From positions 1 to 64,000 of the forward strand of contig JAFQBD010000012.1 in assembly GCA_017416795.1 (NCBI GenBank): a stretch of DNA of 64,000 bases. The letters are read 5' to 3'. The DNA is from Bacillota bacterium (GTDB taxonomy: Bacteria; Bacillota; Clostridia; Peptostreptococcales; Anaerovoracaceae). Positions 1-64,000 of this stretch are shown in pieces. A program made the position numbers and the translations under genes. Below the pieces are notes generated by a model. That model worked only from the letters and a program-made list of their open reading frames with translations. It was not told the origin of the DNA and searched no databases. Within the stretch, counting starts at the first letter, position 1; each line of letters starts with the position of its first letter.

Positions 1-1013
1 TTAAAGAAGTAAACGAAGCTTATACGGTGCTTTCGGATCCTGATAAGAAGAACAAGTATGATCGTTTTGGTCATGCAGGCGTAGACCCTAATGCAGGATT
101 CGGAGGCGGTGGAGGCGGCTTCGGCGGATTTGGCGGTTTCGAAGACATCTTCGACATGTTCGGAGGTGCTTTCGGAGGCGGCTTCGGTGGATTCGGAGGC
201 GGCGGACGCTCAAGAAGAAACGGTCCTAGGAAGGGAAGCGATCTTCAGAAGGCGATCACCATCGACTTCAAAGAAGCAGCATTCGGAGCGAAGAAACAGA
301 TCCGTATCAATAAATATGTCAAGTGTAAGACTTGCGGCGGTACAGGCGCTGAGCCGGGAACTTCCAAGAAGACATGTCCTACATGCGGAGGTTCAGGTGA
401 GGTGAGAACTGCTCAGAGAACGCCTCTGGGAACTTTCCAGAGCGTGTCTCCTTGTTCTGACTGTAACGGTACAGGCGAGATCAATGAATCTCCATGTAAG
501 GATTGCGGCGGAACCGGCAAGATCAGAGATAATGTTACGATTTCTGTCAATATCCCTGCCGGAGTGGATAACGAATCAGTTATTCCTATCAAGGGACAGG
601 GCGAACCGGGTATAAACGGCGGACCTGACGGAGATCTGTACATCGTTATCAATGTAGAACCTCATCCTCTCTTCGAGAGAAGAGGTCAGGATCTGTGGCT
701 TGAGATACCTATCACATTTGACCAGGCGGCACTGGGGGATGAAATAATCGTGCCTACTTTGGAAGAAAAGGTATCTTATAAAGTTCCGGCAGGAACACAG
801 CCGGGAACTGTGTTCAGGCTTAAGAATAAGGGAATCAAGAGTGTCAGGGGAAATAGAAAGGGCGACCTTTATGTTAGAGTAACTCTTGAAGTACCTACTA
901 AACTTAACAGCAAGCAGAAAAAGGCCATTGAATCTATGGGTAAGGCCGTAGGAAGCGAATGTTACCAGAAAAAGAGCAGCTTCCTGGATTCCATCAAGGA
1001 GTTCTTTTCATAA
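1..1013 (+). CDS. dnaJ: Chaperone protein DnaJ (5' end cut by window edge)
   Basis: Hsp40 co-chaperone that stimulates the ATPase of DnaK and delivers unfolded clients in the cytoplasm. The reading frame is open from base 3, so the true start lies upstream. What remains begins in helices III-IV of the J domain, after the HPD motif. A long Gly/Phe-rich linker (about 100-220) follows, then a zinc-binding region with four CxxCxGxG repeats (about 324-518) and the C-terminal substrate-binding beta domains. All eight zinc cysteines are present, so this is a full type I DnaJ rather than a short J protein. A strong terminator directly follows. Identification is secure; hrcA, grpE and dnaK would be expected just left of the window. 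Confidence 0.97.
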   Translation, partial: KEVNEAYTVLSDPDKKNKYDRFGHAGVDPNAGFGGGGGGFGGFGGFEDIFDMFGGAFGGGFGGFGGGGRSRRNGPRKGSDLQKAITIDFKEAAFGAKKQIRINKYVKCKTCGGTGAEPGTSKKTCPTCGGSGEVRTAQRTPLGTFQSVSPCSDCNGTGEINESPCKDCGGTGKIRDNVTISVNIPAGVDNESVIPIKGQGEPGINGGPDGDLYIVINVEPHPLFERRGQDLWLEIPITFDQAALGDEIIVPTLEEKVSYKVPAGTQPGTVFRLKNKGIKSVRGNRKGDLYVRVTLEVPTKLNSKQKKAIESMGKAVGSECYQKKSSFLDSIKEFFS

Positions 1014-1034
1014 AAGGGTGTATACGATATAATG

Positions 1035-1062
1035 AGACTGTGCCGCGTGCACAGTCTTTTTT
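1035..1062 (+). terminator. Intrinsic terminator after dnaJ
   Basis: A perfect 9-bp stem (AGACTGTGC / GCACAGTCT) closes a 5-nt loop and runs into six T residues. It starts 21 nt after the dnaJ stop and separates the heat-shock genes from the MATE exporters. Confidence 0.9.
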
Positions 1063-1097
1063 AGGGGTATCATGATATAGAAAATGATTATTGAGAA

Positions 1098-2483
1098 GTG
1101 ACAGTGTTTAGAATGAGACGAAAGAAGAAAAATGTGATACAACTGGACAACCAGCCGTTGTTCTCAAATAAATTCCTGCTTAAGCTGCTGTGGCCGCTGC
1201 TCGTCGAGCAGTTTTTGCTGTTTGCCGTAGGGCTTATAGACTCTATGATGGTAGCCAGTGTAGGTGAAGCTGCCGTATCTGCAGTTTCACTGGTAGACTC
1301 TATCATCATACTTATGATAAATATCATGGCGGCGCTTGCTACAGGCGGTGCAGTAGTCGTAGGTCAGTATCTGGGACAGAAGAAGGATGAAGAAGCAAGG
1401 TCCGCATCAGATCAGCTGGTGCTTTCTGCGTTCCTGCTTTCTATGGTGATAGTCATCATCATGTACATATTCAAAAACGGCATAATGTCTTTAGTCTTCG
1501 GTGATATCGAAGCAGACGTAAGGCATTACTGTGATGTATATTATCTGATTGTGACTGCCTCTATCCCATTCATCGGCATATATAATGCCAGTGCTGCATT
1601 GTTCAGAAATATCGGTCGATCAAATACGACAATGAAGATATCTATCCTGATGAACATCATAAATGTTACGGGAAATGCTGTTTTGATTTTTGGCCTCGGA
1701 TGCGGAGTGGAAGGCGTTGCTATCCCGACTCTCGTTTCGAGAATAGTTGCTGCAGTCGCCATATATATTCTTCTGAGAAATCCTCAGCTGCAGGTGCATA
1801 TAAGCAAAAAGCCTGTACTTAAACCTAATTGGGGATATATAAGAAAGATCCTCAAGATAGGTGTACCGAACGGAGTAGAAAACAGCATGTTCCAGTTGGG
1901 TAAACTGATACTTCTCAGCCTTATTGCCACCTTCGGAACATCAGCCATAGCGGCAAACGCTGTAGGTAACGCTATAGCGATGGTAGGATGCCTTACCGGG
2001 ATGGCAATGAATCTTGCTGTAGTTCCTGTAATAAGCCGATGCGTAGGTGCGGGAGATTATCAGCAGGCAAGGTACTATACTCATAAGCTGATGAAATGGA
2101 CGTATGGATTCTTAGTAGTGGGAAGTTTGATCGTGTGGTTCTGCTTACCGCTGCTGCTGAAAATATATGGGCTCAGCGATGAAACTGCAGAATTAGCATT
2201 TGAGATCCTTACGATCAACTGCTTCAGCGTTATCATTATATGGCCGCTTTCCTTTACTCTGCCGAATATCCTCAGAGCAGCGGGAGATGTGACCTTTACG
2301 ATGATCGTATGCGTCGTTTCCATGTGGATATTCAGGATAGGGTGCGCATATTTCATGGGTCAATTCCTTGGCATGGGCCTGATAGGTGTATGGGTGGCAA
2401 TGATCATCGACTGGGCAGTGAGAACTGTGTTCTTTATAGCAAGATATAAGAGCGGCAAGTGGAAAAAGGGTGCGGTAGTTTAA
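1098..2483 (+). CDS. MATE family efflux transporter (first of two)
   Basis: Multidrug and toxic-compound extrusion antiporter that exports cationic compounds using a Na+ or H+ gradient. The protein is 461 residues, the usual size, with about 12 hydrophobic segments arranged as two six-helix bundles. The N-terminal half has the typical LLWPLLVEQFLLFAVGLIDS stretch and an Ala/Gly-rich ALATGGAVVVGQYLGQ segment. The start is uncertain: GTG at 1098, GTG at 1104 and ATG at 1113 are all possible and none has a strong ribosome-binding site. A second MATE gene follows at once, suggesting co-transcription. The substrate cannot be told from sequence. Confidence 0.9.
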   Translation: MTVFRMRRKKKNVIQLDNQPLFSNKFLLKLLWPLLVEQFLLFAVGLIDSMMVASVGEAAVSAVSLVDSIIILMINIMAALATGGAVVVGQYLGQKKDEEARSASDQLVLSAFLLSMVIVIIMYIFKNGIMSLVFGDIEADVRHYCDVYYLIVTASIPFIGIYNASAALFRNIGRSNTTMKISILMNIINVTGNAVLIFGLGCGVEGVAIPTLVSRIVAAVAIYILLRNPQLQVHISKKPVLKPNWGYIRKILKIGVPNGVENSMFQLGKLILLSLIATFGTSAIAANAVGNAIAMVGCLTGMAMNLAVVPVISRCVGAGDYQQARYYTHKLMKWTYGFLVVGSLIVWFCLPLLLKIYGLSDETAELAFEILTINCFSVIIIWPLSFTLPNILRAAGDVTFTMIVCVVSMWIFRIGCAYFMGQFLGMGLIGVWVAMIIDWAVRTVFFIARYKSGKWKKGAVV

Positions 2484-2504
2484 GTAGTGTTGACAAGGTG
2501 TCGT

Positions 2505-3851
2505 ATGAGCAATATTTATACAGAAGAAATAACTAGGAAAAATTTCATAAACTTCGTATGGCCATCTATCGTTATGATGCTTGTCATAGCTGTCAGATAT
2601 AACATAGACTCGATACTGGTCGCCAATATGCTGGGTGAAGTGCCACTGGCGGCAGTAGGAATAGCATATCCTGTGCAGGGGATGATGTGGGGCGTATCCG
2701 TAATGCTGGCATCGGGATCAAGTGCTCTAGTTGCCATAAGAATGGGTGAAGGCGATATGGATGGTGCAAACCGTGGGTTCAGCTTAGTATGCGTGTTATC
2801 AGTGATAATAGGATTCATCTTTCTGTTTGTTACACTCATTTTTATGGATCCTATAATAGGATTCCTCGGTGCAGAAGGCGAGCTGGCCTTTCATGTTGAA
2901 GAATTCCTTCGCATATTTGCATGGGCATTCCCTGCTGCTTTTTTAGGATTGATTTTTGAATACTACATAAGGGTAGATGGGAAACCGGGATTTACGCTTG
3001 TTTTGTATTTATCAGGTGCAGTGGCTCATATCATAGTTGCTGTAGTATTGATGGGAAAATACGATATGGGCATAGCAGGTGATGCTTGGGGGAATACAAT
3101 AGATTTATATGTCATGGTGATCGTTGGAGCATTGTATTTTATCTTCGCCAAGACTAAACTGAAACTTTGCAGATTCAAGATCGAATGGAAGTTCATAGGT
3201 CATAGCTTCTTTAACGGATCGTCTGAACTTGTAAGTGAATCGGCTGCAGGTATATGTACATTCTGTTTTAACTTTTTGATGCTCAGGATGGTTGGAGCAT
3301 CAGGAGTAGCAGCGGTCAATATAATATTGAATCTCCATTATTTCGTGATATCCATATTTATAGGTTACATAATGGGTATAGCTCCGCTTATAAGCTATTT
3401 CTATGGAGCTAAGGAATACAAAAAGATAGATAAGATAATAGGATATTCCAAAAAGTTTATCGTAGTTAGTTCCATAGTTTCAGCCGTTGTTTTCTTGTTG
3501 TTTGCAGGTCTGATCGTACAGATTTATGAAAGTCCTGGAAGTGAACTCTATGATATGTCAGTGGCAGGTGTCAGATGGATGGCTCCGGCATTGCTGCTGG
3601 GAGGTATCAATGTGTTCGCATCAGGCTTCTTCACTGCTTACGGCAATGGCGTAATATCTGCTGTCATATCTGCCTCCAGAGCATTGATAATGGTTATAAT
3701 CGGCATGTTCCTGCTGTCGTGGATATTCGGACTTAGCGGAATATGGATGACTCTTACATTCGCAGAATTGATGACTCTTGGACTTACATTCGGCATGTTC
3801 GGAAAATACAAGAGTAAATATAATTATAATTTCGGTATCGGCAGACTTTAG
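2505..3851 (+). CDS. MATE family efflux transporter (second of two)
   Basis: A second MATE-type antiporter of 448 residues with about 12 transmembrane segments. It is only distantly similar to the gene before it, so the pair may form a heteromeric or dual-specificity exporter or be two independent pumps. I chose ATG 2505 because AAGGTG lies at a proper distance in front; an in-frame GTG at 2487 has no ribosome-binding site. It starts 21 nt after the first MATE gene ends. A weak hairpin overlaps its stop codon (about 3839-3857) but lacks a good T-run. Substrate unknown. Confidence 0.9.
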   Translation: MSNIYTEEITRKNFINFVWPSIVMMLVIAVRYNIDSILVANMLGEVPLAAVGIAYPVQGMMWGVSVMLASGSSALVAIRMGEGDMDGANRGFSLVCVLSVIIGFIFLFVTLIFMDPIIGFLGAEGELAFHVEEFLRIFAWAFPAAFLGLIFEYYIRVDGKPGFTLVLYLSGAVAHIIVAVVLMGKYDMGIAGDAWGNTIDLYVMVIVGALYFIFAKTKLKLCRFKIEWKFIGHSFFNGSSELVSESAAGICTFCFNFLMLRMVGASGVAAVNIILNLHYFVISIFIGYIMGIAPLISYFYGAKEYKKIDKIIGYSKKFIVVSSIVSAVVFLLFAGLIVQIYESPGSELYDMSVAGVRWMAPALLLGGINVFASGFFTAYGNGVISAVISASRALIMVIIGMFLLSWIFGLSGIWMTLTFAELMTLGLTFGMFGKYKSKYNYNFGIGRL

Positions 3852-3887
3852 TCTGTCGATATTTTGTTTCATATAATGCGTAAGATA

Positions 3888-3896
3888 TGGTATAAT
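3888..3896 (+). promoter_or_regulatory. Extended -10 promoter for prmA-rsmE
   Basis: TGGTATAAT matches an extended -10 element for the housekeeping sigma factor, 52 nt before the prmA start. No good -35 is seen at 17 bp, as is common for extended -10 promoters. A second TATAAT lies at 3872-3877. Confidence 0.6.
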
Positions 3897-3947
3897 CATT
3901 CTTACCATGTGCACAAATAAGTGCGGCAAAAATATTTGGAGGAAAAC

Positions 3948-4952
3948 ATGAAATATATCGAATTCAAAGTACATGCTACAAGACAGGGAATAGAGCAGGT
4001 AACTGCTATGTATATGAAGTATGGGATCACTGATGTGAGCATCGATGACCCTGCCGATATGCAGGATATTTTAGATAATAAGAATGAATACGGATGGGAT
4101 TATATAGAAGATGAAATGAAGGAAAACCTTGACCGTGAACCTACCATTTCATGTTTCTTTGAAGATAACGAAAAGAACCGTGAGAAGGTGCAGATCCTCA
4201 AGGTCCTCATCATGAAGCTGAAGAGCGATGAGCTTTATGGAGAATTCGGATGGGATGTGGATTTCGGCAGACTTTACGGAGAAGAGATATTTATCGACGA
4301 CGAAGATTGGAAGGATAAGTGGAAGGAAAACTTCAAGCCTACCAAGATCACTGATAAGCTTGTAGTAAAGCCTACATGGGAAGAGTATACCCCGGCTGAT
4401 GGTGAACTGGTCATCGAGATAGATCCGGGAATGGCATTCGGAACAGGAACTCACGAAACTACTTCTCTCTGCCTTAAACTTATGGAAAAGTACCTTGGAA
4501 ATAATGCGGCAGAAAAGAAAGTTCTCGATGTAGGATGCGGATCAGGAATACTGTCTATCGGAGCAGCACTTTTGGGAAGCACTGATATCCTGGGGATCGA
4601 GATCGACGAAGATGCTGTGAGAGTTGCCAATGAAAATATTGATCTGAATAAGGTCGGCGATAAGGTGAAGGCAGTGCAGGGCGATCTGACAGAAGGTGTA
4701 AGCTTCAAAGCCGACATCATCGTAGCTAATCTGATGGCTGACCTCGTGATGAAGTTATCAAAAAGCGCAGGCAAGCATCTGAAGAAGGACGGCGTCTATA
4801 TTTCATCAGGTATCCTGGTAGAAAAGAAAGAAGTCGTTTCGGAAGCTATCAAGGAAGCCGGATTCGAGATCATTGAAATCGCAGAAGATGGCGAATGGTG
4901 CGCTATCGCAGCTAAAGTGAAAAAAGGATTTTTCGGGAGATTATTTGGATGA
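3948..4952 (+). CDS. prmA: Ribosomal protein L11 methyltransferase PrmA
   Basis: Methylates ribosomal protein L11 using S-adenosylmethionine. The protein is 334 residues, longer than the E. coli enzyme (about 293) because the N-terminal L11-recognition domain carries an acidic insertion, as in many firmicutes. GMAFGTGTHETT sits near residue 160 and the SAM-binding motif DVGCGSGILSIGA near residue 193, followed by the VANLMADLVMKL segment typical of PrmA. ATG 3948 is preceded by GGAGGA at 3938-3943; an earlier in-frame GTG at 3921 has no ribosome-binding site. The stop overlaps the rsmE start (ATGA), a widely conserved gene pair. Confidence 0.95.
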   Translation: MKYIEFKVHATRQGIEQVTAMYMKYGITDVSIDDPADMQDILDNKNEYGWDYIEDEMKENLDREPTISCFFEDNEKNREKVQILKVLIMKLKSDELYGEFGWDVDFGRLYGEEIFIDDEDWKDKWKENFKPTKITDKLVVKPTWEEYTPADGELVIEIDPGMAFGTGTHETTSLCLKLMEKYLGNNAAEKKVLDVGCGSGILSIGAALLGSTDILGIEIDEDAVRVANENIDLNKVGDKVKAVQGDLTEGVSFKADIIVANLMADLVMKLSKSAGKHLKKDGVYISSGILVEKKEVVSEAIKEAGFEIIEIAEDGEWCAIAAKVKKGFFGRLFG

Positions 4953-5704
4953 GCAGATTTTTCGTACAGCCTGAAAACGTAGGCGAGAAAAATATAATAA
5001 TCGATAATAAAGAGGATCTTCATCATATGATGAAGGTTCTTCGTTTGTCTGCAGGAGATGAGATAGATATTTCCGACTCTGTTGAATGGGAGTACAGGGC
5101 AGAATTGATATATCTCGATTCTGACAGTGCAGAAGCGAAGATAATAGATAAACAGAAATTCACTGCAGAGCCGACTGTACAGGTCACATTGTTTCAGGGG
5201 ATCCCTAAACAGGGCAAGATGGAGACTATCGTGCAGAAGTGTGTTGAACTGGGAGTAAACTCGATAATCCCGGTTTTCATGGACAGGACTGTAGTTGTAG
5301 ACAAGGGCAACTTCGGTAAGAAAGTCCAGCGCTGGCAAAAAGTATCAGACGAAGCGGTGAAGCAGTGTAAGCGAGGTCTCATACCACAGGTGTTCGATCC
5401 GATGAAAGTGCCTGAGATGATATCAGCCTTCGGCGTTTTCGATCTTGTGCTCTTTCCGTATGAAAACGAAGACGGGACTACCATCAAAGATGTTCTTCGA
5501 GAAGTGAAAGCAAGCACTGCATGGGCAGAAGGAAGAAATCGCATTGCAGTCATCATCGGACCTGAAGGGGGATTCTCCGATGAAGAGGCAAGGATGATAG
5601 TAGAAGAAGGCGGCAGATCCGTATCTCTGGGCAAGACTACTCTGCGTACGGAAACTGCAGGTATGGCTGCACTCTCTATGATAATGTATGAGATGGAGCT
5701 TTAA
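4949..5704 (+). CDS. rsmE: 16S rRNA (uracil-1498-N3)-methyltransferase RsmE
   Basis: SPOUT-class enzyme that methylates U1498 of 16S rRNA in assembled 30S subunits. The 251-residue length is typical. An N-terminal PUA-like domain contains the conserved HHMMKVLRL segment. The C-terminal knot carries the SAM-binding GPEGGFSDEE motif near residue 205 and LGKTTLRTETA just after it, a slight variant of the usual LGxRILRxETA. It overlaps prmA by 4 nt and is almost certainly translationally coupled to it, giving a small ribosome-modification operon. Confidence 0.95.
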   Translation: MSRFFVQPENVGEKNIIIDNKEDLHHMMKVLRLSAGDEIDISDSVEWEYRAELIYLDSDSAEAKIIDKQKFTAEPTVQVTLFQGIPKQGKMETIVQKCVELGVNSIIPVFMDRTVVVDKGNFGKKVQRWQKVSDEAVKQCKRGLIPQVFDPMKVPEMISAFGVFDLVLFPYENEDGTTIKDVLREVKASTAWAEGRNRIAVIIGPEGGFSDEEARMIVEEGGRSVSLGKTTLRTETAGMAALSMIMYEMEL

Positions 5705-5720
5705 TAGGGTGGAAGATAAG

Positions 5721-6632
5721 ATGAAGATAGTATTCTTAGACAGTGCCATAATAAATCCCGGGGATATTTCCTGGGAAGGTCTGCAAAGGTTCGGAGAGCT
5801 TGAAGTCAGAAAGAGAACATCAAGGGAAGAAGCAGTTTCTGTTATCGGAGATGCTGAGGCAGTTTTTACAGATTCATTTGCCATAGACCGTGAGCTGATG
5901 GAAGCATGTCCGTCACTTAAGTTCATAGGCATATCAGCCACAGGCTTCAATCATGTGGATCTGGATGCGGCGAAGGAACTTGGCATCGCAGTAGCAAATG
6001 TTCCTGCATATGCTGCCGAAGCCGTAGCTCAGCATGCTATGGCACTTCTGTTATCTGTGACTAATCAGATTGAAGCATATAATGCAGCTGTAAAGGCAGG
6101 CGAATGGCAAAAGAGCAGGGATTATACTTTTATCAAGGCGCCTTTGACGCTTCTTGCAGGCAAGTCTATCGGCATCGTAGGTTTCGGTGATATCGGCAGC
6201 AAGATAGCACAGATCGCAGAAGCTCTAGGAATGAAGGTGAACATATATAGCCGTGATAAGGCTGCGGCGATTGGGTCTGACGTAGTGTCCCTAAGCTGTC
6301 CTCTGACTCCTGAAAACAGGGGGATGGTAGATGCTGAGTTCATTTCTCAAATGAAGGACGGAGCTATACTTATCAATACAGCTCGCGGAGGCTTGATAGA
6401 TGAAACAGCACTTGCCGATGCACTTAAGTCAGGAAAGATTGCAGGAGCGGGGCTTGACGTGCTGGCTCAGGAGCCTCCAAGTACAGACAACCCGCTGGTG
6501 GGGATCCCCAACTGTTATATAACGCCTCATATAGGATTCATACCTGTTGAAACGAGACGAGTTGTCATAGAAACATGTGAGAAGAATCTTGAAAGCTTTA
6601 TCGAAGGCGTTTCCCTTAATAGACTTGTATAG
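5721..6632 (+). CDS. D-2-hydroxyacid dehydrogenase (glycerate/hydroxypyruvate type)
   Basis: NAD(P)-dependent reductase of 2-oxoacids to D-2-hydroxyacids; hydroxypyruvate/glycerate is the best family guess. The protein is 303 residues with a Rossmann nucleotide-binding motif GFGDIGSK near residue 154. The catalytic triad is visible: Arg222 in NTARGG, Glu251 in AQEPP and His270 in TPHIGF. ATG 5721 is chosen because a GGTGGAAG stretch precedes it; an earlier ATG at 5688 would overlap rsmE. It probably belongs to the prmA-rsmE transcript. The exact substrate is not determinable. Confidence 0.88.
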   Translation: MKIVFLDSAIINPGDISWEGLQRFGELEVRKRTSREEAVSVIGDAEAVFTDSFAIDRELMEACPSLKFIGISATGFNHVDLDAAKELGIAVANVPAYAAEAVAQHAMALLLSVTNQIEAYNAAVKAGEWQKSRDYTFIKAPLTLLAGKSIGIVGFGDIGSKIAQIAEALGMKVNIYSRDKAAAIGSDVVSLSCPLTPENRGMVDAEFISQMKDGAILINTARGGLIDETALADALKSGKIAGAGLDVLAQEPPSTDNPLVGIPNCYITPHIGFIPVETRRVVIETCEKNLESFIEGVSLNRLV

Positions 6633-6643
6633 CTAATGAGATG

Positions 6644-7570
6644 CTATTTATCTTGAATTAAAAACTTAAAGAATTCTTCAGAAGATTTACCGGGTGGTCT
6701 GAGATGTCTCTTCAACTTATAGAGACATTCAGGATCACCTTTTTTGATCGTGCTCACACCTTCGGTACAGCTGAGGGTAGCTTTGAAACCGATCTTCTTG
6801 AGGACTTTATCTGTATTTTCACTGAATGCACCGAAAGGATAGGTGAATGTATTAGGGGTCACTCCGGTAACATAAGCGAGTTTATCCTGCAGGTGGCAGA
6901 GATCTGCCATCAGGAAATCTTCGTAGTCATCGTAAGATTCCTTCTCCATCTGGCTGACTCCGTTACGCTTTTCATAGGTATGACAGCTGTATGAATGGTT
7001 CTGTATTTCCCAGCGGCCGGACATGTGCATGGTGAAGATATCATCCCATGTTACATGTGAGTAATTAGGGTTTCTATCCGGATCATATGAGAATTCTTCA
7101 GTCATTTCTCCAACGATCGATAAGACTGCTTTCATATCATATTTCTCAAGAAGTGGGTCGGCATAGTGGAGATTGTTGTAATAACCATCGTCAAAAGTCA
7201 AAACGATCGGGTTTTCAGGAAGGTCACCATTGTTTAAGACGAAGTTGATGACATCTTTCATGAATACAGGCGTATAGCCTGCGTGTTTTATATATTTAAG
7301 ATCTTCTTCCAGGAGTTCGGGAGGGATCACATAGGGAGTTTTCTTTTTTTGCGATTTCAATATACTGTGATACATGATGATTGGAAGTTCTGTTTCTTTG
7401 ATCTCGTGTTTGGAGACTACGGTCTGTACAGATCCGGCATCACTTCTGACTGATTCGTTGAAAGAATAAGCCGTTTTATCTACAAATACATTTATCCCCA
7501 GCGAAAATACGCTGCTCAAAAGAACTGCACAAACAGCCAGCAGCTGAGCTTTCCTGCGCTTTGAAATCAT
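6644..7570 (-). CDS. Secreted polysaccharide deacetylase (NodB-like)
   Basis: Carbohydrate esterase family 4 enzyme, likely removing N-acetyl groups from peptidoglycan or another surface polysaccharide outside the membrane. The protein is 308 residues with an N-terminal hydrophobic anchor or signal (about residues 7-27). The NodB motifs are in order: TFDDGY with the two metal/catalytic aspartates, NHSYSCH, and TYPFGAFSE. ATG 7570 is preceded by GGAGG four bases away. An upstream in-frame start at 7666 would translate across a terminator hairpin and is less likely. It lies 88 nt downstream of a metzincin-like gene on the same strand. Confidence 0.88.
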   Translation of the reverse strand: MISKRRKAQLLAVCAVLLSSVFSLGINVFVDKTAYSFNESVRSDAGSVQTVVSKHEIKETELPIIMYHSILKSQKKKTPYVIPPELLEEDLKYIKHAGYTPVFMKDVINFVLNNGDLPENPIVLTFDDGYYNNLHYADPLLEKYDMKAVLSIVGEMTEEFSYDPDRNPNYSHVTWDDIFTMHMSGRWEIQNHSYSCHTYEKRNGVSQMEKESYDDYEDFLMADLCHLQDKLAYVTGVTPNTFTYPFGAFSENTDKVLKKIGFKATLSCTEGVSTIKKGDPECLYKLKRHLRPPGKSSEEFFKFLIQDK

Positions 7571-7601
7571 ATGACCTCCGCATTTTGATACAATCTTCAG
7601 T

Positions 7602-7635
7602 AAAAAAATAGCCTCCCATAAAAATATGAGAGGCT
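7602..7635 (-). terminator. Intrinsic terminator or attenuator between the metzincin-like gene and the deacetylase
   Basis: Read on the minus strand, an 11-bp stem (one G-T pair) with a TTTT loop is followed by a run of seven T. It lies 24 nt after the stop of the upstream gene and ends about 23 nt before the deacetylase ribosome-binding site. Confidence 0.85.
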
Positions 7636-7658
7636 GAAGCCGTTTATGCGATATAGTA

Positions 7659-8594
7659 TCAATCATAAGCAGGGTAAGATGCTTTGGCTTTTCGTTTTAA
7701 TCCCGGGAATCGTTCAAGTTCATTAAAATCTTTAGTAAAACCTACAAAATACGCCGTTATCGGTCCTATCTCGCAAGGGACATGATCATATACACTTTCT
7801 TCGTTTTCGTCATAGACCGTGTACATGATATCTCTTGGATATGTGTCTTCTACATACTTGATTATCTTTTTTGTTACTCCATCTTCTTTTGACCTGGTAT
7901 AAAGGTCGACTGCTCCGAACATGTGGAGTATTTCATGGGCATAGGTAGCAGGTGTTTCATAGTCATCGTATTCATCGTAAAGATAGATATACGCTTTTTC
8001 AAGATAACCGTATTCAGGCTCATCAGGATACGGGTAATACGGATAACACCAGCTTGTGCCGCTTGCATTCATGAAGAACATGAAGCCGATACTGTCAGCA
8101 TCATATTTCTCAAGCAGTGCCAGATAATCTATGTTTTTTTCTATCCATGAATCAGTCACATCATGTGCAGCATCGTCGTTCATTCCTTCCTTGATGATAT
8201 TCATGTCAGAAAAGTACATAAGGTCCGGGTTCTCACTTGTATCATAGATCAGCTCAGCTTCACAACCAAACCTATTGGCTTCATCTACAAGATAGTCAAT
8301 AGCTATGTCCATATATTCCTGCGTCCTTTTTATATTCGCATCTGACCACCCATCGCTCGTACTCTTATCCTCATCCATATAGATACTGACGATGATCGTC
8401 TTCCCATCAAGATATACTGCAGAGCCCGTAGGTTTGTCCATCCATGCCAGTTCGTCTCTGTTAGGAACTGTAGGATCGGTTTCATCCGGCATGAATAAAT
8501 AACCTATGACCAGAAGTATAGAAAGCAACAGTACCCAAATGAATATACCGCGAAGTTTATGTATTCTGTTGTTGGTGAATGTTATTTTTCTCAT
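7659..8594 (-). CDS. Membrane-anchored metzincin-like zinc metallopeptidase, family not recognised
   Basis: I do not recognise the family. The 311-residue protein has one N-terminal transmembrane segment (about 16-35), so most of it should lie outside the cell. Residues 220-230 read HEILHMFGAVD, which fits the zinc-binding pattern HExxHxxGxxD: His220, His224 and Asp230 as candidate ligands and Glu221 as the base. The region before it is unusually rich in Tyr, Pro and Asp. A role in processing surface proteins is inference. No ribosome-binding site is evident before ATG 8594, and a TAAAAT -10-like box lies only 10 nt upstream, so the transcript may be nearly leaderless. It is followed by a terminator and the polysaccharide deacetylase. 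Confidence 0.6.
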   Translation of the reverse strand: MRKITFTNNRIHKLRGIFIWVLLLSILLVIGYLFMPDETDPTVPNRDELAWMDKPTGSAVYLDGKTIIVSIYMDEDKSTSDGWSDANIKRTQEYMDIAIDYLVDEANRFGCEAELIYDTSENPDLMYFSDMNIIKEGMNDDAAHDVTDSWIEKNIDYLALLEKYDADSIGFMFFMNASGTSWCYPYYPYPDEPEYGYLEKAYIYLYDEYDDYETPATYAHEILHMFGAVDLYTRSKEDGVTKKIIKYVEDTYPRDIMYTVYDENEESVYDHVPCEIGPITAYFVGFTKDFNELERFPGLKRKAKASYPAYD

Positions 8595-8672
8595 AATTGG
8601 ATTTATTTTAACAGGTCGAGCGACAACAGTCTATTATTTTATTTAGCAGTATTTGGAGCTGATGTTACTCTG

Positions 8673-8702
8673 TTGACCAAACACCTGTATGTTTGTTATC
8701 AT
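8673..8702 (+). promoter_or_regulatory. Promoter for mtaB
   Basis: TTGACC at 8673-8678 and TATCAT at 8697-8702 are separated by 18 bp, about 57 nt before the mtaB start. Confidence 0.55.
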
Positions 8703-8759
8703 AGACGAGTACAAATACGACTGATCAGCCGTAATACCGGCATATACGGAGGACAATAA

Positions 8760-10106
8760 ATGAAAGCAGCTTTCCACACACTGGGATGCAAAGTAAACCA
8801 ATATGAATCTGAGGCGATGGCAGGACATTTCAGAGCGGCAGGCTATGAGATAGTCGATGAGAGAGACTTCGCTGATGTATATATAATAAACACATGTACA
8901 GTAACGGCTGTTGCTGACAAAAAGTCGCGTCAGTATATCCGCAGGATGAAGAAGGTAAACCCTGACAGTGTGATCGCGGTCACGGGATGTTATGCTCAGA
9001 TCAGCCCTGAGGAAGTATCGGCAGTGGATGGTGTTGATATCGTTACAGGAACTAATGAGAAGCATCGCCTGGCAGAATACGTTGCAGAGTTCATGGAGAA
9101 CAGAACTAAGCAGATCCGCATCAAAGGCTATGAAGAACTGGATTCTTATGAAGATGTTGGTACTGTTGCCAGCACTGAAAATAGGACGAGGGCATATATC
9201 AAGATCCAGGAAGGGTGTAACAGATTCTGTTCATACTGCGTGATCCCGTATGCGCGCGGCAAGGTGAGAAGCAGAAGCTTTGATGACATTATCGACGAAG
9301 CGAAGAAGCTGATAGAAGCAGGGTATAAGGAGATCGTACTGACCGGCATCAATACCGCTCTTTATGATATGGAAAGCGCAGGCGTGCAAAGCGCAGACGG
9401 CTCCGCCGAAGAGCTTTACGGCGTAGAAAAGGTGATCGCGGCGCTGGACGCGCTGGATGGAGACTTTCGCATCAGGCTCAGCTCTCTTGAGCCGGCAGTA
9501 GTAAATGCCGGATATGTGAAGAGGCTCCTTAGATATGATAAGCTCTGTCACCATCTGCATCTTTCTGCCCAGAGCGGCAGCAGCAAGGTGCTGAAGGCCA
9601 TGAACAGACCTTATGACAGAGACGAATATCTTGATATCGTGAGAGTATTGAGAGAGCATGATCCGTATTACGGTATCTCTACAGATATAATAGTGGGATT
9701 TCCGGGAGAGAAAGAAGCTGATTTCGAAGACAGCTGCAGGCTTGTCGAAGAAACTGCATTTTGCAAAACCCACATCTTCAAGTATTCAAAGAGACCTTTC
9801 ACTAAGGCTGCTGAAATGAAGGAACATGTAGCGCCTCAGATAAAAAACATAAGAAGTGAAGCTCTCCATAAAGTGAGCAGGAAAGTAGCTGCAGACTTTT
9901 TCAGAAGCTGCAGCGGACAAGAAGAAAAGGTGCTTTTTGAAGAGATATATCATGACAGAGGGATCATCACAGGATTTACCGATAATTATACAAGGGTATA
10001 TGTGAAGTACGATGATGAGGCATCAGCAGAAATGCTGATCAATGAATTCGTGAAAGTCAGACTTGGACAGCCTTTTGAAGAAGGCATGACAGCTGAGTTG
10101 ATTTAA
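8760..10106 (+). CDS. mtaB: tRNA t6A37 methylthiotransferase MtaB
   Basis: Radical SAM enzyme that converts t6A to ms2t6A at position 37 of ANN-decoding tRNAs. The protein is 448 residues. An N-terminal UPF0004 domain begins with LGCKVNQYES and carries the auxiliary cluster cysteines Cys10, Cys46 and Cys77. The radical SAM cluster is Cys153-x3-Cys157-x2-Cys160 within EGCNRFCSYCVIPYARG. A C-terminal TRAM-like RNA-binding region follows. The LGCKVNQ opening separates MtaB from MiaB and RimO. ATG 8760 has GGAGGA at 8748-8753. The HIT gene follows after 39 nt. Confidence 0.95.
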   Translation: MKAAFHTLGCKVNQYESEAMAGHFRAAGYEIVDERDFADVYIINTCTVTAVADKKSRQYIRRMKKVNPDSVIAVTGCYAQISPEEVSAVDGVDIVTGTNEKHRLAEYVAEFMENRTKQIRIKGYEELDSYEDVGTVASTENRTRAYIKIQEGCNRFCSYCVIPYARGKVRSRSFDDIIDEAKKLIEAGYKEIVLTGINTALYDMESAGVQSADGSAEELYGVEKVIAALDALDGDFRIRLSSLEPAVVNAGYVKRLLRYDKLCHHLHLSAQSGSSKVLKAMNRPYDRDEYLDIVRVLREHDPYYGISTDIIVGFPGEKEADFEDSCRLVEETAFCKTHIFKYSKRPFTKAAEMKEHVAPQIKNIRSEALHKVSRKVAADFFRSCSGQEEKVLFEEIYHDRGIITGFTDNYTRVYVKYDDEASAEMLINEFVKVRLGQPFEEGMTAELI

Positions 10107-10145
10107 TGTATAATATCCATATAACAAACGAAAGGAAGTGAAATC

Positions 10146-10487
10146 ATGAGTGATTGTATTTTCTGTAAGATAGCGGCGGGAGAGATCCCATCCAACAAAG
10201 TTTATGAAGACGATAAGATCCTGTGCTTCCACGATCTGGATCCGCAGGCCCCTGTACATGTACTGATCATTCCTAAGAAGCATATAGCATCGATCGATGA
10301 TGTGGCTGATGAAGATCAGGAACTAATGGGATATATCATGGTAAAGATCAAGGACATCGCTGCTGAGCTGGGTCTTGAAAACGGATACAGAGTAGTTAAC
10401 AACTGCGGCGAAGACGGTCTGCAGACTGTTAAGCATATCCATTTCCATCTGCTTGGCAAGAGAAAGATGACATGGCCGCCGGGCTGA
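10146..10487 (+). CDS. HIT-family (HINT-like) nucleotide hydrolase
   Basis: Small cytoplasmic histidine-triad protein of 113 residues, of the group that hydrolyses phosphoramidate and adenylyl bonds. It opens with the CIFCKIAAGEIPSNKVYED stretch typical of Hint proteins and ends with the triad HIHFHLLG followed by the conserved KMTWPPG tail. The N-terminal CxxC may bind zinc. ATG 10146 is preceded by AAAGGAAGTG. It probably shares the mtaB transcript. Confidence 0.95.
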   Translation: MSDCIFCKIAAGEIPSNKVYEDDKILCFHDLDPQAPVHVLIIPKKHIASIDDVADEDQELMGYIMVKIKDIAAELGLENGYRVVNNCGEDGLQTVKHIHFHLLGKRKMTWPPG

Positions 10488-10528
10488 TACAGTGAAAACG
10501 CAGTATAAAAAACCGGTGAAAAAAGTCC

Positions 10529-10557
10529 TTGCATATCCTGCCATAAAATAGTATAAT
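10529..10557 (+). promoter_or_regulatory. Promoter for rpsU-yqeY
   Basis: TTGCAT at 10529-10534 and a perfect TATAAT at 10552-10557 are separated by 17 bp. It is a strong housekeeping-type promoter about 70 nt before rpsU. Confidence 0.8.
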
Positions 10558-10626
10558 AGCAACGTTGTAGGCAAGCCGTTCTACAGGCTGTAATGATTTA
10601 CATAAGGTCAGGAGGTGAAACGGGAA

Positions 10627-10806
10627 ATGGCACAGGTAATTGTTAGAGAAAACGAAAGCTTGGAAAGCGCTCTGAAGAGATTTAAGAGATCATGCGCAAG
10701 AGATGGCGTTATGTCTGAACTGAGAAAGAGAGAGCACTACGAAAAGCCAAGTGTAAAGAGAAAGAAGAAGTCTGAAGCTGCTAGAAAAAAGGCTAAGAAA
10801 TACTAA
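10627..10806 (+). CDS. rpsU: 30S ribosomal protein S21
   Basis: Small basic ribosomal protein of 59 residues that binds near the anti-Shine-Dalgarno end of 16S rRNA. The sequence begins [19 protein letters not shown] and ends in a Lys/Arg-rich tail, both diagnostic. ATG 10627 is preceded by GGAGGTG about 10 nt away; an in-frame GTG at 10615 lies inside that ribosome-binding site and is rejected. It is followed by yqeY, a conserved order in firmicutes. Confidence 0.97.
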
Positions 10807-10852
10807 AAACAACTGGTATTGAAGACTACTAAATAGATAAGAGGTGTTGGAA

Positions 10853-11305
10853 TTGACCTTAAAAGAAAGATTGAATGCTGACTTTAAGGAAGCAATGAAA
10901 AACAAACAGACGGTCAGAAAAGAGACCATCAGCTTCGTGAGAGCTGCCATCAAGCAGTATGAAGTTGACAACAGGGAAGAAATCGACGATGCAGGGATTG
11001 CATCCATTTTAGCAAAACAGGTTAAAATGAGAAAAGATGCCCTCGCTGATTTTGAATCTGCCGGAAGAACGGATCTTGTGGAAGCTTACAACGCTGAGAT
11101 CGAAGTGCTTTCTGAATATATGCCTAAACAGTTAACTGAAGACGAGATCGCAGATATCGTCAAGGCTACAGCAGCTGATTTGGGAATCGAAGCAGGAAGC
11201 GGCAAAGCATCCATGGGTAAGCTCATGGGAGCAACTATGCCTAAGGTCAAAGGGGTTGCAGACGGAAACCTGGTAAAGGCAGCAGTCGAGCAGTACCTCG
11301 CATAA
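10853..11305 (+). CDS. yqeY: GatB/YqeY domain-containing protein
   Basis: YqeY-family protein of 150 residues, related to the tail domain of GatB, the amidotransferase that corrects mischarged Asn/Gln tRNAs. The free-standing protein has no established reaction; tRNA binding is likely. The N-terminal TLKERLNADFKEAMKN and the C-terminal ...ASMGKLMGATMPKVKGVADG stretch are characteristic. I chose TTG 10853 because GAGGTG sits 6 nt ahead and the resulting N-terminus matches family members. It is co-transcribed with rpsU and closed by a terminator. Confidence 0.92.
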   Translation: MTLKERLNADFKEAMKNKQTVRKETISFVRAAIKQYEVDNREEIDDAGIASILAKQVKMRKDALADFESAGRTDLVEAYNAEIEVLSEYMPKQLTEDEIADIVKATAADLGIEAGSGKASMGKLMGATMPKVKGVADGNLVKAAVEQYLA

Positions 11306-11316
11306 TAAAGCTTAAT

Positions 11317-11351
11317 AAAGCGACGTTGACAATAGTCAATGTCGCTTTTTT
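11317..11351 (+). terminator. Intrinsic terminator after yqeY
   Basis: A 14-nt arm AAAGCGACGTTGAC, an AATA loop and the complementary arm (one G-T pair) run into a T-stretch ending at 11351. Confidence 0.93.
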
Positions 11352-11398
11352 CGTGCGTAAAAAACTAGTGAAAAACGAAAAATTTCAAGAGATTAAGG

Positions 11399-11427
11399 TT
11401 GTACTATTTTGTAATATATTGTATAAT
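11399..11427 (+). promoter_or_regulatory. Promoter for the AbrB-CHAP operon
   Basis: TTGTAC at 11399-11404 and TATAAT at 11422-11427 with an exact 17-bp spacer, 36 nt before the AbrB-type gene. Confidence 0.8.
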
Positions 11428-11462
11428 TTAGTTAGAAAATAAGAAAGTAGGAAAGTTGGAAA

Positions 11463-11678
11463 ATGGCAACTGCAGCTAACCCTATTATAGAATTACGCCA
11501 GAAGGCGCAGATAACTATCCCGAAGGGGATCGTAAAAAAGCTGAATCTTAATGAAGGCGATAAACTTGAGATCTATGAAAAGGACGGTGAGATACGCATC
11601 GTCCCTGTTGCTGTGTATCCGATAAGCTATGTAGATGAACTCAAGAAAGAAATAGAACGACTGAGGAAGGATAAGTAG
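11463..11678 (+). CDS. AbrB/MazE/SpoVT-type DNA-binding regulator
   Basis: A 71-residue swapped-hairpin DNA-binding protein. Residues 8-50 (IIELRQKAQITIPKGIVKKL then NLNEGDKLEIYEKDGEIRI) match the AbrB/MazE fold. The C-terminal 20 residues form a short charged helix that could aid dimerisation. No toxin partner follows, so an antitoxin role is unlikely. The next gene, 5 nt downstream, encodes a secreted CHAP-SH3b protein, which suggests local control of a cell-wall enzyme and probably autoregulation; both are inference. Confidence 0.85.
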   Translation: MATAANPIIELRQKAQITIPKGIVKKLNLNEGDKLEIYEKDGEIRIVPVAVYPISYVDELKKEIERLRKDK

Positions 11679-11683
11679 TATTG

Positions 11684-13165
11684 ATGAAGAGGATATTGTC
11701 TGTTGTGCTGGCTGTAATGCTGGCAGTTACATTGATCGTGCCATTGACTGCACTTGAAGCTGATGCTGCATTCAAAGTAAGGACTTCTATGCCGTCTTTT
11801 GATTCGGCAGAAGGGAAAGCGTATTACTATACAGATGACAATGTGTTTTATAAATACAATTATGGTCCGAATAAGAAGTACAGCAAGATAAGAGGCGGAT
11901 ATGTTTCCGGCAACTGTACTTGGTATGCTTACGGCAGAGCCAGTGAAATACTCGGTAAACCTCTGAACACAAATTTCAGATGGGGTGCAAACAACTGGTG
12001 GACACTGAACAAAATCGGAAATTATTATCCATATGGAAGCAAGCCAAAGGTAGGAGCAATAGCTTGTTATAAAAATCATGTGGCAGTAGTAGAAAAGGTC
12101 GTTAACGGTAAAGTCTATGTGTCCGAATCGGGTTGGACGATTTCAAAGAAATGTCCTAAAACAGCTTCTGACCTCAAGTTCCATTACGGTACGCCTTGGC
12201 TTTCATCTCTTAAAGGATATATCTATATTACTGATTCAATTTCTATTGATGCTAAAGAAGTAAGTTACAGCGTAGAAATCACGGCAGAAGATCTTAATTT
12301 AAGAGCAGGTCCGGGGACAAGCTACAGCAGGATAGGATATGTCAAACAGGGAATATATAAAGTTACTGAAGAATGCGGCAACTGGGCCAAGCTTGAAACG
12401 AATGGTTACTGGATATGCCTCAGCTATGCTAAAAAGGTGACTGATGAATCAAACCCGGACAGCTCTGCAGATGAAACTGTTGAGGGCACAGTTCCAAAAG
12501 AAGACACGGCAGTTACTGAAGGCACTAAAGATGAAGAACCGGCCGATATCCTTTATAAAGTAAAGGTCACTGCTACAAGCTTGAACATGCGTACAGGCCC
12601 CGGCACAAGCTATAAGTCAAAAGGGACTGTGAAGAAAAACAGCACCTATGAGATCAAAGCAGAAAAGAACGGCTGGGGGCAGTTAAAGACTAACGGATAT
12701 TGGATAAAGCTGTCATATACTAAAAAAGTGACATCAACATCCTCAAATTCAAGCGAGGCAACGGAACAGGCACCTGCTGTAGAAAAGGCACTTTATAAAG
12801 TAAAGGTCACTGCTACAAGCCTGAACATGCGTACAGGTCCGGGAACAAGTTATAAGTCAAAAGGAACTGTAAAGAAAAACAGCACTTATGAGATCAAAGC
12901 AGAAAAGAACGGCTGGGGACAGCTTAAGTCTAACGGATACTGGATCAAGCTCTCATACACTAAGAAGGTAACCGCTGCATCTGCAGAATATAAGGTGAAA
13001 GTAAAATCCAAAGACCTGAACATGCGTACAGGCCCCGGAACATCATATAAGAAAAAAGGGTTTATCAAACCGGGTACATATGTTATAAGCAAGACCAGCA
13101 ACGGCTGGGGAAAACTTAAGACCAACGGATATTGGATAAAGCTTTCATACACAACTAAAATATGA
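11684..13165 (+). CDS. Secreted CHAP-domain peptidoglycan hydrolase with four SH3b repeats
   Basis: Probable amidase or endopeptidase acting on peptidoglycan outside the cell. A signal peptide spans residues 1 to about 29 (MKRILSVVLAVMLAVTLIV, then an Ala-rich cleavage region ending ADAA). A CHAP domain follows with catalytic Cys78 in GNCTWYAYGR and His132 in KNHVAVVEKV. Four bacterial SH3 domains come next, each with the LNLRAGPGTSY / LNMRTGPGTSY core and ending YWIKLSYTKKV; they probably bind wall peptides. An acidic Glu/Asp/Thr linker separates SH3b 1 and 2. ATG 11684 is used; TTG 11681 is equally spaced from GAGGAAGG and cannot be excluded. The middle two SH3b units are nearly identical in DNA. 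It is co-transcribed with the AbrB-type gene. Confidence 0.9.
   Translation: MKRILSVVLAVMLAVTLIVPLTALEADAAFKVRTSMPSFDSAEGKAYYYTDDNVFYKYNYGPNKKYSKIRGGYVSGNCTWYAYGRASEILGKPLNTNFRWGANNWWTLNKIGNYYPYGSKPKVGAIACYKNHVAVVEKVVNGKVYVSESGWTISKKCPKTASDLKFHYGTPWLSSLKGYIYITDSISIDAKEVSYSVEITAEDLNLRAGPGTSYSRIGYVKQGIYKVTEECGNWAKLETNGYWICLSYAKKVTDESNPDSSADETVEGTVPKEDTAVTEGTKDEEPADILYKVKVTATSLNMRTGPGTSYKSKGTVKKNSTYEIKAEKNGWGQLKTNGYWIKLSYTKKVTSTSSNSSEATEQAPAVEKALYKVKVTATSLNMRTGPGTSYKSKGTVKKNSTYEIKAEKNGWGQLKSNGYWIKLSYTKKVTAASAEYKVKVKSKDLNMRTGPGTSYKKKGFIKPGTYVISKTSNGWGKLKTNGYWIKLSYTTKI
12551..12972 (+). repeat. Near-identical tandem SH3b-coding repeat (period 240 nt)
   Basis: About 180 nt starting at 12551 recurs at 12791 with only scattered, mostly third-position changes. 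The units encode SH3b domains 2 and 3; a short variable linker fills the rest of each 240-nt period. The close identity points to recent duplication within the gene. Confidence 0.9.
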
Positions 13166-13171
13166 TAAAAT

Positions 13172-13205
13172 AAAACAGCCTATAAGTTTAGGCTGTTTTA
13201 TGATT
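13172..13205 (+). terminator. Intrinsic terminator after the CHAP gene
   Basis: Perfect 11-bp stem AAAACAGCCTA / TAGGCTGTTTT with a 6-nt loop, ending in Ts; a further T6 lies at 13204-13209. Confidence 0.9.
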
Positions 13206-13236
13206 TTTTGAAAATTATGGAAGAGGGCGGAAGCAT

Positions 13237-15009
13237 ATGTTTTTACCTGTTACCATTAATGATATGAAAGCAAGAGGATGGGATGAAGTTGACTTCGTAC
13301 TTGTTACGGGGGATGCTTATGTTGACCATCCATCTTTTGGTACAGCGATAATTTCAAGATATCTCGAATCACATGGATTCAAGGTAGCCATATTATCTCA
13401 GCCAAACTGGAAAAACGCTGATGATTTCAAGTGTTTCGGAAGACCTAGACTAGGATTTCTCATAAACAGCGGCAACGTGGATTCCATGGTCAACCATTAT
13501 TCGGTTACTAAGCATAAGAGAAGCAGAGATGTATATTCTCCGGGCGGCAGGACAGGTAACAGACCTGACAGAGCCGTCATCGTATACAGCAACAGAGCAA
13601 GAGAAGCGTATAAGGATGTACCTGTCATAATCGGAGGTCTTGAAGCAAGCCTTAGAAGACTGGGCCACTATGATTATTGGGACGATAAGGTAAGACGCAG
13701 TATACTGCTGGACTCCAAGGCAGATATCCTCATCTACGGCATGGGAGAAAGGGCTGTTCTTGAGATCGCAGAAGCTCTTGATTCGGGACTTGAAGCTAAA
13801 GATATAACATGGATCAACGGCACATGCATCAAAGCTAAAGCAGCAGATGTGCAGACTCAGGAAGATGATGTTATCCTGCCTTCTTTTGAAGATATATCGA
13901 CATCTAAGGATGCGTACTGCGAAAGCTTTGCTCTTCAGTACAGGAGTAACGATGCCGTAGCAGGAAAGAGACTCCTTGAACCTAACGGAAATTTCTATAT
14001 CATCCAGAACCCTCCTCAGCCACCGCTTGAGAGGGATGAGCTGGATCATCTGTATGAACTTCCGTTCATGAGAGATTACCATCCATCATACGAAAAAGAC
14101 GGCGGAGTTCCGGCTATCGAAGAGATAAAGTTCAGCATAACAGCTAACCGAGGATGCTTCGGAGGCTGCGCTTTTTGCGCCATAACATACCATCAGGGAA
14201 GAGAAGTAAGAAGCAGGAGCAAAGCCTCCATCGTGGAAGAGGCAAAGCTTATGACGAAGCAGAAAGGCTTCAAGGGATATATCCATGATATAGGAGGCCC
14301 TACTGCGAACTTCAGACATCCGTCATGCAAAAAGCAGAAGAAGCATGGTATGTGCCAGCATAAAGACTGCCTTTTCCCTAAGCCATGCAGCCAGATGGAA
14401 GCAGATCATAAGGAATATATGGATGTACTTAAAGCTGTCAGAGAACTTGACGGTATCAAGAAAGTATTCATTAGATCGGGAATAAGATACGATTATCTGC
14501 TGGCAGATAAAGACCAGAGATTCATAGATGAACTTTGCAAACATCATGTGAGCGGCATACTGAAAGTAGCCCCTGAACATGTGTCGGGCAGAGTTCTCAA
14601 GAACATGAGAAAGCCGTCTGTCGAAGTCTTTGACAGATTCAGCGAGAAATACAGGGCTGTCAACAGGAAGCTTGGTAAGAAACAGTACATGGTCCCTTAC
14701 TTCATTTCATCACATCCGGGAAGCACTCTGGATGATGCTATAGAACTAGCGCTTTACATGAAGAAGACGGGATTTATCCCTGATCAGGTGCAGGATTTTT
14801 ATCCGACACCGGGGACACTTGCCACATGTATGTACCACACAGAAAAAGACCCGTTTACAGGTAAGCCTGTGTACGTGGCAAAAACTCATGAAGAAAAGAA
14901 GATGCAAAGGGCACTTATGCATTTTCATAAGAAAGAGAACCGTAATATAGTCAGGGCGGCCCTCAAAAAAGCAGGAAGAGAAGATTTGATGGAGGTACTG
15001 TCAAGATGA
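13237..15009 (+). CDS. YgiQ family radical SAM protein
   Basis: Member of the UPF0313/YgiQ family of radical SAM proteins, whose reaction is not established. The 590-residue protein opens with FLPVTINDMKARGWDEVDFV, the family hallmark, and has a cobalamin-binding-like N-terminal region. The cluster motif is Cys307-x3-Cys311-x2-Cys314 in RGCFGGCAFCAITYHQGR. A further cysteine-rich stretch near residues 363-386 may bind another metal. It follows its own terminator-bounded start, with AGGGCGG ahead of ATG 13237. Its last 4 nt overlap the start of a DNA methyltransferase gene. Confidence 0.92.
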   Translation: MFLPVTINDMKARGWDEVDFVLVTGDAYVDHPSFGTAIISRYLESHGFKVAILSQPNWKNADDFKCFGRPRLGFLINSGNVDSMVNHYSVTKHKRSRDVYSPGGRTGNRPDRAVIVYSNRAREAYKDVPVIIGGLEASLRRLGHYDYWDDKVRRSILLDSKADILIYGMGERAVLEIAEALDSGLEAKDITWINGTCIKAKAADVQTQEDDVILPSFEDISTSKDAYCESFALQYRSNDAVAGKRLLEPNGNFYIIQNPPQPPLERDELDHLYELPFMRDYHPSYEKDGGVPAIEEIKFSITANRGCFGGCAFCAITYHQGREVRSRSKASIVEEAKLMTKQKGFKGYIHDIGGPTANFRHPSCKKQKKHGMCQHKDCLFPKPCSQMEADHKEYMDVLKAVRELDGIKKVFIRSGIRYDYLLADKDQRFIDELCKHHVSGILKVAPEHVSGRVLKNMRKPSVEVFDRFSEKYRAVNRKLGKKQYMVPYFISSHPGSTLDDAIELALYMKKTGFIPDQVQDFYPTPGTLATCMYHTEKDPFTGKPVYVAKTHEEKKMQRALMHFHKKENRNIVRAALKKAGREDLMEVLSR

Positions 15010-16283
15010 TAACGCTGACAGAACTGACAAAAGCATATGAAGACGGCAAGGCGCTTTATGAAGCGATGCTGGAAGATCATGAAGCCGCAGCTTTCAGGAC
15101 TACGGAAGAATATGGCAGCGATCCTGTAAATACAGTAAGTTTGGGAGATAACCTGGATCACATGATGTATCTTCTGAAAGAAAAGGATATGGCAGGAAAG
15201 ATACAGCTCATCTATGTGGATCCGCCTTTCTTTTCAAGCGGTAAGTATCAGGCATCCATCAGACTTGAATCCGAGATCCTGGGGAAATCATCACTTATGA
15301 AGCTTGAGGCCTACGATGATAACTGGTCTAAGGGAATGCCCCAGTATCTTACTATGCTGACTGCAAGACTGTTTGCCATGAAGGAACTTCTTGCAGATAC
15401 TGGCTGCATATGGATGCACCTTGACTGGCACGGAGTATATTACGTGAAAGTCATCATGGACCAGATCTTCGGTGAAGCTAACTTTATAAACGAGATAATC
15501 TGGACATATAAGTCGGGAGGCAGCAGTAAGAAGAGTTTTGCTAAAAAACACGATACTCTGTTGGTGTACGGCAAGAGCCGAAAATATAAGTTTAATCCTC
15601 TTACAGAAAAATCATATAACAGAGGCTTGAAGCCATATAGATTCAAAGGCGTCGAAGAGTTCTGCGACGATGTTGGCTGGTATACCATGGTCAACATGAA
15701 AGATGTGTGGAGCATCGATATGGTAGGAAGGACATCTGCAGAAAGGACAGGTTATGCTACCCAGAAGCCTGAGAAGCTGATGGAGAGGATAATAGCATCA
15801 TGCACAGATGAAGGCGACCTTTGTGCAGACTTCTTCGCAGGCTCGGGGACTCTCGGAGCTGTATGCGAGAAGATGGGAAGGCGCTGGATGATGTGCGATG
15901 AAGGTGAGCTGAGCGTTTCGGGACAGATTCATCGATTAGGTAAGCTTGGCAGCAGTTTCAAAGTCGAAAGAGCTACTTGTGATTCGGAAGGCAGCTTAGG
16001 ATACAGCATGTCGGGCGGACTTATCAATCTCATTTCGTATAAAGCTGCCATGCCTGTCGGGCTGGGTGACTATGAAGATGAACTTAGAAGATATATGAAT
16101 GAAGACAGCCTGTGCATGGTCAAATGCTGGAGTGCGGGAAGGCTGGATGAAGACGGAGTCCACAGAGCAGACGGAGTTTTCTGTGACAGCTGGGGTATAA
16201 ATGAAGTGGACGGTTTTTCTGAAGATATCAGTATCATAGGTTATGATGTGTTTGGAAGAAGAGTTTCAGGGATGCCTGAATGA
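15006..16283 (+). CDS. Orphan DNA adenine/cytosine-N4 methyltransferase (beta class)
   Basis: SAM-dependent methyltransferase acting on an exocyclic amino group of DNA. The catalytic motif IV DPPF is at residue 72 and the SAM motif I FAGSGT is near residue 277; this IV-before-I order defines the beta class (type III Mod and CcrM relatives). The target domain lies between, with IWTYKSGGSSKKSF and KHDTLLVYGKS typical of Mod-like enzymes. The last 120 residues are not recognised and could be a specificity or accessory domain. No restriction or helicase gene is nearby. It overlaps YgiQ by ATGA and is translationally coupled to it. N6-adenine is the more probable product, but DPPF does not decide. 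Confidence 0.85.
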   Translation: MITLTELTKAYEDGKALYEAMLEDHEAAAFRTTEEYGSDPVNTVSLGDNLDHMMYLLKEKDMAGKIQLIYVDPPFFSSGKYQASIRLESEILGKSSLMKLEAYDDNWSKGMPQYLTMLTARLFAMKELLADTGCIWMHLDWHGVYYVKVIMDQIFGEANFINEIIWTYKSGGSSKKSFAKKHDTLLVYGKSRKYKFNPLTEKSYNRGLKPYRFKGVEEFCDDVGWYTMVNMKDVWSIDMVGRTSAERTGYATQKPEKLMERIIASCTDEGDLCADFFAGSGTLGAVCEKMGRRWMMCDEGELSVSGQIHRLGKLGSSFKVERATCDSEGSLGYSMSGGLINLISYKAAMPVGLGDYEDELRRYMNEDSLCMVKCWSAGRLDEDGVHRADGVFCDSWGINEVDGFSEDISIIGYDVFGRRVSGMPE

Positions 16284-16317
16284 TCTTTTTTAACGGAAGG
16301 TTTTGGAGGAATCAAGG

Positions 16318-17250
16318 GTGTTTCAATTCAAGGAAGTGGATAAAGAGAAAGAAGCTCGGCGCATAGCTAAAATAAAAGACTTCACTATCGATTTTTGCAT
16401 ACTGTTCGGTGCATGCTGCGTCAGTGCATTTTCTACAGTAAGTGTGATGATACCTAACGGGCTAACGTCCGGAGGCATAACCGGGGTGGCTAGAATACTG
16501 CAGAAGTTTCTTGATATAGATTTTTCTATACTATACTACGGACTTTCGGCAGTAGTTTTACTGATGGTATTCATCTTCATAGGATGGAAAGAGCTTAAGA
16601 AGATACTCTTTCTGTCGATATTATATCCGGCAGTGCTGTTTCTGTTCGAGCAGATGGATTTCCAGCTCCTTGAGACGAAGGATATACTGCTGGCAGCTGT
16701 ATTCTGCGGAGTATTTGCCGGCATATATATAGGACTCATATTCTGGAGAGGGTATGCTTCGGCAGGGACAGATGCTATAGCAAAGGTCCTGTGCATGAAA
16801 GTATGTCCGCAGGTGAGCATGAGTAAAGTTTTGCTGGTGCTTGATGCCATCGTAATAGTATCATCTGCATTCGTATACGGCAGGAATATCGCTTTGTATG
16901 CGCTGATCACCCAGGTGATACTGACTAAGACGAGTGAGATCATAATGTACGGGTTTGAGAGCAAGCTTGTCCAGCTGAATATCATCACCGAAAAGGCTGA
17001 AGATATGAGTAAATTCATAATGGAAGAGATGGATAGGGGTGTCACGAGTTATGAGATAAGGGGAGAATATACGAAGAATCCCATGAGACAGCTCATGTTC
17101 ATATGTTCTCAGAGAGAAAGTGCGATCGTAAGAAAACATTTATCTGAGATCGATCCTAAGGCGTTCGTTACTGTGACTAAAATAGAAACAGTATGGGGAT
17201 ATGTCAGAGGCACAAATGATATAAGTACGGATAAAAATATCAAGAAATAA
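16318..17250 (+). CDS. YitT family membrane protein
   Basis: Integral membrane protein of 310 residues with about five or six transmembrane helices (YitT_membrane domain) followed by a cytoplasmic DUF2179 domain at the C-terminus (from about residue 225, QLNIITEKAEDMSKFIME). A conserved MIPNGLTSGGITGVARIL loop is present. The family's transport function is unknown. I chose GTG 16318 because GGAGGA at 16305-16310 lies 7 nt ahead; the longer reading from TTG 16303 would place that site inside the gene. It starts 34 nt after the methyltransferase stop. Confidence 0.9.
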   Translation: MFQFKEVDKEKEARRIAKIKDFTIDFCILFGACCVSAFSTVSVMIPNGLTSGGITGVARILQKFLDIDFSILYYGLSAVVLLMVFIFIGWKELKKILFLSILYPAVLFLFEQMDFQLLETKDILLAAVFCGVFAGIYIGLIFWRGYASAGTDAIAKVLCMKVCPQVSMSKVLLVLDAIVIVSSAFVYGRNIALYALITQVILTKTSEIIMYGFESKLVQLNIITEKAEDMSKFIMEEMDRGVTSYEIRGEYTKNPMRQLMFICSQRESAIVRKHLSEIDPKAFVTVTKIETVWGYVRGTNDISTDKNIKK

Positions 17251-17283
17251 AGCGGCAGTTATATCTTAGAAGGGACGAAAAAC

Positions 17284-18390
17284 ATGAAAATCAGATTATA
17301 CGGAACAGAAGATTATAATACAGGCAAGTGGTCCGGAGGAGAAACTACTGAATTTGCCATCTATCCGGAAAAGGCAAAATATATAGACAGAGACTTTATC
17401 TGGAGACTCAGTTCAGCTACTGTAGATGTGGATGAATCAACATTCACGAAGCTGCCGGAATTTGACCGCATACTTATGGTCCTTGAAGGGGAAGCAGTGC
17501 TGGCTCACGGAAATGAGCGAACTGTAAAACTCACGGCCCTTGAGCAGGACAGCTTCAGCGGTGATGCAGGCACTAAGAGTTTCGGGAAAATCAAGGATTA
17601 CAATCTGATCATGAAAAAAGGCTGCAGCGGCAGTCTTAAAGTCTATGAAGCACAAAGCACAGCGCAGACAGTAGAAAGGGCTGATCAGGGCGAACATACC
17701 CATGCTTCTTACGGATTTTATTGCATAGAAGGATATGTGGTTGTTTCTGCAGCGGGTGAAACGCATATGGTTCCGGCAGGAAAGCAGCTGGTGCTGGATC
17801 TTGATGAAGGGGAGAGTGTTGAACTTTCTGTAATGGGCGAAGGTAAAGCAGTAGTTGCAGAAGTTTTCTACACGAGACTGGCTCATGCAGCAGTAGAAAT
17901 TCCTGAAGAAAAGGCGACTTTTGAAGACTTCAAAACAGCATTCAAATTAGCAAGAGGAAACAGTAAGTGGAAGGCTGCTTTTGAAAAGAATAGAGGCAGT
18001 GACGTGTGGTATGATGAAGCGCTTAAGAGCAAATTATCGTTCCTGAACAGAACATATATAGGGATAATTTTATGGGCGATCATCTGCATGATATTCATAG
18101 TACTGGCAGTAAAGGGCATGTCACATGTTACTGTTATCATAGCTCTTGTAGTATGGACAGTACTGTATGCACTCGTGATATCACCGCTGATCTATATGAT
18201 AGTTTTACCTAAACCTATAAATGCTCATATCAAAAAAGTAGACAGCCTTACCGAATATGAGATGCAGCTGTACCTAAAAGAACAGGGCGAAAATGAAATG
18301 ACAGATAAACTGCTGAAAAAGTATAAATACAGCAGAGGCGGAGGCTGGGATGTAGATGAAGAATCTATCTTCAGCAAATTGAAAAAATAA
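17284..18390 (+). CDS. HutD/Ves-family cupin fused to a two-helix membrane domain
   Basis: Residues 1-200 match the HutD/Ves bicupin family: WSGGETTEFAIYPE, then FIWRLSSATVDVDESTFTKLPEFDRILMV, then a second cupin half with GEHTHASYGFYCIEGYVVV. HutD has been linked to histidine degradation but has no proven reaction. Residues about 255-310 form two transmembrane helices, followed by a charged cytoplasmic tail. The full length of 368 is nearly twice a plain HutD (about 190). The gene sits between YitT and Pr6Pr membrane genes and not in a hut cluster, so a role in histidine use is doubtful. The fusion suggests a membrane-tethered sensor or ligand-binding protein, which is inference. Confidence 0.75.
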   Translation: MKIRLYGTEDYNTGKWSGGETTEFAIYPEKAKYIDRDFIWRLSSATVDVDESTFTKLPEFDRILMVLEGEAVLAHGNERTVKLTALEQDSFSGDAGTKSFGKIKDYNLIMKKGCSGSLKVYEAQSTAQTVERADQGEHTHASYGFYCIEGYVVVSAAGETHMVPAGKQLVLDLDEGESVELSVMGEGKAVVAEVFYTRLAHAAVEIPEEKATFEDFKTAFKLARGNSKWKAAFEKNRGSDVWYDEALKSKLSFLNRTYIGIILWAIICMIFIVLAVKGMSHVTVIIALVVWTVLYALVISPLIYMIVLPKPINAHIKKVDSLTEYEMQLYLKEQGENEMTDKLLKKYKYSRGGGWDVDEESIFSKLKK

Positions 18391-18417
18391 AAGGGGATAC
18401 GGGAGGAAATCAAACTA

Positions 18418-19005
18418 ATGTACATAAGAAACAATACTATAGCAGTAGTTTTCAGGGTGGTATTTTTGATAATATGCGGAGCCGGTCTTGTGATGAAGCT
18501 TCTCTATTCAAGATTCAGCATCGATACGATAATGAGTGATTTCGCATTGATATCAAATGTACTGGCACTTATATATTTCGCATATCTTATAATAGCACGT
18601 CCCGGATATGAGAGAGGCATGCTGCGAGGTGCAGTGACCATCTATATGCTGGTGACGTTCATCGTATACTATTTCATACATTTCGGAGTAGATGCCGATC
18701 CTTTGCAGAACCTTTCGCTGGCGGGGTATCTTCTGTATTTCGCAGCACCATTGATGGCGGTACTGGATTATCTTCTGTTCTGCAGAAAAGGTTGGTTTAC
18801 TTCGTATAGTCCGCTCATATGGACTATATTACCTGTAGTCTTTAATTTAGCGATATTTATCATAAACAGGATCGGCATATATGTTGCCTCGATCCCATAT
18901 TTCAACTTGCTGGGACTCAATATGATAGTCACCTTGTTCGTATTTTTAGGTGTGAGCTATCTGTTGTTCGCGGCAGATAATTTAATGGCCGGAAGGCGCA
19001 GATAA
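18418..19005 (+). CDS. Pr6Pr-family integral membrane protein
   Basis: Membrane protein of 195 residues with about six transmembrane helices. The pattern of an LRGAVTIYMLVTF helix and a PLMAVLDYLLFCRKG segment resembles the Pr6Pr family (related to FAR-17a/AIG1-like proteins). No enzymatic function is established for bacterial members. ATG 18418 follows GGGAGGAAAT. It is 27 nt after the HutD fusion and 13 nt before fbp, in the same operon. Confidence 0.7.
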   Translation: MYIRNNTIAVVFRVVFLIICGAGLVMKLLYSRFSIDTIMSDFALISNVLALIYFAYLIIARPGYERGMLRGAVTIYMLVTFIVYYFIHFGVDADPLQNLSLAGYLLYFAAPLMAVLDYLLFCRKGWFTSYSPLIWTILPVVFNLAIFIINRIGIYVASIPYFNLLGLNMIVTLFVFLGVSYLLFAADNLMAGRRR

Positions 19006-19018
19006 GGAGGAGTATATT

Positions 19019-20965
19019 TTGATCGACAAACATTTATTGAGACATCTGTCAAAGAAGTATCCTGATGTCAAATCAGCGACTGAAGAAATCGTCAATCTGA
19101 GTGCTATTCTTTCATTACCGAAAGGAACAGAGTATTTTCTGAGTGACCTTCATGGTGAGCATGAAGCGTTCATACATATGCTCAAGAGTGCATCCGGTGT
19201 TATAAGAGCTAAGATCGAAGAAATATTCGGACCTGACCTGAACAGGGAAGAAAGAGATGAGCTGGCTGCACTGGTGTACAATGCCGATGCCGAGATCAAG
19301 AGAAGAAAGAAGTCTGAAGCAGACTTTAAAAAATGGTGTAAGATCTCGATCTTGAGACTTATACTGATATGCAAATCAGTTTCAACGAAATATACACGTT
19401 CCAAGGTAAGAAAAAGACTGCCTAAGGAATATGCATATATCATAGACGAACTGCTCCATGCCGATGACGAAGCTAACAAGGGAAACTATTACGGTCAGAT
19501 CATCAACAGCATCGTAGAGTCCGAAATCGCTGAAGACTTCATCATCCAGCTGACTAATGCCATCAGTTCACTGGCTGTTGACAGACTTCATATCATCGGA
19601 GATATGTGGGACAGAGGTGCTCATCCAGATTATATTATGGACTTCCTCATGCAGTATCATGATGTTGATATCCAGTGGGGTAATCACGACATCGTATGGA
19701 TGGGTGCGGCAACAGGGAACTGGGCATGTATCACCAATGTACTAAGAATGAATATCAGCTACAACAATTTCGATATGCTGGAGATCGGTTACGGTATCAA
19801 CTTGAGACCGCTGGCGACAATGGCTTCCGAAGTATATGCTGACGACCCTTGTGAATTCTTCAAACCGAAGCGACTTGATGAAAACAAGTTCGACCCTGTA
19901 GATGACGAACTTGCAGCTAAGATGAACAAGGCTATCGCGATCTGTCAGTTCAAGGTGGAAGGGCAGAGGATAATGGCCCATCCTGAGTATGGTATGGAAA
20001 ACAGATTGCTGCTTGATAAGATCGATTATGAAGCAGGCACTATACAGCTGAGAGACGGTGTGTTCCCTCTGAGAGACACTAATTTCCCAACTATCGACCC
20101 TGCAGATCCGTATAAGCTGACCGAAGAGGAAGAAGCTATGCTGGACGCACTGGAAGCTTCTTTCCATCAGAGTGAAAAGCTTCAGGCTCACATAAAGTTC
20201 CTCTATAGCCACGGTGCCCTTTACAAGGTGATCAACGGCAACTTGATGTATCATGGATGCATACCTATGGATGAAGACGGAAACTTCGAGAAGTGTACTG
20301 TGAACGGCATCACTTTATCAGGCAAGGCATATATGGATTATCTTGATGATCAGGTCAGAAAGGCATACTTCAATCCTGACGAATCTGAAGAGATCGGACG
20401 TTCGGGAGACTTGATGTGGTATCTGTGGCTGGGAAGCAAATCACCGCTCTTCGGTAAAGACCAGATGACTACGCTCGAAAGATGTTTCGTGGCTGATAAG
20501 AAAACACATAAGGAACATACAGTGCCTTATTACAAGCTGATAAACAGAAGAGATATCTGTGAAAAGATACTGGAAGAGTTTGGTCTCGATCCTAAGACTT
20601 CACATATCCTCAACGGACACGTTCCTGTTAAGATCAAGGACGGTGAAAGCCCTGTCAAGGGTGAAGGTAAGCTGTTTGTTATCGACGGAGGTATGTCAAA
20701 AGCTTATCAGAAGCAGACAGGTATCGCAGGATATACATTCATCTTCAATTCCAGATACATGGCGCTTTCCGAACACAAGCCATATAGCCCGCTCCAGGAT
20801 GACGGTACACAAGTGTTCACGACTCCGGCTATCAGAACAGTTAAGACTCTTGAGAAGAGAATGCTGGTGAAAGATACGGATCAGGGTAAAGAACTCATGC
20901 GCGAAGTAGAGGAACTGAAGGCTCTCGTCAAGGCATACAGAACAGGTGAGCTTAAAGAAATGTAA
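19019..20965 (+). CDS. fbp: Fructose-1,6-bisphosphatase class III
   Basis: Gluconeogenic enzyme that hydrolyses fructose-1,6-bisphosphate to fructose-6-phosphate. The 648-residue length and the calcineurin-like metallophosphatase motifs identify class III (Firmicutes type): FLSDLHGEHEAF near residue 41, IIGDMWDRG, WGNHDIVWMG and the late ILNGHVPVK. TTG 19019 is the start, with AAGGAGGAG at 19004-19012. It is the last gene of the run from YgiQ; no clear terminator hairpin was seen in the next 180 nt. Confidence 0.97.
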   Translation: MIDKHLLRHLSKKYPDVKSATEEIVNLSAILSLPKGTEYFLSDLHGEHEAFIHMLKSASGVIRAKIEEIFGPDLNREERDELAALVYNADAEIKRRKKSEADFKKWCKISILRLILICKSVSTKYTRSKVRKRLPKEYAYIIDELLHADDEANKGNYYGQIINSIVESEIAEDFIIQLTNAISSLAVDRLHIIGDMWDRGAHPDYIMDFLMQYHDVDIQWGNHDIVWMGAATGNWACITNVLRMNISYNNFDMLEIGYGINLRPLATMASEVYADDPCEFFKPKRLDENKFDPVDDELAAKMNKAIAICQFKVEGQRIMAHPEYGMENRLLLDKIDYEAGTIQLRDGVFPLRDTNFPTIDPADPYKLTEEEEAMLDALEASFHQSEKLQAHIKFLYSHGALYKVINGNLMYHGCIPMDEDGNFEKCTVNGITLSGKAYMDYLDDQVRKAYFNPDESEEIGRSGDLMWYLWLGSKSPLFGKDQMTTLERCFVADKKTHKEHTVPYYKLINRRDICEKILEEFGLDPKTSHILNGHVPVKIKDGESPVKGEGKLFVIDGGMSKAYQKQTGIAGYTFIFNSRYMALSEHKPYSPLQDDGTQVFTTPAIRTVKTLEKRMLVKDTDQGKELMREVEELKALVKAYRTGELKEM

Positions 20966-21023
20966 GTAACGCAAGATAATTTGAAAAATAAACCAAATAA
21001 TAAAGATATCTTGCAAATATAGC

Positions 21024-21052
21024 TTGCAAATGTATATGAAAAATGTTTTAAT
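21024..21052 (+). promoter_or_regulatory. Possible promoter for acd-etfBA
   Basis: TTGCAA at 21024-21029 and TTTAAT at 21047-21052 have a 17-bp spacer. A second TATAAT at 21083-21088 lies directly after the Rex-like operator. TTGCAAAT occurs twice (21011 and 21024). Either -10 would be covered or blocked by a bound Rex dimer. Confidence 0.45.
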
Positions 21053-21064
21053 AAACATGTATGA

Positions 21065-21082
21065 TTGTTATAAATATAACGA
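21065..21082 (+). promoter_or_regulatory. Probable Rex operator upstream of acd-etfBA
   Basis: TTGTTATAAATATAACGA matches 15 of 18 positions of the Rex pattern TTGTTAANNNNTTAACAA if the four central bases are counted as free, with perfect 6-bp arms GTTATA/TATAAC. Rex senses the NADH/NAD+ ratio and represses butyryl-CoA and other fermentative genes in clostridia. Its place just before a TATAAT fits a repressor site. Confidence 0.6.
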
Positions 21083-21149
21083 TATAATCATAGTTAAAAT
21101 GCGGTGAAAAAAATGATAAATCGTTATTAGTAATTAAGGAGGCTTTTAC

Positions 21150-22292
21150 ATGAACTTTCAACTGACGAAGGAACAAGAATTCGTAAGAAAAATGGTAAGA
21201 GAGTTTGCCGAAACAGAGGTTGAACCTATTGCTGCAGAAATCGACAAGGAACATAGATTCCCTGTAGAAACTGTAGAAAAGATGGCAAAATACGGCCTTT
21301 TAGGCGTACCATTCCCAACTGAGTACGGCGGAGCAGGCGGAGACCACATCTCCTACGCTATCACTGTTGAAGAACTTTCAAGAAAGTGCGCATCAACAGG
21401 CGTTATCTGTTCAGCTCATACTTCACTGTGCTGCTGGCCTATCTTTGCATGGGGTACAGAAGAACAGAAGAGAAAGTACCTGCCTGACCTGCTGGCAGGA
21501 AAGACACTGGGCGCTTTCGGTCTGACTGAACCAAATGCAGGAACTGACGCTTCAGGACAGCAGACAAGAGCAGAAGATAAGGGTGATCACTGGCTGCTGA
21601 ACGGAGCTAAGGTATTCATCACTAACGGCGGATATGCTGACGTTTTCGTAGTAATGGCTATGACTGATAAGTCAAAGGGCAACCACGGAATCAGCTCATT
21701 CATCGTTGAAAAGGGTGATGAAGGCTTCTCAATCGGTAAGACAGAAGATAAGATGGGTATCTGCGCATCTTCAACTACAGAACTGATCTTCCAGAACTGC
21801 AAGATTCCTAAGGACAGACTTCTCGGAGAAGTTGGACAGGGATTCAAGGTTGCTATGTCAACTCTGGACGGCGGAAGAATCGGTATCGCATCACAGGCTC
21901 TCGGTATCGCACAGGGCGCTCTGGATGTAACTCTTGATTATATGAAGGCTAGAAAGCAGTTCGGAAAGAGCCTGTCAAAGTTCCAGGCACTGCAGTTCAC
22001 AGTTGCTGAACTGGCTACAGAAATCGAAGCTGCTAGACTTCTGATCTATAAGGCTGCTGATATGAAGGATAAGCACCTGGCTTATGGACCTGCTGCTGCA
22101 ATGGCTAAGCTGTTTGCTGCTGAAACAGCAATGCACGTAACTACTAAGTGCGTACAGCTCCACGGCGGATACGGTTACACTAAGGATTATCCGGTAGAAA
22201 GAATGATGAGAGACGCTAAGATCACTGAAATCTATGAAGGTACTTCAGAAGTTCAGAAGATGGTTATCGCTGCATCAGTTATCGGTAAATAA
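21150..22292 (+). CDS. Acyl-CoA dehydrogenase (butyryl-CoA dehydrogenase type)
   Basis: FAD enzyme interconverting a short-chain acyl-CoA and its 2-enoyl-CoA, with electrons passing through EtfAB. The 380-residue length is standard. Conserved features include FGLTEPNAGTDASGQQT (flavin/substrate loop), CVQLHGGYGYTKDYPVERMMRD and the C-terminal IYEGTSEVQ, whose Glu is the usual catalytic base. In this setting it most likely reduces crotonyl-CoA or a related enoyl-CoA (for example from amino-acid or carnitine-like substrates); which one is not clear. ATG 21150 follows TAAGGAGG. Genes for etfB and a ferredoxin-fused etfA follow directly. Expression is probably under Rex. Confidence 0.93.
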   Translation: MNFQLTKEQEFVRKMVREFAETEVEPIAAEIDKEHRFPVETVEKMAKYGLLGVPFPTEYGGAGGDHISYAITVEELSRKCASTGVICSAHTSLCCWPIFAWGTEEQKRKYLPDLLAGKTLGAFGLTEPNAGTDASGQQTRAEDKGDHWLLNGAKVFITNGGYADVFVVMAMTDKSKGNHGISSFIVEKGDEGFSIGKTEDKMGICASSTTELIFQNCKIPKDRLLGEVGQGFKVAMSTLDGGRIGIASQALGIAQGALDVTLDYMKARKQFGKSLSKFQALQFTVAELATEIEAARLLIYKAADMKDKHLAYGPAAAMAKLFAAETAMHVTTKCVQLHGGYGYTKDYPVERMMRDAKITEIYEGTSEVQKMVIAASVIGK

Positions 22293-22311
22293 AGATAGGG
22301 AGGAAGAATCA

Positions 22312-23112
22312 ATGGCTTTTAAAGTTTTAGTATGTGCTAAGCAGGTTCCTAATACTAACGAAATCAAGATCAACCCTGAAACTGGTACACTGATCAGAGA
22401 CGGCGTTGAAAGTATTCTGAACCATGACGATGCTAACGCTCTGGAAGAAGCATTAGCATTAAAGGATAAATATGACGATGTAGAAGTTATCGTAGTATCA
22501 ATGGGACCTCCACAGGCAAAAGACATGCTGCTGGAATGCCTGGCTAAGGGTGCTGACGAAGCTATCCTGCTGTCAGACAGAGCAGTAGGCGGATCCGATA
22601 CATGGGCTACATCAAATGCTGTAACTGCAGCAATCAAACATTATGGTGAGTTCGACATGATCTTCGCAGGCAGACAGGCTATCGACGGAGACACTGCACA
22701 GGTTGGACCACAGATCGCTGAAAAGCTCGACCTGCCACAGGTTACATATGTACAGAAGTTCGAAATCAGCGAAGACAGAAAGACTGTAACAGTACAGAGA
22801 CAGCTGGAAGACGGTTACGAAGTAATCGAAGTTCCTGTTCCTTGTATGCTGACAGCAATCAAAGAACTGAACACTCCTAGATACATGTCAATCGGCGGCA
22901 TCTTTGATGCTAAGAACAAGCCTCTCCACGTATGGAGCGCTGCAGACGTAGCAGTAGACCTGAACACAGTAGGTCTGAAGGCTTCTCCTACAAACGTATT
23001 CAGATCATTCACACCAAAGCCAAAAGAACCAGGCGTGAAGATCGAAGGCGATTCAGAAACAGATCTGGCGAAGAATCTGCTGATCAAGCTTAAGGGCAAG
23101 CATGTAATCTAA
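22312..23112 (+). CDS. etfB: Electron transfer flavoprotein subunit beta
   Basis: Beta subunit of the Etf heterodimer, 266 residues. It starts [18 protein letters not shown] and contains [20 protein letters not shown], the nucleotide-binding stretch found in Etfs, including electron-bifurcating ones where this subunit holds the bifurcating FAD and binds NADH. ATG 22312 follows GGGAGGAAG. It lies 19 nt after the acyl-CoA dehydrogenase and 19 nt before etfA. Bifurcating activity is supported by the company it keeps, not proved by the sequence. Confidence 0.95.
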
Positions 23113-23131
23113 GAAGGAGGAGGAAATACAA

Positions 23132-24433
23132 ATGGCAATTAAAATCTTAAAAGATAAATGTATCGGATGCGGTATCTGCTTCAAGTCATGTCCTGCAGAT
23201 GCTTTCGAATTCGAAGCATACGATGGAAATAAATTAGGTAAAGTAGCAAAGATCAACGCTAAGTGTACTTTCTGTAACCAGTGTCTGACTGCATGTAAGT
23301 TCGGCGCTATCGAAGAAGAAAAGATCGAAGTTGCAGATGATCTGGACGATTACAAGCACGTTTGGGTTTATGCAGAACAGAGAGACGGTAAGCTGATGAA
23401 CGTTGCTCTGGAACTGATCGGCGAAGGTTACAGACTGGCTAAGGAAATCAGTGAAGATACACAGGTTTGCGCAGTTCTGGTTGGTGACGGAATCGATCAT
23501 CTGGCTGAAGAATGTTTCGCATACGGAGCAGAAAAAGTTTACATGATCCAGGATCCACTGCTGAAGAACTTCACAACAGATGGATACGCTAAGGTTCTGG
23601 TAGACGCTTGCTACGAATACAAACCAGAAATCGTTATCTACGGTGCAACTCACATCGGTAGAGACCTGGCTCCAAGAGTAGCTGCTAGAATGAACACTGG
23701 TCTGACAGCTGACTGTACTAGACTGGACGTTAGAGTTTCAAGCTACATCGAATATGCTGATAAGAACACTACATTAGATACATCCACACTGGATCCTAAC
23801 GATCCATCAACAGGCATCAAGCAGACTAGACCTGCATTCGGTGGTAACCTGATGGCTACTATCATCTGCCCTAGAACTAGACCTCAGATGTCAACAGTAA
23901 GACCTGGCGTTATGCAGAAGAGAGAAAAGGTTGAAGGCGCAACTGGCGAAATCGTTAACGTTAAGCCTGCAATCACTGAAGCTGACATCAGAACTAAGAT
24001 CGTTGAAATCGTTAAGTCCGCTAAGGAACTCGTATCACTGACTGACGCTGATATCATCTGTTCAGGCGGAAGAGGTCTTGGCGATCCTTCAGGATTCGAA
24101 CTGATCAAGGAATTCGCTGACAAGGTTGGCGGAGTTGTTGGTTCATCAAGAGCAGCTGTAGACGCTGGTTGGATCGATCATTCACACCAGGTAGGTCAGA
24201 CAGGTACAACTGTTAAGCCTAAAATCTACTTTGCATGCGGTATCTCAGGCGCTATCCAGCACTTAGCAGGAATGCAGACATCAGACATCATCGTTGCTAT
24301 CAACAAGGATCCTGATGCTCCAATCTTCGAAGTTGCTGACTACGGAATCGTAGGCGACCTGTACAAGGTAATCCCAGAAATCATCGCTGAATGGGATAAC
24401 GCTGAAGCACTGTATGATGCATCAACTAAATAG
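23132..24433 (+). CDS. etfA: Electron transfer flavoprotein subunit alpha with N-terminal 2[4Fe-4S] ferredoxin domain
   Basis: Alpha subunit of Etf, 433 residues against about 320-340 for the usual form. The extra N-terminal 60 residues are a bacterial ferredoxin with two full clusters: Cys10-x2-Cys13-x2-Cys16-x3-Cys20 and Cys45-x2-Cys48-x2-Cys51-x3-Cys55. The C-terminal FAD domain is intact ([30 protein letters not shown]). This architecture is known from the caffeyl-CoA reductase CarE and lactate dehydrogenase LctC of acetogens, where it channels electrons between ferredoxin and the bifurcating flavin. It suggests that the operon couples enoyl-CoA reduction by NADH to ferredoxin reduction. 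Confidence 0.95.
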
Positions 24434-24507
24434 GGAGACCTAACCAAATTTGCAAAAAAACGCTCTCATTAGAGAGCGTTTTTTAATGCAAATTTTTGGT
24501 AGGTCCC
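24433..24507. repeat. Long nested inverted repeat after etfA
   Basis: The arms about 24433-24454 (AGACCTAACCAAATTTGCA) and 24487-24507 (TGCAAATTTTTGGTAGGTC) are complementary apart from small bulges and enclose the terminator hairpin, giving a potential stem of more than 30 bp. A second hairpin, GTTGC-GGAGC-TTT-GCTCC-GCAAC, lies at 24516-24542. Confidence 0.8.
24461..24484 (+). terminator. Intrinsic terminator after etfA
   Basis: CGCTCTC-ATTA-GAGAGCG stem flanked by A7 on the left and T6 on the right. It is the core of a larger inverted repeat described separately. Confidence 0.95.
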
Positions 24508-24562
24508 CCGTCAGAGTTGCAGGAGCTTTGCTCCGTGGCAACTTACGGCGCAGGAGATGACC

Positions 24563-25141
24563 CTACAGATACTCCTTAACCCTATACCAAGGGAATCCGA
24601 CTACATTGTCGTAGTCGCCTTCAAAGTGGTCGATGTATTTACTGAAAGTTCCCTGTATAGCGTATCCACCAGCCTTGTCATAAGGCTCGGAAGTCTTCAC
24701 ATAGGCGAGAAGCTCTTCTTCGGTATAATCCTTGAAATATACCGATGTCGTATCGCAGAAGCAAATTTTGAGCTTCTTAGAGGTGTCTATAATGGCAACA
24801 CCTGTCATTACCTGATGGTAGTTGTTACGCAGTTTGCTCAGCATACGATAGGCATCGTCCTGATCGACAGGTTTACCCATGATCTCATCACCATACACTA
24901 CGATAGTATCAGCTGCGATTATTACTGCGCCATCGTTGCTGTCAGAGCTTTCATCTGTACTGATCTGTTCTGCGATATAGGCAGCTTTCTTTAGTGCCAT
25001 AGCCATGGCAGCAGATTCACATGACATATTGATGAGTATTTCTTCATCTACATGTGCAGGTATTATTTCCGGTTCGTAACCATTGTTTTTCATCATCTCG
25101 ATTCGTCTCGGGGACGAAGAGGCAAGTATTATTCTTTTCAT
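24563..25141 (-). CDS. maf: Maf family nucleoside-triphosphate pyrophosphatase
   Basis: House-cleaning pyrophosphatase that hydrolyses non-canonical or pyrimidine nucleoside triphosphates, thought to prevent their incorporation and linked to septum inhibition in Bacillus. The 192-residue protein begins with the signature MKRIILASSSPRRIEMMK and contains IIAADTIVV with the metal-binding Asp, then ...YDKAGGYAIQG, all typical. No ribosome-binding site precedes ATG 25141, and a -10 box lies only 6 nt upstream, so translation may be leaderless. Its upstream side abuts an AT-rich island. Confidence 0.94.
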   Translation of the reverse strand: MKRIILASSSPRRIEMMKNNGYEPEIIPAHVDEEILINMSCESAAMAMALKKAAYIAEQISTDESSDSNDGAVIIAADTIVVYGDEIMGKPVDQDDAYRMLSKLRNNYHQVMTGVAIIDTSKKLKICFCDTTSVYFKDYTEEELLAYVKTSEPYDKAGGYAIQGTFSKYIDHFEGDYDNVVGFPWYRVKEYL

Positions 25142-25143
25142 GA

Positions 25144-25695
25144 TTTGAGTATAGCACTAAAGTTGTTTACAAATCAATGTTAATGAAATATGTGTTTTCA
25201 ATAAGTGATGATAACGTAGATTATAACGAAGCTATAGCGGCTAAAGACTATTTTTCGCAATACCATGAAGGGCTAAATAGAAGAGTAGAAGAGCCGATAA
25301 ACAGTAGGTTAAATTATGGATATGCTGTTGTGAGAAGTGCAATTGTCAGAAAACTAGTTGCGACAGGCTTTCATACAGCCTTAGGAATTCATCATGATAA
25401 TCAGTTAAATGCATTTAATTTAGCGGACGATTTAATTGAGCCATACCGCGCTATTGTAGATTTGGTAGTACATGAAAATGTGAGTTCTAGTATTCGATTG
25501 TCAAAAACAGAAAGAAGAGAACTGGCACATGTGTTACATAATGCTTGCAAAGTTGATGAAATGAAAGTAAATGTAATGGCATCCATTGATATTATGGTTG
25601 AGAGTCTAAAAAGAATAATCTTAGATAATTCATCAGAAAAGCTAAAATTACCACTAATTCTCCCTGTAGAGAGTTTGGAGGGAATAACAGAATGA
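25144..25695 (+). pseudogene. cas1: Truncated type II-like cas1 (C-terminal part only)
   Basis: The frame is open from 25144; the first ATG is 25177 (172 residues) and no ribosome-binding site precedes it. The sequence matches the C-terminal alpha-helical domain of type II CRISPR integrase Cas1: NEAIAAKDYF, INSRLNYGYAVVRSAIVRKL, ALGIHHDNQLNAFNLADD and LIEPYRAIVDL. The catalytic/metal residues are kept (Glu18, His72/His73, Asp84 and Asp85, counted from ATG 25177), but the N-terminal beta domain of about 120 residues is absent. The missing 5' end coincides with the maf promoter region. The stop overlaps a cas2-like start by ATGA. It is called a pseudogene because the protein is truncated, lacks a ribosome-binding site and has no cas9, intact cas2 or array nearby. 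Confidence 0.82.
25148..25177 (-). promoter_or_regulatory. Promoter for maf placed for a leaderless transcript
   Basis: Read on the minus strand, TTGATT (25172-25177) and TATACT (25148-25153) have an 18-bp spacer. Only six bases separate the -10 box from the maf ATG, so transcription should start at or next to the A of the start codon. Confidence 0.5.
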
Positions 25696-25760
25696 GACTA
25701 ATCGTTATACTTAGGGAATTACAACCTATACTCTGTTTTGCTTTATGGTATAATATATAA
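25692..25760 (+). pseudogene. 5' stub of cas2
   Basis: ATG 25692 overlaps the cas1 stop by 4 nt, as in intact type II operons, and the first residues MRLIV match the start of type II Cas2 proteins (MRLIV/MRLLV-x-FDLP). After about six codons the similarity ends and the frame stops at 25758-25760 after 22 residues. The rest of cas2 was apparently deleted. The evidence is short, so this depends on the cas1 context. Confidence 0.5.
25746..25754 (+). promoter_or_regulatory. Extended -10 promoter in the island
   Basis: TGGTATAAT ends 36 nt before the ATG at 25791. No good -35 is present. It lies within the cas2 stub, after its homology to Cas2 ends. Confidence 0.5.
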
Positions 25761-25790
25761 AAAGTGTCTTGGCGAGTAGGGGTATATAAT

Positions 25791-26063
25791 ATGAGAGTGC
25801 TAAAATCTAAAAAAACCGAGAATAACTATTATATAACTAAATATAAAATTATTGTCATGAATGGTTCTGAGTTAGTAACAATTATACGACTACCTAAGTC
25901 GAAGAGCATGAATACATGTGATATTGTCTTGCAATTTTGGGATCTTTACTATGAAGAAGACAATTTAATGGTGTTTATATATTATAGGAACAATACTATT
26001 TACAGAAGTGTCTTGAACGAGGAAACTTTTGAAATTGGAAATGAAAGAATAGAATCAAGATAA
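25791..26063 (+). CDS. Hypothetical protein, 90 residues
   Basis: Family not recognised. The protein is mixed charged and aromatic, with no signal peptide or membrane helix and a Tyr-rich centre (FWDLYYEEDNLMVFIYYRNN), suggesting a small beta-rich soluble domain. ATG 25791 is chosen because TAGGGGT lies about 8 nt ahead; an in-frame GTG at 25764 lacks such a site. It is followed after 17 nt by another unknown gene on the same strand. AT-rich codon use sets it apart from the core genes nearby. Confidence 0.5.
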   Translation: MRVLKSKKTENNYYITKYKIIVMNGSELVTIIRLPKSKSMNTCDIVLQFWDLYYEEDNLMVFIYYRNNTIYRSVLNEETFEIGNERIESR

Positions 26064-26080
26064 AGAGAAAGGGAAATAGA

Positions 26081-26440
26081 ATGGATTTGTCTAAAATCAC
26101 AAAACTTATACCAGAGTTTACATTGAAAGATTTTAATATGTTCGATATAGTCACTCATGTCGAATGGGACAAAGCATTAAACTTTGAAAGCGGTGTTGAA
26201 GAAGCTACTTTTTCCATGACGATGCAAAGCGACAAAGGCTATGAAGTGTCTTTGAAATTTATAAAGGCTTATTCGGTCGAAGTGGATTTATGTGGACAAA
26301 TCATGGGATTCTGTATAGAAGATAAGATAAAATATGGTTATGCTCCAGAGAACAGATATCATGTAAGCGATTATGAAAATGGCAGAATAACTCTAGATTG
26401 TGAAGATATATTGATTGAAAAATTTGCAAAAATATGGTGA
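26081..26440 (+). CDS. Hypothetical protein, 119 residues
   Basis: Family not recognised. An acidic soluble protein with alternating hydrophobic residues that suggests a beta-sheet fold (ATFSMTMQSDKGYEVSLKFI). No export signal. ATG 26081 follows AAAGGGAAATAGA, a fair ribosome-binding site. Small size, acidity and the company of other orphan genes are reminiscent of immunity proteins of contact-dependent or polymorphic toxins, but no toxin is seen here, so this is only a suggestion. Confidence 0.5.
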   Translation: MDLSKITKLIPEFTLKDFNMFDIVTHVEWDKALNFESGVEEATFSMTMQSDKGYEVSLKFIKAYSVEVDLCGQIMGFCIEDKIKYGYAPENRYHVSDYENGRITLDCEDILIEKFAKIW

Positions 26441-26473
26441 TTGCAGTAGCAATATTTTGTAAAGGAGGAATCA

Positions 26474-27004
26474 ATGATTGAATTAACTGAACAGCTCCAA
26501 CAAGTAGAAAAAGAATGTCGTGCAGATATTTCGTTAAGCGGATGGTTAGAGGCTATTGTTGATCATTACTATGTTGACAGCGAATGTGGGTGGATTGAAG
26601 AGTTTTATTGGCTATATATATATTATAATGCGGAGACAGATACAACTTACGAGTGTGTAGAGCAAGTTCCAGAAAACCTTGTAGCATATGTTTCAGCTGA
26701 TTACAGATGGTGTTTTGTGTTAAATAAACATCTTGAGAAATTCAAAAGAGACACAGCTGGTTATGGACTCCATTACATTCCAGTATCAGATTTTGGAGAA
26801 GAGATGTTTCAATGTTCCAATATCGATATGCTCCCTAAGGAATTTTCCAATATCGTTTGGATAGATGATGATTTTATGTATGATGAAAGCATCCCTTTTG
26901 ATTATGACAGTTTTTCTTTAATTGATGATAAAATCCCTTACCTAAATCCAAAACACTTTTCTGTTGGACAACTCGTAATGGTAATGGAATCTAATGACCA
27001 ATAG
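26474..27004 (+). CDS. Hypothetical protein, 176 residues
   Basis: Family not recognised. The protein is strongly acidic and rich in Trp, Tyr and Asp (WIEEFYWLYIYY near residue 41; IDDDFMYDES near residue 136), with no signal peptide or membrane helix. ATG 26474 has an excellent AAAGGAGGAATCA ribosome-binding site, which argues that the gene is expressed. It is the last gene of the AT-rich island, 33 nt upstream of an IS3-type terminal sequence. An immunity-protein role is possible but unsupported. Confidence 0.55.
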   Translation: MIELTEQLQQVEKECRADISLSGWLEAIVDHYYVDSECGWIEEFYWLYIYYNAETDTTYECVEQVPENLVAYVSADYRWCFVLNKHLEKFKRDTAGYGLHYIPVSDFGEEMFQCSNIDMLPKEFSNIVWIDDDFMYDESIPFDYDSFSLIDDKIPYLNPKHFSVGQLVMVMESNDQ

Positions 27005-27037
27005 TTATATAAATTTATAAAAGCAGGGAACTCAGTT

Positions 27038-27062
27038 TGAGGTGACCCCCAAAAGTTGGACT
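27038..27062. mobile_element. Solo terminus of an IS3/IS150-type insertion sequence
   Basis: TGACCCCCAAAAGTTGGAC at 27043-27061 is typical of the terminal inverted repeats of IS3-family (IS150-group) elements. The orientation implies the element body lay to the right, but no transposase and no matching second end are found before 27243, so this is a remnant. An imperfect inverted repeat (TTGTTG...CAACAA) at about 27082-27122 may belong to it. Confidence 0.6.
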
Positions 27063-27192
27063 TTAGCGGAGAGGAATTACTTTTGTTGTATGATCCGCTG
27101 AAAATGGTGCATCGTTCAACAAAATCCTTGCAATCATTCACATTAAATGTTAATATTCACTTGTGAGAAGTCAGAGTCGTATGACTTGAGAT

Positions 27193-27220
27193 TGCCACCC
27201 GATGGGGTGGCATTTTTTTT
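27193..27220 (+). terminator. Intrinsic terminator at the island's right border
   Basis: TGCCACCC-GATG-GGGTGGCA stem followed by T8. It ends 22 nt before the next gene. Confidence 0.93.
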
Positions 27221-27242
27221 AGATATGTAAGGGAGGTAATGT

Positions 27243-27665
27243 ATGAGCTTATATTGGCCTATAGTTCTTGCAGTATGTGCGGACATAGTATATCAGATAA
27301 GTGCCAAGTCGACACCGGAGACGCTGAACCCGTTCGCATCACTTACTATCACGTATTTGATAGGAGCAGCCATATCACTTGTCATTTTCTATATTACGAG
27401 TGCCGGCGGCAATTTTATTGCTGAGTTGAAACAGATAAACTGGACTGCATTCGCCCTTGGTCTTGCTATAGTAGGATTGGAAGCGGGAAGCATCTATATG
27501 TACAAGGTCGGCTGGAATATGAACACAGGTTATCTGGTGAAGTCGATAATACTTGCTTTAGCTCTCATTGTCGTTGGATATATCCTTTATAAGGAACAGG
27601 TGAGCGGTACTAAGATCGCAGGGATCGCTGTATGCCTTCTGGGCCTTTTCCTGATCAATAAATAA
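27243..27665 (+). CDS. Small EamA/DMT-superfamily membrane protein (half-size)
   Basis: Membrane protein of 140 residues with four predicted helices, equal to one EamA repeat instead of the usual two (about 290 residues, ten helices). Such half-size members work as homo- or heterodimers. The C-terminal YILYKEQVSGTKIAGIAVCLLGLFLIN stretch is typical of the family. ATG 27243 follows GGGAGGT. The substrate is unknown. It lies between the island and a two-component system with its own promoter. Confidence 0.8.
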   Translation: MSLYWPIVLAVCADIVYQISAKSTPETLNPFASLTITYLIGAAISLVIFYITSAGGNFIAELKQINWTAFALGLAIVGLEAGSIYMYKVGWNMNTGYLVKSIILALALIVVGYILYKEQVSGTKIAGIAVCLLGLFLINK

Positions 27666-27673
27666 GGATTTTT

Positions 27674-27703
27674 TTGCAGTAATTCATGCATATCGTGTAT
27701 AAT
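27674..27703 (+). promoter_or_regulatory. Promoter for the two-component system
   Basis: TTGCAG at 27674-27679 and TATAAT at 27698-27703 with 18 bp between, 20 nt before the response regulator start. Confidence 0.7.
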
Positions 27704-27722
27704 ATAGCCGGAGGATATTTTA

Positions 27723-28397
27723 ATGGCAAAGATACTGATAGCTGAAGACAATGTCAGCCTGAGACAGCTGATGAAAATACATCTTAAAAGAGCAGGATAT
27801 ACCGTTTATGAAGCAGCGGATGGTTCAGATGCGCTGGAAGTAATGGATCATAATCATGTAGATCTTATAATCGCAGATATCATGATGCCGGTAATGGATG
27901 GATATCAGCTGATAAAAGAAATAAGAGATGCAGGACTTGATACTCCTGTTTTGATAGTGACTTCCAAGGATAGACTTGAAGATAAGAGGATAGGCTTCAA
28001 GTCAGGTGCCGATGATTATATGACGAAACCCATCGATATGGAAGAGATGCTGCTGAGAGTGGAGGCAATGCTGAGGCGCTGCAGGATCGCGGACTCTAAG
28101 CGACTTACAGTTGGAAATGTGAGACTTGACCTCAACTCCCTTACCGTTCAGTCAGAAGAGCGTGAGATAGTCCTGAGACAAAAAGAGTTCCTTCTTCTGG
28201 AAAGGCTTCTGGCTTCGCCGAAGAAGATATTCACGAGGCAGGCTCTGATGGATGAGATATGGGGATATGACAGCAACTCTACACCTCGAACAGTCGATGC
28301 TCATATCAAGTCGCTGAGGGCTAAGCTGAAAGATATAGATGATTTCAGCATCGAGACCATAAGAGGACTTGGATACAAGGCGGTGATCCATAAATGA
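27723..28397 (+). CDS. OmpR/PhoB-family response regulator
   Basis: DNA-binding response regulator of 224 residues. The receiver domain (1-120) has the acidic pair near the N-terminus (AEDN), the phosphoacceptor Asp in IADIMMPVMDG near residue 52, and Lys in MTKPID. The C-terminal winged helix (130-224) contains LRQKEFLLLERLLASPKKIF and the recognition segment RTVDAHIKSLRAKL. It overlaps the histidine kinase gene by ATGA. Its targets cannot be told. Confidence 0.95.
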   Translation: MAKILIAEDNVSLRQLMKIHLKRAGYTVYEAADGSDALEVMDHNHVDLIIADIMMPVMDGYQLIKEIRDAGLDTPVLIVTSKDRLEDKRIGFKSGADDYMTKPIDMEEMLLRVEAMLRRCRIADSKRLTVGNVRLDLNSLTVQSEEREIVLRQKEFLLLERLLASPKKIFTRQALMDEIWGYDSNSTPRTVDAHIKSLRAKLKDIDDFSIETIRGLGYKAVIHK

Positions 28398-29440
28398 GGA
28401 AATTCAGGTCAAAGCTGACAGCAGCGATGATCATTTTAGTAGTTGTAACATCATTCCTTTCGGTGCTTTTCGCCATACTTACCGTCAACGGTAAGTTCCT
28501 GGAAAGACCGGAGATGCGTCACGTGATGTTCGGTCTTGCGGCAGGAGATGTTATACTGCTGATCATCCTTATAACTATGATAGCCATAGGGTTCATCCTC
28601 GTAATGAGATCGATCATGAAACCGATACTTGAGCTGGATAAAGCCGTAAGCAAAGTCACAGCCGGAGATTATAATGTCAAGGTCGATACGTATAATAAGG
28701 CAGAGGCGATAGTTGACCTTCTTGATAACTTCAATACGATGGTGGAACAGCTGAGGAATAATGAATACTTGCATAAAGACTTCAGCTCAAACATTTCCCA
28801 TGAGTTCAAAACGCCGCTGGCTATAATAAAGGGATATGCAGATCTTCTCGAAGAAGGCAATCTGACTGAAGAAGAACAGCGTAATTATGCTCAATACATA
28901 TCAAGGGAATCTAAGAGACTTTCGACGCTTACAGCTAATCTTCTCAGCCTCAGCAGTCTGGATTACGATAAGCTTCACGGCAGGAAGACAAAGATCTCCG
29001 TAGATGAACAGATAAGACAGGCTGTCCTAAATATGGAAGCTAAATGGCTTGAAAAGAATATAGACATAGATATCGAGCTTAACGAAGTATATTTCACAGG
29101 GGAAGAAGAACTGATAAATCAAGTATGGTTCAACCTGCTTGATAATGCCATAAAGTTTACTGATGAAGGCGGCAGGATATCTGTAAGTGCCGATAAACAT
29201 CACGAGGATATAATCGTAAGGATCGAAGATACCGGTGTAGGCATGGATGAAAAAACGCTGGAACATATATACGAACAGTTTTACAGAGGTGATACAGCCA
29301 AAAGATACGAAGGGACTGGCCTGGGACTGTCTTTAGTACAGCGTATCATACATCTTCATGACGGGAAGATAAAAGCTGACAGTAAGCCGGGAGAAGGAAC
29401 TTGCTTCACTGTGATCCTTCCTATCAAAACTCATAAATAA
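28394..29440 (+). CDS. Sensor histidine kinase with minimal extracellular loop
   Basis: HAMP-HisKA-HATPase kinase of 348 residues, partner of the response regulator just upstream. Two transmembrane helices (about 8-32 and 48-72) are separated by only some 15-20 extracellular residues, so it senses within the membrane or through a partner protein. A HAMP linker follows, then the phosphoacceptor His in FSSNISHEFKTPLAIIKGY, and the ATP-binding N, G1 and G2 boxes (NLLDNAIKF, EDTGVGMDE, GTGLGLSLV). No ABC transporter adjoins it, unlike many such short-loop kinases. Confidence 0.94.
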   Translation: MRKFRSKLTAAMIILVVVTSFLSVLFAILTVNGKFLERPEMRHVMFGLAAGDVILLIILITMIAIGFILVMRSIMKPILELDKAVSKVTAGDYNVKVDTYNKAEAIVDLLDNFNTMVEQLRNNEYLHKDFSSNISHEFKTPLAIIKGYADLLEEGNLTEEEQRNYAQYISRESKRLSTLTANLLSLSSLDYDKLHGRKTKISVDEQIRQAVLNMEAKWLEKNIDIDIELNEVYFTGEEELINQVWFNLLDNAIKFTDEGGRISVSADKHHEDIIVRIEDTGVGMDEKTLEHIYEQFYRGDTAKRYEGTGLGLSLVQRIIHLHDGKIKADSKPGEGTCFTVILPIKTHK

Positions 29441-29494
29441 TTTCCCATAAAACAATTAGAGTTCTCTTATAGTTCACAAAATAAGTATACAATC

Positions 29495-29545
29495 AAGCTG
29501 CAATATTATGACATGATTCGTCATTATATCTGCAGCTTATTTTTA
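29495..29545 (+). terminator. Long hairpin before the sulfotransferase operon (terminator or attenuator)
   Basis: Arms AAGCTGCAATATTATGAC and GTCATTATATCTGCAGCTT pair with one bulge and are followed by ATTTTT. It lies 54 nt after the histidine kinase stop and about 34 nt before the sulfotransferase start. TATACAAT at 29486-29493 could be a -10 box upstream of it, so the hairpin might sit in the operon's leader. Confidence 0.75.
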
Positions 29546-29578
29546 TGACATAACAGACATAATAGAGGTAGACATAAA

Positions 29579-30712
29579 GTGAGTGATAAAGTGAAAAAAC
29601 AAAAATTATATAAGGCGCATTATTTGATATCCTGCAGGATAGATAATTGGGTGCGCCTTTTGCGTGAGAACAAATTCAAGATATCAAAAGATAAGGTTCC
29701 TCAGCTGCTGTATATGCTGGGGACAAGTATATTGCTGACACCTTTCACGCTACTTGAAAGCGCCATATATGCGGCACCCATAAGGCGTCATAAGATGGAA
29801 AAAGATCCTGTATTTATCATAGGACACTGGCGATCGGGAACTACGTATCTTCAGAACTTACTTTCAAAAGACAAGCAGTTCGGATGGTGCGACCCTGTAA
29901 GTACTACAACATTCTGCAATAGTTATTTACTTAAGCCGCTGGTAGCAAAGGTACAGAGCAATGTTCTGAAAGATGCACGTCCTATGGATAATATGGAGTA
30001 TAAGCTGGATCTGCCGATGGAAGATGTGTTTGCGCTTAATCTCATATCAACGCATTCGATAATACATCTGCTGGCTTTCCCGCAGAACTTCAGACATTAC
30101 CTTAAGGAGTCGTTTACAGATGAACTTCCTGAAAAGTCACAGAGGGAGTGGGAGAAAGCAACCGGATATGTGCTCAATAAAATTAGCTTGAGGAACAAAG
30201 GTAAGCAATTGATGCTCAAGAGTCCCGACCACACATGCCATGTGGGACATCTGATGAAGATGTATCCAGACGCTAAGTATGTGAATATACACCGGGATCC
30301 TTATGTGACCATCATGTCAACTATAAATATGTTCAAGAAGCAGATGGATCTGATCAGACTCAACGATCCGCCTGAAAATCTCGATGAAATACTTGAAGAT
30401 GCCATCGTAGAATTATTCGAACATGTTTACACTAAACTGTTCAAGCTGATGGATGATGATGCGTTCAAAGAAGGCACATTGGTAGATGTACCGTATGATA
30501 AACTTTCGGCTGAGCCGGAAGAAACACTTAAGATGATATATGAAGAGCTGGGAATGGACGGATTTGAAGATGCGCTTCCGGCATTCAGAGAACATATAGC
30601 ATCAGTAAACAATTATGTTAAAAATAAATTTGAACTGCAGCCGCAGTTAAGGGATAAGATTAATGATAAGCTTGGGTTTTATTTTGAAAGATATGGTTAC
30701 GAACGGAGGTAA
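29579..30712 (+). CDS. PAPS-dependent sulfotransferase family protein
   Basis: Transfers a sulfonate group from 3'-phosphoadenosine 5'-phosphosulfate (PAPS) to an acceptor hydroxyl or amine. The protein is 377 residues. The 5'-phosphosulfate loop is FIIGHWRSGTTYLQNLLSKD near residue 82 and the 3'-phosphate region is KYVNIHRDPYVTIMSTINMF near residue 236, both typical of Sulfotransfer_3-like enzymes. KSPDHTCHVGHL supplies a conserved His. A hydrophobic stretch near residues 47-62 may associate with membrane, which fits a lipid acceptor. GTG 29579 is preceded by AGAGGTAG. The next genes include cysD and cysN-cysC, which make PAPS. The acceptor is unknown; a lipid, sterol or bile-acid-like hydroxyl is a guess. 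Confidence 0.85.
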   Translation: MSDKVKKQKLYKAHYLISCRIDNWVRLLRENKFKISKDKVPQLLYMLGTSILLTPFTLLESAIYAAPIRRHKMEKDPVFIIGHWRSGTTYLQNLLSKDKQFGWCDPVSTTTFCNSYLLKPLVAKVQSNVLKDARPMDNMEYKLDLPMEDVFALNLISTHSIIHLLAFPQNFRHYLKESFTDELPEKSQREWEKATGYVLNKISLRNKGKQLMLKSPDHTCHVGHLMKMYPDAKYVNIHRDPYVTIMSTINMFKKQMDLIRLNDPPENLDEILEDAIVELFEHVYTKLFKLMDDDAFKEGTLVDVPYDKLSAEPEETLKMIYEELGMDGFEDALPAFREHIASVNNYVKNKFELQPQLRDKINDKLGFYFERYGYERR

Positions 30713-30714
30713 TT

Positions 30715-31551
30715 ATGAGAGCAGACGGTAGAAGAGTTAAAGATATGAATTCTATGTATCATCTTATCCCGCAGTTTTTGACTCGTCGCTGGGATTCTAT
30801 GAACATGATAACAGTGGATATACCGCTTGATCCTATCAATGAATATAAAAATAATAAGAGGGCTGAAGGTATCGCCATGAGCCATATGGCCATGATACTT
30901 GCCGCATATATCAGAACTGCGGCCGAATATCCATATCTCAATCGTTTCGTAGGAAACAAGAAGGTATATGCACATAAAGATTTCGCAGTTTCCATGGTGG
31001 TTATGAGACCGGGAACAGATGAGGATACATTTGGTAAGATATATCTCGACTATACAGATACTATCTATGATGTGCAGGATAAGATAGCTCACTATGTCGA
31101 TGAAAACAAAAAGGATGACAACCCTAACCCGCTGGATAAAGCTATGAAGATCATCAAGAGTTTCCCGGGATGTCTCAATCTCATTGGATATGTGCTCAGA
31201 TTCATGGATAGACATGGACTATTGCCTAAGATCATCGTAGATGCCAGCCCATTCCATGCCAGCCTTCTCATATCGAATCTGGCAAGCATAAGAACTAATC
31301 ATATATACCATCACGTATATGAATTCGGAACAACAAGCGTAGCCATAACCATGGGTAACAGCCGTATAGTTCCTAAGGAAAAGAAGGGTGAGATCGTCTT
31401 CGAAAAGACTATCCCTCTGGGAGTAGTTATGGATGAGAGAATATGCGGAGGTCATGATTTCGCAAAGGCATTCACTCGTCTCAAGCAGTATCTTGCAAAG
31501 CCTGAACTTCTTGAAGTTCCGCCTGAATTTGAGATCAAGGAAGACAGATAA
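30715..31551 (+). CDS. CoA-dependent acyltransferase-fold protein lacking the HxxxDG motif
   Basis: The 278-residue protein resembles the catalytic domain of 2-oxoacid dehydrogenase E2 / chloramphenicol acetyltransferases: FHASLLISNLASI resembles the fsisNlG region, and VMDERICGGHDFAKAFTRLK aligns with the E2 motif DHRxxDGxxxAxFL. The catalytic His and Asp appear as Glu and Gly (DERICGG). A second His lies two residues later, so the site may have shifted or been lost. No lipoyl domain is present. It lies 2 nt after the sulfotransferase with GGAGGT before ATG 30715, so the two products probably act together. It could acylate the sulfonated molecule or bind a CoA/acyl group. Function inferred only. 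Confidence 0.65.
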   Translation: MRADGRRVKDMNSMYHLIPQFLTRRWDSMNMITVDIPLDPINEYKNNKRAEGIAMSHMAMILAAYIRTAAEYPYLNRFVGNKKVYAHKDFAVSMVVMRPGTDEDTFGKIYLDYTDTIYDVQDKIAHYVDENKKDDNPNPLDKAMKIIKSFPGCLNLIGYVLRFMDRHGLLPKIIVDASPFHASLLISNLASIRTNHIYHHVYEFGTTSVAITMGNSRIVPKEKKGEIVFEKTIPLGVVMDERICGGHDFAKAFTRLKQYLAKPELLEVPPEFEIKEDR

Positions 31552-31566
31552 AAGAGGTTAGATGAT

Positions 31567-32469
31567 ATGAGTTATTCTACACATTTAGATGCACTGGAAG
31601 CAGAAGCGATATACATAATCAGAGAAGTGGCGGCTGAATGTGAAAATCCGGTAATGTTGTATTCTATCGGGAAAGATTCGTCAGTCATGCTTCATCTGGC
31701 ATTAAAAGCCTTTTATCCCGAAAAGCCGCCGTTTCCGTTCATGCATGTGAACACCACATGGAAATTCAGGGAAATGATCGACTTCAGGGAAAAGGCAGCA
31801 GAAAAATACGGCATAGAAATAATAGAATACATCAATCAGGAAGGTATCGATGAAGGAATCAATCCGTTTGATCATGGAGCAGCATACACAGATATCATGA
31901 AGACTAAGGCTCTTAAACAGGCACTGGACAAGTATGGATTCGATGCAGCCTTCGGAGGCGGACGAAGAGATGAAGAAAAGTCTCGAGCCAAGGAAAGGAT
32001 ATTCTCTTTCAGAAATCCCGACCATGCATGGGATCCCAAGAATCAGAGGCCTGAGATGTGGAAACTGTTCAATACGGACATCAATAAAGGCGAAAGTATC
32101 CGTGTATTCCCTTTATCCAACTGGACGGAAAAAGACATATGGCAGTATATAAGAAGGGAAAAGATTGATATAGTTCCTCTCTATTATGCTGCAGTCAGAC
32201 CGTTCGTTGAAAGAGATGGCAATCTCATTATGGTGGATGATGACAGAATGAAACTGAAACCGGGGGAAGAAATCAAGCATGAAAAGATAAGGTTCAGGAC
32301 TCTGGGATGTTATCCGCTGACAGGCGGAGTGCGCAGTGATGCCGATACTCTTGACGCCATTATAGAAGAAACGCTCAGCGCTGTATCATCAGAGAGAACA
32401 AGCCGTGTCATAGACAGCGACGGCGGAAGCGCCAGCATGGAAAAAAGAAAGAGGGAGGGATACTTCTAA
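31567..32469 (+). CDS. cysD: Sulfate adenylyltransferase subunit 2
   Basis: Catalytic subunit of heterodimeric ATP sulfurylase, forming adenosine 5'-phosphosulfate (APS) from ATP and sulfate. It is 300 residues, the usual length, with the PP-loop [17 protein letters not shown] near residue 37 and the conserved [17 protein letters not shown] near residue 127. The C-terminal [16 protein letters not shown] is typical. It overlaps cysN-cysC by 1 nt (TAATG). No cysH, sulfite reductase or cysteine synthase lies near, so the APS appears destined for PAPS and the upstream sulfotransferase. Confidence 0.97.
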
Positions 32470-34295
32470 TGAATGGACTTTTGAAATTCATAACTTGCGG
32501 AAGCGTAGACGATGGTAAATCCACCCTCATAGGACATATGCTTTATGATGCCAAGCTAATCTTCGCTGATCAGGAAAAGGCACTCGTTCTCGACAGTAAG
32601 ATAGGTTCCAGAGAAGGTGAGATCGATTACTCACTTCTTCTCGACGGACTTATGGCAGAACGTGAACAGGGCATAACTATAGACGTAGCATACAGATATT
32701 TCACTACAGACAAGAGATCGTTCATCGTCGCAGATACACCGGGACATGAAGAATATACGAGGAATATGGCAGTGGGCGCATCATTTGCAGATCTGGCTGT
32801 CATACTTTTAGATGCGTCGCAGGGCGTTCTCGTACAGACGAGAAGACATGCCAGGATATGTTCACTGATGGGTATCAATCACTTCGTTTTCGCAGTAAAC
32901 AAGATGGATCTGATAGCATTCGATGAAGAAAGATTCAATGACATCTTAGCTGAGATAAAGGTGCTGATGAGCGAATTCGAATATGAAAGTCTGGCTGTCA
33001 TCCCTGTATCAGCTACTGACGGTGATAACGTGACTGAGAGGTCTGAAAGGACCCTTTGGTATGACGGCAAATCACTTCTGGAATATCTTGAAGACATAGA
33101 TGTGTCTGCAGACGATGCGGAGGCAGGTTTCACTATGCCGATACAGAGAGTATGTCGTCCAAACAGCAGTTTCAGAGGATTCCAGGGGCAGATAGAGACA
33201 GGAACCATAGCGGTCGGAGATGAGATACGCATCCTGCCATCAAGTGAAAAAGCATGTGTCAAAGAAATCATCGCAGGCTTTGATAATGTACAAAAAGCAG
33301 TGAAAGGTCAGGCTGTGAATATATGCCTCGACAGAGAAATAGATGCTTCTAGAGGCTGCGTCATCGTCAAGGATGCAGCTGCGCAGACAGGAAACATGTT
33401 CACTGTGAAGCTTTTGTGGATGGATGATGCAAGACTTGTAGCCGGCAAGAACTATATGCTGAAGATAGGCACTAAGCGTATCCCTGCAGTAGTTATGGAT
33501 ATCAAGTACAAGATAGATGTCAATACAAGAAACCGCATCGATACAGATACCATATATAAGAATGAGATAGCAGTATGCGATATATCCACGTCAGAGAAGA
33601 TAGTGCTTGACGAATTCAGAAACAATCCGGCACTGGGATCATTCATTCTCATAGACAGAGTATCTCACATGACATCCGCATGCGGAGTAGTGACTAAGAT
33701 GGTATCAAGGGCAGACAACCTGACATGGCACGATATGACCATAACGAGAGAGCAGCGTGCTTTGCAGAAAGGGCAGAGACCTAAGACCATATGGCTTACC
33801 GGGCTTTCAGGATCCGGGAAATCCACCATTGCCAACGAGATAGAAAAGCGCCTTTTCCTCATGGGAAGACATACCATGAGCCTCGATGGGGATAATGTAC
33901 GCCTGGGACTTAATAAGAATCTGGGCTTTGCAGAAGGCGACAGGATAGAAAACATCAGAAGGGTGGCAGAAGTCGCTAAACTGATGAATGATGCCGGTGT
34001 CATAGTCATCACATCGTTCATTTCGCCATATGAACGTGACAGACTGATGGCAAGAGATATCGTGGGCAGCGATGATTTTATAGAAATATATGTGAGCACT
34101 CCGATAGAAGAGTGTGAGAAGAGAGACGTGAAGGGTCTGTATAAGAAGGCCAGGGAAGGTAAGATATCATCATTTACTGGTGTATCAAGTCCTTATGAAG
34201 TACCGACCACACATCAGATCGAGATAGATACGTCTGATATCACTATTGAAGAAGCTGCAGATATAGTGATGAAGCAGCTTGAGAAGTTACTGTGA
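32469..34295 (+). CDS. cysNC: Sulfate adenylyltransferase subunit 1 / APS kinase fusion
   Basis: Bifunctional protein of 608 residues. Residues 1-420 are CysN, a GTPase related to EF-Tu that drives the sulfurylase (GSVDDGKSTLIGHML, DTPGHEEYTRNM, NKMDLI). Residues from about 435 are APS kinase CysC, which phosphorylates APS to PAPS (TIWLTGLSGSGKSTIANEIE, LDGDNVRLGLNKNLGF, ISPYERDRL, and GVSSPYEVP near the end). Having both activities on one chain next to CysD gives a complete route from sulfate to PAPS. The ribosome-binding site GGGAGGG lies inside cysD. Confidence 0.97.
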   Translation: MNGLLKFITCGSVDDGKSTLIGHMLYDAKLIFADQEKALVLDSKIGSREGEIDYSLLLDGLMAEREQGITIDVAYRYFTTDKRSFIVADTPGHEEYTRNMAVGASFADLAVILLDASQGVLVQTRRHARICSLMGINHFVFAVNKMDLIAFDEERFNDILAEIKVLMSEFEYESLAVIPVSATDGDNVTERSERTLWYDGKSLLEYLEDIDVSADDAEAGFTMPIQRVCRPNSSFRGFQGQIETGTIAVGDEIRILPSSEKACVKEIIAGFDNVQKAVKGQAVNICLDREIDASRGCVIVKDAAAQTGNMFTVKLLWMDDARLVAGKNYMLKIGTKRIPAVVMDIKYKIDVNTRNRIDTDTIYKNEIAVCDISTSEKIVLDEFRNNPALGSFILIDRVSHMTSACGVVTKMVSRADNLTWHDMTITREQRALQKGQRPKTIWLTGLSGSGKSTIANEIEKRLFLMGRHTMSLDGDNVRLGLNKNLGFAEGDRIENIRRVAEVAKLMNDAGVIVITSFISPYERDRLMARDIVGSDDFIEIYVSTPIEECEKRDVKGLYKKAREGKISSFTGVSSPYEVPTTHQIEIDTSDITIEEAADIVMKQLEKLL

Positions 34296-34317
34296 TCGAG
34301 TAAAAGGAAGCATCCGG

Positions 34318-35784
34318 ATGAAAAAAGGATTAGGCTGGCTGACATCATTCCTTAAAATAGGTGCCATAGGTTTCGGAGGCGGCACGTCGCTTATACCTGT
34401 CATAGAGAATGAGATGGTGGACAGCAAGAAGCTTGTGACAAAAGAAGAATATGACTCCGCGGTAATAGCTGCATCCATCACACCGGGGGCACTTCCTGTA
34501 GAGATATCTGCGTATGTGGGAAGAGATATCGGCGGTATACGGGGAATGCTGTTAGCACCGGCATGCATGATAATCCCGGGCGTACTGCTGACAGTTATAA
34601 TGCTTGCCACCATGGATTCCCTTGATGCGAAAGTCATAAGGCAGATAGAGATCATAAGTATAGGAATAACGGCATTCATTTTTTCTATGATGACTAAGTA
34701 CATCACAGGAACCATGAAATGGGCTAAGGAGAAAAACAAGACTCTTCCTGTTCTGGCCGTTATTATATGTGTGTTTTTCCTCAGTGCTGGAAAGGCCGCA
34801 GGCAAGATATTAGCAAGCTTCGGGATAACATGGGAAGTGCTGTTTAGCATATCGACTGTACATATCCTCATAATGGCTTTTTTCGTCATATGTTATGCCG
34901 GAAGCAGAAGGGATAAGCTGAGTGCAGGTGTTTCTGCTATCATCTGTATCCTGTATATAATGTTCCAATCAAAGGCGCAGATAATGGCAAGTCTGATACA
35001 AAACGATCTTCTTTGTATGGTCTTGTTCAGGATACTTCAGCTCATTATGGTGGGTCTGGCAGTTTACGGCGTAGTCTCGGTAAGAGACAAAAGTGAAAAG
35101 CCTGTGAGGGTTTCACCGAAAGGGCTTATTAAGGAATGCGCAGTCTGGTTCGTAGTTCTTGCCGTGGCATGCATACCCGCGTATTTAATGGTGCCCGAAC
35201 TGGTAAAATACATAGGCAACGGATTTCTCTCATCGCTGATCTCGTTTGGCGGTGGGGATGCTTATCTGACAGTTGCCGACGGTATGTTCGTAGAGAAGGG
35301 AATGGTCAGTGAAGAAGATTTTTATGGCAGGCTTGTTATACTCGTCAATGTGCTGCCGGGATCGATCTTATGCAAAACGCTGACAGGCGTAGGTTATTAC
35401 TTTGGTTTTGCTGCCGGAGGGATGTCGGCAGCCATAGCAACTGCCTTCGCAGGTTTCGTATGCAGCCTGATAGGCTCATGTTTCACCATGAGTATAGCCA
35501 GATATTTCTTTGATACGTTTGATAGGATGCGAGCTTTTTGTGCTTTGAAAGAATGGACGAAGTCTATCATTTCGGGACTGCTTGGCACAGTTATCTTATC
35601 GCTTCTGTACCAATGCGTAGATGTGGCACATAGTTACGGCGGCAGCGGAGTTCTTATCATCATCGAATTGGCAGTGATATATGGGCTCAATATATTTTTA
35701 GCGAAAAAATATGATTTAGGCACATGGGTAAATGTTATAATATCCATAGGAGCCGCTTTGATATTGGGGAATTTGATAATATAG
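34318..35784 (+). CDS. CHR-family (chromate/sulfate) anion transporter
   Basis: Two-domain member of the chromate ion transporter family, 488 residues with about 10-12 helices. Each half begins with the conserved Phe-Gly-Gly-Gly region: FLKIGAIGFGGGTSLIPVIE in the first and SFGGGDAYLTVADGMFVEKG in the second; ITPGALPVEISAYVG and NVLPGSILCKTLTGVGYYFG follow. CHR proteins are best known for chromate efflux and are thought to recognise sulfate-like anions. Inside a sulfate-activation operon, movement of sulfate or a sulfated product is the more natural role, which is inference. ATG 34318 follows AAGGAAG with 7-nt spacing. Confidence 0.85.
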   Translation: MKKGLGWLTSFLKIGAIGFGGGTSLIPVIENEMVDSKKLVTKEEYDSAVIAASITPGALPVEISAYVGRDIGGIRGMLLAPACMIIPGVLLTVIMLATMDSLDAKVIRQIEIISIGITAFIFSMMTKYITGTMKWAKEKNKTLPVLAVIICVFFLSAGKAAGKILASFGITWEVLFSISTVHILIMAFFVICYAGSRRDKLSAGVSAIICILYIMFQSKAQIMASLIQNDLLCMVLFRILQLIMVGLAVYGVVSVRDKSEKPVRVSPKGLIKECAVWFVVLAVACIPAYLMVPELVKYIGNGFLSSLISFGGGDAYLTVADGMFVEKGMVSEEDFYGRLVILVNVLPGSILCKTLTGVGYYFGFAAGGMSAAIATAFAGFVCSLIGSCFTMSIARYFFDTFDRMRAFCALKEWTKSIISGLLGTVILSLLYQCVDVAHSYGGSGVLIIIELAVIYGLNIFLAKKYDLGTWVNVIISIGAALILGNLII

Positions 35785-35797
35785 GGAGGAAATAGAG

Positions 35798-36784
35798 ATG
35801 GAAAAAAGAAAGAGAAAATTGCTTACAGGTGTTGCTGCAGTATCGGCAGGAGCTGCGGCTATGGGGACAGGAATTTGCCTTATGGCCAAAAAGCTTATCG
35901 ATATCGCCATGGATAGAGACGGAGTCAAGCCTTCACCTAACAGTGAAAAAGTAAGAAACAAGCTTTGCGGTTTTTCCAACGAAGATGGATTTATCGACAA
36001 GCTGGAAGAAGGCGCTGTGAAGCTGGCGGCTGTTGATACCGAGTTAGTTGAAACAGTAAGTAATGACGGGACTAAACTTACAGGTCACCTGTACACATGT
36101 GATGATCCGAAGAGATTGATAATAGCAGTACATGGATGGAGATCTACTTGGAACAGGGATTTCGGTCTTGCTGCAGATTTCTGGTTCAAGAACAACTGTA
36201 ACGTACTGTTCATCGAGCAGAGATGTCAGGGAGAAAGCGGCGGAGAATATATAGGCTTCGGCCTGCTTGAGCGTTATGACTGCAAAGCATGGACCGAGTG
36301 GGCACATGAGAAATACGAAGGTAAGCTTCCTATATACCTTGACGGTGTATCGATGGGAGCTACAACAGTGCTTATGGCAGCCGGACTAAATCTGCCGGAC
36401 AGCGTACACGGCATCATCGCAGACTGCGGATTTACTTCACCGCATGCGATATGGAAGCATGTGGCAGAGAACCATATGCATCTCAAATACGGACCGATCA
36501 AAGGTGTGGCTGACGCTATATGCAGGCAGAAGATACAGATGGTATCAGATGAACATTCTACTGTAGATGCTCTTAAAGGTAATAAGATACCTGTTTTATT
36601 CGCTCATGGTACAGACGATCCTTTCGTACCTGTAGAAATGACATATGAGAATTACAAGGCATGCACAGCACCAAAGAGGCTTGTCATAGTGCCGGGAGCA
36701 GCCCATGGTCTCAGTTTCTATGTGGAAAAAGAACGATATGCCGAAGAGCTTTTGAAGTTCTGGAGCGATCACGACAAAAAATAG
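35798..36784 (+). CDS. Alpha/beta hydrolase, membrane-anchored or secreted
   Basis: Serine hydrolase of 328 residues. An N-terminal hydrophobic segment (about 6-30, LLTGVAAVSAGAAAMGTGIC) looks like a signal or anchor, placing the enzyme at the outer face. The nucleophile elbow is GVSMGA with Ser near residue 185. The acid is in AHGTDDPFVP and the catalytic His in GAAHGLSF near the C-terminus. Similar to YqkD-like hydrolases without known substrate. It starts 13 nt after the CHR transporter and is the last gene before a terminator, so it is probably part of the sulfonation operon, perhaps releasing or trimming an ester substrate. Confidence 0.82.
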   Translation: MEKRKRKLLTGVAAVSAGAAAMGTGICLMAKKLIDIAMDRDGVKPSPNSEKVRNKLCGFSNEDGFIDKLEEGAVKLAAVDTELVETVSNDGTKLTGHLYTCDDPKRLIIAVHGWRSTWNRDFGLAADFWFKNNCNVLFIEQRCQGESGGEYIGFGLLERYDCKAWTEWAHEKYEGKLPIYLDGVSMGATTVLMAAGLNLPDSVHGIIADCGFTSPHAIWKHVAENHMHLKYGPIKGVADAICRQKIQMVSDEHSTVDALKGNKIPVLFAHGTDDPFVPVEMTYENYKACTAPKRLVIVPGAAHGLSFYVEKERYAEELLKFWSDHDKK

Positions 36785-36787
36785 AAA

Positions 36788-36830
36788 GAGAGCCTTTTGC
36801 ATAATGAAAAGAGTGCCTTTTGCATGAAAA
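36788..36830 (+). repeat. Two tandem copies of a 20-23 nt unit with sigma-G-like elements
   Basis: GAGAGCCTTTTGCAT plus AATGAAAA is followed directly by GAGTGCCTTTTGCAT plus GAAAA. GCATA (36799-36803) and CATGAAA (36823-36829) resemble the -35 and -10 of forespore promoters, though the 19-bp gap is one longer than usual. spoVAC lies just downstream. Confidence 0.4.
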
Positions 36831-36832
36831 TG

Positions 36833-36867
36833 ACTTCTTCGGGAAGAATAACCGGAGAAGTTTTTTT
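36833..36867 (+). terminator. Intrinsic terminator between the sulfonation operon and spoVA
   Basis: ACTTCTTCGG / CCGGAGAAGT (one G-T pair) followed by T7. It ends only 18 nt before spoVAC. Confidence 0.85.
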
Positions 36868-36884
36868 GTGTAAAGAGGGCAGGT

Positions 36885-37361
36885 ATGGATAAGAAGAAGC
36901 AGATAGAGAAAAAAGATATTTCAAAGGCTTACAGCAAATATGCAGACAGATTCACGCCAAAACCTAAATATTTTAAAAATATAATAAAGGCATTCGTTAT
37001 AGGCGGGGCTTTATGCGCAGCTGCCATGTGGCTTGAGAATAAGTTCATCGCATCGGGAAACTCACAGGAAGATGCATCTGCATATGTGGTGATCATATTG
37101 ATAATGGCGGCACAGCTTCTGACAGGGCTGGGCGTATTCGACACGATAGCCAAGCATGCCGGAGCAGGTGTGATAGTTCCCATAACGGGATTCGCCAATT
37201 CCATGGTGGCTCCGGCACTTGAATATAAGAAGGAAGGTGTCGTTCTCGGTGTCGGAGGCAAGCTTTTCTCATTGGCAGGGCCGGTGCTCGTGTGCGGCAT
37301 AACTTCATCGATACTTGTAGGCTTAATTTATTTGATGTTGGATAAACTGGGGATAGGTTAA
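36885..37361 (+). CDS. spoVAC: Stage V sporulation protein AC
   Basis: Membrane protein of 158 residues that in Bacillus forms the mechanosensitive channel for Ca-dipicolinic acid movement across the inner spore membrane. It has about four helices; FANSMVAPALEYKKEGVVLG and GVGGKLFSLAGPVLVCG are family signatures. ATG 36885 follows AGGGCAGGT. The stop overlaps the spoVAD start (TAATG). Together with spoVAD and spoVAE it forms the minimal clostridial spoVA operon, so the organism probably sporulates or descends from a spore former. Confidence 0.95.
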   Translation: MDKKKQIEKKDISKAYSKYADRFTPKPKYFKNIIKAFVIGGALCAAAMWLENKFIASGNSQEDASAYVVIILIMAAQLLTGLGVFDTIAKHAGAGVIVPITGFANSMVAPALEYKKEGVVLGVGGKLFSLAGPVLVCGITSSILVGLIYLMLDKLGIG

Positions 37362-38419
37362 TGGGCAGAAAAAGACAGACGATATTTTTTGAGAACAAAC
37401 CTTATATATCAAGCGCATATTCAATAGGCGGTAAGAAAGAAGGCGACGGACCTCTCAGGAAGTGGTTCGATATGTGCCTAAATGACGATACTTTTGGTGA
37501 AAAGACATGGGAAAAGGCTGAGAGCAAAATGCTGAAGACTGCAATGACGGAAGCATTGAGACGAGGCGGCAGGAGTGTGGAGGAGGCTGGTGCGATGCTG
37601 AGCGGCGACTTGCTCAATCAGTTGATGTCGTCATCTTTTATGGCAAGAGATATGCATATCCCGTTTCTTGGTATGTACGGTGCATGTTCTACCATGACAG
37701 AATCACTCATACTTGGCTCGGTACTGGTGGATGGCAGATACAGCGATGACGTCGTGATAGGAGCATCGAGCCATTACTGTACAGCAGAAAGGCAGTTTAG
37801 GATGCCGCTGGAACACGGTAATCAGAGACCGCCTTCTGCCCAGTGGACAGCGACTGCGGCAGGAGCGATGCTTCTGTCATCTTGCGGCAGGGGTGAGGCG
37901 GCAGAAGCGATCGATGATGGAAGTTATATCGAACTGCGAGACGTAAGAGTCGAGGCAGGAACCATAGGCAAGGTGATAGATGCAGGCGTGAAGGATGCTA
38001 ATCAGATGGGCAGCGCTATGACACCTGCAGCAGTAGATACTTTGCTCAATCATATGGAAGACACGGGAAGGGACCTTGATCATTATGATCTGATATTGAC
38101 AGGTGATCTGGGATTCATCGGAAAGGATATCATGAGGGATCTGCTGGAAGGTGCAGGATTGAATAAGGCTGACATAGAGACGAGATACGATGATTGCGGA
38201 ACTATGATATATGAGTCTCAGCAGGATGTCCATAGCGGAGGTAGCGGCTGCGGATGCTCAGCATCGACTTTCGCAGGATATGTTTATAAGAAGATGAGAC
38301 GCGGGGAACTGGACAGGGTGCTGATAATGTCCACAGGGGCGCTGCTTTCGACAATAAGCCCGTTTCAGGGAGAATCGATACCGGGAATAGCTCATGCTGT
38401 TTCTTTAGTGTCAGAGTGA
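37361..38419 (+). CDS. spoVAD: Stage V sporulation protein AD
   Basis: Soluble protein of 352 residues with a thiolase-like fold that binds dipicolinic acid. It starts with TIFFENKPYISSAYSIGGKK and contains GMYGACSTMTESLILGSVLV, DVVIGASSHYCTAERQFR and GEAA... in the typical order. The middle gene of the spoVAC-AD-AE operon, 1 nt overlap with spoVAC. Confidence 0.96.
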   Translation: MGRKRQTIFFENKPYISSAYSIGGKKEGDGPLRKWFDMCLNDDTFGEKTWEKAESKMLKTAMTEALRRGGRSVEEAGAMLSGDLLNQLMSSSFMARDMHIPFLGMYGACSTMTESLILGSVLVDGRYSDDVVIGASSHYCTAERQFRMPLEHGNQRPPSAQWTATAAGAMLLSSCGRGEAAEAIDDGSYIELRDVRVEAGTIGKVIDAGVKDANQMGSAMTPAAVDTLLNHMEDTGRDLDHYDLILTGDLGFIGKDIMRDLLEGAGLNKADIETRYDDCGTMIYESQQDVHSGGSGCGCSASTFAGYVYKKMRRGELDRVLIMSTGALLSTISPFQGESIPGIAHAVSLVSE

Positions 38420-38434
38420 AATAGGAGGTTGGAG

Positions 38435-38788
38435 ATGGACTATGTATGGGCTTTCATCGTAGGAGGAGCTATATGTGTTGTGGGGCAGATACTGATGGAT
38501 GCCACGAAACTGACGACGCCGAGAGTGCTTGTGATACTGGTGTTATCGGGAGTTATACTGCAGGCACTGCAAATATATCAGCCGATCGTTGATCTGGCGG
38601 GGACGGGAGCGAGAGTACCGCTTCCGGGATTCGGATATAATCTCGCAAAAGGCGCCATAGAAGGTGTCCCCCAAGGCTTATTGGGTGTCATAACCGGTGG
38701 TGTCAAGGCTGCTGCAGGAGGTATATCAATTGCTATAGGGTGGGGATATCTTATGGCATTGATATTCAACCCCAAGTCGGTAAGGTGA
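38435..38788 (+). CDS. spoVAE: Stage V sporulation protein AE
   Basis: Membrane protein of 117 residues with about four helices, third part of the DPA channel. GGAICVVGQILMDATKLTTP and VPLPGFGYNLAKGAIEG are the family hallmarks. ATG 38435 is chosen since AGGAGGTT lies just ahead; an in-frame TTG at 38429 is inside the spacer. A bidirectional terminator follows. Confidence 0.95.
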   Translation: MDYVWAFIVGGAICVVGQILMDATKLTTPRVLVILVLSGVILQALQIYQPIVDLAGTGARVPLPGFGYNLAKGAIEGVPQGLLGVITGGVKAAAGGISIAIGWGYLMALIFNPKSVR

Positions 38789-38805
38789 TTGGATGACGGT
38801 ATAAA

Positions 38806-38833
38806 AAAGGCGACCAATTTAGTGGTCGCCTTT
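38806..38833. terminator. Bidirectional terminator between spoVAE and the PBP gene
   Basis: Perfect stem AAAGGCGACCA / TGGTCGCCTTT with a 6-nt loop, A-rich on the left and T-containing on the right. It can serve both convergent units. Confidence 0.9.
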
Positions 38834-38849
38834 AAGTATTTTAGTGAAG

Positions 38850-41800
38850 TTATTCGATGATATGACCTGTACAATCAGGATTAGGACATTTGTCATCGAT
38901 GTTAAGTGGTGTGTTGCTTACAAATCTATTACAGTCTTCTCCGCAAACAGAACATTTGTAGATCGTTGTTATGATGGTAGGTGCTGTTGATGATTCTGTA
39001 GTAGTTGTTGTTGTAGCTGTAGTTGATGGCTCTGTAACCTTAGTTGCAGTACTCTTAGTCGACTTATCAAGTTTAACCTTTGAGTAAGTTCCCTTGATGT
39101 AGTATTCGCCGCCGACTATCTGCACGTTATCCGGCATATCTCCGAATGACTCATAAGGGAGGTCTGCACAAACCTGTCTCATTATTGTTGCCCAAGCATG
39201 AGCAGTAGTACCGGAACCTGAACTCATTTCGATGTTCACGTCATTACCCATCCAGATAGCTGCTGAGTACTGAGGTGTGAATCCTGCGAACCAGATATCG
39301 AAGTTGTCTGATGTAGTTCCTGTCTTGCCGCCTACAGGCTGTACTCCGATGGAAGCACCTGATGCGATACCCCTTGAAACTGTAGTTCTGAGGATATCTG
39401 TCATGATCCATGCAACACCTTCGTCATATACCTGTTTGCCTTCGGCCTTGTTTTCAAGGATTACTTCATCGTGTGAATCGAGCACCTTAGTATATGTGAT
39501 AGGCTCGTTATATACTCCTCCGTTAGGGAAGGTAGCATAAGCTGCCGTAAGTTCAAGTGGTGAGATACCGCTTGTCATACCGCCGAGTGCCAGTGCAGCA
39601 GGGTTGAGGTCGTTTACTTCACCTTCTGTATCTACAGTAGTGATACCGTTCTTTTTCAGCATCTTAGCTGAATAGTCAGGACCGATCTGCTGATATACCT
39701 TAACGGCACATACGTTTACAGACTGTTCTACAGCCTTTCTCAGATACATATCGCCTTTGTAACCGGAGTACCAGTTCTTAGGCCATACTTTGCCGCCGTA
39801 GGACATTTTAGCATCGTTGATAACACTTCCTGCAGTGATATATTTACCCCAGTCACTGCCTTCGCTTGTATCAAGTCTCATCTTCTTGCCGTCTTCATGG
39901 TATTCGTAACTCATCTGAAGAGCAGGACCGTAAGCACCGATAGGCTTGATGGATGATCCCGGCTGTCTAGGATTAGTAGCACGGTTGAAGAGCTGTTTAC
40001 CCTTAGTTTCTCTGCCGCCGATCATGGCTTTGATCTCGCCTGTTTCGTTTTCCATTATTACCATTGCACCCTGAGGCTGTCTTGTCTTCTGCTTCAGTGA
40101 GTAGTTGCCCTTTGAAACTACGAGACCGTCATCAGTCTTCTTGAAAAATTCAGGATATTCGGTGAAGAAGTCTCCTGAAACTACGCAGTCACCGTCATCG
40201 TTTATGGACTTATATCCCTGAGGGATGCTGAGGGCGCCGCTTTCGATGAAGTAGAATATACCATCATCCTTAGTGTACATATTCTTGAATTCTATGCTGA
40301 CATCAGGGGAGCCGTTGACTTCTACCTGATAGAGGTTGAGTCTCTTGCCTGATTTGATAGTTATGCCGCCGTCATCATTAGTAGTATATTCGCTTTTCCT
40401 GAGAGTGAACTTATCATTATCATCGAAATAATGGGAATAAGCATATACCATGATGCTGCCTGTTTCAGGATTGAGCAGGTCGCCGTCGCTGTTAGTTCTG
40501 GCATAAGCTACGCCTGCGAAGTTACTGCTGTCCTTGAATTCTTTTTCAACGATCTTCTGGATATCGGAATCCATTGTTGAATAAATTTTCAGACCGCCGG
40601 TGTAGATCATTGTTGCTGCTTCGGGTTCTGATATACCGTATTCTTCAGCGAGATCATCTGTAAGCTGACCTATAGCGTAGTCTGTGAAGTATGAAGTTGC
40701 TGATGCATTGGCTGCATCGCTGACTTTCATGTGCTTCTTAAGATCTTCATTCAGTGCTTTATCAAGTTCTTCTGCTGTAATGAAACCTTCAGCTTCCATA
40801 TTCTTCAGAACAAGATTACGTCTGTCGGTAGTCAGATCACCGTTATATACGAGGGTAGTAGTCTCATCGCTGTAAAGTACAGGAAGGGAACTGTCCGTTC
40901 CGCCATACTGAACGAGAGCATATACGGCAGGAGACTGAGGAAGTGCAGCAAGTGATGCACATTCCAGGACATCCATTTTATTCGCATCCTTTGAGAAATA
41001 TGACTGGGCAGCTGCCTCGATACCGTAGGAGTTGAATCCCAGGTAAATAGTGTTGAGGTAAGCTTCCATTATCTTTTCTTTCGGAAGGTTCTTTTCAAGA
41101 ACTATAGTACAGTACATTTCGGAAAGCTTACGTGAAAGGCTTCGCTGGCTCTTGATCTCTGCCAGGTAAACGTTTCTTGCAAGCTGCTGAGTAACAGTAC
41201 TTGTACCGCTTATCTGTCCGCCGCCGAAAACGCTGTCAACGATAGCACCGCCCATTCTGATGAAGTTGAAGCCGTTATGCTTCCAGAACTTCTTATCTTC
41301 CAGAGCAACGATAGCATTGACCATATCTTCAGGGATCTCGTCGTAGTCGATGATGGTTCTGTTACCGTCATCCATATAGAGGTTTTCGATTTCTCTTCCT
41401 TCAGAGTCATAGATTATAGATCTCTGTGCCAGCATTGAATAGATATCATCTGTATCAACACGAGGTGCTGTTGCGAAGATAACACCTACGTAAATACCGA
41501 TAGCCATCACGAGAGCTAATCCTCCGAAAAGAATGATGCTGAATGGACCTGACTTTTTGCCGCCTGATCTTCCGCCGGATTTACCACTGCGGGAGCCGCC
41601 CTTTGAAGAACTTCTTTTCGCAATACTGCTTTTTAATGAGTCTACAGAAGCTGCAGCTTTCTTTTTGGAAGAACGTGAAGCCGTTGTTCTTGAAGATGCT
41701 GAAGCGTTGTCCTGACGTCTGTCGTAGCTGTCAGGATTTCTGCGTGCACTGCGCCTTTCTGGTTCTGTATGCCTTGGTGCAGAATATCTGGTAGTATCAG

Positions 41801-41912
41801 ATTTTCTTGAAGAAGGGCGATTCTGGGCTGCTGCCTGTCTGTCGAATTCAGCGAAGAAATCGTCTATGTCATTGCGTCTGCTGTTGTAATTGTTATTATA
41901 TTTGTCAGACAA
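38850..41912 (-). CDS. Class A penicillin-binding protein 1A with cysteine-rich tail
   Basis: Bifunctional peptidoglycan glycosyltransferase/transpeptidase of 1020 residues. A long basic, Ser/Arg-rich cytoplasmic N-terminus (about 1-125) precedes one transmembrane helix (about 128-150). The GT51 domain has EDKKFWKHNGFNFIRM with catalytic Glu near residue 202 and GGQISGTSTVTQQLARN. The transpeptidase has SSIK (in RQPGSSIKPIGAYG), SVN and KTGTT motifs. A Thr/Ser linker leads to a final 35 residues holding CSVCGEDC and CPNPDC, a zinc-ribbon-like cysteine cluster unusual for an extracellular protein. TTG 41912 is the start, with AGGAGG about 8 nt ahead. Larger than the usual 700-900 residues. Confidence 0.93.
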   Translation of the reverse strand: MSDKYNNNYNSRRNDIDDFFAEFDRQAAAQNRPSSRKSDTTRYSAPRHTEPERRSARRNPDSYDRRQDNASASSRTTASRSSKKKAAASVDSLKSSIAKRSSSKGGSRSGKSGGRSGGKKSGPFSIILFGGLALVMAIGIYVGVIFATAPRVDTDDIYSMLAQRSIIYDSEGREIENLYMDDGNRTIIDYDEIPEDMVNAIVALEDKKFWKHNGFNFIRMGGAIVDSVFGGGQISGTSTVTQQLARNVYLAEIKSQRSLSRKLSEMYCTIVLEKNLPKEKIMEAYLNTIYLGFNSYGIEAAAQSYFSKDANKMDVLECASLAALPQSPAVYALVQYGGTDSSLPVLYSDETTTLVYNGDLTTDRRNLVLKNMEAEGFITAEELDKALNEDLKKHMKVSDAANASATSYFTDYAIGQLTDDLAEEYGISEPEAATMIYTGGLKIYSTMDSDIQKIVEKEFKDSSNFAGVAYARTNSDGDLLNPETGSIMVYAYSHYFDDNDKFTLRKSEYTTNDDGGITIKSGKRLNLYQVEVNGSPDVSIEFKNMYTKDDGIFYFIESGALSIPQGYKSINDDGDCVVSGDFFTEYPEFFKKTDDGLVVSKGNYSLKQKTRQPQGAMVIMENETGEIKAMIGGRETKGKQLFNRATNPRQPGSSIKPIGAYGPALQMSYEYHEDGKKMRLDTSEGSDWGKYITAGSVINDAKMSYGGKVWPKNWYSGYKGDMYLRKAVEQSVNVCAVKVYQQIGPDYSAKMLKKNGITTVDTEGEVNDLNPAALALGGMTSGISPLELTAAYATFPNGGVYNEPITYTKVLDSHDEVILENKAEGKQVYDEGVAWIMTDILRTTVSRGIASGASIGVQPVGGKTGTTSDNFDIWFAGFTPQYSAAIWMGNDVNIEMSSGSGTTAHAWATIMRQVCADLPYESFGDMPDNVQIVGGEYYIKGTYSKVKLDKSTKSTATKVTEPSTTATTTTTTESSTAPTIITTIYKCSVCGEDCNRFVSNTPLNIDDKCPNPDCTGHIIE

Positions 41913-41963
41913 TGTTTCTTCCTCCTAATTTACATAAAATAACTTAATCACATAATCTATATC

Positions 41964-41992
41964 ATTATAGCATCAATAAGGATAAAAGTAAA
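41964..41992 (-). promoter_or_regulatory. Promoter for the PBP1A gene
   Basis: On the minus strand TTTACT and TATAAT are separated by 17 bp, about 50 nt ahead of the TTG start. Confidence 0.6.
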
Positions 41993-42007
41993 AGGGATAA
42001 AAGAAGT

Positions 42008-42036
42008 TTGACAAAAACAACATAATGGAATAGAAT
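42008..42036 (+). promoter_or_regulatory. Promoter for comEC-holA
   Basis: A perfect TTGACA at 42008-42013 and TAGAAT at 42031-42036, 17-bp spacer, 17 nt before the comEC start codon. Confidence 0.75.
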
Positions 42037-42053
42037 GTATTAAAAGGAAATAA

Positions 42054-44471
42054 ATGGTTTGTTGCAGCCGGTGTGATAAAATGTTCAGAAGACCTATGAT
42101 GTATATTACATCTTTATTTGCTGCGACTATATTGATATCTTATTATTACAGTACTTATTTTGCTCTGCTGATCACTGTTGTCGTAGGGCTTTTTTTGTTT
42201 TCAAAATCAGTGTCTATAAAGGAAAATAAAGTTTCTCTTTTGATAGTTATATCTATGGTTTCCGGAGTTTTATGTTTCACTTTTGCTGATGCTGAAAAAA
42301 GTTTTTTTGAAGAAATGGATGGCAAGTCTTTAGAGGCTTCGTTTGTCGTTACTGAAATAGAGATAGTAGGGACTACAGATCTTTCGGGAAATGCTTCTGA
42401 GTATCTGCGTCTTACTGCAAGGCTGCATGTGATGGGAGACCACAAAGTAAAAAATAATGAAAAAGTGATCATAAAATATTACGGATATCTGTGTGAAGAT
42501 ACCATCGTTCCGGGCTCTTTCGTAAGTGTAAGCGGAACGGTTGAGTCGCCTGCAGGCAGGCGAAATCCCGGATGCTTCGACTATGCGTTGTATCTGAGAT
42601 CATTAGGCATCAGTTATATAGTGACAGCAGATGAAATAGTCGTCGATAAGGGGGCCGATAACAGGCCTTTAGCCGGATCGTTTGCAGCTGAAATTTGTGG
42701 GTATCTTTATCGCTTGAAAGAAGAATATATTGCCAAGGTAGAAGAATATGCAGGTCCGAAAACAGCCGGGATAATGAAGGCAGTATTGTTCGGTGATACG
42801 GGAGAGCTGGACGAAGATGTGCTTGATGCATTCAGGAAGAACGGGACTGCACATGTGATGGCTGTAAGCGGACTTCATGTGGGGTTGATTTACGGATCTT
42901 TACGTTTATTATGGAGATGGAAAAAAGGCAAGCTGTTTTTGTTGCTAAACGTGTTGTTCTTTCTGGCATATATGGTCCTTGCATCTTTTTCTCCATCAGT
43001 AGTAAGGGCAGTCATCATGGTCTGGATGCATATTATTGCCGACATCACAAACAGGCGATATGATATGGCTTCTGCAGCATTTTTTACGGCATTGGTCATG
43101 CTTATAAAAGAGCCAATGTATATATTCAATACGGGTTTCCAAATGTCGTTTCTTGCGGTCCTCACATTATCATTGATGGTGCCGCTGATAAAGCGGTTTT
43201 ACAGCGGCATCTTTCTTGTGAGTATCGCAGTACAGGCCGGTCTTACACCATATATCGCATATGTTTTTAATTACATTTCTCTCGCTTCGGTATTTGTTAA
43301 CGTCCCGATAATAACATTGATCGGAATGATTGTTCCGATCGGCATGTGCAATATGATGATGATGGTGATCATAGAACCTTTGGGTGAACTATTATCAAAA
43401 ATTCTGGGCGGTCTATGTATGATGCTGATAGAGCTGAATGACATGACTTGTATAGAGGGACTGACTGTTTTTGATGTAAGAAGTCCTGCTGTTATTTTGA
43501 TCGCGGCATATTACCTCATTCTGATGACATTCGTATCTGAAGACGGCAGGATAATGTTAATGAGAAAGAAGACAAAGCTTATAAAAACAATGGTTTGTGC
43601 CGTTGCGGCAGCATCTATCATGTTCAGCATAGCTGCAGGAAATAACTTCAAAACCGACGATATCGTATTTGTAGATGTAGGTCAGGGCGACTGTATACAT
43701 ATAAGAGCTGATGAGGATATTATCGGCAGGCAGAACAACTATTTGTTCGACGGTGGAGGAAGCATAAGCTATGAAGTGGGTAAGAAAACATTGAAACCTT
43801 ATCTGTTGAAAAACGGTGCAAAAAAAATCGATGGAGCCTTCGTGACACATCTTCATACAGATCACTATAAAGGTATAGCTGAATTGTGTCGCGAAGGGAT
43901 GATAGAACGGCTATATGTATTTGAAGGGTATAAGGTTAAGGAGAATCAGATATTGGAAGATACAGGCTTATCGGAGGACCGGATAACTTATCTTCATGCA
44001 GGTCAAAGAGTGGCGATGGGACGGGATGTATATGCAGATATATTATGGCCGGAAGCCTCTGGTGACAGGGAATATGAGAGGATGACTGCTGATGAGGAAG
44101 ATGAAAACGACCTATGCCTTATCATGAAAATAACGGTAAAAGGCAGTTCGCTTATAGTGACAGGAGATGTAGATTCAGCATGTCTCGACAGCCTTGCAGA
44201 GAGATATGGGGAATCTTTGGATACAGACATCCTCAAGGCAGCCCATCACGGCAGCAAGTACAGCGATAGTGCGGCCTTTGCAGAAGCGGCGAAGCCGAAG
44301 TATGCAGTGTTTCAGGTGGGAAAGAATAATTTCGGTCATCCTGACCAAGGAGTTATTGAAAATTTCAGACAAAAAGGTATAATGATATATAGGAATGATT
44401 TAGACGGTGCAGTTGCTTTTGATATAGGCAGAAAAGGCTCGATCAGAGTCAGGACCGTAAAAGGAGAATGA
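42054..44471 (+). CDS. comEC: ComEC/Rec2 DNA-uptake channel protein
   Basis: Polytopic membrane protein of 805 residues that moves single-stranded DNA into the cell during natural transformation. An N-terminal soluble DUF4131/OB-like region comes first, with the AGRRNPGCFDYALYLRSLGI signature near residue 170. The Competence-domain helices follow (about 230-500, including AVSGLHVGLIYG). The C-terminal metallo-beta-lactamase-like domain has THLHTDHYKG near residue 600, TGDVDSA and AAHHGSKYS, the likely nuclease site. ATG 42054 follows AAAAGGAAA. holA follows after 4 nt. Other competence genes are not in the window. Confidence 0.94.
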   Translation: MVCCSRCDKMFRRPMMYITSLFAATILISYYYSTYFALLITVVVGLFLFSKSVSIKENKVSLLIVISMVSGVLCFTFADAEKSFFEEMDGKSLEASFVVTEIEIVGTTDLSGNASEYLRLTARLHVMGDHKVKNNEKVIIKYYGYLCEDTIVPGSFVSVSGTVESPAGRRNPGCFDYALYLRSLGISYIVTADEIVVDKGADNRPLAGSFAAEICGYLYRLKEEYIAKVEEYAGPKTAGIMKAVLFGDTGELDEDVLDAFRKNGTAHVMAVSGLHVGLIYGSLRLLWRWKKGKLFLLLNVLFFLAYMVLASFSPSVVRAVIMVWMHIIADITNRRYDMASAAFFTALVMLIKEPMYIFNTGFQMSFLAVLTLSLMVPLIKRFYSGIFLVSIAVQAGLTPYIAYVFNYISLASVFVNVPIITLIGMIVPIGMCNMMMMVIIEPLGELLSKILGGLCMMLIELNDMTCIEGLTVFDVRSPAVILIAAYYLILMTFVSEDGRIMLMRKKTKLIKTMVCAVAAASIMFSIAAGNNFKTDDIVFVDVGQGDCIHIRADEDIIGRQNNYLFDGGGSISYEVGKKTLKPYLLKNGAKKIDGAFVTHLHTDHYKGIAELCREGMIERLYVFEGYKVKENQILEDTGLSEDRITYLHAGQRVAMGRDVYADILWPEASGDREYERMTADEEDENDLCLIMKITVKGSSLIVTGDVDSACLDSLAERYGESLDTDILKAAHHGSKYSDSAAFAEAAKPKYAVFQVGKNNFGHPDQGVIENFRQKGIMIYRNDLDGAVAFDIGRKGSIRVRTVKGE

Positions 44472-44475
44472 GCGT

Positions 44476-45546
44476 TTGGCAGCAGAGTTTTATAAGGAAA
44501 AAGAGCATGCATTCATAACGATAGGAAAAGACATTAAGGAGGGGAATATTCCCCGCCTTGTTTTACTGTGTGGGAAAGAAGATTATCTGATCCGATTCTA
44601 TGCAGATATGCTTATAAAAAAGTATGTTTCTGACGCCTGCAGGCCAATAGATCTCGTTACTTTGGAGGGCGATTTCCTCTCGTTGGATAAGGTAAAAGAA
44701 AGCCTTGAAACCGTTAGCTTGATGTCTGAGAGAAAGGTGGTTTTCTTACCTGAATTCACACCTGCCGCAGGCAAGGCGATCAAAGGATTCAGTGAGACGG
44801 ACGTAAAAGGGCTGATAGATTATTTCAAGGATATACCTGAAGGGGCGATGCTGCTGATAACGGCATCTGAGATCGATGAAGCCAAGGCCAAGAAAAACAA
44901 GGTGCGTACTGCGGTGGAAAAGCATGGGAAAGTCTACGATTTCCAGGCTTTGAACGATAGTCAGCTTCAGAATTTTATCGAGAAAAGATTCAGGGGCGCA
45001 GGGAAGATGTATTCGCCGTCGACTATAAGGCTGATAATGTCGGAGAGCGGATATGGCAATAAGGCGATAGATTACAGCCTCTATAATCTGGAGAATGATC
45101 TGAGGAAGATCATTGCTCACAGCGGATCTGAAGGACAGATAACTCCCGAAGATGTTAAGGAAGTCCTTGCGTCAAATCCCGAAAATAACGTGTTTGCCAT
45201 GCTGGATGCCATAGGAAGGAACAGGAAAGATGAAGCCTTCAGATTGCTGCATAATCTTCTTCAGGCAGGCACACCTGTATTCAATCTTTTGAGATTGATA
45301 ACGGGTCAGTTAGAACTAATACTGACTGTCAAAGAAATGAGAGAAGAGGGCATGACTCCTGCACAGATGCAGAAAGCTCTTGGTATCCATCAGTTCAGGA
45401 TAAAAAAAGCGATGGCTGTCACCGGGCAATATTCAATGAAAGATCTGAGAGCTGCACTTTGCGCAGCGTATGAAGTTGATGAGAATATCAAGACAGGCTT
45501 GCTGGATGGTCAGCTGGCACTGGAGTATTTTATAGCAGGATTATAG
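44476..45546 (+). CDS. holA: DNA polymerase III subunit delta
   Basis: Clamp-loader delta subunit, 356 residues, which opens the beta clamp. It matches HolA proteins in layout: an AAA-like N-terminal domain (LVLLCGKEDYLIRFYADMLI), a lid domain with YGNKAIDYSLYNLENDLRKI, and a C-terminal collar with NNVFAMLDAIGRNRKDEAFRLL. The Walker A motif is degenerate, as normal for delta. TTG 44476 is the start, with AAAGGAGAATG ahead, overlapping the comEC stop area. The comEC-holA order is conserved in firmicutes. Confidence 0.94.
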   Translation: MAAEFYKEKEHAFITIGKDIKEGNIPRLVLLCGKEDYLIRFYADMLIKKYVSDACRPIDLVTLEGDFLSLDKVKESLETVSLMSERKVVFLPEFTPAAGKAIKGFSETDVKGLIDYFKDIPEGAMLLITASEIDEAKAKKNKVRTAVEKHGKVYDFQALNDSQLQNFIEKRFRGAGKMYSPSTIRLIMSESGYGNKAIDYSLYNLENDLRKIIAHSGSEGQITPEDVKEVLASNPENNVFAMLDAIGRNRKDEAFRLLHNLLQAGTPVFNLLRLITGQLELILTVKEMREEGMTPAQMQKALGIHQFRIKKAMAVTGQYSMKDLRAALCAAYEVDENIKTGLLDGQLALEYFIAGL

Positions 45547-45577
45547 TTAAAATTTTGACTTTAAGGAGAAGTGACAC

Positions 45578-46465
45578 ATGAAAACACAATTAAAAGCAGA
45601 CTTGATGCTGGTGCTGGTAACATTATGCTGGGGTGTTTCATATTACATGATAGATCTATGTCTTGTTGAGATGGGGACGTTCAATCTCAATGCGTTCAGA
45701 TTTTTAGGAGCTTTCATAATAGCGGCGATATTCACATTCCCTAAGCTCAAAGGAGTCAATAAGGAAACACTGAAGTATGCGTTTTTCATAGGATTCTCGC
45801 TGGTATTCGTTTATATAGGCGCAACGTTCGGAGTTATGTACACAAGCTTATCGAATTCAGGATTCCTGTGTGCTTTATCAGTAGTATTCACTCCGCTGTT
45901 AGGCATCATAATATTCAAGCAGAGACCTGACAAAAAGATGGTGATCATCGTACTCGTCTGTCTCGTCGGCATCGCTCTCATGAGCCTTAATGAACAGCTG
46001 AAACCTGCACTTGGCGACATATTTTGTCTGATGTGTGCTTTTGCATATGCGATAGATCTGCTGATAACAGAAAAGGCTGTTGCCAAGGAAGAAGTCAATG
46101 CATTCCAGCTCGGTGTTTTCCAGCTGGGATTCACAGGTATGTTCATGCTCATACTTTCATTTATTTTCGAAGATCCTTGTCTGCCGTCCAGCGGTATAGT
46201 TTGGGGTTCGGCACTGTTTTTGGCAGTGTTCTGCACAGGCGTTGCATTTATCGTGCAGACTATCGCACAGCAGTATACTTCCGCGACACACGTTGGTGTC
46301 ATCTTCACGCTGGAACCTGTATTTGCCGGCATCGTAGCTTTCGCACTTGCCGGAGAGATACTTCTGCCAAGGGCGTACTTCGGTGCATTCCTGCTGCTGG
46401 CCAGCCTGATCATAATGGAGATAGATGTGAAGGAACTTTTGAATAAAATAAAGAAAAAGAAATAG
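45578..46465 (+). CDS. EamA/DMT-superfamily transporter
   Basis: Full-length drug/metabolite transporter of 295 residues with ten helices in two EamA repeats. The first ends near LNEQLKPALGDIFCLMCAFA, where the second begins. The tail is lysine-rich (KIKKKK), cytoplasmic. ATG 45578 follows AAGGAG. It probably shares the comEC-holA transcript, 31 nt after holA. Substrate unknown; many relatives export amino acids or metabolites. Confidence 0.9.
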   Translation: MKTQLKADLMLVLVTLCWGVSYYMIDLCLVEMGTFNLNAFRFLGAFIIAAIFTFPKLKGVNKETLKYAFFIGFSLVFVYIGATFGVMYTSLSNSGFLCALSVVFTPLLGIIIFKQRPDKKMVIIVLVCLVGIALMSLNEQLKPALGDIFCLMCAFAYAIDLLITEKAVAKEEVNAFQLGVFQLGFTGMFMLILSFIFEDPCLPSSGIVWGSALFLAVFCTGVAFIVQTIAQQYTSATHVGVIFTLEPVFAGIVAFALAGEILLPRAYFGAFLLLASLIIMEIDVKELLNKIKKKK

Positions 46466-46485
46466 AGTTTTCTGACAATATCGTG

Positions 46486-46514
46486 TTGATTTATAAACAC
46501 GTATTTGATAAAAT
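46486..46514 (+). promoter_or_regulatory. Promoter for the NuoEF-like operon with an overlapping palindrome
   Basis: TTGATT at 46486-46491 and TAAAAT at 46509-46514, 17-bp spacer. CGTGTT (46482-46487) and AACACG (46496-46501) form an inverted repeat over the -35 box, a plausible repressor site. Confidence 0.55.
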
Positions 46515-46576
46515 TTATCTATTGCAATATTGTGTATAAAAATGAATGAGAATTTAAGGAAGTAGGAGGATTTAAC

Positions 46577-47101
46577 ATGAGTGAAAAAGGTTGTAACTGT
46601 GGTTGCAATTGTCAGGAAAACAGAGCTGCTCAATTCGCAGATCTGGCGCCTGTTCTTGAACAGTATGCCAAGGTTCCCGGCAGTTTGATCACTATCCTGC
46701 AGAAAACCCAGGATATCTATGGTTATCTTTCAATGGATGCCATCAATTACATTTCAGAAATGACAGGAATAAAACCGGCTAAGATCTATGGGGTAGCTAC
46801 ATTCTATGCTCAGTTCAGATTAAAGCCTGTAGGTAAGAACCTGATCATGTTATGTCAGGGTACTGCATGCCACGTTAACGGTTCAGAAGCCATCGAAGAA
46901 GCTATAAGTGAACATCTGGCGATCAAGGATGGAGAGACTACCGAAGATGGTATTTTCACACTGAACAATGTAGCTTGTCTCGGATGCTGCTCACTGGCAC
47001 CTGTAATGATGGTGAAGAATGCAGACGGAGATGAAACTTATGGTAATCTCACCAAGGATTCAGTTAAGAAGATCCTTGATGAAATCAGAGAAAGAGCATA
47101 G
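46577..47101 (+). CDS. NuoE/HydC-like [2Fe-2S] subunit
   Basis: Thioredoxin-fold 2Fe-2S protein of 174 residues, homologous to the 24-kDa subunit of complex I and to the small subunit of bifurcating hydrogenases. The cluster ligands are Cys-x4-Cys in LCQGTACHVNG and Cys-x3-Cys in ACLGCCSLAP. The N-terminus has an added Cys-rich run, GCNCGCNCQE, not typical of NuoE. ATG 46577 follows AAGTAGGAGG. First gene of a three-gene operon (11 nt to the next). Confidence 0.92.
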   Translation: MSEKGCNCGCNCQENRAAQFADLAPVLEQYAKVPGSLITILQKTQDIYGYLSMDAINYISEMTGIKPAKIYGVATFYAQFRLKPVGKNLIMLCQGTACHVNGSEAIEEAISEHLAIKDGETTEDGIFTLNNVACLGCCSLAPVMMVKNADGDETYGNLTKDSVKKILDEIRERA

Positions 47102-47112
47102 GAGGTGACCAC

Positions 47113-48861
47113 ATGAAAGTAGTAATCGGACAGGGCAGCTGCGGTGTGGCCACAGGTGCTAAGAAAACTGCTGCAGAATTCGAAAGACTCATCGCAGAAA
47201 AGAATCTGGATGTAGCAGTAGATATCACAGGTTGTGTAGGAACTTGTTATCTTGAACCTATCGTTGACGTATATGAAGACAACGGTGAAATGACAAGATA
47301 TGTCAAAGTACAGCCTGATAAAGTCGAAAAGATCGTTGAAGAACATCTCGTAGGCGGCAATGCTTTCGCAGAACAGGCTATCTCAGAAGAAGATAAGCAG
47401 TTCGTAGAAAAGCAGCAGAGAGTTGTATTAAGAAACTGCGGTGTCATCAATCCTGAAGATATCGAAGAATACATAGCAGTAGATGGCTACAAGGCTATCG
47501 AAAAAGTTCTGAAGGAAATGAAGCCTGAAGAAGTTATCGAAGAAATCAAAGTTTCAGGTCTGAGAGGAAGAGGCGGTGCCGGATTCCCTACATGGTTCAA
47601 GTGGAATGCATGTAAAGCAAGTCCGGGAACTGAAAAGTATCTCGTATGTAATGCCGACGAAGGTGACCCGGGTGCATTCATGGACAGATCAGTCCTGGAA
47701 GGTGACCCTCATTCACTGATCGAAGGTATGATCATCGGCGGATATGCTATGGGAGCTACTCAGGGCGTTATCTACTGTCGTGCCGAATATCCTCTGGCAA
47801 TCAAGAGACTTGAGATCGCTATGGCACAGGCAAGAGAAAAAGGCTTCCTGGGCAAGGACATCTTCGGAAGCGGATTTGACTTTGACATCTATATCAAGGC
47901 AGGTGCCGGCGCATTCGTATGCGGTGAAGAAACTGCATTGATCGCATCCTTGGAAGGCGAAAGAGGTATGCCTAGACTTAAGCCTCCTTTCCCTGCAGCT
48001 AAGGGATTCTGGCAGAAGCCTACAGATATCAACAACGTAGAAACTCTGGCAAACGTGCCATGGATCATTTATAACGGCGGTGCTGCTTTCGGTGCTATGG
48101 GTACTGAGAAGTCAAAGGGTACTAAGGTATTCGCTCTCGCAGGAAAGATCAAGAAGGGCGGACTCGTTGAAGTTCCTATGGGAATGACTCTCAGAGAAGT
48201 TCTCTACGGAATCGGCGGCGGTATCAAGAATGATAAGGAATTTAAGGCTGTTCAGATGGGCGGACCATCAGGCGGATGTATTCCTGCGTCACTTATCGAC
48301 ACACCTGTTACTTATGAAGATATCAATAAGACAGGTGCTATCGTAGGTTCCGGCGGTATGATCGTAATGGATGAAGATACTTGCATGGTAGATATGGCAA
48401 GATACTTCCTTAACTTCACAAGAGATGAATCATGCGGTAAGTGTAACTACTGCCGTATCGGTACTAAGAGAATGCTTGAGATCCTCGAAAGGATCACTGA
48501 AGGAAAGGGCAAGGACGGAGATATCGAACTGCTGGAAGAACTGGCTATGAAGATCAAAGACGGTTCAATGTGCGGACTTGGTCAGACTGCTCCAAACCCT
48601 GTACTGACAACTATCAAGTACTTCAGAAATGAATATGAAGATCATATCTATAATAAGAAGTGTACTGCAGGCTCATGTAAAGCTCTCGTTACTTACAGCA
48701 TCAATGATGACTGTAAGGGATGTACACTTTGCTCCAGACACTGTCCTGTTGATGCTATCTCAGGCAGCGTAAAGGAAAAGCACGTTATCGATCCTGAAAA
48801 ATGTATCAAATGCGGTAAGTGCCTCGACACTTGTAAGTTTGGTGCAATAGACAAGAAATAA
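47113..48861 (+). CDS. NuoF/HydB-like NADH-oxidising flavoprotein
   Basis: FMN and Fe-S subunit of 582 residues that binds NAD(H), typical of soluble multimeric hydrogenases, formate dehydrogenases and transhydrogenases rather than membrane complex I (NuoF is about 440). N-terminal 2Fe-2S domain with GSCGVATGAKK and GCVGTCYLEP; FMN/NADH site GRGGAGFPTWFKW and NADEGDPGAFMDR; 4Fe-4S motif ESCGKCNYCRIGTKR; then a C-terminal 2[4Fe-4S] ferredoxin (CKGCTLCSRHC and CIKCGKCLDTC). The extra ferredoxin parts are those seen in electron-bifurcating HydB-type proteins. GGAGGTGA precedes ATG 47113. Confidence 0.93.
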   Translation: MKVVIGQGSCGVATGAKKTAAEFERLIAEKNLDVAVDITGCVGTCYLEPIVDVYEDNGEMTRYVKVQPDKVEKIVEEHLVGGNAFAEQAISEEDKQFVEKQQRVVLRNCGVINPEDIEEYIAVDGYKAIEKVLKEMKPEEVIEEIKVSGLRGRGGAGFPTWFKWNACKASPGTEKYLVCNADEGDPGAFMDRSVLEGDPHSLIEGMIIGGYAMGATQGVIYCRAEYPLAIKRLEIAMAQAREKGFLGKDIFGSGFDFDIYIKAGAGAFVCGEETALIASLEGERGMPRLKPPFPAAKGFWQKPTDINNVETLANVPWIIYNGGAAFGAMGTEKSKGTKVFALAGKIKKGGLVEVPMGMTLREVLYGIGGGIKNDKEFKAVQMGGPSGGCIPASLIDTPVTYEDINKTGAIVGSGGMIVMDEDTCMVDMARYFLNFTRDESCGKCNYCRIGTKRMLEILERITEGKGKDGDIELLEELAMKIKDGSMCGLGQTAPNPVLTTIKYFRNEYEDHIYNKKCTAGSCKALVTYSINDDCKGCTLCSRHCPVDAISGSVKEKHVIDPEKCIKCGKCLDTCKFGAIDKK

Positions 48862-48879
48862 GAGGGAGGAGGAAGCAAA

Positions 48880-51800
48880 ATGAACAAGTTCAGACTTAAT
48901 ATCAACGGTAAAGAAGTTACAGGCGTTGCCGGCCAGACTATTCTTGAAGTTGCAAGAGAAAATGACATTTTCATCCCTACTCTCTGCTACGATGAAAGAA
49001 CTAAGATCTACGGTTCCTGCGGTATCTGCATGTGTGAAGTAGAAGGAAACCCTAAGCTTTGCAAAGCATGTGCTACAGAGATCACTCCGGGAATGGTAGT
49101 AAAGACTAATACTGAAAGAGTAATCGAATCAAGAAAGACAAATCTTGAACTGCTCCTTTCAAACCACGTTGGAGACTGCAGACCGCCATGCGTACTGGCA
49201 TGTCCTGCTCAGACAGATTGTCAGGGATACGTTGGCCTCATCGCTAACGGCGAATATGAAGCTGCTCTCGAACTGGTAAAGGATAAGATCCCTCTCCCTG
49301 CATCACTGGGAAGAGTTTGTCCTCATCCTTGCGAAGAAGAATGCAGAAGAGGACTCATCGATGAACCTATTTCTATCCAGTGGCTGAAGAGATTCGTTGC
49401 TGACCATGATCTGATGGATGAAGAAGTATTCATCCCTGAATGTGAAGAAGATACAGGTAAGAGCGTTGCTATCATCGGCGGCGGACCTATGGGTCTGTCA
49501 GCAGCTTACTTCCTGAGACAGATGGGTCATGATGTTACTATCTTCGAAGCTATGCCTAAGGCAGGCGGTATGCTTAGATATGGTATTCCTGAATACAGAC
49601 TTCCTAAGGCAGTACTGGATGAAGAAATCCTGACTATCAAGAAGATGGGCGTTGAAATCATCACTGATACTAAGATCGGTGTTGACATTCCATTCGATTC
49701 AGTAAGAGAGGACTTTGATGCAGTGCTTCTGGGAATCGGTGCATGGGTATCAACAGGCGTTGGATGCGAAGGTGAAGATGCTGACGGCGTTATCGGTGGT
49801 ATCGACTTCCTGAGAAAGGTAGTAAGAAACGAAGAAATCGAACTTGGCGAAAGAGTAGCTATCGTCGGCGGCGGTAATACTGCTATGGACGCATGCAGAA
49901 CAGCTGTAAGACTGGGTGCCAAGGAAGTATATAACATCTACAGAAGAACTAAGGACGAAATGCCTGCAGATAGAGTTGAAATCGAAGAGGCAGAAGAAGA
50001 AGGCGTTATCTTCAAGAACCTGACTAACCCTATCGAAGTTCTGAAAGATGAAAACGGTCATGCATGGGCAGTTAAGCTGCAGGTTATGGAACTGGGCGAA
50101 CCTGATGAATCAGGCAGAAGAAGACCTGTTCCTGTTAAGGGCAAGACTGAAACAATCGAGATCGATACTATGATCCTGGCTATCGGTCAGGCAGTAGATG
50201 CTTCTATCTTCGATTGTGATAAGACAAGAAAGAATGCTATCGCATACGATAAGGATACCTTTATGACAAGTATCCCTGGCGTATTTGCAGGCGGAGACTG
50301 CGGTAACGATAAGATATCCATCGCTGTAGAAGCTATCGCAGATGCGAGAAAGGTATCCGATATCATTGATGCATACCTCAATGGAGAAACTATCAAATAC
50401 GAAAAACCTTACTTTGTAGAAAGACATGACATCACAGAAAAGACATTCGAAGACAGAGAAAGAATGTGCAGACCTGAAATGGGCGTGCTTTCACCTGAAG
50501 AAAGAAAGGGCAACTTCAGCGAAGTTATCCCTGAAGGATATACTCCGGAAGAGGCAGAAGCAGAAGCCAGCAGATGTCTGGAATGCGGATGTCACGACTA
50601 CTTCGAATGTAAGCTGATCGATTTGGCTAACCAGTACGATGTACATCCTGAAAGACTTGAAGGTGACATCAACAAGATCGAATTTGAAGATGATCATCCG
50701 TTCATTGTAAGAGACCCTAACAAGTGCATCCTCTGCGGACTTTGCGTAAGAGTTTGTGATGAAGTTATGGGAGTTGGCGCTCTCGGTCTCGTACATAGAG
50801 GTTTTGACACAGTGGTTAAGCCTAATATGGAAAAACCGCTCATCGAATCAGGCTGCGTATCATGCGGTCAGTGCGTTAGCGTTTGTCCTACAGGTGCTCT
50901 TCAGGAAAGAACTACTATGATCAAGGAAACTCCTGTAGATACATTCGTTACAGAAACTACTTGCTCATACTGTTCAGTAGGCTGCAGCCTGCTGCTTGAA
51001 AGCTATGGTGATATGCTTATCAAGGCTAACCCTGATAAGGAAGGTATCGTAAATGCAGGTCTGGCTTGCGGTAAGGGTAAATGGGGATTCGACTGCTCGA
51101 TGCTGGAAGATAAGCTTGATGAACCTCTCATCAAGGATGAAGACGGTTTCAGAGAAGCTGATTATCACGAAGCTCTCGTACTCATCGCTAAGAGATGCCA
51201 GTCCATCGGTGCTAAATATGGCAAGAATGCTATAGGAGTAGCAGTATCTGACAGATATACTAACGAAGAAGCTTATGCTATAAAGACTATGGCTGAAGAC
51301 ATGGGAGCTAAGATCTTCTGCATGAATAACAGACAGAGCGGTATAAAGGCAGTTATCGGACACGATGCTTCGCCTAATACTATAGATGAACTCCTGTCAA
51401 CTAACCTGATCCTGGCAGTTGGATTCAATACAACAGATAATCCTGTTATCCAGCTGAAGATGAAGCAGGCGGCAGAAGCAGGCGCTAAGGTAGTTGTGAT
51501 CAATACTGAAGATTACAAGCAGAACATGCCTTATGCAGCTAAGGAAGTATATATCCCTTCCGAACAGAATCACGTAGGTTTCCTGAAGGCAGTTGCCAAG
51601 GCTATCGTTGATGCAGGCAAGGGTAAGGACCTTCCTGGATATGAAGAATTCGCTGCAAGCCTTGAAGACTTCCCGATCTGTGAATTTGCAAGTGCAGAAG
51701 CTAAGGAAATCGCAGATATGTATCTGGGAGCTAAGAAGGCAATGATCGTATTCAATCAGAATCTGATCACTACAGATGCAGCAACTCTGCTTGCTGATAT

Positions 51801-52407
51801 AGCTCTGATCTCAGGTCACATCGGTTCACCTAGAGACGGTATCCTGCAGGTTAAGGCTAAGAATAATTCACAAGGTCTCATCGATCTGGGAATCACTGAC
51901 GGAGCAGAAGCACTTGAAGGCGTTAAGGCTCTCGTAGTATTCGGTGAAGAAGCTGAAATCGATACAGATGCTCTTGAATTCCTGGCAGTATGTGATACTC
52001 ACATGACATCACTGGCAGCTAAGGCTGATGTCGTTATACCTGGAACAGGATTCGCTTCAACTGACGGTACATACACTAATACTGAAAGAAGACTTCAGTT
52101 CGTGGAAGCTGCTATAGATGAAGACGTTCTCCTCTCCAACTGGGAAGTTGCGGCTGAAATCTCCCACGTATTCGAAATCGACCACGAATGGGAAGACACA
52201 GAAGACATCTCAATGGAAATGGATGACATGGTTCCATCATACAAGTATGCAGAACTTGATGAAGTCCTGGGCGGAGTACTGACACCTGCAGATGCAAAGC
52301 TGGTAGCTGTAGGAAATGTACAGTTCATCGATCCTCTTAAGTGTACTGACAGCTTGATGAACGTGATCTCCGAAAGACTTCCTAAACCTGCTAATCCAAC
52401 AGCATAA
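48880..52407 (+). CDS. Multidomain 2Fe-2S / NfnB-like flavoprotein / 4Fe-4S / NuoG-like fusion
   Basis: A 1175-residue fusion. Residues 1-75: 2Fe-2S ferredoxin domain (LCYDERTKIYGSCGICMCEV). About 80-190: cysteine-rich GltD/NfnB linker (PPCVLACPAQTDCQGYV). About 195-520: two-nucleotide-binding flavoprotein with VAIIGGGPMGLSAAYFL (FAD) and VAIVGGGNTAMDACRTA (NAD(P)H). About 610-670: two 4Fe-4S clusters (CILCGLCVRVC, CVSCGQCVSVC). From 694: CSYCSVGC cluster and a molybdopterin-oxidoreductase-like region of about 480 residues. The FDH active-site stretch (Sec/Cys followed by His) has no counterpart; NRQSG stands there, so the domain is probably NuoG-like and not catalytic. With the two genes before it, it would link NADH, NADPH and ferredoxin, recalling Stn/Nfn transhydrogenases. 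18 nt after the NuoF-like gene. Confidence 0.85.
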   Translation: MNKFRLNINGKEVTGVAGQTILEVARENDIFIPTLCYDERTKIYGSCGICMCEVEGNPKLCKACATEITPGMVVKTNTERVIESRKTNLELLLSNHVGDCRPPCVLACPAQTDCQGYVGLIANGEYEAALELVKDKIPLPASLGRVCPHPCEEECRRGLIDEPISIQWLKRFVADHDLMDEEVFIPECEEDTGKSVAIIGGGPMGLSAAYFLRQMGHDVTIFEAMPKAGGMLRYGIPEYRLPKAVLDEEILTIKKMGVEIITDTKIGVDIPFDSVREDFDAVLLGIGAWVSTGVGCEGEDADGVIGGIDFLRKVVRNEEIELGERVAIVGGGNTAMDACRTAVRLGAKEVYNIYRRTKDEMPADRVEIEEAEEEGVIFKNLTNPIEVLKDENGHAWAVKLQVMELGEPDESGRRRPVPVKGKTETIEIDTMILAIGQAVDASIFDCDKTRKNAIAYDKDTFMTSIPGVFAGGDCGNDKISIAVEAIADARKVSDIIDAYLNGETIKYEKPYFVERHDITEKTFEDRERMCRPEMGVLSPEERKGNFSEVIPEGYTPEEAEAEASRCLECGCHDYFECKLIDLANQYDVHPERLEGDINKIEFEDDHPFIVRDPNKCILCGLCVRVCDEVMGVGALGLVHRGFDTVVKPNMEKPLIESGCVSCGQCVSVCPTGALQERTTMIKETPVDTFVTETTCSYCSVGCSLLLESYGDMLIKANPDKEGIVNAGLACGKGKWGFDCSMLEDKLDEPLIKDEDGFREADYHEALVLIAKRCQSIGAKYGKNAIGVAVSDRYTNEEAYAIKTMAEDMGAKIFCMNNRQSGIKAVIGHDASPNTIDELLSTNLILAVGFNTTDNPVIQLKMKQAAEAGAKVVVINTEDYKQNMPYAAKEVYIPSEQNHVGFLKAVAKAIVDAGKGKDLPGYEEFAASLEDFPICEFASAEAKEIADMYLGAKKAMIVFNQNLITTDAATLLADIALISGHIGSPRDGILQVKAKNNSQGLIDLGITDGAEALEGVKALVVFGEEAEIDTDALEFLAVCDTHMTSLAAKADVVIPGTGFASTDGTYTNTERRLQFVEAAIDEDVLLSNWEVAAEISHVFEIDHEWEDTEDISMEMDDMVPSYKYAELDEVLGGVLTPADAKLVAVGNVQFIDPLKCTDSLMNVISERLPKPANPTA

Positions 52408-52445
52408 CTTTAGCGAAAGTCTATCGAACCAAGTAAAATAACTCA

Positions 52446-52472
52446 AGAGCCGCAAGTATTTGCGGCTCTTTT
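52446..52472 (+). terminator. Intrinsic terminator after the NuoEF-like operon
   Basis: AGAGCCGCAA-GTAT-TTGCGGCTCT followed by TTT. Confidence 0.93.
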
Positions 52473-52761
52473 CACGTGGTAATGTAAATATTGCTTTAGT
52501 GGTAAATGATATTCCCTTATTTATTAAAAAGAAATATTATATAAAGGAATTCAATACGATTATAATTGTTTGATTCCATAATACGGTATAAAAACATGGA
52601 ATATTAAGCTGATTTTATGGCATTAAAGGGAATTGTAGTTTTAAAACTATCTTAAAATCCCTTCAACTTATATAGACAAAGGATTTTGAGTGGAATTATA
52701 ATATAAATATATAATATTTATTAGTAATATTTATGGATAAAGCTATGCTGGAGGAAAGATC
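52473..52761. other. AT-rich intergenic region with palindromes
   Basis: No gene was found in this stretch. It contains an inverted repeat ATTCCAT/ATGGAAT (52573-52602) and a nested one, AAGGGA/TCCCTT (52626-52663), enclosing the palindrome TAGTTTTAAAACTA. Several TATAAT-like boxes (for example near 52695) could drive ogt. Confidence 0.6.
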
Positions 52762-53277
52762 GTGGAGTATATATGTCGGTATAGTTCCCCTATTGGAAGA
52801 ATAACAATGATCAGTGATGGTGAAAGCTTGAGCGGACTTTGCTTTGATAGCCAGTTGGAGTCGGTAACAAACTTATTAAAGGAGTATCAATATACTGAAT
52901 TCCCAATATTCGATGAAACCAAGAAATGGCTAGACATCTATTTTTCAGGAAGAGATCCGGGATTCATGCCGCCGCTAAAGGTCAATGCTACACCATTCAG
53001 AAAGCGAGTATGTGAAATAATGCTTACTATTCCTTATGGTGAAACGATTACTTATGGGGAAATAGCAAAGAAACTTGCAGATGAAAAAGGAATCGAGAAA
53101 ATGTCGGCACAGGCTGTCGGCAGTGCGGTAGGGCACAATCCAATATCGATCATGATCCCGTGCCATAGAGTCATAGGTGCAAATAAGACTATTGGAGGTT
53201 ATACGGGAGGAATTGACATCAAAGTAGAGCTTTTGAAGTTGGAGGGTTCATATGAACAAGTTGTATCAAAAAAGTGA
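52762..53277 (+). CDS. ogt: Methylated-DNA-protein-cysteine methyltransferase
   Basis: Suicidal DNA repair protein that removes alkyl groups from O6-alkylguanine. It has 171 residues, with the active-site IMIPCHRVIG containing Cys134, and the upstream helix-turn-helix region (TITYGEIAKKLA) that flips the base. VGSAVGHNPI precedes the active site as usual. GTG 52762 follows GGAGGAAAGATC. Its 3' end overlaps the CPBP protease gene by 26 nt, the first of three successive overlaps. Confidence 0.95.
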   Translation: MEYICRYSSPIGRITMISDGESLSGLCFDSQLESVTNLLKEYQYTEFPIFDETKKWLDIYFSGRDPGFMPPLKVNATPFRKRVCEIMLTIPYGETITYGEIAKKLADEKGIEKMSAQAVGSAVGHNPISIMIPCHRVIGANKTIGGYTGGIDIKVELLKLEGSYEQVVSKK

Positions 53278-53998
53278 GATCTGGTTCGCAGTCATATGGA
53301 TAATCATATATGTTGTGGGAACAAGTTTTGCAGAAAACATATCTGAAGGAATCGGACTAAGCAAATCTATAACACTTGTTTTTCATGTTGTGATATCTAT
53401 CATAGTGATAACATGGCTAAATAAGAATGGACTGTTTGGAAAATATGGTATATGCAAACCTAATGCACCTTCATCTAAATTCCTGTATTATATACCATTG
53501 CTGATAATAATATCATGCAACCTGTGGTTTGGTGTAACTATGAATCTTAGCATTACGGAGTCGATTCTTTATGCAGGAAGCATGATATGTGTGGGATTCT
53601 TAGAAGAGATCATTTTCAGAGGATTCTTGTTCAAAGCTATGGCTAAAGATAGTGTCAAGGCAGCGATCATAGTATCAAGTATCACATTTGGCATAGGCCA
53701 TATCATCAATCTGTTTAATGGAAACAGCGATGATCCTTTAGCAACGATTTGCCAGATAATATACGCCATAGCAATAGGATTCCTTTTCGTGATCATATTT
53801 TACAGAGGCGGCACGTTGTGGCCATGTATTATCACCCACAGTGTTGTTAATGCGTTGAGTGTATTCGCTGATGAAAGTGGTATAACAGTGCAGATACAGA
53901 TAATAACAGCAGTGATACTTACCATTATTCCTTTGATTTATGTTATAATACTCAATAAAACACTACCAAGGAGAGAAATAAATGAAAAAGTTTTTTAA
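53252..53998 (+). CDS. CPBP-family intramembrane metalloprotease
   Basis: Membrane protein of 248 residues with about eight helices and the CPBP (CAAX/Abi) motifs: EEIIFRGFLF near residue 124, FGIGHIINLF, and HSVVNAL near the C-terminus, giving the paired Glu and His residues of the active site. Bacterial members process membrane peptides or give immunity to bacteriocins; substrate unknown. ATG 53252 follows TGGAGGG inside ogt. It overlaps mscL by 17 nt. Confidence 0.9.
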   Translation: MNKLYQKSEIWFAVIWIIIYVVGTSFAENISEGIGLSKSITLVFHVVISIIVITWLNKNGLFGKYGICKPNAPSSKFLYYIPLLIIISCNLWFGVTMNLSITESILYAGSMICVGFLEEIIFRGFLFKAMAKDSVKAAIIVSSITFGIGHIINLFNGNSDDPLATICQIIYAIAIGFLFVIIFYRGGTLWPCIITHSVVNALSVFADESGITVQIQIITAVILTIIPLIYVIILNKTLPRREINEKVF

Positions 53999-54386
53999 TG
54001 AATTTAAAGAATTTGCTATGCGCGGCAATATCATGGATATGGCTGTCGGCATCATCGTAGGTGCTGCATTCACTGCTATCGTAACATCACTGGTAAATGA
54101 TATCATTTCACCTATAATCGGGATATTTGCGACAGAAGATTTCAGCGATCTGGTATGGACAGTTGCGGCCGTAGACATCAAATATGGTGCTTTTATTATG
54201 GCGATCATCAATTTTCTGCTCGTAGCTTTCGCACTGTTCTTGGTCATCAAGGCTATGAATAAAGCAGCATCACTTACTAAGAAGACTGAAGAAGAGGCTG
54301 CTCCTACAACTAAGGAATGCCCATTCTGCAAGACTGAAATACATATAGAGGCAACAAGATGTCCACACTGTACGTCACAATTATAG
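53982..54386 (+). CDS. mscL: Large-conductance mechanosensitive channel MscL with zinc-ribbon tail
   Basis: Pentameric emergency channel opened by membrane tension. Residues 1-100 match MscL: FFNEFKEFAMRGNIMDMAVG, then IIVGAAFTAIVTSLVNDIIS (TM1) and TM2 near 63-90. In place of the usual C-terminal helix bundle there is a short linker and CPFCKTEIHIEATRCPHC, a four-cysteine zinc-ribbon-like tail. It should lie in the cytoplasm. ATG 53982 follows AAGGAGAG. It overlaps the CPBP gene by 17 nt and the YgjV gene by 28 nt. Confidence 0.93.
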   Translation: MKKFFNEFKEFAMRGNIMDMAVGIIVGAAFTAIVTSLVNDIISPIIGIFATEDFSDLVWTVAAVDIKYGAFIMAIINFLLVAFALFLVIKAMNKAASLTKKTEEEAAPTTKECPFCKTEIHIEATRCPHCTSQL

Positions 54387-54904
54387 TACAAGCTATCGGT
54401 CTTCTTGCCGTAGTTTGTTTTATATTCTCATTTCAGATAAAATCAAATAAAGCGCTGTTCCTGTGTCAAATGGCAGGGAGCGCTTTGTTTTGTGTCCAAT
54501 ATATGCTGTTGGGTGCTTTCACGGGCTGTCTCAGTTATCTGGCGGCTATAATAAGAAACATAATGCTGAGCAATATGCAAAAGGCAGAGTGGCTGCGCTG
54601 GAAAGGGTGGGCTTGGCTGTTTTCGGCTGTTGCTGTAGTCATCATGGTTTTCACGTGGCAGGGACCTGCAAGCATACTGCCGACATTGGCTTTCGTAGTT
54701 GGATCATTCGCATTGTGGACTGACAATGCGCAGAAGATAAGATTCTATAATCTAATCTGCATTTCACCTTCATATCTGGCATACGGATTATATGCAGGAT
54801 CCATCGGGGCCATTCTCAATGAGATATTCATTCTTTCGTCGATCATCATATCCATATACAGATATGGATGGAAGGCGATGGGTGAGAACAAGTTCGAAAA
54901 ATAG
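54359..54904 (+). CDS. YgjV-family inner membrane protein
   Basis: Membrane protein of 181 residues with about six helices, matching the Imp-YgjV family of unknown function (FIFSFQIKSNKALFLCQMAG and a later AIIRNIMLSN). ATG 54359 lies within the last codons of mscL, so the two are probably translationally coupled. A terminator follows. Confidence 0.8.
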   Translation: MSTLYVTIIVQAIGLLAVVCFIFSFQIKSNKALFLCQMAGSALFCVQYMLLGAFTGCLSYLAAIIRNIMLSNMQKAEWLRWKGWAWLFSAVAVVIMVFTWQGPASILPTLAFVVGSFALWTDNAQKIRFYNLICISPSYLAYGLYAGSIGAILNEIFILSSIIISIYRYGWKAMGENKFEK

Positions 54905-54918
54905 ATAAAGATGCAAAA

Positions 54919-54951
54919 GACCGCTGACAAATAATGATCAGCGGTCCTTTT
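54919..54951 (+). terminator. Intrinsic terminator after the ogt-YgjV run
   Basis: GACCGCTGA / TCAGCGGTC stem with a 10-nt loop, followed by CTTTTT. It lies between convergent genes. Confidence 0.85.
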
Positions 54952-54961
54952 TATTAGTAAG

Positions 54962-56539
54962 TTATTTTAGTTTGATCCCCATAACTTCAGGTCTGAAGAG
55001 TCTTTCGTCCATCAGTTTCAGGTCGTCAGCGATCACAGGCTTAAATTCCATTTTGTCCAGAACGTCTCTCTGAAGATCAACTCCCGGAGCGATCTCTATG
55101 AGAGTGAAACCTTCCTGTTTCAGTTGAAATACAGCTCGTTCAGTGATGTAGAGTATGTTCTGGCGACCTTTATCAAGTGAGTTTTCACCTGAGAAAGTGA
55201 TATGAGCTACATCTTTCTTGAATTTGATGTGAGGTCCGTCAGTAACGATGTTGATACGACCGTCTTCTACTCGTATATCGCTTTTACCCGCGGTGAAAGT
55301 ACCCATGAAGCATACGTTTTTAGCACCTTGGGTGATGTTGATAAATCCGCCCGGACCGGGAACTTTGCCGGCGAAACGTGACACGTTGACATTGCCATGG
55401 CTGTCCATTTCTGCTGCACCGAGGCAAGCATAGTCGATACCGCCGCCATCATAGAAGTCGAACATATCAGGCTGTTTCAGTATGGCATCAGGATTATATG
55501 CTGCTCCCGTAGCGATCCCCGGAGCAGGGACCCCGCCCATAACACCTGACTCGATGCTGGCAGATACATTCTTGATAAGTCCTTCTTCATTCAAAACATT
55601 AGATACGTTCATAGGAACGCCGATCCCCAGATTGATGAATGCATTATTTGAGAATTCCATAGCTCCGCGACGGCAGATGACCTTGATAGGATCAAGTTCC
55701 AGAGGCTTTATCTCTTCAAGCTGGATCTTCTCATCGCCGCACCATGAGTGGACGATAGGAGGCATTCCTTCGATGAAATGCTGACCTGTATTTCCCGGAG
55801 AACCGAGTATAACGTAGTCTACGAGGGTAGCAGGGACTATAACATCCTGAGGATGGAGGTCTCCGCTATCTACGATCTCATCTACCTGCACCATTACGAT
55901 ACCGCCTGAATTACGAGCGGCAGTAGCCATTTCCAGCTGTTCCAGATGCATAGCTTCTTTTTCCAAGGAAATATTTCCTTTGCGATCAGCCATAGTTCCT
56001 TTGATGATAGCAACATCTATCGGAAAAGCAGGGTAGAAGAGATGGTCTTCACCCTTGATATTTATCAGTTCTACAGGACGGTCTTCACTTTCACGAGCAG
56101 TATCGTTGATACATGCACCATCGACACGCGGATCCACGAAAGTCTTGAGCCCTACAGGCGTTATGACGCCCGGTTTGCCTGATGCTATAGCTCTCATCAT
56201 ATGTGAGAGAACACCCTGCGGTATCATAAAGCAAGGAATGGATCCATCCATGATAAGAGGATACATCTTATTGGCAAGACTCAAATTGGCGCACAGCAAT
56301 CTGCGCATAAGTCCCTTATGAGCGAAATGGTTTATCCCTCTGTCTTTGCCGTCACCGCCGATACCGGCAACATTGACTACATTGAGATCACATGGATGTC
56401 CTTCGTTTATGAATCTGTCCTCAATTTCACCAAGGATATCGTCGGCGAGGCAGAAACTGATAAAAGCATCTACTCCAACTGTCGATCCGTCTTTTATTAT
56501 TGATGCCGCTTCTTTAGCGGTTATGAATTTTACAGGCAT
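54962..56539 (-). CDS. Family I acyl-CoA:carboxylate CoA-transferase (YdiF/Pct-like)
   Basis: Transfers CoA between short-chain acyl-CoAs and carboxylates such as acetate, propionate or butyrate. The 525-residue protein fuses both alpha and beta halves. It starts FITAKEAASIIKDGSTVGVD and has GTMADRKGN in the first half. The second half contains NLGIGVPMNVSN and IESGVMGGVPAPG, whose Glu is the likely covalent nucleophile. It shares a two-gene operon with the crotonase upstream on the same strand (10 nt apart). It probably completes a fermentation pathway to a fatty acid; exact acyl group unknown. Confidence 0.92.
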   Translation of the reverse strand: MPVKFITAKEAASIIKDGSTVGVDAFISFCLADDILGEIEDRFINEGHPCDLNVVNVAGIGGDGKDRGINHFAHKGLMRRLLCANLSLANKMYPLIMDGSIPCFMIPQGVLSHMMRAIASGKPGVITPVGLKTFVDPRVDGACINDTARESEDRPVELINIKGEDHLFYPAFPIDVAIIKGTMADRKGNISLEKEAMHLEQLEMATAARNSGGIVMVQVDEIVDSGDLHPQDVIVPATLVDYVILGSPGNTGQHFIEGMPPIVHSWCGDEKIQLEEIKPLELDPIKVICRRGAMEFSNNAFINLGIGVPMNVSNVLNEEGLIKNVSASIESGVMGGVPAPGIATGAAYNPDAILKQPDMFDFYDGGGIDYACLGAAEMDSHGNVNVSRFAGKVPGPGGFINITQGAKNVCFMGTFTAGKSDIRVEDGRINIVTDGPHIKFKKDVAHITFSGENSLDKGRQNILYITERAVFQLKQEGFTLIEIAPGVDLQRDVLDKMEFKPVIADDLKLMDERLFRPEVMGIKLK

Positions 56540-56549
56540 GTTTACTTCC

Positions 56550-57371
56550 TTATTTATTCTTGAATTTGATATCTTTTTCTTTTCTCAAAAATCCACCCAT
56601 ACCGATCTTCTGATCTTCAGTATCGAAGAGAGGGGCGAATGTTTCTCTTTCAAAGAGGCACCTATCTTCTATAGAGGGGAGATTTTCACTCGTTGACATT
56701 TCAATGTCTGATGCCTGCGCTTTCCCAATGCCGAAGTTTACGGCTTTTTTAGCTGCCCTTACGGCCAGCTGTCCGTTCTTTTCTATGGAAAGGGCAAGGT
56801 TCAGCGCTTCTTCAAGCAGTTTGTCCTGAGGAAAGACTTTGCTGATAAGACCTATCTTGAGAGCTTCTTCGGCATTTACAGATCTTCCTGTGAATATCAT
56901 TTCTTTGGCAATGCTTTCTCCAACGATATCCGGAAGTCTCTGGGTGCCGCCGGCGCCGCAGATCACCCCGAGCTTTACTTCGGGAAGACCCATCCGTGCA
57001 TTTTCGGAAGCTATACGTATATCGCAGGCGAGGGCCAGTTCAAGACCGCCGCCCAGGGCATATCCGTTTATGGCTGCGATAACGGGGATAGGCATTTTCT
57101 CAAGCCTTAAGTTGAGACCGCTGCCAAGACCGGACCATTCTAAGATCTGTTGAGGCGTCATATCGACCATTTCATCTATATCGGCACCTGCAACGAACGA
57201 TTTGCCTGATCCCGTGATGATAAGAGTGTATATGTCCTCGTCAGCCTCCACCGAATCGAGAGCTTCGTTGATTTCGGCAAGAAACTCGGCACAGAGTGCA
57301 TTCATCGTACTTTTTTTATTCAAGGTCAATACCGCAGTATGACCTATTTTTTTTAAAACTATATTTGCCAT
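56550..57371 (-). CDS. Enoyl-CoA hydratase (crotonase family)
   Basis: Hydrates 2-enoyl-CoA to 3-hydroxyacyl-CoA or the reverse. The protein is 273 residues. The oxyanion-hole region GKSFVAGADIDEM, the GYALGGGLELALACDIRIA helix and LPEVKLGVICGAGGTQRLP are all present, with both catalytic glutamates kept (in GLELA and PEVKL). It precedes the CoA-transferase gene and could work with the acyl-CoA dehydrogenase/Etf module 33 kb away. A C-terminal extension of about 15 Lys-rich residues is present. No strong ribosome-binding site is seen before ATG 57371. Confidence 0.93.
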   Translation of the reverse strand: MANIVLKKIGHTAVLTLNKKSTMNALCAEFLAEINEALDSVEADEDIYTLIITGSGKSFVAGADIDEMVDMTPQQILEWSGLGSGLNLRLEKMPIPVIAAINGYALGGGLELALACDIRIASENARMGLPEVKLGVICGAGGTQRLPDIVGESIAKEMIFTGRSVNAEEALKIGLISKVFPQDKLLEEALNLALSIEKNGQLAVRAAKKAVNFGIGKAQASDIEMSTSENLPSIEDRCLFERETFAPLFDTEDQKIGMGGFLRKEKDIKFKNK

Positions 57372-57622
57372 GCTTATTATTTGAGATATTTATCAAGATC
57401 TTATAAGTTATATCTAACTAAATCATTTTATCATAATAAAATTACAAACTGAAGTAAAATAAGACAAAAGTACCAATCAACATAAAACAAACAAAAAGAG
57501 ACGGTAAAATATAGCATATATTGAATAAAAAGAGTAAAATAAGTGCTAGGTGAATATAACGATATACATATACAGAGAAAGGAGTATGGGCGGCAGTTCA
57601 TAAGCTGTCCATATCGGTAACT

Positions 57623-58324
57623 ATGTCATTCGTAACATTTGAAAATGTAGGAAAAATATATAAGACAGGCGATGTGGAAGTCGAAGCTCTCAAGGGAGTG
57701 GATTTCGAGATCGAAAAAGGAGAGATCTGTGTAGTAGTAGGTCAGTCAGGAGCCGGCAAAACTACGCTTCTCAATATACTGGGCGGCATGGATACTCTCA
57801 CAAGCGGCAGAGTCCTTCTCGATGACAGAGATATTTCTGCTCTCAACGATAAGGATATGGCAACATACAGAAGACTGGATATCGGTTTCGTATTCCAGTT
57901 TTATAACCTTATTCCTAACCTTACTGCTCTTGAGAACGTTGAGATAGCTTCTCAGCTTTCACCGAAGCCGTTAAACAGCCGAAAGGTCATGGAAGTGGTA
58001 GGGCTGAAAGAGAGAATGAACAACTTTCCTGCACAGCTTTCCGGAGGAGAGCAGCAGAGAGTGGCGATCGCCAGAGCCCTTGCCAAGAACCCTAAACTGC
58101 TCCTTTGCGATGAGCCGACGGGCGCTTTGGATTATGAAACAGGTAAGGCGATCCTCAAGCTTCTTCAGGAGACCAGCAGAAGAACAGGAATGACAGTGGT
58201 GATAATCACGCATAACTCGGCACTTACAGCTATGGCTGACAGAGTAGTAAGAGTCAAGAACGGGACCGTCGCATCGGTTACCATGAATGACGAGCCTACG
58301 CCGGTAGAACTTATTGAATGGTAG
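57623..58324 (+). CDS. ABC transporter ATP-binding protein (LolD/MacB type)
   Basis: ATPase of 233 residues that works with the FtsX-like permease encoded next. Walker A is [12 protein letters not shown] near residue 38, the Q-loop [18 protein letters not shown], signature [15 protein letters not shown], Walker [13 protein letters not shown], and the switch His in VIITHN. This is the group with DE-type mechanotransmission partners, not an importer. No good ribosome-binding site precedes ATG 57623; a strong one (AAAGGAGT) lies 40 nt earlier before a five-codon frame. The permease starts 14 nt downstream. Confidence 0.95.
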
Positions 58325-58338
58325 GAGCATTATAGATA

Positions 58339-61287
58339 ATGGCGAAAAGTGTTTATGCTAAAAACATAAAACGTACCATATTCGGAAGTCTGGGAAGATA
58401 TATAGCTATCCTCGCTATAATCGCCATAGGCGTAGGGTTTTTCGTAGGTGTCAAAAACACTAAGGCATCTATGATCCTGACGTGTGATGAATACGTCAAT
58501 GAGTTTGATCTGTATGATTTCAAGCTCATCTCTACTTATGGATTTACCGAAGATGATGTCGAAGCGCTCAGCGGGGTAGATGAAGTATCGGCGGCTGAAG
58601 GCGCTGTTTATGCTGACTTTTTTTCTGAGGACAGGAATAATCAATCAGTCATAATCAGAGCTCATTCTGTTACGGACAATGTCAACAGAGTAGATCTGGC
58701 GGCGGGCAGGATGCCCGAAAAAGCTAATGAATGTATAGCTGACGATTTCTATTTTTCTGAGGATGATATAGGGCTGAAGCTGAAGGTGACAGATAAAAAC
58801 GAGAATAATCAGAAAGATGCCCTGAAGTTCAAAGAATACGAGATAGTAGGTATCGCAAAGTCGCCGTATTACATGCTTAAGAGAGAGCGCGGCACTACAT
58901 CTATAGGAGATGGAAAGATAGCGGCATTCATATATATGCCTGTCAAAGGCTTTACGGCTAAATATTTCACAGAGATTTTTATTACATGTAAATCTCAGGG
59001 ATATGTGTACAGTGAAGAATATGAAGAAAATATAGATGCAGCCGAAGGACCGATAACAGCGGCAGCGGAGAAACAGGCAGATATCAGATACAACGATATA
59101 GTAGATGAGGCTCAGGCTGAGATCGATGATGGACGAAAAGAACTGGAAGAGGGTAAGGCTGAATTCCTGTCTGAAAAGACATCGGCAGAAAATGAACTGA
59201 AGAATGCAAAGAATACTCTCGATTCGTCAAAGAAAGAACTGGCATCAGGCAAAAAAGAATTGGCGAAGAACAAATCAACGCTGAAGAAGCAGAGGGCAGA
59301 GGCTGTTTCCGTTCTGAATGCAGCCAAAGCTGCGTTGGCTCAAGCTGAAGCATCTGGCGACGAACAGTTGATAGCGACTTATACTGCAGCTGTGCAGCAG
59401 GCAGAAGCTGGAATAGCGCAGATAGATGCAGGAATGGCTCAGATCGAAGCAGCAGAAAAAGAACTGGATAACGGTGAAGCTCAGCTCGCTTCCGGGTATG
59501 AAGCATATTATGAGAATAAGGCAAGATCAGAAAGGGAGTTTGTCAAGGCAGAAAGAAAACTGGATGATGCCGAGAAGAAACTTGAGGAAGCAGAAGAAAA
59601 ACTGGACGATTTGGCAGCTGCAGAAGTTTTCGTTCAGACGAGAGATGATAATCCGGGATTCGGCTCTTTTGACGGCAACTCTGATATAGTAGACAGTATC
59701 GCTAAAGTTTTTCCTGTATTTTTCTTCTTGATAGCGGCTCTCGTATGCTCTACTACCATGTCGAGGATGGTCGAAGAGGAAAGAACGCAGATAGGAGCAC
59801 TCAGAGCCCTAGGATATACTAACGGCAGGATCATGAAGAAATACATGGTTTATTCAGGTTCTGCGGCCTTCATAGGCTGTATCATCGGGTATTTCGCAGG
59901 ATCTAAATTCTTCCCGCTCGCTATATGGATAGCGTACGGTATGATGTTTGGATTCGCACCGCTCGAATACTATTTCAACTGGTCACTGGCGCTCATATCT
60001 CTCATCGTGTCGCTCATATGCTCTATGGGAACGACATACTTCGCATGCAGAGGGCAGCTTGCCAGCATGCCGGCTGAGATTTTACGTCCTAAGGCGCCGA
60101 AGGCAGGCAAGAGAATAATCCTTGAGAGAATAGGCTTCATCTGGAACAGATTGAAGTTCCTCCATAAAGTTACGGCAAGAAATATCCTCAGATATAAGAA
60201 GAGGATGATAATGATGATCATAGGTATCGGCGGATGTGCGGCATTAGTGCTGGCCGGCTTCGGTATGGACGATTCTGTTGCGGGGATATCAGATCATCAA
60301 TACGGGAACATAGAGAAACATGATGTTGTCGTTGCGTTTTCAGATGAACTTGATAAAAAGGAACAAAAAGAGTTCAAGGAAAAATATCGAGATGATCTTA
60401 AAAATACCGCGGTTCTGCAGCAGTCAACTGTGACTCTTAAGAGCGGGGAAGTTTCAAAGACAAGCACTCTTATCGTAACGGATGATGAGAATATTTCGAA
60501 TGTCATAGTTATGAAGGAAAGCATGTCGGATGAAGAGACGATACCTTATCCTGAAACAGGAGAGGCTGTAGTAAACAACAAGATGGCAGAAATGCTCGGC
60601 GTTGAAGTCGGTGATGAGATCATAGTGGAATACGATGATACACATCATGATACTTTGAAGATTTCGGGAATATACAGAAATTATGTGAACAGTTATCTAT
60701 TCATAAACGCAGAAACTTATGAATCTGTCACAGTTAATGATTATGAGCCGTCAATAATGTATCTTACAATGGCAGAAGGCAGTGACGTACATCAAGTGGC
60801 CGACAAGATCAGCGACAGTGAAGATATCGTAGCCATATCAGTAAACGAAGATGTCAAAGTAGGTATCGACGAGATGATGCAGAGTTTGAATTATATCATC
60901 ATTCTCGTTATACTATGTGCAGGAGCATTGGCATTCATAGTATTGTTCAACCTCAGCAATATCAATCTGACGGAACGAGTGCGTGAGATCGCTACGATCG
61001 AAGTCCTTGGTTTTTATCCGAGAGAGACGGGCGCATATGTATTCAGAGAAAACCTTATACTGGTGATTCTCGGTATAATCGCGGGACTGCCTACAGGAAT
61101 GGCGCTGCATCGTTTCATAATGAAACAGATACAAGTAGATATGGTATCATTCGAGAATGTGATAGAACCGCTCAGTTATATTTATACTGTGATAACTGTG
61201 CTCGTATTCACATTCATCGTTGACAGGGTAATGAGACTCAAGCTCAAGAAGATAAATATGGCAGAAGCACTCAAGTCTATAGAGTAG
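58339..61287 (+). CDS. FtsX-like ABC transporter permease with long extracellular coiled coil
   Basis: Permease of 982 residues containing two FtsX domains (about 450-590 and 860-980), each of three or four helices, plus the N-terminal helix (about 17-38). Between helix 1 and the first FtsX domain lies a large extracellular region that ends in a charged Glu/Lys/Ala coiled coil (about 250-440; for example KNTLDSSKKELASGKKELAK). Such domains transmit force or bind surface ligands; other family members export peptides, antibiotics or lipoproteins or regulate wall enzymes. ATG 58339 follows AGGAG. The acyl-ACP thioesterase follows after 15 nt. Confidence 0.93.
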   Translation: MAKSVYAKNIKRTIFGSLGRYIAILAIIAIGVGFFVGVKNTKASMILTCDEYVNEFDLYDFKLISTYGFTEDDVEALSGVDEVSAAEGAVYADFFSEDRNNQSVIIRAHSVTDNVNRVDLAAGRMPEKANECIADDFYFSEDDIGLKLKVTDKNENNQKDALKFKEYEIVGIAKSPYYMLKRERGTTSIGDGKIAAFIYMPVKGFTAKYFTEIFITCKSQGYVYSEEYEENIDAAEGPITAAAEKQADIRYNDIVDEAQAEIDDGRKELEEGKAEFLSEKTSAENELKNAKNTLDSSKKELASGKKELAKNKSTLKKQRAEAVSVLNAAKAALAQAEASGDEQLIATYTAAVQQAEAGIAQIDAGMAQIEAAEKELDNGEAQLASGYEAYYENKARSEREFVKAERKLDDAEKKLEEAEEKLDDLAAAEVFVQTRDDNPGFGSFDGNSDIVDSIAKVFPVFFFLIAALVCSTTMSRMVEEERTQIGALRALGYTNGRIMKKYMVYSGSAAFIGCIIGYFAGSKFFPLAIWIAYGMMFGFAPLEYYFNWSLALISLIVSLICSMGTTYFACRGQLASMPAEILRPKAPKAGKRIILERIGFIWNRLKFLHKVTARNILRYKKRMIMMIIGIGGCAALVLAGFGMDDSVAGISDHQYGNIEKHDVVVAFSDELDKKEQKEFKEKYRDDLKNTAVLQQSTVTLKSGEVSKTSTLIVTDDENISNVIVMKESMSDEETIPYPETGEAVVNNKMAEMLGVEVGDEIIVEYDDTHHDTLKISGIYRNYVNSYLFINAETYESVTVNDYEPSIMYLTMAEGSDVHQVADKISDSEDIVAISVNEDVKVGIDEMMQSLNYIIILVILCAGALAFIVLFNLSNINLTERVREIATIEVLGFYPRETGAYVFRENLILVILGIIAGLPTGMALHRFIMKQIQVDMVSFENVIEPLSYIYTVITVLVFTFIVDRVMRLKLKKINMAEALKSIE

Positions 61288-61302
61288 AAAGGGATGGAAA
61301 TA

Positions 61303-62022
61303 ATGACAGAACAGACGAATGATAAAAACCTGCTTACTTTGGAACAGAAGATTTGCTTTAAGGAAGATGATTTCGATGCAAAAGGCAATGTGAAGGCCAG
61401 CGCACTTATGTACGCCTTTCAGGAAATAGCTGCGGCACATGCCGAAAGTCTCGGCCTTGGATTTGATGACCTGATAGTGAATAATTATATCTGGGTGCTG
61501 ACAAAGCTGAGATTTGAGATAAAGAAGCAGCCGGCATCAGGTAAAGAGTACATACTGAGAACTTATCCGCGACCTAGAAAAGGCGTTACATTCTTCAGAG
61601 ATTATTACATATATGACGGTGATGTACTGATGGCTGTAGGAACAAGCCAGTGGTGTATCATCAATTTCGAAACGAGAAGGATAGAGAGAGCTAAGATCGA
61701 CTTTGACGGTCAGTTCATAGACCACGAACCGTTCGAAAACGGAATAGAAAAATTCAAGGTAGATCAGGAGTCTCTGGTAAAGTTCGGCGTTCATAAGGTC
61801 GTTGAAGATGACCTGGATGATAACGAACACGTAAACAATTGCCGTTATGCAGTGATGGTGGAAGATGAGTTGTCGGGAAGAGGAGAGTGTTCCATATACT
61901 TCTCCAAGGAAGCGCTTCTCGGTGATGAGATCATCCTGTATAAAAACAATGAAGACGGATATGATATGATCGAAGGCAAGCTGGAAGACGGAACTATCAT
62001 ATTCCAGGTAAAGACAAAATAA
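61303..62022 (+). CDS. Acyl-ACP thioesterase
   Basis: Hydrolyses acyl-ACP to release free fatty acid. A 239-residue double hot-dog protein: FKEDDFDAKGNVKASALMYA, then ILRTYPRPRKGVTFFRDYYI, then DDNEHVNNCRY, the Asn/His/Asn site motif of the family. The last third has the second hot-dog half. ATG 61303 is chosen because AAAGGG lies about 10 nt ahead; ATG 61294 would be too close to it. It is co-transcribed with the ABC transporter genes, the joint role being unclear. Confidence 0.88.
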   Translation: MTEQTNDKNLLTLEQKICFKEDDFDAKGNVKASALMYAFQEIAAAHAESLGLGFDDLIVNNYIWVLTKLRFEIKKQPASGKEYILRTYPRPRKGVTFFRDYYIYDGDVLMAVGTSQWCIINFETRRIERAKIDFDGQFIDHEPFENGIEKFKVDQESLVKFGVHKVVEDDLDDNEHVNNCRYAVMVEDELSGRGECSIYFSKEALLGDEIILYKNNEDGYDMIEGKLEDGTIIFQVKTK

Positions 62023-62070
62023 GACACTTATATAAGAAGGCGGCTGTTGCTGTCTTCTTTTTTCATTAAA

Positions 62071-62098
62071 AAAGACCGATACGTTTGTATCGGTCTTT
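62071..62098. terminator. Bidirectional terminator between the thioesterase gene and gdhA
   Basis: Perfect 12-bp stem AAAGACCGATAC / GTATCGGTCTTT with a GTTT loop; six T follow on the minus strand and TTT on the plus strand. Confidence 0.9.
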
Positions 62099-62136
62099 AT
62101 GTTTAAGGTTTAAGTTAAGTCTAAACTATGTATTGT

Positions 62137-63504
62137 TTATACTAAGCCCTGAGCCATCATAGCTTCAGCAACCTTTTCGAAACCAGCGATGTTAGCACCC
62201 TGTACCAGAGCGTTCTTATCGTTGTAGTAAGTTTCGCCAGCCTTAGCGCAAGCATTGTAGATGTTCTTCATGATTGTGTGCAGCTGAGCATAAACGTCTT
62301 CGTGCTGATATACAGTGTGTCCTGAGTTCTGACCCATTTCGATGCATGAGCAAGCAACGCCGCCAGCGTTAGCAGCCTTAGCAGGACCTACAGCTGTCAT
62401 TTCCTTCATCAGGTAAACGAGAGCGTCGTTAGTTGTAGGCATGTTAGCTCCTTCGCAGTAGAACTTAGCGCCTGACTTAACGATGTTCTGAGCGTCTTCC
62501 ATTCTTACGTCATTCTGCATAGCGCAAGGAATGAACAGGTCAACCTTAACGCCGAAGTCTTCAGCAACATTCCAAGGCTTCTTTCCAGGAACGAAAGTAG
62601 CTTCTGGGAACTTTTCTGCGTAAGGTGCGCAAACGTTCTTGCCTGATGCTCTCAGTTCGAGGAAGTATGCAACCTTTTCGTCAGTGTTAACGCCTTCTGG
62701 GTCGTAGATGTATCCGTCCGGACCTGAGAATGCAACTGTTTTAGCGCCTAACTGCTGTAATTTCCAAGCAGCACCCCATGCTACGTTACCGAAACCTGAG
62801 ATTACTACGTTCTTTCCAGCCATTTCTTCGCCGTTAGCCTTCAGCATTTCTTCAGCATACCATACGATACCGAATCCAGTAGCTTCAGCTCTTCCCAGCA
62901 GTCCGCCGTACTGCAGGCCCTTACCTGTCAGAACGCCTTCGTATCTGTCAACGATTCTCTTGTACTGTCCGAAGAGGTAACCGATTTCTCTAGCGCCAAC
63001 GCCCAGGTCTCCGGCAGGAACGTCAGTGTAAGGTCCGATATGTCTGTACAGTTCAGTCATGAACGCCTGGCAGAATCTCATTACTTCTGCATCTGACTTA
63101 CCGTTAGGATCGAAGTCTGAACCACCCTTACCGCCGCCGATAGGCAGACCAGTCAGTGAGTTCTTGAAGATCTGTTCGAATCCGAGGAACTTGATGATTC
63201 CAGGGTATACGTTTGGAGCGAATCTCAGACCGCCTTTGTAAGGTCCGATAGCGCTGTTGAACTGATATCTGTAGCCCTTGTTAACCTGTACTTTACCAGC
63301 ATCGTCAACCCATACTACTCTGAAAGTAACTCCTCTTTCAGGTTCTACTAATCTTTCCAGCAGTGCAGCTTCTTCATATTCAGGGTGCTTGTCACATACT
63401 GGTGCGAGTGATTCGAGAACTTCTTCTACACACTGGTGGAATTCAACTTCGCCAGGGTTGTTCTGCTTACAAAGCTCAATGACTCTTTCTACATAATTTG
63501 ACAT
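62137..63504 (-). CDS. gdhA: NADP/NAD-dependent glutamate dehydrogenase (hexameric)
   Basis: Interconverts glutamate with 2-oxoglutarate and ammonia. The 455-residue protein belongs to the small hexameric class: GPYKGGLRFAPNVYPGIIKF, LTGLPIGGGKGGSDFDPNGK with the catalytic Lys, PAGDLGVGAREIGYLFG and the Rossmann VVISGFGNVAWGAAWKLQQLGAK. ATG 63504 follows AAGAGGAG. Coenzyme is not certain from sequence. Codon use resembles that of highly expressed genes nearby (etf, nuo). Confidence 0.96.
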   Translation of the reverse strand: MSNYVERVIELCKQNNPGEVEFHQCVEEVLESLAPVCDKHPEYEEAALLERLVEPERGVTFRVVWVDDAGKVQVNKGYRYQFNSAIGPYKGGLRFAPNVYPGIIKFLGFEQIFKNSLTGLPIGGGKGGSDFDPNGKSDAEVMRFCQAFMTELYRHIGPYTDVPAGDLGVGAREIGYLFGQYKRIVDRYEGVLTGKGLQYGGLLGRAEATGFGIVWYAEEMLKANGEEMAGKNVVISGFGNVAWGAAWKLQQLGAKTVAFSGPDGYIYDPEGVNTDEKVAYFLELRASGKNVCAPYAEKFPEATFVPGKKPWNVAEDFGVKVDLFIPCAMQNDVRMEDAQNIVKSGAKFYCEGANMPTTNDALVYLMKEMTAVGPAKAANAGGVACSCIEMGQNSGHTVYQHEDVYAQLHTIMKNIYNACAKAGETYYNDKNALVQGANIAGFEKVAEAMMAQGLV

Positions 63505-63564
63505 TTTCTTTTCTCCTCTTTTTAAAAATATATTTAGTTAAAATTGTAATGCCTAGTTAACTTA

Positions 63565-63593
63565 AATATATCACTACGTATATTTACAGTCAA
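63565..63593 (-). promoter_or_regulatory. Promoter for gdhA
   Basis: On the minus strand TTGACT (63588-63593) and TATATT (63565-63570), 17-bp spacer. A perfect palindrome ATGGGATTCCCAT (63593-63605) abuts the -35 box. Confidence 0.75.
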
Positions 63594-63684
63594 TGGGATT
63601 CCCATGTTTTGGAGGAAAGTTGAAATTTTCTGATAAATGCATTGTATAAGGAATAATTTGGTTCTTAAGAGGGCAATAAAACAT

Positions 63685-63713
63685 TTGGATTTGAGCATAA
63701 AATTTGTTATACT
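63685..63713 (+). promoter_or_regulatory. Promoter for mgtE
   Basis: TTGGAT at 63685-63690 and TATACT at 63708-63713, 17-bp spacer, 36 nt before the start codon. Confidence 0.6.
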
Positions 63714-63749
63714 GATATGTAATGAAACTTTGAGAAAGGAGGCAATATC

Positions 63750-64000
63750 ATGACTGAAAATATGGAAATCATGGATGCTATGGACATTGACACAAAAGAG
63801 CAGCAGTTTGATGAAGACATAGAGAACATTATAGACCTGCTTGAAGAAAAATCTTACTTTAAAGCGAGAGATGAGATCCTGAAACATAATGAAGTGGATA
63901 TTGGTGAGATTCTCGAAGAGGTACTGGAAGAACTGGGTATCGAAAAAACTATCATCTTGTTCAGGATGCTGCCGAAAGATGTTTCGGTAGAAGTGTTCTC
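63750..64000 (+). CDS. mgtE: Magnesium transporter MgtE, N-terminal part (3' end cut by window edge)
   Basis: Frame open to the window end, 83 codons shown. After an acidic start (MTENMEIMDAMDIDTKEQQF) the sequence ENIIDLLEEKSYFKARDEIL and later ELGIEKTIILFRMLPKDVSV match the superhelical N domain of MgtE, which senses cytoplasmic Mg2+. ATG 63750 follows AGAAAGGAGG. The call rests on this domain only, since CBS and membrane domains are outside the window. Confidence 0.8.
   Translation, partial: MTENMEIMDAMDIDTKEQQFDEDIENIIDLLEEKSYFKARDEILKHNEVDIGEILEEVLEELGIEKTIILFRMLPKDVSVEVF

Follow-up and report, generated by a model that had tools for sequence, protein, structure and literature searches.

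A truncated cas1–cas2 relic in a clostridial genome, probably derived from Cas1–Cas2 arrays proposed to capture gene-length DNA

In the window (the whole stretch of DNA analysed, 64,000 nucleotides in length), a truncated cas1 gene and a cas2 stub lie between maf (24563-25141, minus strand) and the gene for an EamA-like transporter (27243); the features are listed in Table 1. The protein search proposed in the original prediction was performed with the 172-residue product of the cas1 fragment. In the profile search, it matched TIGR03639, the type II Cas1 family (E-value 1.9e-39; 135.7 bits; cut-off 120), which rules out chance similarity, and PF01867 (1e-13; profile positions 155-253 of 283). 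The N-terminal ~128 codons are missing as compared with the intact relatives (301 aa). Since the relatives match residues 2-172, a native short Cas1 family was suspected, and was ruled out by their frames of 301 aa. The active-site residues E147, H202, and E217 (numbering of L018, an intact relative whose Cas1 scored 240.7 bits against TIGR03639, with the cut-off at 120) are present in the fragment and in all aligned members. The stub overlaps with cas1 by ATGA at 25692-25695, and nucleotide similarity to the intact cas1-cas2 stops at 25714, leaving ~7 cas2 codons. In the 1.94-Mb genome, the fragment is the sole Cas1 match, and a search for Cas9 found none. The prediction of a relic with a type II-like, N-terminally truncated Cas1, preserved catalytic residues, and a cas2 stub joined by ATGA was thus borne out.

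Table 1. Positions of the relic and its surroundings in the window, and of the related array on a C. coli plasmid
Feature	Location	Strand	Remarks
Whole insertion (~1.93 kb)	window 25182..27113		compared with the empty site CAATGTTCAACAAAA in the sister species G032
cas1 C-terminal fragment, 172 aa	window 25177..25695	+	match to TIGR03639; frame open from 25144
cas2 stub	window 25692..25760	+	22-codon frame; start MRLIVIL corresponds to the Cas2 start; sequence MRLIVILRELQPILCFALWYNI
Three small ORFs (25764-26063, 26081-26440, 26474-27004)	window 25764..27004	+	follow the cas2 stub and precede the 36-nt repeat
End (~47 bp) of a presumed IS3-like insertion sequence, TGAGGTGACCCCCAAAAGTTGGAC...	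window 27038..27084		abuts the 36-nt repeat
Surviving 36-nt array repeat GTTGTATGATCCGCTGAAAATGGTGCATCGTTCAAC	window 27085..27120	+	4 mismatches to GTTGAATGACCCGCCAAAAATGGTGCATCGTTCAAC, the repeat of the intact relatives
Array on C. coli plasmid p13786 (L127)	NZ_OQ553946.1, 12013-15306		adjoins tet(O); annotated as CRISPR

The edges of the insertion were assigned by comparison with the sister species G032, in which the site is empty: positions 1-1363 of its locus L119 correspond to 23819-25181 of the window (95%), and positions 1361-3246 correspond to 27114-28999 (93%). Microhomologies of 3 bp (GTT) and ~11 bp (GTTCAACAAAA) were found at the edges. As G027, which is more distant than G032, is also without the insert, the difference is most simply explained by an insertion in the lineage of the window. 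The comparison of the maf locus in a sister species, proposed as a way to the intact locus, therefore gave joined flanks and no intact locus. The relic had been thought to extend to 25760, which is too short by the distance to the downstream edge given in Table 1, and to have lost its N-terminal domain where the maf promoter begins; the loss was confirmed, and the 5' edge was found to be a junction with host DNA at ~25178-25182, with the ATG at 25177 lying in the host flank and present in the empty site of G032.

The statement that no array is seen nearby did not hold, since a diverged 36-nt repeat lies at the downstream end of the insertion. This is the only repeat match in the genome (3 mismatches to the degenerate pattern; no match with the reversed control pattern). 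Judging from their positions, the cas1 fragment and this repeat presumably belong together. The three small ORFs had no convincing match in Pfam and none in NCBIfam or PADLOC, nor had the last two, for which PHROGs was also searched, any match there; they are putative captured cargo by position, as in the intact arrays. The ~47 bp next to the repeat, which we take to be the end of an IS3-like element on the basis of the terminal motif, occur in five further copies in the genome, running into one common longer sequence, and are shared with several other contigs. This element was probably the agent of an internal deletion, by which the 5' half of cas1 and nearly all of cas2 would have been lost, along with the leader and the first repeat; as an alternative or additional step, an already broken fragment may have been inserted at the GTTCAAC site.

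Six of the 101 family-invariant Cas1 sites are changed in the fragment, and 1-10 in the intact members when these were left out in turn. Because the fragment is as conserved as the intact members, the break is probably recent, and the sequence fits the recent loss originally suggested. The other suggestion, that the truncated Cas1 is kept as a small working integrase, would agree with the open frame, the retained active-site residues, and the constrained substitutions; we regard it as highly improbable, because the N-terminal domain and Cas2 are lost, the start codon is borrowed from the host flank, and a single repeat is left in the genome. The copy in the window is dead: the N-terminal half of Cas1 and almost the whole of Cas2 are missing from it, and so are the leader and the first repeat. 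The point of truncation (codons ~126-128) is common to the window and the C. coli plasmid described below, which are two cases only, and N-terminal losses are over-represented among our loci because the C-terminal half of Cas1 was the search query. In locus L147 (134-234, minus strand), the first ~22 codons of Cas1 run straight into a repeat, with a CTTGAA-like microhomology, an arrangement that mirrors the truncation in the window.

The search with the Cas1 fragment yielded ~25 loci of Clostridia at 46-77% identity and, beyond these, many Cas9-linked loci at 30-40%; most of the loci studied come from MAG assemblies. The gene order observed at the intact loci is cas1 (~301 aa), cas2 (101 aa) with the same ATGA overlap as in the window, a leader of ~65 nt, and 36-nt repeats, which follow directly after cas2 on the same strand and are near-identical within each locus. 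The spacers (n = 51) range from 68 to 3,267 bp with a median of 428; every one is long, and none is ~30 bp. In these loci, the repeats start at +307 to +400 after cas1, their period is 104-3,303 bp, and there is no linked Cas9, whereas in the Cas9-linked controls, obtained with the same query, an ORF of the size of Cas9 lies ~3 kb upstream of cas1, and the repeats have a 66-bp period from about +400. Cas9 was absent altogether in 12 of the 16 genomes searched and located on another contig in two, in which its help in trans is thus possible. As for a Cas9 further upstream, the largest ORFs were DnaE (L024) and Clp ATPase (L013), and those of L023, L010, and L022 had no NCBIfam match; this candidate was rejected. 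The scan of L018, L022, L121, and L122 with the Rfam models gave no CRISPR or tracrRNA match, and a known RNA family in the repeat was rejected as well. A skipping-rope RNA (RF02924) is found inside a captured spacer (L022, 9130-9211).

These data bear on the original view that the window holds what is left of an ordinary type II CRISPR-Cas9 locus after the loss of cas9 and the array. Its Cas1 does belong to the type II family, and the truncation could be ordinary decay; even so, we find this origin improbable, since cas9 is not linked to the loci of the closest intact relatives and their spacers are far from 30 bp, and since their clade excludes all Cas9-linked Cas1s. In the Cas1 tree, the 29 long-spacer Cas1s formed one clade (SH-aLRT 100) apart from all 56 Cas9-linked controls. 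Of the type II characters, the Cas1 match was found, and Cas9 (in the genome of the window or linked within the clade) and ~30-bp spacers were not. The intact relatives share with the type II (II-C-like) adaptation module the TIGR03639 Cas1 with Cas2, the gene order, the leader followed by a 36-nt repeat, and the repeat duplication; they differ from it in the missing link to Cas9, the spacer length, the ILS-PT motif of Cas2, and the TNN-3' spacer ends (see below). The features of CRISPR-type adaptation (Cas1 active site, Cas2, leader-repeat, and duplicated repeats) are present in these relatives, not in the relic of the window.

Two genomes of the window's own genus, G003 and G024, have Cas1s with ~47% identity and different 36-nt repeats, GTTTGACGAAGGGTAGAAAATAGGAGGTCGTCAAAC (6 copies) and GTTATAATAAGAGATGAAAAGGGAAGATAGTGTAAC (7 copies), with only long spacers; their loci are an independent replication of the long-spacer arrays within the genus. 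The repeat sequence shifts together with the Cas1 clade. The conserved 21-nt half-repeat was detected in 7 of 350 genomes of the family, and the reversed control pattern in none. Single 36-nt repeats away from arrays were observed at L190-L193 (G360), L194, L148, and L149 and in the window, some of them mid-contig; these could be remnants or off-target insertions. Two loci of G361 (L216 and L217) contain more long-spacer repeats of this kind but have no cas1-cas2 in the vicinity, in which they resemble secondary CRISPR arrays. Phage or viral carriage of the element was considered and set aside: no phage record with the element was found, and only two IMG/VR contigs had one repeat each.

Evidence of capture came from the spacers themselves. 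In L122 (G024), spacer 3 (253 bp) fits exactly between its repeats and has an identical counterpart inside a prophage tail gene cluster on another contig, and spacer 1 (359 bp) is an internal stretch of an S8-protease-like gene, of which the flanks continue on both sides (the source of spacer 1 was reconstructed across two contig ends, and both protein names were assigned by reading the sequence). The spacers are thus exact copies of sources that are themselves intact and carry no repeat. Spacer 3 spans a gene boundary of the prophage, and spacer 1 lies in antisense orientation relative to its gene; with one copy sense and the other antisense, the capture is blind. Only these two spacers had an exact source in their own genome, and for the others the search for a source ended at best with a partial match or with a sequence shared with another genome. 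No consistent flank that might serve as a PAM was seen at the two sources. In addition, an empty and occupied pair was observed: L009 (leader-repeat-CAAATTATACCCTCTCCCT) and L016 (repeat-2,697 bp-repeat-same 19 nt) share 99.2% identity over the stretch that begins with cas1 and includes the first repeat, and this pair supports capture with duplication of the repeat.

The spacer ends have a symmetric signature. At the third position from the 5' end, 32 of 51 spacers have A (p = 7e-6), and at the third position from the 3' end, 37 of 51 have T (p = 1e-10), so that both 3' ends read TNN-3'; the signature is absent in 727 Cas9-linked control spacers, and eight further spacers, a small set, agree with it (10 of 16 ends, p = 0.009). 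Symmetric ends of this kind would be expected from a Cas1–Cas2 integrase that acts on both ends. Among intact members, cas1 is under purifying selection where dN/dS was calculable (~0.02-0.08). The first motif of Cas2 reads ILS-PT in place of the FFDLP of Cas9-linked Cas2 in most clade members, with loss of the Asp, which is kept in L028 and L121; one might speculate that this change is the seat of the lost size limit. Nested arrays, which would bear on leader-end polarity, were not found among the loci analysed.

The repeats might instead be sites at which a different enzyme acts (the carrier's serine recombinase, or an IS), or the long spacers might be insertions into an old CRISPR array. 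Several near-identical elements (L009-L019) do have a serine recombinase and a Mob_Pre relaxase, together with an HTH protein, conserved upstream of cas1. These genes are missing in the other lineages, in which cas1-cas2-leader-repeat is the constant; moreover, no spacer has the short length expected of an old array, the repeat sequence varies with the Cas1 clade, and the spacer end signature is symmetric, all of which makes this explanation improbable, too. By gene position, cas1-cas2 holds the place of the integrase in every lineage, and the spacers are bounded solely by the 36-nt repeat. We infer that Cas1–Cas2 is the inserting enzyme and that insertion is leader-proximal. The near-identical elements L009-L019 also resemble an integrative mobilizable element common to Flavonifractor, Fusibacillus, and other genera.

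The cargo of the arrays includes APH with GNAT, an ABC-F-like protein, chemotaxis receptors, a member of the pyridoxamine-oxidase family, a HicB-like antitoxin, an esterase, HAAS with DUF4097, and a phage capsid fragment. Defence genes as cargo were set aside, since PADLOC gave no match for the ten proteins submitted. The longest ORFs of the spacers read with the leader, pointing away from it, in 25 cases and against it in 6 (p = 0.0009), and the leader of L018 contains a promoter with 12 of 12 consensus positions (TTGACA-18-TATAAT). From this bias and the perfect -35/-10 pair, the captured cargo is probably expressed from the leader promoter, and expression of the cargo would be the selected benefit. 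A different reading of the same capture is that the arrays serve as a nucleic-acid memory, giving long RNAs against phages or plasmids with the help of host RNases, and are not an expression platform. Blind sampling of fragments, as in L122, and the absence of a complete ORF of at least 60 aa in 20 of 51 spacers are in its favour; the orientation bias, the resistance-gene and whole-gene cargo, and the lack of a linked effector argue against it, and we hold it to be rather unlikely.

Resistance cargo was found on the conjugative, pTet-type C. coli plasmid p13786, in which a truncated cas1, an intact cas2, the leader, and a repeat are followed by GNAT and aph(2'')-Ii (1,458 bp), a second repeat, and the aph(3')-IIIa region. 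Judged from its placement between two repeats, aph(2'')-Ii is a captured unit. The sequence after the last repeat of L018 (a MAG with the sample name 'Lapin') is the same as that after the array of p13786. The depositors of the plasmid (2024) noted cas1 and cas2 and discussed them as CRISPR immunity (PMC10800408).

Taken as a whole, the window very probably contains a dead fragment of a Cas1–Cas2 array for the capture of long DNA, integron-like in effect, with the function deduced from comparison of sequences. The wider proposal, which we consider likely, is that an effector-less Cas1–Cas2 clade widespread in Clostridia captures gene-length DNA blindly into leader-driven arrays, an integron made of CRISPR parts that accepts any DNA as a cassette and is already moving resistance genes into Campylobacter. 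In the proposed mechanism, Cas1–Cas2 would take free double-stranded DNA fragments, as in CRISPR adaptation, from host genes, prophages, and mobile elements; each of the two 3'-OH ends of the fragment would be joined to one edge of the leader-proximal repeat, which would thereby be duplicated. With the ~30-bp size limit gone and no Cas9 linked, fragments of ~70-3,300 bp would be stored whole. The leader promoter would read into the array, so that ORFs captured in the right orientation could be expressed, and the net effect would be integron-like.

With integrons (IntI, attI/attC cassettes), these arrays have in common a series of gene-sized cargo downstream of a promoter, resistance genes, and mobile carriers. 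Integrons use a tyrosine recombinase, whereas here Cas1–Cas2 is present, attC is not, and the repeat is part of the platform and becomes duplicated when cargo is inserted, so that any DNA fragment can be cargo. Casposons, the Cas1-solo group 2 (PMC4046053), are similar in that a Cas1 inserts long DNA in a role other than CRISPR immunity. In contrast to casposons, no PolB was found in the loci examined (the upstream genes of L018 are those for the serine recombinase, Mob_Pre, and the HTH protein, and the polymerase of L024 is DnaE), Cas2 is present, encoded after cas1, the captured DNA is without terminal inverted repeats, and Cas1 groups with the type II Cas1s. In the open full-text literature searched (no preprints and few subscription journals), there was no description of such long-spacer Cas1–Cas2 arrays, and this kind of element from gut bacteria is apparently undescribed within it.

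CRISPR adaptation in textbooks is limited to spacers of ~30 bp that feed an RNA-guided nuclease. If our interpretation is true, a Cas1–Cas2 that naturally stores DNA of up to 3.3 kb would mean that integrons can be built by a second route unrelated to the first; it would open testable questions on how Cas1–Cas2 measures length, and may be useful as a tool to record or insert long DNA. The C. coli plasmid, with a resistance gene as cargo, gives such capture arrays medical relevance.
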